IMG/VR virus record: IMGVR_UViG_3300017727_000197
Span: 1 to 21,861 of that record
Strand: one strand, 5' to 3'
DNA: 21,861 nt
Source of the DNA: a virus
Shown one piece after another: positions 1 through 21,861 of this stretch (its first letter is position 1; each line of letters begins with the position of its first letter). The notes under the pieces were generated by a model. The model ran no database searches, was not told where the DNA came from, and saw only the letters and a list, made by a program, of their open reading frames with translations. Position numbers and translations under genes: made by a program.

Positions 1-1
1 A

Positions 2-685
2 CATGGTCTTATCCAGTCAGGTCAGACAGTGGGTTACATAGCACTAGAGGAGAACGTCAAGCGTACTGCCTTAGGTCTTATGTCAATCGAACTCAACAAG
101 CCTTTGCATCTAGGTGAACTAGATATCAATGACAAGGAGTTACGTGATGCCTTTGATGCAACAGTTGGTTCAGGTAGAGTATATCTCTATGATCATTGGG
201 GCAGTACTGATAGTGACAACCTGCTATCCAAGATACGCTACCTTGTTCGTGGTTGTGGTTGCGATTTTATTGTACTTGATCATATCAGTATCGTTGTTAG
301 TGGGCTAGAAGGTGGAGATGAAAGACGTATCATTGACAACACTATGACAGCTATGCGTTCTCTTGTTGAGGAACTTAACTGTGGTATGATACTTATCTCA
401 CACCTCAAGCGTCCGTCTGGTGACAGAGGACATGAGGATGGCGCACAGACTAGCATGTCACAACTACGTGGCAGTGCTGCAATCGGTCAGCTTAGTGACA
501 TCGTGATTGGATTGGAAAGGAACCAGCAAGACAAGGAACGCCCAGACATAAGCAACGTCAGGGTGTTGAAGAACAGATGGTCAGGTGAGACTGGCCTATG
601 CAACAGCCTTCAGTACATGAAGGACAGTGGACGGATGGTTGAAGTATTCTTTGATGACGAGGAAGAACCAGACGTAGAATTTTAA
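2..685 (+). CDS. Replicative DNA helicase, T7 gp4-like (5' truncated by window edge)
   Basis: This is the C-terminal RecA-fold part of a T7 gp4-type hexameric helicase, which unwinds the fork 5'-3' using dTTP or ATP. The frame is open back to base 2, so the GTG at 29 is almost certainly not the start; the Walker A motif and any primase domain lie outside the window. Numbering from the codon at 29, I see an ALEEN segment (catalytic Glu region, residues 5-9), Walker B VLDH (D84), the H3 motif SHLKRP (H125), LRGSAA with QLSD (146-156), and the arginine-finger motif NRWSGETG (R183). All align with T7 gp4 from memory. The C terminus is strongly acidic and ends in phenylalanine (DDEEEPDVEF), like the T7 gp4 tail that contacts the polymerase. 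The DNA polymerase gene follows a few bases downstream, as expected for replisome partners. Confidence 0.95.
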   Translation, partial: HGLIQSGQTVGYIALEENVKRTALGLMSIELNKPLHLGELDINDKELRDAFDATVGSGRVYLYDHWGSTDSDNLLSKIRYLVRGCGCDFIVLDHISIVVSGLEGGDERRIIDNTMTAMRSLVEELNCGMILISHLKRPSGDRGHEDGAQTSMSQLRGSAAIGQLSDIVIGLERNQQDKERPDISNVRVLKNRWSGETGLCNSLQYMKDSGRMVEVFFDDEEEPDVEF

Positions 686-703
686 CTAGTGCGGAGACAC
701 AGT

Positions 704-2410
704 ATGGAATACATATGGGACTTAGAAGCAGACCATCTACTTAAAGAGGTGACACAAGTTTGGTGTCATGTCTTCAGGGATGTACACACTGATGAGGTAC
801 ACACCTTTGACCCAACACAGACGCAAGAAGCATTGGAGTTTATGGACAATGCAAAGACCTTGATTGGTCACAACATCATCGACTACGACTTGCGTGTGAT
901 GAAGAAGCTACACGACTTTACCTTCAAAGGTAAGGTAGTAGATACGTTGGTATACTCTAGGACAATCTGGCCTCACCTAAAAGAACTAGACTTCACTATG
1001 TACAGCAAGGGTAAGTTCCCTGCTAACATCATTGGTAGTCATAGCTTGAAGGCTTGGGGCGTAAGGCTAGGAGAATTAAAAGGTGACTTCAATAATCATA
1101 GCGAAAGCTTTGCAGCATACACCACCGAAATGTTGGAGTACTGCATCCAAGACACAAAGGTTACGCAGAAACTATACGAGAAAATTCTCAGCAAAAATTT
1201 TAGCAGCGATGCGTTACATCTTGAACAAGTAATCCACACGCTGCTGATAGGACAAGAGGAAAGAGGCTTTGACTTTGATGTTGAGGCTGCACAAGAACTG
1301 TATGCTAGCCTAGCTGGACGCAAGGCTGACATCGAACAACAGTTGGTAGACACGTTTGAGCCTACCATCATTGAGTTAAAGACAAAGACTAAGACCATCC
1401 CATTCAACCCTGCATCACGGCAGCAGATTGCTGACCGACTGATCAAGCGAGGGTGGGAGCCTACAGTATTCACTGACAGTGGTGAGCCTAAGGTAGATGA
1501 GACAGTGCTGGAAAGCATTGACATGCCAGAGGCTAGACTGCTACAGGAATACTTACTACTAAACAAACGCATAGGCCAACTAGCTACTGGCAAACAGGCA
1601 TGGCTCAAGCTAGAGGAGAACGGCAGACTACATGGTAGAGTAAACCATATGGGTGCTGTCACATCTAGGTGTACCCACGCCAACCCCAACCTTGGGCAGG
1701 TACCCAGCGTTGGTGCAGCCTATGGCAAGGAGTGTCGTTCCTTATTCGTTGCACCCAAGGGCTACAGCCTGTTAGGTGCTGACGCATCAGGTTTGGAACT
1801 ACGCTGCCTAGCACACTATATGGCTAGGTATGATGACGGTAACTATGCTAACGTAGTGTTAGACGGTGACGTACATACCACTAACCAAGAAGCTGCTGGT
1901 CTTCCCACACGTTCCAATGCCAAGACATTCATCTATGGATTCTTGTATGGTGCAGGTGATGAGAAGATTGGTAAGATCATAGGCAAGGGTGCGAAGGAAG
2001 GTAAGCGTATTAAGAAGAAGTTTCTTAGCCAGCTACCTGCACTCAAGAAGCTGAAGGATGCAGTATCCCAAGCAGCAGATGATCGTGGTTACATCAAGGG
2101 ACTAGATGGTAGGCACACACCTATCCGACACAGCCACGCAGCACTCAACAGTTTGCTTCAAGGTTGTGGTGCAATCTTATGTAAGACTTGGTACGTATTC
2201 ATAGCTGATGCTATCAAGAAGGCAGGACTAGATGCTACTATCGTAGCGTTTGTACATGATGAAGTTCAACTAGTAGTAAAGGAAGGTCAAGAAGATGAGA
2301 CAGGAAGACTTATTCAACAGTGTATGCGAGATGTCGAACACCACTACGGATTCAGATGTAGACTCGACAGTGAGTACAAGTACGGACGCAACTGGTCAGA
2401 CACGCATTAA
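704..2410 (+). CDS. DNA polymerase, family A, T7 gp5-like, lacking the thioredoxin-binding loop
   Basis: This is the replicative polymerase with 3'-5' proofreading. I start it at ATG 704 (568 aa) because GGAG at 693-696 is well spaced and the product begins MEYIWDLEAD, like the T7 gp5 N terminus. An in-frame GTG at 689 would add five residues. The exonuclease domain shows ExoI D6/E8, ExoII around GHNIIDYD and ExoIII YCIQD. In the polymerase domain, motif A is DASGLELR (D360, equivalent to T7 D475), motif B is around NAKTFIYGFLYGAGD, and motif C is VHDE (D519, equivalent to T7 D654). T7 gp5 is 704 aa. Much of the difference lies in the thumb: between the conserved TF (F218) and FNPAS (F234) there are only 15 residues, where T7 has about 72 forming the thioredoxin-binding domain. 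Host thioredoxin is therefore probably not its processivity factor. The 3' end overlaps the next gene in another frame. Confidence 0.97.
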   Translation: MEYIWDLEADHLLKEVTQVWCHVFRDVHTDEVHTFDPTQTQEALEFMDNAKTLIGHNIIDYDLRVMKKLHDFTFKGKVVDTLVYSRTIWPHLKELDFTMYSKGKFPANIIGSHSLKAWGVRLGELKGDFNNHSESFAAYTTEMLEYCIQDTKVTQKLYEKILSKNFSSDALHLEQVIHTLLIGQEERGFDFDVEAAQELYASLAGRKADIEQQLVDTFEPTIIELKTKTKTIPFNPASRQQIADRLIKRGWEPTVFTDSGEPKVDETVLESIDMPEARLLQEYLLLNKRIGQLATGKQAWLKLEENGRLHGRVNHMGAVTSRCTHANPNLGQVPSVGAAYGKECRSLFVAPKGYSLLGADASGLELRCLAHYMARYDDGNYANVVLDGDVHTTNQEAAGLPTRSNAKTFIYGFLYGAGDEKIGKIIGKGAKEGKRIKKKFLSQLPALKKLKDAVSQAADDRGYIKGLDGRHTPIRHSHAALNSLLQGCGAILCKTWYVFIADAIKKAGLDATIVAFVHDEVQLVVKEGQEDETGRLIQQCMRDVEHHYGFRCRLDSEYKYGRNWSDTH

Positions 2411-2882
2411 CCCAAAGACAGGCAGACCTTTCTTCTATAAGGATAATCCAGAAGCAGTTAGAAAGCGTGATGCCAACAGAATGTATGTGAATGGTAAAGA
2501 AATTTCTAAGAAACATCCATTACACAAAGCAGGACGTTATAAATCTTTCAATGATGCAGCCTTCTCTAGTCTTGAGAACTATGAACGTAGTACTGAGGGC
2601 ATGGTCTACATCATTACCAATCCAGCGTGGCCTAAGTGGGTTAAGATTGGTATGGCTGTTGATGCTGACGATAGGTGCAACGGCTACCAGACAAGCAGCC
2701 CCTTCCGTGACTACGAGGTAGTAGCCACTATCAGCACTAACGACAGACGTAAGGCTGAGGCTATCGCACATCAGATAGCAGATGGCATGGCTAGTGATCG
2801 TAGGAACGAATGGTTTAAGCTAAAGAAAGCACAAGCAAGACAGGTATTAGTACAAGTAGAGGAGAAGTTAAATGGACTTTGA
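2295..2882 (+). CDS. GIY-YIG superfamily protein, T5orf172/MUG113 type
   Basis: This is a 195-aa protein with a T5orf172-like GIY-YIG nuclease fold in its C-terminal half (about residues 102-182). The GIY strand reads GMVYIITNP (from 102) and the YIG strand reads VKIG (K117-G119). A conserved Arg follows (R127 in DDRCNGYQTSSP), then a Glu/His helix (E155, H159) and a closing NEWFKL. These are the landmarks of the family. The biochemical role of such phage proteins is usually unknown; DNA nicking or a homing-like activity is inference. The N-terminal 30-40 residues are Ser/Thr/Asp-rich and lie in a 116-nt overlap with the polymerase gene in a different frame. The start is uncertain: ATG 2295 has AAGGAAGG at about 8 nt, ATG 2331 has a poor ribosome site, and later starts are possible. 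The gene ends 11 nt inside the following gene. Confidence 0.75.
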   Translation: MRQEDLFNSVCEMSNTTTDSDVDSTVSTSTDATGQTRINPKTGRPFFYKDNPEAVRKRDANRMYVNGKEISKKHPLHKAGRYKSFNDAAFSSLENYERSTEGMVYIITNPAWPKWVKIGMAVDADDRCNGYQTSSPFRDYEVVATISTNDRRKAEAIAHQIADGMASDRRNEWFKLKKAQARQVLVQVEEKLNGL

Positions 2883-3054
2883 TTTTGTATGGAAGCTGCT
2901 ACTAACCTGTTCCTTTCTTAGTGTCAGTATTTGTCTCAGCATCAAGTGGATTGTTGAGGCATACTTAGACTACGTGCAGGTACAGACAGGACTACGCATC
3001 CTACGTAAACAGGAAAAAGAGAAGGATATACACGATGACCCTACTGCTTATTGA
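2872..3054 (+). CDS. Small single-span membrane protein, unknown function
   Basis: This 60-aa protein has one predicted membrane segment (about residues 5-27, hydrophobic with LLLTCSFLSVSICLSI at its core), followed by a charged cytoplasmic-looking tail rich in Lys, Arg, Glu and Asp. A good ribosome site (GAGGAGAAG) lies just before ATG 2872. The gene overlaps the stop of the upstream gene by 11 nt and the start of the exonuclease by 20 nt, so it belongs to the translationally coupled replication operon. I do not recognise the family. It could be a host-takeover protein or a small holin-like protein, but a holin in the middle of replication genes would be unusual and nothing else supports it. 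Confidence 0.65.
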   Translation: MDFDFVWKLLLTCSFLSVSICLSIKWIVEAYLDYVQVQTGLRILRKQEKEKDIHDDPTAY

Positions 3055-3763
3055 TGGAGACATCATTGCTTACAAGGCAGCTATGTCTGCCGAAACACCA
3101 GTGAATTGGGGTGATGGTCATTGGACATTACATTGCTTTGAAGATGACGTAGCCATACGTATCTCTGACCAGATCACTAAGCTAACAGATGAAGCACCTG
3201 TGCAGGATTGCATTGTTGCTTTATCAGACAGCGATAACTATCGTAAGAAGGTTGCACCTTACTACAAAGCTAACCGTAAGAAAACTCGTAAGCCTATGCT
3301 ACTTCCGTATGCTAGGGAATATATGATGAGTAAGTATAACACAATTATATATAAAGGATTAGAAGCTGATGATGTTCTTGGAATATTGGGTACATCAAAC
3401 CCTGACACTATTATCTGGTCTGAAGACAAAGACCTACTCACTGTGCCAGCAAGGCATTGGCTTAACGGTGAGGTTGCTACGATCACTGAAGAAGAAGCTG
3501 ACTACAATCTCGCCTACCAAACTCTGGTTGGTGACAGTACAGATAACTATAGCGGCTGTCCAACTGTTGGTCCCAAGACTGCTAATAAACTTTTGTCTAA
3601 TGGTTGTGGCTGGGATAAAGTGGTTGCTGCGTTTAAGGCTAAAGGTTTATCTGAAGAAGTAGCACTAGAGAACGCACGACTAGCACGTATACTACGTAAT
3701 GGTGAATATGATACAGACACAGGAGAGGTAAAGCTATGGCAACCACATTTGGTATCCCGCTAG
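3035..3763 (+). CDS. 5'-3' exonuclease / flap endonuclease, T7 gp6-like
   Basis: This 242-aa protein belongs to the PIN/FEN family of 5' nucleases. In T7 the equivalent gp6 removes RNA primers and degrades host DNA to feed phage synthesis. The metal-binding acidic residues are visible in order: D7 and D9 in LLIDGDI, E110/D112/D113 in EADDVLG, D131/D133 in SEDKDLL, and D167/D170 in GDSTDN. These are followed by a helix-3-turn-helix DNA-binding motif, GCPTVGPKTANKLL (174-187). Length is somewhat below that of T7 gp6. The start at ATG 3035 has AAGGA at good spacing and overlaps the previous gene by 20 nt. The gene's end overlaps the DUF3310 gene by 28 nt. Its position after the polymerase matches T7-like order. 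Confidence 0.93.
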   Translation: MTLLLIDGDIIAYKAAMSAETPVNWGDGHWTLHCFEDDVAIRISDQITKLTDEAPVQDCIVALSDSDNYRKKVAPYYKANRKKTRKPMLLPYAREYMMSKYNTIIYKGLEADDVLGILGTSNPDTIIWSEDKDLLTVPARHWLNGEVATITEEEADYNLAYQTLVGDSTDNYSGCPTVGPKTANKLLSNGCGWDKVVAAFKAKGLSEEVALENARLARILRNGEYDTDTGEVKLWQPHLVSR

Positions 3764-4062
3764 GGCATGAACAATACATGAAATCTAAAGCAGCAGAGTT
3801 AGAACCCAAGTGGAAAAAAGAGGATAGGGACATGGTAAACAGTCCTGCCCACTACACTCAAGGTGACATAGAAACTTGGGATTATATTGTAGATGTAGTT
3901 GGTGAGTACAACGCTATCTTTGTAGCACAGGCACAAATAATCAAGTACACAGGACATCGTTTGATGAACAAGAGTAATCCTATTCAGGATGCTGAAAAAG
4001 CTGCATGGTATCTCAAGAAGATGATTGAGTTGCTAGAAAAAACAAAGGGAGTAAACTGGTAA
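3736..4062 (+). CDS. DUF3310-type phage protein
   Basis: This 108-aa protein carries a recognisable DUF3310 core: VNSPAHYTQGDIETWDYI (34-51), IIKYTGHR (68-75) and DAEKAAWYLKKMIELL (85-100). Members are widespread in phages. Some are annotated as nucleotide kinases by analogy with T7 gp1.7, but that is a weak basis for function and I would call it unknown. The gene sits between the exonuclease and the MazG/NrdJ pair, which fits a role in nucleotide metabolism. ATG 3736 is preceded by a strong site (GGAGAGGT) located inside the exonuclease reading frame. The stop shares TAATG with the next start. Confidence 0.85.
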   Translation: MATTFGIPLGHEQYMKSKAAELEPKWKKEDRDMVNSPAHYTQGDIETWDYIVDVVGEYNAIFVAQAQIIKYTGHRLMNKSNPIQDAEKAAWYLKKMIELLEKTKGVNW

Positions 4063-4280
4063 TGAGTACTGAATTACATCCAGACATTGTAAAGTTCACA
4101 GCAGAGACTTATGATGAAGACGGAAATAAAACAACAAGCTCTCATCAGATGTTTGTAACTGAGGGTAATCTACATGATTACCTCTACCATTTCAAATCAT
4201 TCTTACAAAGTGCAGGGTTTAACTATGTAGATAATGTGTATGTAATTAAAAGTGATGGTGAAGAGGTAGGTGAAGAATGA
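4062..4280 (+). CDS. Hypothetical small acidic protein
   Basis: This 72-aa acidic protein begins MSTELHPDIVKF and ends SDGEEVGEE. I do not recognise it. The sequence looks like a small alpha/beta domain, with no Cys/His metal site and no membrane segment. Its start is locked to its neighbours: ATG 4062 overlaps the previous TAA as TAATG, with GGGAG about 10 nt upstream, and its TGA overlaps the start of mazG. This makes it a real, translationally coupled gene rather than a chance frame. Its place within the nucleotide module is the only hint of function. Confidence 0.75.
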   Translation: MSTELHPDIVKFTAETYDEDGNKTTSSHQMFVTEGNLHDYLYHFKSFLQSAGFNYVDNVYVIKSDGEEVGEE

Positions 4281-4600
4281 TGAACTTTTATGAGTATCAG
4301 ATAGGTGCGTTGAAGACAGCAGTATACCCAAAGAAGTATGCTGTATCCTATGCAGCCTTGGGCCTTGCTGAAGAGGCAGGTGAGGTGGCAGGTAAGATTG
4401 CCAAGATGATGCGAGATGAGATACCAATGCAAGATCAGAAGCAAGCTATTGCAGCAGAGATGGGTGACGTACTATGGATGTTAGCAGCACTAGCCCATGA
4501 CTGTGGCCTGTCACTACAGACTATTGCAGAGATGAACGCAGAGAAACTAAAGAAACGACAAGAGGCTGGAACACTACACGGAGAGGGAGACAATAGATGA
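4277..4600 (+). CDS. mazG: MazG-like nucleotide pyrophosphohydrolase
   Basis: This is a 107-aa all-alpha NTP-PPase of the MazG superfamily, which hydrolyses (d)NTPs or related nucleotides to the monophosphate plus pyrophosphate. The metal-binding signature is clear: EEAGE (E32, E33, E36), then 24 residues, then EMGD (E61, D64). This fits the EExxE-12/28-ExxD pattern. In marine phages MazG has been proposed to tune dNTP or ppGpp levels; which substrate applies here cannot be read from sequence. Two adjacent ATG codons (4277 and 4280) could both initiate. The first overlaps the previous TGA, and a GAGGTAGGTGAAG stretch precedes it. The gene's TGA overlaps the nrdJ start (ATGA), linking the two for coupled translation. 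Confidence 0.92.
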   Translation: MMNFYEYQIGALKTAVYPKKYAVSYAALGLAEEAGEVAGKIAKMMRDEIPMQDQKQAIAAEMGDVLWMLAALAHDCGLSLQTIAEMNAEKLKKRQEAGTLHGEGDNR

Positions 4601-6495
4601 GTAGCAATTACCTACCAACAGACTATCAGACATTCATTGCTACTAGCAGGTATGCACGATGGTTAGAGGATGAGAACAGGCGAGAGACTTGGCCTGAGAC
4701 AGTGCAACGATACATCAATTATATTGCTACCACTGGTCTACCAGCTAAAGACTTAGAAGAGATTGAAGAAGCTATCATCAGCCTTGAGGTCATGCCTTCC
4801 ATGAGGGCATTGATGACAGCAGGTGTGGCAGCAGACCGTGATAACACCTGTATCTACAACTGTAGCTATCTGCCTGTAGATCACATCCGTGCCTTTGACG
4901 AGGCTATGTTTATACTACTGTGTGGTACTGGTGTTGGCTTCAGTGTAGAGCGTCAGTCTATCTCTAAACTACCTGAAGTACCTGATGCACTAGAGATTAG
5001 TGATGATATCATTGCAGTCAAGGACAGTAAAGAAGGCTGGGCAAGGGCGTTGCATAAGCTATTGTCACACTTATACTCAGGTGACATTCCTAAGTGGGAC
5101 TTGTCTAAGATCAGGCCAGCAGGTGCTAGGCTCAAGACCTTTGGTGGTAGAGCTAGTGGTCCTGAGCCTCTTGATGATTTGTTCAAGTTTGTTGTAGCTA
5201 AGTTTAAGAGTGCAGCAGGACGTAAGCTAACTAGCATTGAGTGCCACGATATTATGTGTAAGATTGGTGAGGTAGTAGTAGTTGGTGGTGTACGCAGATC
5301 AGCAATGATTAGCCTATCTAATCTTAGTGATGGACGCATGGCACATGCTAAGTCTGGTAGCTGGTGGGAGAACGAGGGTCAACGTGCGTTGGCTAATAAC
5401 TCTGTAGCCTACACAGACAAGCCTGACATGGAAGGGTTCATGCGTGAGTGGTTATCTCTTGTTGAGTCGAAGTCTGGTGAACGTGGTATCTTCTCACGTA
5501 TAGCAGCAGACAATCATGTTAAGATTAATGGACGTAGGGAAACAGGACATGAGTGGGGAACCAACCCTTGTTCTGAGATTATCTTACGCCCATACCAGTT
5601 CTGTAATCTAACAGAGGTGGTTGTTAGGCAGGGCGATGACCTAGAAAACCTACGCCGTAAGGTACGCCTAGCTACTATCCTTGGTACAGCACAGTCTACC
5701 TTTACTAATATGCCTTACTTACGTAAGATATGGCAAAAGAATACAGAAGAAGAACGTCTACTTGGTGTTTCGCTAACAGGTATCATGGATAACTACTTAT
5801 TATCTAAGACTGCTGACAGTAAAAAGTGGTTGAAAGAGTTGAAAGCACAGGCCATTGATGTCAACCGTATCTATGCTGACAAGCTAGGTGTCACTGCCTC
5901 TACTGCTATCACCTGTGTCAAACCATCTGGTACTGTGTCACAGCTAGTAGATAGTGCATCAGGTATTCACGCACGGCACAGCGAGTACTACATCCGTACT
6001 GTACGTGGGGATAACAAAGACCCACTGACACAGTTTATGAAGGACAGCGGTATCCCTGCTGAACCATGTGTGATGAAGCCTGACTCTACTACAGTGTTTA
6101 GCTTCCCTACTAAGTCACCATCTGGTGCTGTTACTCGTAATGATATGACTGCACTAGAGCAGCTAGAGTTGTGGAAGAACTATGCACTACACTGGTGTGA
6201 ACACAAACCATCTGTAACTATTACAGTTAAGGATGCAGAGTGGATGGCAGTAGGTGCGTGGGTCTATGAGAACTTTGACATATGTTCAGGTATCTCGTTC
6301 CTACCTCATAGTGATCACACATATGCCCAAGCACCATATCAGGAAATTGATGAGGAAACATATAATGATTTCAAGGAACAAATGCCTGATGCTATTGATT
6401 GGTCAGCTTTGTCGTTGTACGAAAAAGTGGATACAACGAGTGGTAGTCAGACACTAGCTTGTACTGCTGGTGCATGTGAACTTGTTGACATATAG
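4597..6495 (+). CDS. nrdJ: Adenosylcobalamin-dependent (class II) monomeric-type ribonucleoside-triphosphate reductase
   Basis: This 632-aa enzyme makes deoxyribonucleotides using coenzyme B12. The active site reads NPCSEI (N323, C325, E327): C325 is the thiyl-radical cysteine and N323/E327 are the substrate acid-base pair. C336 in QFCNLTEV lies exactly 11 residues later, matching the C408/C419 spacing of Lactobacillus leichmannii RTPR. The N-terminal partner is C85 or C89 in TCIYNCSY. CVKPSGTVSQL forms the phosphate-binding loop region. The C terminus has the redox relay pair CTAGAC (C622, C627), equivalent to C731/C736, which is re-reduced by thioredoxin-like proteins. The protein is about 100 aa shorter than the Lactobacillus enzyme. 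It starts at ATG 4597 (overlapping ATGA) with GGAGAGGGAG upstream. A B12-dependent enzyme implies a host that makes or imports cobalamin. It is the hallmark gene of cobavirus/SIO1-like podoviruses. Confidence 0.95.
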   Translation: MSSNYLPTDYQTFIATSRYARWLEDENRRETWPETVQRYINYIATTGLPAKDLEEIEEAIISLEVMPSMRALMTAGVAADRDNTCIYNCSYLPVDHIRAFDEAMFILLCGTGVGFSVERQSISKLPEVPDALEISDDIIAVKDSKEGWARALHKLLSHLYSGDIPKWDLSKIRPAGARLKTFGGRASGPEPLDDLFKFVVAKFKSAAGRKLTSIECHDIMCKIGEVVVVGGVRRSAMISLSNLSDGRMAHAKSGSWWENEGQRALANNSVAYTDKPDMEGFMREWLSLVESKSGERGIFSRIAADNHVKINGRRETGHEWGTNPCSEIILRPYQFCNLTEVVVRQGDDLENLRRKVRLATILGTAQSTFTNMPYLRKIWQKNTEEERLLGVSLTGIMDNYLLSKTADSKKWLKELKAQAIDVNRIYADKLGVTASTAITCVKPSGTVSQLVDSASGIHARHSEYYIRTVRGDNKDPLTQFMKDSGIPAEPCVMKPDSTTVFSFPTKSPSGAVTRNDMTALEQLELWKNYALHWCEHKPSVTITVKDAEWMAVGAWVYENFDICSGISFLPHSDHTYAQAPYQEIDEETYNDFKEQMPDAIDWSALSLYEKVDTTSGSQTLACTAGACELVDI

Positions 6496-6529
6496 TCTAA
6501 ACTGTACCTATTAGCGAAAGTTAAAGAAA

Positions 6530-6709
6530 ATGAAAGTACTTGGATACACACTAGGTATTACTACGGCTTTACTAAACCAACTTCAGGAACTTTATCCTAA
6601 TAGGCTTCCACTTGAACAAGTAACCTCTGAGGAATTAGCGTTTCTCAGAGGCCAACAGTCAGTAGTAAATAAGTTAAACGAATTATACAACGAAGAATAT
6701 GAGGATTAA
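6530..6709 (+). CDS. Small hypothetical protein (59 aa)
   Basis: An ATG at 6530 opens a 59-codon frame beginning MKVLGYTLGITTALLNQLQE and ending LNELYNEEYED, with stop TAA 6707-6709. The product is likely helical: a short hydrophobic N-terminal stretch, then a Leu/Glu/Gln-rich segment with a PxxLPLEQVTSEELAFLRGQ middle. I do not recognise the family. Only 34 nt separate it from nrdJ, and the following gp6.7-like gene starts 4 nt after its stop, so the frame fills what would otherwise be an unexplained gap. The ribosome site is weak (AAAGTTAAAGAAA). It may be a small virion protein, given its neighbours; that is inference. Confidence 0.6.
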   Translation: MKVLGYTLGITTALLNQLQELYPNRLPLEQVTSEELAFLRGQQSVVNKLNELYNEEYED

Positions 6710-6712
6710 AAT

Positions 6713-6943
6713 ATGGGTGGATTGTTTTCTCCTAAGATGCCACGGCCTTTACCAGCCCCAGCAAGACCAGCAACAGCAGTAGCTAAAACTCCTGACCTTG
6801 AACTACAAGAAGAAGATATAGAGATTGAAGGACAAAAGAAAAAGAAGGGTAAGAAAGCCCTACGTACAGATGTAATTGATAGTATGGGAACACAGACAGC
6901 TAGTGCTGGTTCTGGTCTACAAATTCCTACAGGGGGTCAGTAA
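6713..6943 (+). CDS. Small virion-type protein, resembles T7 gp6.7
   Basis: This 76-aa protein begins MGGLFSPKMPRPLPAPA, recalling the CFSPKIKTPK...PAPL start of T7 gp6.7, a minor virion protein. An acidic stretch (LELQEEDIEIE) follows, then a basic patch QKKKKGKKALR, and a C-terminal SAGSGLQIP. The last two elements reappear in the next gene, suggesting the two proteins are related or share a binding partner. In T7, gp6.7 and gp7.3 are both virion proteins that leave the particle during ejection. The similarity is short and judged by eye, so function is tentative. A GAGGA site precedes ATG 6713. Confidence 0.65.
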   Translation: MGGLFSPKMPRPLPAPARPATAVAKTPDLELQEEDIEIEGQKKKKGKKALRTDVIDSMGTQTASAGSGLQIPTGGQ

Positions 6944-6944
6944 A

Positions 6945-7268
6945 ATGGGTGCGCCAGCTAGACAAGTTAAGAAGGCTGTTAAGAAAATTGAGAGGGCTGT
7001 TAAGAAACCACTAAAGAAAGTAAGTTATGCTGTAAAAGGTGGTAAAGCAAAAGCACGTGGTGGTCCACGTGGTGTAGCACAGGCAGCAGCGGCAACACCA
7101 TCTACAGCAGCAGCCAAGCAACAAGAAGAAGAAATGCAAGCTGCAATAGAAACAGAAGGTGTACAGCGTAGGCGTAGAAAGAAAGGCAAGAAGCAACTTG
7201 TAGCAAAACCAGCAGCTTCTGTTGATGTAGGTGGTAGTGGTGGTTCTGGCTTAAATATACCGAAGTAA
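6945..7268 (+). CDS. Small basic virion protein, resembles T7 gp7.3
   Basis: This 107-aa, strongly basic protein starts at ATG 6945, with AGGGGG just upstream. The in-frame ATG at 6876 lies inside the previous gene and is not needed. The N-terminal half is a Lys/Ala repeat (KKAVKKIERAVKKPLKK), very like the KKAVKKVTKSVKK of T7 gp7.3. A Gly/Ala-rich middle, a helical QQEEEMQAAIETE segment, a basic RRRRKKGKKQL and a Gly-rich end GGSGGSGLNIPK follow. T7 gp7.3 ends in a comparable basic stretch and GGGINI. T7 gp7.3 is a virion/tail-assembly protein ejected with the genome. Position immediately before the portal gene is also the T7 order. Confidence 0.75.
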   Translation: MGAPARQVKKAVKKIERAVKKPLKKVSYAVKGGKAKARGGPRGVAQAAAATPSTAAAKQQEEEMQAAIETEGVQRRRRKKGKKQLVAKPAASVDVGGSGGSGLNIPK

Positions 7269-7278
7269 GGATTAGACT

Positions 7279-8814
7279 ATGGAAATGGAACTAGGTACAG
7301 TAGCTAAACGCTACAGCCAATTGGAAGGTGAACGTGATACCTTTCTTGAACGAGGGCGAGAGGCAGCTAGACTAACTATCCCTACTCTGTTACCAGAGGA
7401 AGGACACAATTCGTCCTCAACATACGCTACACCCTATCAAGGTATTGGTGCTAGGGGTGTAAACAATTTAGCATCAAAATTATTGATGGCTCTCCTACCA
7501 CCTAACACACCTTTCTTTCGCCTCACTATTGATGACTTTGACTTGCAAGAACTTGCAGGTGACAATCGTGGTCAGGTAGAAGAAGGGTTAGCACGTATTG
7601 AACGTGCAGCCTTGGCAGAAATTGAAGGTAAAGCAGTTCGTGTTCCTGTGTTTGAAGCACTAAAGCTTCTCATTGTATCAGGTAATGCGCTTTTATTTAA
7701 AGACCTAAAGGGACAGATGCGTGTGTATCGTCCTGATCGTTACGTAGTTAAGCGTGACATGATGGGGAACGTGCTAGAAATTATTACAAAAGAATCAGTA
7801 GCGGGTATTATGTTGCCAGAGGCAGCACAAGCTGTCATTACAGCAGGTGATACCCCAATGAAGAACCACCACCTATATACCAAGGTTTGCCGTACTAAAA
7901 AAGGATGGGAAACTGAACAAGAGGTAGCAGGTATATCCATTGAGGAGTCCAAGGGTACTTATAAAGTAGACCGCAATCCTTTTATCCCATTACGGTTTAT
8001 CCGTATTGATGGTGAGGACTATGGGCGTGGCTTCATTGAAGAATATTTAGGAGACTTACGTAGTCTTGAAGCACTAACTAAGGCTATTGTTGAAGGCAGT
8101 GCCGCATCAGCAAAGCTACTATTCTTGGTACGTCCTAATGGTACAACCAAGACTAATCAGCTATCGAAAGCACCTAATGGTGCGTTTGTTACTGGTGATG
8201 TTAATGATGTCTCAGCTATGCAAGTACAGAAGTCGGGTGATTTTCGTGTTGCATTAGAAACTATGCGTATGATTAACGACAGATTGGCTGCGGCCTTCCT
8301 GTTGAATAGTGCTGTACAGCGTAATGCTGAACGTGTCACAGCCGAAGAAGTACGTTTTATGGCACAAGAACTAGAGACTGCGCTTGGGGGCGTGTACTCA
8401 GTTCTATCACAAGAGTTTCAGTTGCCTATGATTAACTTGCTGTTGACCTCATTAGAGACACAGGGCAAGATGCCTAAGATGCCAAGGGACAGTGTTAAAC
8501 CTACTGTCGTAACTGGTATTGAGGCTTTAGGGCGTGGGCAAGACCTTAACAAACTTGCTGCTTTCTTACAGTATCTTCAGCCACTTGGTCCTGAAGTTAT
8601 CCAAAGTGAGATGAACCTTGGTGATTACATAGACAGACTTGCAGCATCTCTTGGCATTGATACGTCAGGACTTATTAAGTCAGACGAACAGAAGCAACAA
8701 GAACAGATGATGCAGCAGCAGATGATGCAACAACAAATGTTAGAACAAACAGCAGCAGGTATGGCACAGGGTGCTGCACCACAGCTAGCTAAAGGCGCAG
8801 TAGAAACGGAGTAA
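7279..8814 (+). CDS. Portal / head-tail connector protein, T7 gp8-like
   Basis: This 511-aa protein should form the dodecameric ring through which DNA is packaged and ejected. It aligns along its length with T7 gp8: TPYQGIGARGVNNLASKLL near residue 52, FEALKLLIVSGNALL (about 125-139), IDGEDYGRGFIEEYLGDLRS, and LLNSAVQRNAERVTAEEVRF. The segment ETALGGVYSVLSQEFQLP and GIEALGRGQDLNKL also match. The C terminus has a Gln/Met-rich segment built of near-identical five-residue units (from residue 476), also present in looser form in T7. AAGGA precedes ATG 7279, and the scaffold gene follows after 3 nt. Confidence 0.97.
   Translation: MEMELGTVAKRYSQLEGERDTFLERGREAARLTIPTLLPEEGHNSSSTYATPYQGIGARGVNNLASKLLMALLPPNTPFFRLTIDDFDLQELAGDNRGQVEEGLARIERAALAEIEGKAVRVPVFEALKLLIVSGNALLFKDLKGQMRVYRPDRYVVKRDMMGNVLEIITKESVAGIMLPEAAQAVITAGDTPMKNHHLYTKVCRTKKGWETEQEVAGISIEESKGTYKVDRNPFIPLRFIRIDGEDYGRGFIEEYLGDLRSLEALTKAIVEGSAASAKLLFLVRPNGTTKTNQLSKAPNGAFVTGDVNDVSAMQVQKSGDFRVALETMRMINDRLAAAFLLNSAVQRNAERVTAEEVRFMAQELETALGGVYSVLSQEFQLPMINLLLTSLETQGKMPKMPRDSVKPTVVTGIEALGRGQDLNKLAAFLQYLQPLGPEVIQSEMNLGDYIDRLAASLGIDTSGLIKSDEQKQQEQMMQQQMMQQQMLEQTAAGMAQGAAPQLAKGAVETE
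8704..8748 (+). repeat. Three 15-nt tandem units in the 3' end of the portal gene
   Basis: Three consecutive 15-nt units (8704-8718, 8719-8733, 8734-8748) encode QMMQQ, QMMQQ and QMLEQ. The first two differ only in CAG versus CAA at two codons and the third is more diverged. T7 gp8 has a similar Gln/Met-rich tail, so the repeat probably reflects a tolerated helical tail that changes length by slippage. Confidence 0.7.
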
Positions 8815-8817
8815 CAC

Positions 8818-9582
8818 ATGGCAGATGCCGTAAACACTTATCAAGAAGAACCAGCAGAGTCACGACAACATGTTGACGCTATGCTGGCTAAGGTTGAGGG
8901 TACTCAAGTAGACCCTGAACGTCCAGAATGGTTGCCTGAAAAGTTCAAATCACCAGAGGATATGGCTAAAGCCTACTCTGCACTAGAAGGTAAACTAGGT
9001 AGTAATTCAGAAGCTGAGGCTCAACAAGAAGCAGACAGTCAGACAGAAGATGTTAGTCAGACAGCAAACGAGGTTTCTGAGTTACTTGATGAAAGAGGAC
9101 TAGACTTTGACGTATTCCAACAGGAGTATGCAGAGAATGGAACTCTATCAGACGAAGCATACCAAGCCCTAGAGGAAGCTGGCTTTCCAGAAGCTATGGT
9201 TGACTCATGGATTGAAGGTCAGAACGCTGTTGCGGCTCAGATGACTTCTAATATGCAGTCCCTTGTTGGGGGTGCTGAGGAATACTCTGCTATGGTACAG
9301 TGGGCAGCAGACAATCTTCCTGAGGCAGAGGTTGATGCTTTTAATGCTACAATGGAAACGCAAGATGCAAACCTAATTCAGTTTGCCATCCAAGGTCTAA
9401 GCGCAAGGTATCGAACTAATGCGGAACCTTCCCTACTTCAAGGTGGGACAGGTGAAGTGTCAGGTGGGAAGTTCAATAGCAATGCAGAATTAACTGCTGC
9501 TATGCGTGACCCCAAATACGCGCAAGACCCTGCCTACAGGCAAGCAGTCGCTGATAAGTTGGCTCGTTCCAGCCTGTTCTAA
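8818..9582 (+). CDS. Capsid assembly scaffolding protein, T7 gp9-like
   Basis: This 254-aa acidic, low-complexity helical protein lies directly between portal and major capsid genes, where T7-like phages encode the scaffold that shapes the procapsid and leaves before maturation. Near the N terminus, PERPEWLPEKFKSPEDMAKAYSALEGKLG (about residues 38-66) is the motif typical of T7-type scaffolds. A Glu/Gln/Ser-rich stretch follows, then helical segments, and a C-terminal region with KFNSNAELTAAMRDPKYAQDPAYRQAVADKL that is expected to contact the capsid. T7 gp9 is somewhat longer (about 307 aa). GGAG sits 7 nt before ATG 8818. Confidence 0.93.
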   Translation: MADAVNTYQEEPAESRQHVDAMLAKVEGTQVDPERPEWLPEKFKSPEDMAKAYSALEGKLGSNSEAEAQQEADSQTEDVSQTANEVSELLDERGLDFDVFQQEYAENGTLSDEAYQALEEAGFPEAMVDSWIEGQNAVAAQMTSNMQSLVGGAEEYSAMVQWAADNLPEAEVDAFNATMETQDANLIQFAIQGLSARYRTNAEPSLLQGGTGEVSGGKFNSNAELTAAMRDPKYAQDPAYRQAVADKLARSSLF

Positions 9583-9710
9583 CATTGTTGCATGGGGTTG
9601 GGGGAGAAATCCCCCTTCCTTCTAGTTACATTACGGTGTGCCTAGAAGGGATCACATCCCAAGACCTTACAGGAATGTGCAATCCGCACTGTAGGGTGTA
9701 GAAAGGATTG

Positions 9711-9738
9711 TTAACTCTAACTAACACGAAGCTAACAT
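9711..9738 (+). promoter_or_regulatory. Weak candidate sigma70-type promoter upstream of the capsid gene
   Basis: TTAACT (9711-9716) and TAACAT (9733-9738) each match four of six consensus positions with a 16-nt spacer. The capsid gene needs high expression and no phage polymerase gene is visible, so a host-type promoter here is reasonable. The match is poor, though, and the AT-rich sequence could produce it by chance. Confidence 0.15.
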
Positions 9739-9831
9739 AACAAACGATTACCCCTGACCCCTTGCGAGGGACAATCTTGGAGAAAGGATGTAGTGTAATG
9801 CAGAGTGTACTTAACTCAACATTATACTCAC

Positions 9832-9838
9832 TAAGGAG
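9832..9838 (+). promoter_or_regulatory. Strong Shine-Dalgarno site of the capsid gene
   Basis: TAAGGAG lies 9 nt before ATG 9848, in an unpaired AT-rich stretch. It is among the best ribosome sites in the window, as expected for the most abundant virion protein, and it fixes the capsid start. Confidence 0.85.
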
Positions 9839-9847
9839 TAATTACAA

Positions 9848-10963
9848 ATGGCACAAGCTGCTTCAAATCCGGCCTATAGCGTAAGCTTCCAAGGCCAGAA
9901 TAACAATACAGGTGACGTACGTGACCTATTTCTCAAGCTGTATGCAGGGGAAGTCCTGACAGCCTTTGAGGAAAAGAAAGTCCTTATGGACAAAGTACGC
10001 ACTCGTACAATCTCAAAAGGTAAGTCTGCATCATTCCCAATGACAGGCCGTGCATCTGCTGAATACTTGACCCCCGGAAACGAAATTACTGGTGGACAAT
10101 TACGTGCAGGTGAACGCATCGTCACAATTGATGACTTGCTAATCTCAAGCCAGTTCATTGCTAACATTGATGAAGCCATCAACCACTACGATGTACGTTC
10201 AATCTACTCAAAGGAAGCTGGTATCGCACTAGCTAATGAGGCAGACAAGAACGTAGCACGTATGCTTGTGAAGGCTGCTTTGTCTACCAACGCAACTCGC
10301 GCTGCTGGTCTTGTTCAAGACTACAAAGCCTTTACCGAAGAAGACTTTACAGATAACGTCAACATTGGTGCAGCTACCGCTGACTCAACAGATGCTGCCA
10401 AGCTTGCTAAAGCTATCTTTGACGCACGTAAAGAGATGGAAGTCAAGAACGTACCTACTGATGGTGCTGTTGTTGTACTTGCACCAGATCAGTACTACGC
10501 TCTCTTGGACGTAACTGATGGTAACAAGCTTGTCTACATGAACAAGGACTTTGGTGGTAATGGTTCAATTGCATCAGGCACAGTACCTTCAATTGCTGGG
10601 ATGCCTGTCATCATGTCAAACCACGCCAAAGTATCTAACCTGTATGTGAACTTCACCACAAGCGATGCTAACGAAGGTAAGACATCTGACAATGCACCCC
10701 TAGCAAACACTGCTGGTTCTGGACGCACAACACACTATGACCTACCGACTGCTGCTGTAGACGGTGCTGACATGGTGGCACTTGCTTCTAAGTTCCGTGG
10801 CTTTGTCTTCACACCAGACGCTGTTGCTACTGTCAAGCTTCTTGACCTTGGCATGGAGTCTGAATACCAAATTAATCGTCAAGGCACATTGATGGTGGCA
10901 AAATACGCAATGGGGCATAACGTCCTGCGTCCAGCCGCCTGTATCGGTCTGTCTGAGGTTTAA
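9848..10963 (+). CDS. Major capsid protein, T7 gp10A-like
   Basis: This 371-aa HK97-fold shell protein is slightly longer than T7 gp10A (345 aa). Recognisable segments include LFLKLYAGEVLTAFEEKKV (about 28-46), TISKGKSASFPMTGRASAEYLTPGNE, and ERIVTIDDLLISSQFIANIDEA. The C-terminal region with GFVFTPDAVATVKLLDLGMESEYQ matches too. The start at 9848 is set by a strong TAAGGAG. A long structured leader precedes the gene and an intrinsic terminator follows closely, so its transcript is probably the main late message. I see no sign of a T7-style 10B frameshift extension: the gene ends in tandem-stop sequence TAATAA and the terminator begins within 10 nt. Confidence 0.96.
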   Translation: MAQAASNPAYSVSFQGQNNNTGDVRDLFLKLYAGEVLTAFEEKKVLMDKVRTRTISKGKSASFPMTGRASAEYLTPGNEITGGQLRAGERIVTIDDLLISSQFIANIDEAINHYDVRSIYSKEAGIALANEADKNVARMLVKAALSTNATRAAGLVQDYKAFTEEDFTDNVNIGAATADSTDAAKLAKAIFDARKEMEVKNVPTDGAVVVLAPDQYYALLDVTDGNKLVYMNKDFGGNGSIASGTVPSIAGMPVIMSNHAKVSNLYVNFTTSDANEGKTSDNAPLANTAGSGRTTHYDLPTAAVDGADMVALASKFRGFVFTPDAVATVKLLDLGMESEYQINRQGTLMVAKYAMGHNVLRPAACIGLSEV

Positions 10964-10970
10964 TAAACTT

Positions 10971-11001
10971 GGGGGTAGCTTAACGGCTACTCCCTTTTTT
11001 T
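10971..11001 (+). terminator. Intrinsic terminator after the capsid gene
   Basis: GGGGGTAGC (10971-10979) pairs with GCTACTCCC (10986-10994), a 9-bp stem with one G-U pair and a 6-nt loop. Seven T residues follow immediately (10995-11001). It occupies the place of T7 T-phi, between capsid and tail genes. The next gene starts 14 nt later, leaving no room for a separate promoter, so termination is probably partial and sets the ratio of capsid to tail transcripts. Confidence 0.93.
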
Positions 11002-11014
11002 ATTGGATGGTGTT

Positions 11015-11206
11015 ATGAAAAACCTAAAGATTAAGAAGTCACGTGTGAACGAGGCAGGTAACTACACCAAACCTACCATGCGTAAACGTATGTTCAACAG
11101 TATTAAGTCTGGAAGTAAGGGTGGTAACTCAGGCCAATGGTCTGCTAGGAAAGCACAACTACTAGCAACACGTTATAAGAAAGCAGGTGGGGGCTATACA
11201 TCGTGA
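11015..11206 (+). CDS. Small basic phage protein (63 aa)
   Basis: This is a 63-aa basic protein starting at ATG 11015; an in-frame TTG at 11003 overlaps the terminator and is unlikely. The sequence has the pattern RVNEAGNYTKPTMRKRMF, then IKSGSKGGNSGQWSARKAQLLATRYKKAGGGY. I recall the core GGxxGQWSARKAQLLAxxYKxxGGGY from small proteins in many marine phages, sometimes labelled with a DUF (possibly DUF5872, unverified). Function is unknown; DNA or RNA contact is suggested only by charge. Its TGA overlaps the next start (GTGA). Confidence 0.8.
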   Translation: MKNLKIKKSRVNEAGNYTKPTMRKRMFNSIKSGSKGGNSGQWSARKAQLLATRYKKAGGGYTS

Positions 11207-11439
11207 AAAAGCCTCAGGAAAGTTTAAAGAAGTGGACAAAACAGAAATGGCGAACAAAGTCTGGAAAGAAATCCAGTGCTACTGGCGAAAGATATCTACC
11301 TTCTGCTGCAATAAAGAGCTTATCTGCTGCGGAGTACGCAGCTACAACTGCTGCGAAACGAAAAGGTAAGCAGCAAGGTAAACAGTTTGTAAGACAACCC
11401 CTCAAGATTGCTAAAAAAACAGCACAGTATAGGAAATAG
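11203..11439 (+). CDS. Small basic phage protein with GTG start (78 aa)
   Basis: This 78-aa, highly basic protein starts at GTG 11203 (MKKPQESLKKWTKQKW), overlapping the previous stop by 4 nt, with AGGTGGGGG upstream. Recognisable pieces are WRTKSGKKSSATGERYLPSA and SLSAAEYAATTAAKRKGKQQ, a pattern I recall from small proteins in marine phage genomes of unknown function. The product contains about a quarter Lys/Arg and no hydrophobic segment. Together with its neighbours it forms a four-gene cassette of tiny basic proteins between head and tail genes. Confidence 0.75.
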   Translation: MKKPQESLKKWTKQKWRTKSGKKSSATGERYLPSAAIKSLSAAEYAATTAAKRKGKQQGKQFVRQPLKIAKKTAQYRK

Positions 11440-11441
11440 AT

Positions 11442-11555
11442 ATGCCAAATGTAGCAGGTAAAGAATATAAGTATACTAAAAAGGGTATGGCACAGGCTAA
11501 GGCTGCGGCTAAGAAGACTGGTGCTACCATAAAGTATAAGAAGAAAAAGCCATGA
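11442..11555 (+). CDS. Tiny lysine-rich protein (37 aa)
   Basis: ATG 11442 opens a 37-codon frame that begins MPNVAGKEYKYTKKGMAQAK and ends in TIKYKKKKP, with TGA at 11553-11555. Twelve of the 37 residues are lysine. The pattern (MPxVxGKxYxYTxKGMAxAKxxAKKTG) is one I recall from very small phage proteins of unknown function. It starts 2 nt after the previous stop and its TGA overlaps the next ATG (ATGA), a strong sign that it is translated. It could bind nucleic acid or pack inside the head; both are guesses. Confidence 0.72.
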   Translation: MPNVAGKEYKYTKKGMAQAKAAAKKTGATIKYKKKKP

Positions 11556-11818
11556 GTACAGGTGTAGCTTTATCAATAAAGAAGGGTGAAAAACTTTCTA
11601 CCAAACAAGGCGCAGGACTCACTGCAAAAGGTAGGGCTAAGTACAACAAGGCAACAGGTTCTAAGCTAAAAGCCCCCGCACCTAACCCAAAATCAGATAA
11701 AGAACAGGGACGTAAAAATTCCTTCTGTAAGCGTATGGACGGTGTACGTAAAAGGGCTAAAAATAATGACAGGGCAATAGCATCAATGAAACGATGGAAC
11801 TGTCCACAGGTATCATAG
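11552..11818 (+). CDS. Small basic Cys-containing phage protein (88 aa)
   Basis: This 88-aa basic protein begins MSTGVALSIKKGEKLSTKQG, then has GLTAKGRAKYNKATGSKLKAP, RKNSFCKRMDGVRKRAKNN, and a C-terminal ASMKRWNCP. The combination of LTAKGRxKYNxATGSxLKAP, SFCxRMxGV and SxKRWxC is a recurring phage pattern (I recall it as DUF6321, unverified). The two conserved cysteines are too few for a zinc finger on their own, but could pair or bind metal in a dimer. ATG 11552 overlaps the previous stop. The gene ends 9 nt before tail tube A. Confidence 0.8.
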   Translation: MSTGVALSIKKGEKLSTKQGAGLTAKGRAKYNKATGSKLKAPAPNPKSDKEQGRKNSFCKRMDGVRKRAKNNDRAIASMKRWNCPQVS

Positions 11819-11827
11819 GTAAACGAC

Positions 11828-12412
11828 ATGGCAGGAACAACACAATTAGATGCAGTCAACACAATGCTTTCTGCCATTGGCGAAGCACCAGTTAGTAGTC
11901 TTTCCTCTGGCTTGATTGAAGCAGAGATTGCAGAGACTATCCTTAACACAGTTGACAGAGAAGTACAGTCTATGGGCTGGCACTTTAACACAGAATTAAA
12001 CAAGAATTTTTCACAAGATACTAATGGAGAAATTATTTTACCTGCTAACATTCTTAAAGCAGATGCAACCCTAGTGGCAAACAGTCCTAACTTAGTACAA
12101 CGTGGCCTAAAGATGTATGACAGAAAGAACCACACGTTTAACATTGGTAAAAATGTTGGGCTAGATGTAGTGGTTCAATTAGAATTTACTGATGTACCTG
12201 AGGTAGCAAAGATGTACACGATACTACGTGCTACACGTATCTTTCAAGATCGTGTGGTAGGTTCAGCTACCCTACATGGTTTCCATGAAAAGGACGAAAA
12301 TCGTGCCTTAATGGAACTAAGAGAATTTGACAAATCTGCTGACGATGATAACATATTTGATAACTATGATACATTTAGCATCATTGACAGGCAGGGACGG
12401 AGAACAATGTAA
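11828..12412 (+). CDS. Tail tubular protein A, T7 gp11-like
   Basis: This 194-aa protein forms the ring between portal and nozzle that gates DNA release (T7 gp11, 196 aa). The N-terminal LDAVNTMLSAIGEAPVSSL (7-25), followed by ILNTVDREVQSMGWHFNTE (38-56), is diagnostic. Later, YTILRATRIFQDRVVGS matches the T7 core helix. The C terminus, RRTM, carries the GGAG ribosome site for the next gene, whose ATG overlaps this stop (TAATG). The upstream ribosome site is weak (AGGT), so tail tube A may partly depend on coupling to the small gene before it. Confidence 0.94.
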   Translation: MAGTTQLDAVNTMLSAIGEAPVSSLSSGLIEAEIAETILNTVDREVQSMGWHFNTELNKNFSQDTNGEIILPANILKADATLVANSPNLVQRGLKMYDRKNHTFNIGKNVGLDVVVQLEFTDVPEVAKMYTILRATRIFQDRVVGSATLHGFHEKDENRALMELREFDKSADDDNIFDNYDTFSIIDRQGRRTM

Positions 12413-14754
12413 TGGCACTAATTAGTCAATCCATTCCTAACCTAATTAACGGAGTATCACAGCAGCCCCCTTCCCTACGCTTGTCTACTCAAGCAGAGGT
12501 ACAGGAAAACGGATTGTCTAGTGTTGTTTCTGGACTATCTAAACGTCCACCTACACTACATATTGCAGACTTAGGTGTTATTAGTAACTTAGATAAAGCT
12601 TTTATTCATACCATCCGTAGAGATGAAAACGAACTATACTCTATGGTGGTAGATACAGCAGGAACTATCCGTGTGTTCGACAAGGACGGTACAGCTAAAA
12701 CAGTTACTAACAACGCTGCTTCTTACCTATCAGGGCTTACAGACCCTAGTAAGGAACTGTCTGCTGTTTCTATTGCTGATACAACATTCATTCTAAATAA
12801 GAACAAAATAGTTGCTAAAGATACTACAACCAGCACAGCACGTGGACCAGAAGCACTGGTCTATGTTAAACAAGCTGACTATTCTTCTACATATCGCTTA
12901 AAATTAACTAAGGGTGGTAGTACAAGCACAGTACAATTTGCTACTAAGTCTAGTACACAAGCTTCTACAGCACTAACACAAAACGCAGAACGTGGCGCAT
13001 CTACAGATTTGATTGCAACATATCTAAATACCTTTTCTTCACCAAACGTAGTATCAACTACTTACTATGATGCTATTACCAACGCATCAGCAGTATCAGG
13101 TTTAACATTGACAAGGTACGGCTCTGTTATACACATCCAGTCTACTGATAGTACAGACTTTCAGGTAGAGGTGGCTGACTCTCATGGTGGAGATCACTTA
13201 CTTGTGTTTAAGGGTGAAACACCTGACTTTAAGAAGCTACCTGTTGAGGGACCAAACGACTTTCTTATTAAAGTAGCTGGCGATAACCAAAAGGCACAGG
13301 ATGATTTCTATGTTAAGTTTGCTGATGGTGTATGGAAAGAAACAGTAGCGCAGAATATCTTAATTGACATTGATGCTGCTACTATGCCACATAAACTTAC
13401 TAAACAAGCGAATGGTACATTTATCTTTAGTGAGGTATCCTACGAATCACGTAAAGTAGGTGATGATGACACTAATAGCTATCCTTCTTTTATAGGATTT
13501 TCCTTAGCTGATATTTTCTTTCACAGAAATAGACTTGGTGTACTAGCTGATGAAAATGTTATCTTCAGTAGGGCAGGTGAGTTTTTAGACTTTGATTTTT
13601 TCCGTAAGTCTACACTTACAACTGTGGACAGTGATCCCATTGATGTAGCAGTTTCCTCTAACAAGGTAAACATTCTAAAACATGCTATACCATTTAACAA
13701 TACACTGCTGTTGTTCTCAGAACTAACACAGTTTAAAGTAACGGCTGATCCTGTACTTACCCCTGAGACTATCAATGTATCTAGCACTACAGAGTTTGAG
13801 GCTTCACTGAGAGCCAAGCCAGCGGCTGCTGGTAGATTTGTATACTTTGCTAGTAAGCGTGGTGCGTGGTCAGGGATGTGGGAATACTACGTTGATTCTG
13901 ACACTGACACTAATGATGCTGCTGAAACTACGTCACACGTACCAGAGTATCTGGATGGTGAAATTAAAAAGATTGAGGCATCGTCTAACGAAGACATGAT
14001 ACTTGTACAGACTACAGGTGAAACTCAAGCAGTCTATGTCTACAGGTACTACTGGAAAGGCAGAGAGAAGCTACAGGCTTCTTGGTCTAAGTGGACGTTT
14101 GGTGACGATGTACTGTCTATGTCATTTAACTTGGCTGACATTATGTTACTTGTTAAACGTGGTAATAACTTATTCCTAGAAAAAATTAACCTATCAGTAG
14201 ATGACGCTACTCAGTATACTACAGGTAAGTTTCCTATTATGCTAGACAGGCGTGTACAGCTAGAGACAAGTGGACTTACTACTGTACCTTATACAGATAG
14301 TAACTTGACTTATGTCAATCAACGTGGTAAAGTAATTACAGTAAATAATGTAGCAGCCCTGCTTAGTGCATCAGAAGTAGTCTATGCAGGTATACCCTAC
14401 ACATTTAAGTACCAGTTCTCTGAGCCAGTAATTAAACAAGAAAACAGCCCTATTACAACAGGTCAATTGCAGCTAAGAAACTATGCAGTTGTCTACAATG
14501 ACACAGGTTTCTTTGACGTTAAGGTAACACCTCTAAAACGTGCTACTTATACTCGTAGCTTTACAGGCCGTATTGTTGGTGCTTCTACTAACATCCTAAA
14601 CCAAGCAGCTATTGATTCAGGTACATACCGCTTTGGTGTTATTGGTAAGTCTAGTGATATTGATGTTGTACTAGAAAGTAGTAGTCACTTCCCTTGTGTA
14701 TTTCAATCAGCAGAGTATGAAGCTTTCTTTAATCTGCGTTCACGGAGAATGTAA
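12412..14754 (+). CDS. Tail tubular protein B (nozzle), T7 gp12-like
   Basis: This 780-aa protein corresponds to the T7 nozzle gp12 (794 aa), a beta-propeller assembly at the tail tip. It opens MALISQSIPNLINGVSQQP, nearly identical to T7 (MALISQSIKNLKGGISQQP), followed by LSKRPPTLH. The central block PSFIGFSLADIFFHRNRLGVLADENVIFSR, with DDPIDVAVS-like SDPIDVAVSSNKVNILKHA and LLLFSELTQFKVTA, also aligns. C-terminal LQLRNYAVVYNDTGFFDV and YRFGVIGKSSDIDVV complete the match. The gene starts on TAATG and ends on TAATG, in a tightly coupled tail block. Confidence 0.97.
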   Translation: MALISQSIPNLINGVSQQPPSLRLSTQAEVQENGLSSVVSGLSKRPPTLHIADLGVISNLDKAFIHTIRRDENELYSMVVDTAGTIRVFDKDGTAKTVTNNAASYLSGLTDPSKELSAVSIADTTFILNKNKIVAKDTTTSTARGPEALVYVKQADYSSTYRLKLTKGGSTSTVQFATKSSTQASTALTQNAERGASTDLIATYLNTFSSPNVVSTTYYDAITNASAVSGLTLTRYGSVIHIQSTDSTDFQVEVADSHGGDHLLVFKGETPDFKKLPVEGPNDFLIKVAGDNQKAQDDFYVKFADGVWKETVAQNILIDIDAATMPHKLTKQANGTFIFSEVSYESRKVGDDDTNSYPSFIGFSLADIFFHRNRLGVLADENVIFSRAGEFLDFDFFRKSTLTTVDSDPIDVAVSSNKVNILKHAIPFNNTLLLFSELTQFKVTADPVLTPETINVSSTTEFEASLRAKPAAAGRFVYFASKRGAWSGMWEYYVDSDTDTNDAAETTSHVPEYLDGEIKKIEASSNEDMILVQTTGETQAVYVYRYYWKGREKLQASWSKWTFGDDVLSMSFNLADIMLLVKRGNNLFLEKINLSVDDATQYTTGKFPIMLDRRVQLETSGLTTVPYTDSNLTYVNQRGKVITVNNVAALLSASEVVYAGIPYTFKYQFSEPVIKQENSPITTGQLQLRNYAVVYNDTGFFDVKVTPLKRATYTRSFTGRIVGASTNILNQAAIDSGTYRFGVIGKSSDIDVVLESSSHFPCVFQSAEYEAFFNLRSRRM

Positions 14755-15209
14755 TGAAAGTCCATGTGAGAGATAGTGTCCAGTCTGATGTAGACTACCT
14801 AGCTTCTAACCTTAGAGAAGAAGACAGACTAGAAGTGCTAGCCTCACATGGTAATATTAAAGAAGCATTACAGGATGGACTAGATGATTCTGAGGAGTGT
14901 TACACTATCATAGTAACAGATACAAATGAAATTGCAGGTATGTATGGATTGTGTGAGATGGATGACATGGTAGCAACACCATGGTTACTAACTAGTCCAG
15001 CAATACATAAAGTATGGCTACCTTTTCTACGACAATCTAAGCAGTGGGTTGCTGAGGCTAACCTTAGATACCCTGTGCTTACTAATGCCTGTGATGAACG
15101 ATACCACGTAGCTTTAAAGTGGTTAAGGTTTGTAGGGTTTACTTTTATTAAACGCCATGAAACGTATGGCGAAGGGGATAAACCCTTCTTAGAATGTGTG
15201 AGGATATAA
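14754..15209 (+). CDS. Internal virion protein A-like, T7 gp13 position (DUF2833/GNAT-like)
   Basis: This 151-aa protein sits between the nozzle and gp14-like genes, where T7 encodes gp13 (138 aa), needed for virion assembly. It begins MKVHVRDSVQSDVDYLASNL and has alternating strands and helices of a GNAT-like fold: YTIIVTDTNEIAGMYGL, then TPWLLTSPAIHKVWLPFLRQSKQWV, then ALKWLRFVGFTFIKRHETYG. The VxxxxxRFLKxxGFxF pattern near the end is typical of DUF2833 acyltransferase-like phage proteins. No clear acetyl-CoA-binding RxxGxG loop is visible, so a structural role is more likely than catalysis. The start overlaps the previous stop (TAATG) with CGGAGAA upstream. Confidence 0.85.
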   Translation: MKVHVRDSVQSDVDYLASNLREEDRLEVLASHGNIKEALQDGLDDSEECYTIIVTDTNEIAGMYGLCEMDDMVATPWLLTSPAIHKVWLPFLRQSKQWVAEANLRYPVLTNACDERYHVALKWLRFVGFTFIKRHETYGEGDKPFLECVRI

Positions 15210-15210
15210 A

Positions 15211-15915
15211 ATGGACCCAATGACTATGATGATGATCGGTAGCACTGCTATCGAGTTTCTGGGTGCTAGTTCTAAAGCTAAACAAGATGAAGCACGTTAT
15301 CTACAAAACCGTGTAAACGCTGCCGCTGCACGTGACCTAAAGATACAATCTCTTAATACACGTATGATCCAAGAAGGTGAAGCAGCATCAGCACAGAAAC
15401 AAGAATTGTCACTTGAAGCCTTACGAAGACAAGAGAGGGCAGCAGTAGCCGCAGGTGAATCAGGGGTTTCTGGTTCCTCTGTAGACAGAACAGTATCAGA
15501 GTTTGAGACTGCACGTTTGCGTGGAGTTACCACAGTCAACGCACAGACAGAAGCCTTACGTAATCAAATTGAATTAGAAAAGATAGGTGCTAGTGCTGAG
15601 GCTGTAAATAGAATTAACTCCCTTCCACGTGGACAAGCACCAAACTTTCTAGCCTACGCTGTTAAAGCTGGCGCACAAGCCTATGCTGGAATGAAACAGG
15701 CAGAAGCTATGGACCCTAAGAATATTGCAAAACAAATGGTGGACGTACAAACTGAGGTAGGCAAGATAGTACCAACAGTTGTCCCTAGTCTACCTTCAGC
15801 ATCTAGTATAAGCTGGTCAGGTGGACCTACTATGTCAGCAGCTAGTGGCTTTTTACCAAACTCATTAGGTGCAAATGTACTTAATCAGAGTGGCAATGTC
15901 ACACTCTTTCAATAA
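15211..15915 (+). CDS. Internal virion protein B, T7 gp14-like
   Basis: This 234-aa protein resembles T7 gp14 (196 aa), which leaves the head first and forms the outer-membrane part of the ejection channel. The N terminus is Met-rich and hydrophobic (MDPMTMMMIGSTAIEFLG), followed by a long Ala/Gln/Arg-rich helical region. The motif GESGVSGSSVDRTVSEFET (about 85-103) matches the T7 segment GESMLEGSSMDR. The C-terminal 60 residues are Ser/Gly/Pro-rich. ATG 15211 follows the previous stop by one base, with AGGATA as ribosome site. Confidence 0.9.
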   Translation: MDPMTMMMIGSTAIEFLGASSKAKQDEARYLQNRVNAAAARDLKIQSLNTRMIQEGEAASAQKQELSLEALRRQERAAVAAGESGVSGSSVDRTVSEFETARLRGVTTVNAQTEALRNQIELEKIGASAEAVNRINSLPRGQAPNFLAYAVKAGAQAYAGMKQAEAMDPKNIAKQMVDVQTEVGKIVPTVVPSLPSASSISWSGGPTMSAASGFLPNSLGANVLNQSGNVTLFQ

Positions 15916-15924
15916 GGATAGATC

Positions 15925-18900
15925 ATGGCTAAACAAAGAGTACAGGTAGCACCTTTACAAGCTACGGCTGCTGTAAGGCCAACGGCTGCACCAGTGGAGA
16001 CATATACTAGACCTGCTGAGAAACAAGTATCAAACCCTTTAGCTGAGTTTGTTAATGCCATTACACCTGCTATTAAAGCAGATGCTGAAATAAAAAGACA
16101 AAGGCAGCAGCAACTAGGCAGAGAAGTACAAGCAGGTATTGCAGAAAAGCAAGCCTTTCAAGCAAAGATTGCTGTAACAGATTTGTTATCTGAGTCAGTA
16201 AATCAGTACGAACAAAACAAAGAATTTTACCTTGAAGCTGGACCAGAGAAAATAGCTGCTGATAGACAGTCTTATTTTACAGATTACTTAACAAAGCTTG
16301 AAGATGCTGGAACTAACCCAGCTATTATGACAGCAATTAAGCAAGACTTAGAACTAGGTACTGTTAAGTTCTTTTCCGATCCTGCTGCTGGGTATAATCA
16401 GGCTAAAGCTACATATGATTTAGATAAGGCAGATGCTGTAGTACTTAATCAAATTACAAAGATTACTACAGACCCTGATATGCCTAGAGAGGCACAGGCA
16501 CAGTTTATCAACAGCCTTGTCTCAGACTACTTTAAAACAGGTAGAGATAAAAAAGGCTTCAACGATAAGCTTATGGATTTAGCAGACAAGCAGTCTGGTA
16601 TGCTAGGTGAAACATCCCTAACAGACTGGTTACAGTCACCTGAATCATTAAACCGTTTTGGTGTGGCTGAGTATGCTGATGCAGTAACTCGTATCAAAGG
16701 CAACGAAGCTAGTATGGCTAAGAAAAGAGCCAAGGCTGGTGAAGATGCCTACTTTGCAGATACCATAAACCAGCGTTTAGCAAGCTATGTAAAAACAGGA
16801 CAACAGGGTGATCTAGCTATTGGCACTGAGATGACACATCCAGTGACTGGTACAACAAGAAAGATTACAGCCGAAGATGTACAAACTGCTTACGAAGCTA
16901 ACAATGCAAAAGAACTAGAAGCAAAGCTAGCAGTAACGCAGGACATTGTGAACGCAGCTAGCCCTGAGTTTAGGCGTGGTGATCCATCAGCCAACCCTGC
17001 TGCTGTAGAACAGGCACACTTAGTTAAATCATTTGATGAGTTCTACACACCCTTTCAAGTTCTGCCAACGCAGTATAAGAACGCAATAAACAGTGGTGCC
17101 TCAGTATTGACTAACTCCACTGGTAATCCAGAAAGAGATATGGAGTTAGCATCACAAGCTTTTGCTGCTTATCGTACTGTAGAGAGTTTATCATCAGGTC
17201 TAACTAAGCGTAGTAAGACGTTGAAAGAAGATGACTTACTGCGTATGCGTACCTTGGATATTCTAACTGGCCCTGCTGGTAGAAAATTTGATCAAGCATT
17301 AAATGCAATACAAGGCAGGTTAGTTAAACCTACTGGTTTAAATGTAAAACTTGACGAAATGGTAAATGCCACAGATAAATCATGGTGGTCTTCCTCTAAA
17401 TTTAAAGATGTAATGAATAACAGGGAAGTCTTAACACAATATAAAGATGTTGTGGAAGCCTTGGTAATGGCTGACGAAATGGACGTTGAACAAGCCATGG
17501 AACTAGCGGCTGGTTATCTTAATGAGGATTGGCTGGTAGTAGAAAGTACCAACGGTATTAAACGTGCTGTGCCTCTGTTAAACACAGACATCAAGCAGTA
17601 TGCAGGTCAAGAGAAAGCAGCGGCTGACTATCTGAATGAAGCCATGCTAGTACCTGAGATAAACAGCTTAGTTAGAAGTGTACGTGGCGAGGGTGCTGGC
17701 CTTTCTATGAAAGTAAATCCTTCTAACCCTAATGCTGTAGACATCATTATTGAGGCTGAAGACGGTGCTGCACCACCCTTTGTTATTGACACTGTAGCTT
17801 TCTCTGAGTTAGGTACACTATCTCAGGAGATGATGGTTGAACGTATAAGACAAAAATCCAACATAAAGGATATAGCTAACACAGGTGTGTTTACAACTAT
17901 TGATCTAGCTGACTTAGGTAATCTTGATGATGATGAGATAGCATCTATGACAGGTATAACCCCTATAGAAGCTAACGAATTGCGAAAAGTACGTGAATCT
18001 TTGAACTTACTAACTGGCACTAGTATAGATGCTGAGTCAGGTCAAGGTATTGCCGCTGTTACTAAAGTAAATGAAACAGCCATGTCTGATTTAAAAGCTA
18101 AAGCATTAGCTGATGCTAAAGAACGAGGTGTACTTCCTGAAGGAGATGAAAAGAGTTGGAGCCAACAATTTGATTCTATGTTAGACAGTATCACAAACAG
18201 TGTTTCAGATTATTTTGCGGGTGTTAAAGAACGTAGTGAGAATGAGGAAACAAAACCTTCTTCTAACCCATTACTAAATCTAATACAAGAGATGCCAGCC
18301 GAAAAAGCATTGGAAGATGTAGCTGGTCAAGTAGTTGATGTGGTTACTGCTGTTCCAAAAGGATTAGCAGCAGCTAATGAAGCCTTAATGACACCTGCAC
18401 AAGCTTCAGAAGTAACACCTAGCGAAACCACTAGAACAATATTTAAAGATCAAACAGGAAAAGTAGCAGACATGACAGGTAACACCGTTGCAGAAAAAGC
18501 AGGTAATCTAATTAAGTCCCAAGAGGGGTTTGAGCCTTCACCTTACAAGGACGGTAAAGATCGTTCAGTAGGTTATGGTTTCTATTTACCTGCACTAGAA
18601 CCTGATGAACTAGCTTTAATTGCTGATGTAGAAAACATTACACAAGAAGAAGCTGATGCAGTTATGGAACTGAAGACTAGGAAGATTAGTACCTTCTTAG
18701 CTGATGAGATTACTAACTTTGAAGCACTACCTGAGGAAACTCAGCTAGGTGTAATGAGTATGGCTTATCAATTAGGTGCGCCTAATCTTCCATCTAGCTG
18801 GCCTAGCTTTATGAAGGCTATCAAGGAAGCTGCATCTGCACCTGAGGGTTCAGCAGAACAAACAGCAGCCTTAGAAGAAGCAGCGTTTAACATGCTTTAC

Positions 18901-18993
18901 AATCGCAAGGCAGATGGTTCTACTACTAAAACAAAATGGTATCAACAGACACCTAACCGTGCGGAAGAAATGGCTGCGGCTGTAAAAGGATAA
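15925..18993 (+). CDS. Internal virion (ejection) protein C, T7 gp15-like, with C-terminal T4-type lysozyme domain
   Basis: This 1022-aa protein lies in the gp15 position (T7 gp15 is 747 aa), where the protein helps form the trans-envelope ejection channel. The first 750 or so residues are mostly helical and Gln/Ala-rich near the N terminus. A Ser/Pro/Glu-rich linker spans about 765-850. The final 165 residues look like a GH24 muramidase: LIKSQEGFEPSPYKD puts E867 and D876 nine residues apart, exactly as E11 and D20 in T4 lysozyme. SVGYG then follows, with S881 near the place of T26. The domain is close to T4 lysozyme in length (164 aa). It should locally cut peptidoglycan during ejection. 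In T7 that activity is a transglycosylase at the start of gp16, so its placement here is unusual relative to T7. AAGGATAG precedes ATG 15925. Confidence 0.88.
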   Translation: MAKQRVQVAPLQATAAVRPTAAPVETYTRPAEKQVSNPLAEFVNAITPAIKADAEIKRQRQQQLGREVQAGIAEKQAFQAKIAVTDLLSESVNQYEQNKEFYLEAGPEKIAADRQSYFTDYLTKLEDAGTNPAIMTAIKQDLELGTVKFFSDPAAGYNQAKATYDLDKADAVVLNQITKITTDPDMPREAQAQFINSLVSDYFKTGRDKKGFNDKLMDLADKQSGMLGETSLTDWLQSPESLNRFGVAEYADAVTRIKGNEASMAKKRAKAGEDAYFADTINQRLASYVKTGQQGDLAIGTEMTHPVTGTTRKITAEDVQTAYEANNAKELEAKLAVTQDIVNAASPEFRRGDPSANPAAVEQAHLVKSFDEFYTPFQVLPTQYKNAINSGASVLTNSTGNPERDMELASQAFAAYRTVESLSSGLTKRSKTLKEDDLLRMRTLDILTGPAGRKFDQALNAIQGRLVKPTGLNVKLDEMVNATDKSWWSSSKFKDVMNNREVLTQYKDVVEALVMADEMDVEQAMELAAGYLNEDWLVVESTNGIKRAVPLLNTDIKQYAGQEKAAADYLNEAMLVPEINSLVRSVRGEGAGLSMKVNPSNPNAVDIIIEAEDGAAPPFVIDTVAFSELGTLSQEMMVERIRQKSNIKDIANTGVFTTIDLADLGNLDDDEIASMTGITPIEANELRKVRESLNLLTGTSIDAESGQGIAAVTKVNETAMSDLKAKALADAKERGVLPEGDEKSWSQQFDSMLDSITNSVSDYFAGVKERSENEETKPSSNPLLNLIQEMPAEKALEDVAGQVVDVVTAVPKGLAAANEALMTPAQASEVTPSETTRTIFKDQTGKVADMTGNTVAEKAGNLIKSQEGFEPSPYKDGKDRSVGYGFYLPALEPDELALIADVENITQEEADAVMELKTRKISTFLADEITNFEALPEETQLGVMSMAYQLGAPNLPSSWPSFMKAIKEAASAPEGSAEQTAALEEAAFNMLYNRKADGSTTKTKWYQQTPNRAEEMAAAVKG

Positions 18994-18997
18994 CATA

Positions 18998-21861
18998 ATG
19001 GCTGAGATTTCTAAGGAAACACAAGAGAAGTTGGGATTTGGTAAACCTTTACCTAGTCCCTTTGTCTCACGTATGAGTGAGAACTCTCTTGAGGCTATGA
19101 AACGTCAAGAAGAAATCTCTAACGAACAAACAGATTTCTCTACGTTGTATAGCAAAGCAAGAGAAGAAGAACACATTGATGCTATTGCATCTCGTAATCT
19201 GTATAGATTCTCAGCCAATCCTTACAATCCTGTAACAGAGATTACTACTGAAATGTCCGATGCCCTTACTAAAGGGTTGACAGACGAAAGAGCCATCGAA
19301 GATATATTTGATGCAGCTAGGTCTGAGAGCCTTGACTACGCTATGACAATGGCAGAAGACTATCGCAAGACTGATAAGAACAGAACAGAACTAGCTGCTG
19401 CTGGTTGGAGAGGCATAGGGGCTACAATCTTAGCTGCTATGACTGACCCTACTGAGGTGGTAGGTATCATTGGAACCACGGCTGCTGTATCAGCTATCAG
19501 TGGTCCTGCTGCGCCTGTTACTGGTACAGTGGCGGCTGCTACTGGTACTGCTGTACAAGCAGGTAGGTCACTAAAGAAGGGTTACAATGTATACAAAGCC
19601 CTAAAGATAGGTGCTGGTTTAGGTGCAGCAGAGGCAGCAGTGTTTGAAGGTATACGTGCTTCAATGAAGTACGATATTGATGGCGGTGATGTCATGCTTG
19701 CTGGACTATTTGGTGCAGGTCTACAAGGCGGTGTAAGTGCTGCTGGTATGACCTTTGCTAAACGAGCCAAGGTACATCAGCTAGCACAGCGTAGTGCGCT
19801 TGGTGAGGTTCTTACGCCCGATGAACAGGCTTTCTTAAAGGGTAACTCAGGTGAAGAACTGACTAACAAAATAATTGCACAAGAAGCTGCAACAGGTGAC
19901 TTTGCTGGACTAGGTACTAAGTCTATCAATGAGATTACAGCAGAACAAGCACGTACTGTATCCTTCCAGAGAGGCAGCAATGCCTTTACCAAGGCCGTTA
20001 GACTAGATGCTTTACGTAGTTTAGTATCTCCTTTTGTTAGAGCCAAGCAATCATCCAACGGATTCATACGTCTTGGCGCAGATAAGCTAGGGTTGAATAG
20101 TACAGGTAACAAATCAGGTGAGGTGGTGAATCCATCTGCATCTGAGATCAAAGCTTACTTAGAAAGTAAATACCGTACAGGCTTTGCACGTAGTTTAACA
20201 GTAAACCGTAAGGCTTGGATGGCAAGTAGTGGTGGTACAGTACAAGACTTTAACGTACTGGTATCAAAAGCTATGCGTGATCCTAACGCTATTGTGCCTA
20301 CAGAGGTGCGTAAGGTAGCAGACGATGTACATAAGCAGCAAAGAGAACTAGGAAACTTAGCTATTAAGAATAATGTAGCAGGTTTTACTACAGGTATCTT
20401 AGACAACCACCCTAACTATCTACCTAGACTTTTTAGTGATAATGGTATTACTAAGATACGTGCTAAGTTTGGCGATGACAACGTAGCTGTAACAGACTTG
20501 GTTGAGAAAGCTATACGTTCTGGGCAACCTGATATTGAAGATGCAGTACGTAGGGCATTGACTACTGCCAAAGGTAAACGTGTTACTCAAAAAGCAATCA
20601 ATACTTACATTCGTAAGATGGCTACTGGTTATGCTAAGACAGTAATGTCACGGCCTTTTAAGAAGGGTGGTAACGTAGGTGGACTAGACCTATCAGTAGA
20701 AGATTTAACTGCTGCTTTGAAAAAAGAAGAACTAGACGAAGATGTTATCATTGGAGTACTAGAAGCAGTTACTAAGTCTAAGGGATTACGCGCACATAAA
20801 CGCGCACAACCTCGCCTAGTACTAGATGAAAATGTAACGATCAACGCTAAAAACGCTAATGGCGATATAGAAGAACTGTCTTTTTCTGAGTTACTAGAGA
20901 ACGACATCGAAAACTTACACAATGCCTACGTATTCCAGATGTCAAGTGGTATCGGATTAGCACGTAATGGTATTAACACTAATGCTGCTGGTTCTTCCTT
21001 TGATGATTTTTTAGCTAAGATTAAGCAAGAGAATGTTGAACAAGGTATAACAGGTACTGAAGCAGAAGAAAAAGCTTTACAGTATATGTATGATGGCATC
21101 ACTGGTCAGCATGTATTTAAGCAGGATGTTAGTGATGGCGTAAGACGCTTTAACAGACGTATACGTGAGTACAGTTTTATTACTAACATGGGCATGTCAG
21201 GTATGGCAGCTATGATGGAGTTGACTAACTCTCTGTTAGAGTACTCACTACCAGTCTTACTGCGTACCATGCCTCAGTATCGTAAGCTATATAGTAAAGC
21301 AGCCAATGGTCAGCTTGATGATAAGTTGTTACGTGAACTAGAAGTAATGACAGGACTAGGTGGTGATGTAGTTACGTCCAAGTTTAATCGTGCCTCTCGT
21401 TTTGAGGGTGGCGATATGGATGCAGCTATGATGCCTGAGGCTGTAAATTTCCATGACGAACTACTTGGTAGGGCTAGAGAGAAAGTCTCTATACTCTCAG
21501 GTTTGTCAGGCGTGACAATGAGCCTACGCCGTATGTCTATGCTAAACTATTCTTCACAGTGGACTAGGGCAGCAGCACAAGGCAAGCCACCATTCTCAAA
21601 GATCAAGATGGAACAGCTTGGTATTGATGAGGATGTAGCATCAGCTATCTTTGCTAATATTAAGAAACACGCTACTACAAGAAACAACGGCAAGGTTTTA
21701 CAGTCTTTAAACATAGATAAGTGGGATATTAAATCTGCTAAGGGTGTTTCAGGTGAGGATGTGAGAGAAGCTTTTTCCATCTCTGTTTATAGAGAAGCTA
21801 CTCAGAACGTACAGGAAATGAACTTAGGTTCTGTGAATGGTACACTGCGTAGTGAATGGGG
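18998..21861 (+). CDS. Internal virion (ejection) protein D, T7 gp16-like (3' truncated by window edge)
   Basis: An open frame runs from ATG 18998 to the end of the window, at least 954 codons without a stop, so the protein is a giant ejection protein like T7 gp16 (1318 aa). It begins MAEISKETQEKLGFGKPLPS, with no transglycosylase-like Glu/Gly motif at the N terminus, unlike T7 gp16. Residues of about 130-195 are Gly/Ala/Ile-rich (GWRGIGATILAAM, VVGIIGTTAAVSAISG) and could enter the membrane. A second Gly/Ala-rich hydrophobic segment (DVMLAGLFGAGLQGG) lies near 230-250. Further on are NHPNYLPRLFSDNG, a motif style seen in other phage internal proteins, and LRRMSMLNYSSQWTRAA. The start is 4 nt after the gp15-like stop with only a weak ribosome site (AAGGATAACATA), suggesting coupled translation. 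Confidence 0.88.
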   Translation, partial: MAEISKETQEKLGFGKPLPSPFVSRMSENSLEAMKRQEEISNEQTDFSTLYSKAREEEHIDAIASRNLYRFSANPYNPVTEITTEMSDALTKGLTDERAIEDIFDAARSESLDYAMTMAEDYRKTDKNRTELAAAGWRGIGATILAAMTDPTEVVGIIGTTAAVSAISGPAAPVTGTVAAATGTAVQAGRSLKKGYNVYKALKIGAGLGAAEAAVFEGIRASMKYDIDGGDVMLAGLFGAGLQGGVSAAGMTFAKRAKVHQLAQRSALGEVLTPDEQAFLKGNSGEELTNKIIAQEAATGDFAGLGTKSINEITAEQARTVSFQRGSNAFTKAVRLDALRSLVSPFVRAKQSSNGFIRLGADKLGLNSTGNKSGEVVNPSASEIKAYLESKYRTGFARSLTVNRKAWMASSGGTVQDFNVLVSKAMRDPNAIVPTEVRKVADDVHKQQRELGNLAIKNNVAGFTTGILDNHPNYLPRLFSDNGITKIRAKFGDDNVAVTDLVEKAIRSGQPDIEDAVRRALTTAKGKRVTQKAINTYIRKMATGYAKTVMSRPFKKGGNVGGLDLSVEDLTAALKKEELDEDVIIGVLEAVTKSKGLRAHKRAQPRLVLDENVTINAKNANGDIEELSFSELLENDIENLHNAYVFQMSSGIGLARNGINTNAAGSSFDDFLAKIKQENVEQGITGTEAEEKALQYMYDGITGQHVFKQDVSDGVRRFNRRIREYSFITNMGMSGMAAMMELTNSLLEYSLPVLLRTMPQYRKLYSKAANGQLDDKLLRELEVMTGLGGDVVTSKFNRASRFEGGDMDAAMMPEAVNFHDELLGRAREKVSILSGLSGVTMSLRRMSMLNYSSQWTRAAAQGKPPFSKIKMEQLGIDEDVASAIFANIKKHATTRNNGKVLQSLNIDKWDIKSAKGVSGEDVREAFSISVYREATQNVQEMNLGSVNGTLRSEW

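Follow-up and report, generated by a model that had tools for sequence, protein, structure and literature searches.

A covarying hairpin precedes the capsid gene in T7-like phages of very different bacteria and may act in the capsid mRNA leader

Results

The capsid gene is preceded by a structured, non-coding leader

The window that we analyzed is a partial IMG/VR virus record of 21,861 bases, with a T7-like gene order of helicase, DNA polymerase, exonuclease, ribonucleotide reductase, portal, scaffold, capsid, and tail tubes (Table 1). Between the end of the scaffold gene (9582) and the start of the capsid gene (9848) the plus strand has no ORF of at least 50 amino acids, which bears out an earlier note on this DNA that had described a 265-nt non-coding leader (9583–9847); the inverted repeats that it named, H1–H6, are indeed present. 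The leader as a whole was predicted to fold at −83.3 kcal/mol, versus −65.7 ± 5.5 kcal/mol for shuffled sequences (z −3.22; 0 of 200 shuffles as low).

Table 1. Features of the capsid unit and its leader, in window coordinates.
Feature	Position	Strand	Basis or remark
Portal gene	7279–8814
Scaffold gene	8818–9582
H1, G+C-rich hairpin resembling a degenerate terminator, pyrimidine tail weak	9600–9615	+
H2 hairpin, lineage-specific, covarying	9618–9625/9642–9649	+	47 related leaders
H3 hairpin, lineage-specific, two Gs in common with H2	9648–9660	+
Optional 61-nt insertion with H4 and the 5′ arm of H6	9661–9721	+	47 related leaders
Possible anti-Shine-Dalgarno strand AUUACCCCU, lineage-specific	9747–9755	+	complementary to 9834–9842, one mismatch
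Whole 29-nt motif	9752–9780	+	outer pairs, minimum-energy nesting
Outer pairs	C9752–G9780, C9753–G9779	+
Pyrimidine 2×2 loop	9754–9755/9777–9778	+
Core hairpin GA-C-CCCU-UGCG-AGGG-ACAA-UC (= H5)	9756–9776	+	covariation, covariance model, fold of 9749–9783
P1b lower stem (2–3 bp in the motif)	9756–9757/9775–9776	+
1×4 internal loop C/AYAA	C9758/A9771–A9774	+
P2 stem, 4 bp	9759–9762/9767–9770	+
YNMG (UNCG-type) tetraloop	9763–9766	+
Shine-Dalgarno AAGGAG of the capsid gene	9833–9838	+	sequence
Major capsid gene (T7 gp10 type)	9848–10963	+	phrog_267, 1.2e-78
Strong intrinsic terminator 3′ of the capsid gene	10971–10994	+	position as Tphi in T7

The upstream hairpins were examined among 47 related leaders. 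H1 has the GAAA loop previously ascribed to it, followed by TTCCTT instead of a U-run; its stem is retained in the window's lineage with variable loops, and some related contigs (e.g., L094) have a full U-tract after it. H2 covaries, with pair 9622–9645 being CG in 31 leaders, TA in 11, and AT in 5, and pair 9625–9642 being GC in 19 and AT in 28, and H3-type hairpins are likewise retained. Judged from these alignments, H1, H2, and H3 are real but limited to the window's own lineage. In seven contigs (L034, L039, L096, L109, L112, L136, and L184) H1/part of H2 is swapped for another hairpin, GGGCAGGTGTCAG...CTGTCCT, which looks as if phages exchange leader modules.

The earlier note had proposed that H2 and H3 are mutually exclusive and form a switch. 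The two hairpins do share two Gs, but neither was retained without the other in any relative. Exclusivity would therefore cost at most 1–2 end pairs, and with both hairpins coexisting in relatives we saw no sign of the proposed switch. A larger domain closed by H6 did not hold up either: its 5′ arm (9704–9711) sits in the 61-nt segment, which is present in 5 of the 47 relatives and absent from ~90% of close relatives, and H6 would unpair the conserved element because its 3′ arm (9771–9778) covers the conserved ACAAUC. The 61-nt segment itself is not a significant copy of nearby sequence, and we rejected the idea that it is a decayed copy of the motif described below (99 of 1000 shuffles align equally well). 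The decisive element is instead H5, the small hairpin that the proposed H6 domain would enclose.

A compact hairpin with a YNMG tetraloop

The motif nests a tetraloop-capped stem above an asymmetric internal loop, a short lower stem, a pyrimidine loop, and two outer pairs. Its 1×4 internal loop C/AYAA is nearly invariant across members, and the tetraloops that we observed, TGCG, TACG, TGAG, TAAG, CGAG, and in P-SSP7 CAAG (in RNA, UGCG, UACG, UGAG, UAAG, CGAG, and CAAG), all fall within the YNMG class. Familiar hairpins with YNMG/UNCG loops include the intercistronic CUUCGG hairpins of T4 and stem-loop D of enteroviruses; the motif differs in having closing pairs other than C-G, a conserved C/AYAA loop and lower stem, and a fixed capsid context. 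Among 108 position combinations, the outer pair (−2,24) was the most over-paired (77% versus 57% expected), whereas a long outer helix extending past two pairs was rejected, being not above permutation.

The unconstrained minimum-energy fold of window positions 9749–9783 was the conserved structure, and the corresponding folds of Syn5, P-SSP7, and CRP-118 had the same nesting or a close form. Taken alone, the window hairpin did not exceed shuffled sequence in predicted stability (z 0.3), which means that its value does not lie in stability as such. Tested as an intrinsic terminator, the core lacked a U-tract, being followed by ACAAUCUUGG, and H1 was the only terminator-like hairpin of the leader.

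The stem is conserved as pairing

The most direct evidence for selection on the RNA came from a scan in which three of the four stem pairs were left unconstrained. It returned 123 matches, of which 108 were complementary and represented 12 kinds of stem, with complementarity at the three free pairs expected by chance in ~5%; the 15 non-complementary matches, mostly one common coding-like sequence far from leaders, served as an internal control. Near-identical leaders bore different stems. Related pelagiphages lacking the exact core carried, in the same frame, CACC-TGCG-GGTG (HTVC031P and HTVC142P) and CTAC-TGCG-GTAG (HTVC021P), and the roseophage CRP-118 carried CCCT-TACG-AGGG. All 166 of the 166 unique complementary matches in the loci compared stood 5′ of a T7-type capsid gene.

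An alignment of 78 sequences (A2) gave a concordant picture, with 98.6% of cells paired versus 69.4% after shuffling, all six tested pairs covarying, and a covariation of 0.86 versus 0.25 for shuffled and ≤0.19 for slid controls, these shuffles and permutations ignoring kinship among the sequences. Because upper-stem pairing was a selection criterion for A2, its 100% pairing there is not independent evidence, as the free-stem scan is. The lower stem was not selected in this way: pair 2/20 (columns 6/24), where the search did not demand pairing, was AU in 44 sequences and GC in 28, with none broken, and columns 5/25 were GC in 57, AU in 5, UA in 3, GU in 1, and unpaired in 6.

The hairpin thus exists and is selected as an RNA structure, occurs singly in each genome, and is tied to the capsid gene. 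It has the covarying structure and the constant place ahead of a single gene family that would be expected of a cis-regulatory leader RNA. Covariation among such divergent phages lends strong support to the suggestion that a structured RNA rather than a bare promoter lies ahead of the capsid gene; the absence of covariation or conserved stems among relatives had been named as grounds for abandoning it, and what we found was a conserved stem that covaries.

The hairpin recurs upstream of divergent capsid genes

A distant DNA search with the leader matched only eight Pelagibacter phage records, all of which contained the 25 letters TGACCCCTTGCGAGGGACAATCTTG (window 9755–9779). This match was intergenic in every record and lay 58–63 nt 5′ of the capsid start in the five that we inspected, even though the capsid proteins of those phages were just 41–43% identical. 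The 19-letter core occurred in at least 120 IMG/VR contigs and, at up to 3 mismatches, in exactly one copy in each of 14 genomes (~40 kb). Hairpins lay mostly 50–110 nt 5′ of the capsid start in phages of Pelagibacter, Roseobacter, Prochlorococcus, Synechococcus, Rhizobium, and Bordetella, and sampled motif-bearing phages had capsid identities of 31–58%.

We ran a covariance model (R1) on 80 loci picked by capsid protein similarity alone, several of which had trained the model, and obtained a match at the expected place and strand in 66 of them, with five weak matches (E 0.2–0.8, R1 E-values being rough) and two stray ones. In cyanophage-type capsid loci, a more independent set because few related sequences were used in training, R1 matched 71 of 71. 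Named carriers are Syn5, P-SSP7, P-SCSP1d, P-SCSP2, CRP-114, CRP-118, CRP-227, RHEph21, Bordetella phage BB8, HTVC025P, HTVC119P, and HTVC200P, and weak, apically enlarged forms occur in Pasto (E 0.03) and LUZ100 (E 0.24). R1 matched none of 80 T7-type loci, so the hairpin is not universally needed, and it was not found in Vibrio phage Rostov-1, a Limnohabitans phage, ProddE, or Lo5R7ANS. We saw no convincing copy other than those preceding capsid genes. By these comparisons, related viruses numbering in the hundreds, whose bacterial hosts differ widely, keep the hairpin at the same place.

A host-derived sequence, such as an attachment site or an rRNA or tRNA mimic, was rejected, with the exact core occurring in just 2 contigs of the whole genome collection and R1 absent from 288 of 289 alphaproteobacterial genomes, its sole match being a phage contig. 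The two contigs with exact cores, one from a Poseidoniales single cell and one from a Rhodobiaceae MAG (L203 and L204, both ~33 kb), are probably phage contigs binned with their host and may hint at hosts. A known RNA family was likewise rejected: Rfam 15 had no match in the window's leader, its core included (E up to 5), none to the core of 13 further leaders (E up to 2), and none at the gathering threshold in two more (L207 and L209). The families that a 224-motif paper published in 2017 would be expected among those of Rfam. The literature searched, which was covered in part, yielded no account of the motif, and the motif looks like a not yet described family of structured leader elements in the mRNAs of T7-like phages.

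Surroundings of the hairpin in the leader

Between the hairpin and the ATG, the RNA had less predicted structure than coding RNA did (mean z −0.63 versus −1.42), consistent with a ribosome-binding region left open downstream of a 5′ hairpin. In the window, the strand just 5′ of the hairpin could pair with the Shine-Dalgarno region, as it could in three other leaders (L318, L328, and L380). Across 75 leaders the mean duplex between the flank and the ribosome-binding site was −3.65 versus −3.19 ± 0.15 when permuted (0 of 300 as low), with the signal carried by ~ten lineages; general sequestration of the ribosome-binding site was rejected, such pairing being predicted in some lineages only.

In LUZ100 (OP329100.1), the late capsid promoter phi7 maps to ~20586–20635 and the hairpin to 21080–21129, ~450–500 nt downstream, which should place the hairpin within the capsid transcript; terminator T16 follows the capsid gene. 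The LUZ100 capsid unit is among the closest known systems, with a mapped late promoter upstream, a terminator after the capsid gene, and a leader that holds the motif in diverged form, its differences being the enlarged apical stem and the weak model match. We found the motif nowhere mentioned in the LUZ100 paper. One annotated LUZ100 terminator, T14 (20769–20868), implies an RNA 3′ end at ~20829, adjoining the 5′ end of a tRNA-Asn at 20831, and may reflect an RNase P cut rather than a terminator; a second has its 3′ end at ~21030, ~50 nt 5′ of the motif. No intrinsic terminator was predicted at either end.

A tRNA-Asn lies in the capsid leaders of both LUZ100 and RHEph21, and other tRNAs in those of two further loci (L390/L391). 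Syn5 (L438) and P-SSP7 (L439) have a tRNA-like mini-structure, composed of a 5-bp acceptor, a T-arm with a 7-nt loop, and one more small hairpin, that ends 12 nt 5′ of the core (motif at 19894 and 1191, respectively). ARAGORN called no tRNA in Syn5, and a tRNA-like processing element in all leaders was rejected, such structures being found in 3 of 83 leaders (0.6 expected).

Two T7-like phages of Rhizobium have a second hairpin in the same intergenic region, separate from and upstream of the motif, that resembles abiF RNA (RF03085): RHEph21 (L343, 1050–1085, 38.0 bits against a gathering threshold of 37) and Pasto (L348, 1253–1288, 30.3 bits). These hairpins stand after the genes upstream of the capsid gene and are followed by TCTTT; the window and the core motif had no abiF match. 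Since the AbiF toxin has abiF RNAs as its antitoxins (PMC12373285), these hairpins might conceivably be decoys carried by the phage.

Discussion

We propose that the 29-nt sense-strand hairpin in the capsid 5′ leader probably sets or raises capsid output in cis, through mRNA stability, translation initiation, or both. The processing or stability element that the earlier note had considered is plausible. The hairpin would be part of the capsid message and would act after transcription: a protein or the ribosome would recognize the compact hairpin in the 5′ leader, and this recognition would raise or set the output of capsid from a message whose ribosome-binding region downstream is otherwise mostly open. 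In some lineages, including that of the window, pairing of the strand just 5′ of the hairpin with the Shine-Dalgarno sequence could add translational control. No candidate binding partner was found. A more specific version, which we hold only tentatively and consider rather doubtful, is that the hairpin is a phage-wide operator of translation or stability to which a late phage protein (capsid, scaffold, or polymerase) would bind, giving feedback on capsid output.

The main rival is an RNA processing site, because in some hairpin-bearing phages a tRNA, a tRNA-like structure, or a terminator-like hairpin lies farther 5′ in the leader. The hairpin, together with such elements, would then mark a cut that gives the capsid mRNA a separate 5′ end. 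The tRNAs in capsid leaders, the acceptor/T-arm-like structure at a constant distance from the motif in Syn5 and P-SSP7, and the two LUZ100 3′ ends near the tRNA and the motif would all fit such a cut, as would the known Syn5 promoter sequence, which occurs only far from the Syn5 capsid gene. We nevertheless consider processing unlikely, given the scarcity of tRNA-like structures among the leaders and a 4-bp stem that is short for RNase III.

It is improbable, in our estimation, that the nascent hairpin alters the elongating polymerase, by pausing or by put/nut-like antitermination, and so promotes read-through of the capsid gene and terminator. The strong terminator 3′ of the capsid gene, the terminator-like hairpins often found 5′ of it, and the fixed location and single copy of the hairpin speak for such a transcription-level element, but the motif is unlike put, boxA, and boxB and has no U-tract after it; moreover, we know of no RNA-mediated antitermination for single-subunit phage polymerases, which also counts against it. 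We see only a slight chance of a trans-acting or virion-related RNA, that is, a decoy, regulatory, or assembly RNA incidentally transcribed with the capsid gene. Such an RNA would suit a hairpin with no known partner and the abiF-like antitoxin hairpin in the same leader of two Rhizobium phages, yet the tight spacing to the capsid start and the lack of convincing copies apart from capsid genes argue otherwise.

A double-stranded DNA element, namely a promoter of the phi10 type from which the phage RNA polymerase would start late transcription, was suggested at first by the 25 nt that the window shares exactly with Pelagibacter phages and by phi10 holding this place in T7, but is very improbable and largely refuted, for the stem letters vary freely in matched pairs so that pairing rather than duplex sequence is conserved, no repeated consensus was found, each of the 14 genomes has one copy where promoters repeat (LUZ100 has a set of eight), and the promoter mapped in LUZ100 differs in sequence from the motif and lies hundreds of bases 5′ of it. 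A T7-promoter-like string that we noticed by eye, CTAACACGAAGCTAACATAAC (9721–9741), was also rejected, being single in the window and unrepeated in the genomes of four relatives.

Returning to a role in the capsid message, one of the closest parallels is T7 itself, in which phi10, the gene 10 leader hairpin, and Tphi resemble the arrangement in the window in their scaffold–capsid position, capsid-leader hairpin, and closing terminator. T7-type leaders differ in having no YNMG/AYAA motif and in that the 5′ end of the capsid message is made by an adjacent promoter.

The T7-like phages that infect SAR11 and picocyanobacteria rank with the most abundant marine viruses, and to our knowledge little is known of how they control capsid output. 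If the operator reading is true, feedback of a kind comparable to the coat-protein operators of RNA phages would operate in T7-like phages outside the T7 subfamily, and the operator would predate the split between the phages of SAR11, cyanobacteria, and soil bacteria. As a candidate new RNA family, the hairpin offers a way to recognize capsid leaders in metagenomes by their structure, and LUZ100, Syn5, P-SSP7, and HTVC019P provide culturable systems for its study. A single-copy hairpin that is shared by phages of alphaproteobacteria, betaproteobacteria, and cyanobacteria, and always stands 5′ of the capsid gene, is a precise handle on capsid output.
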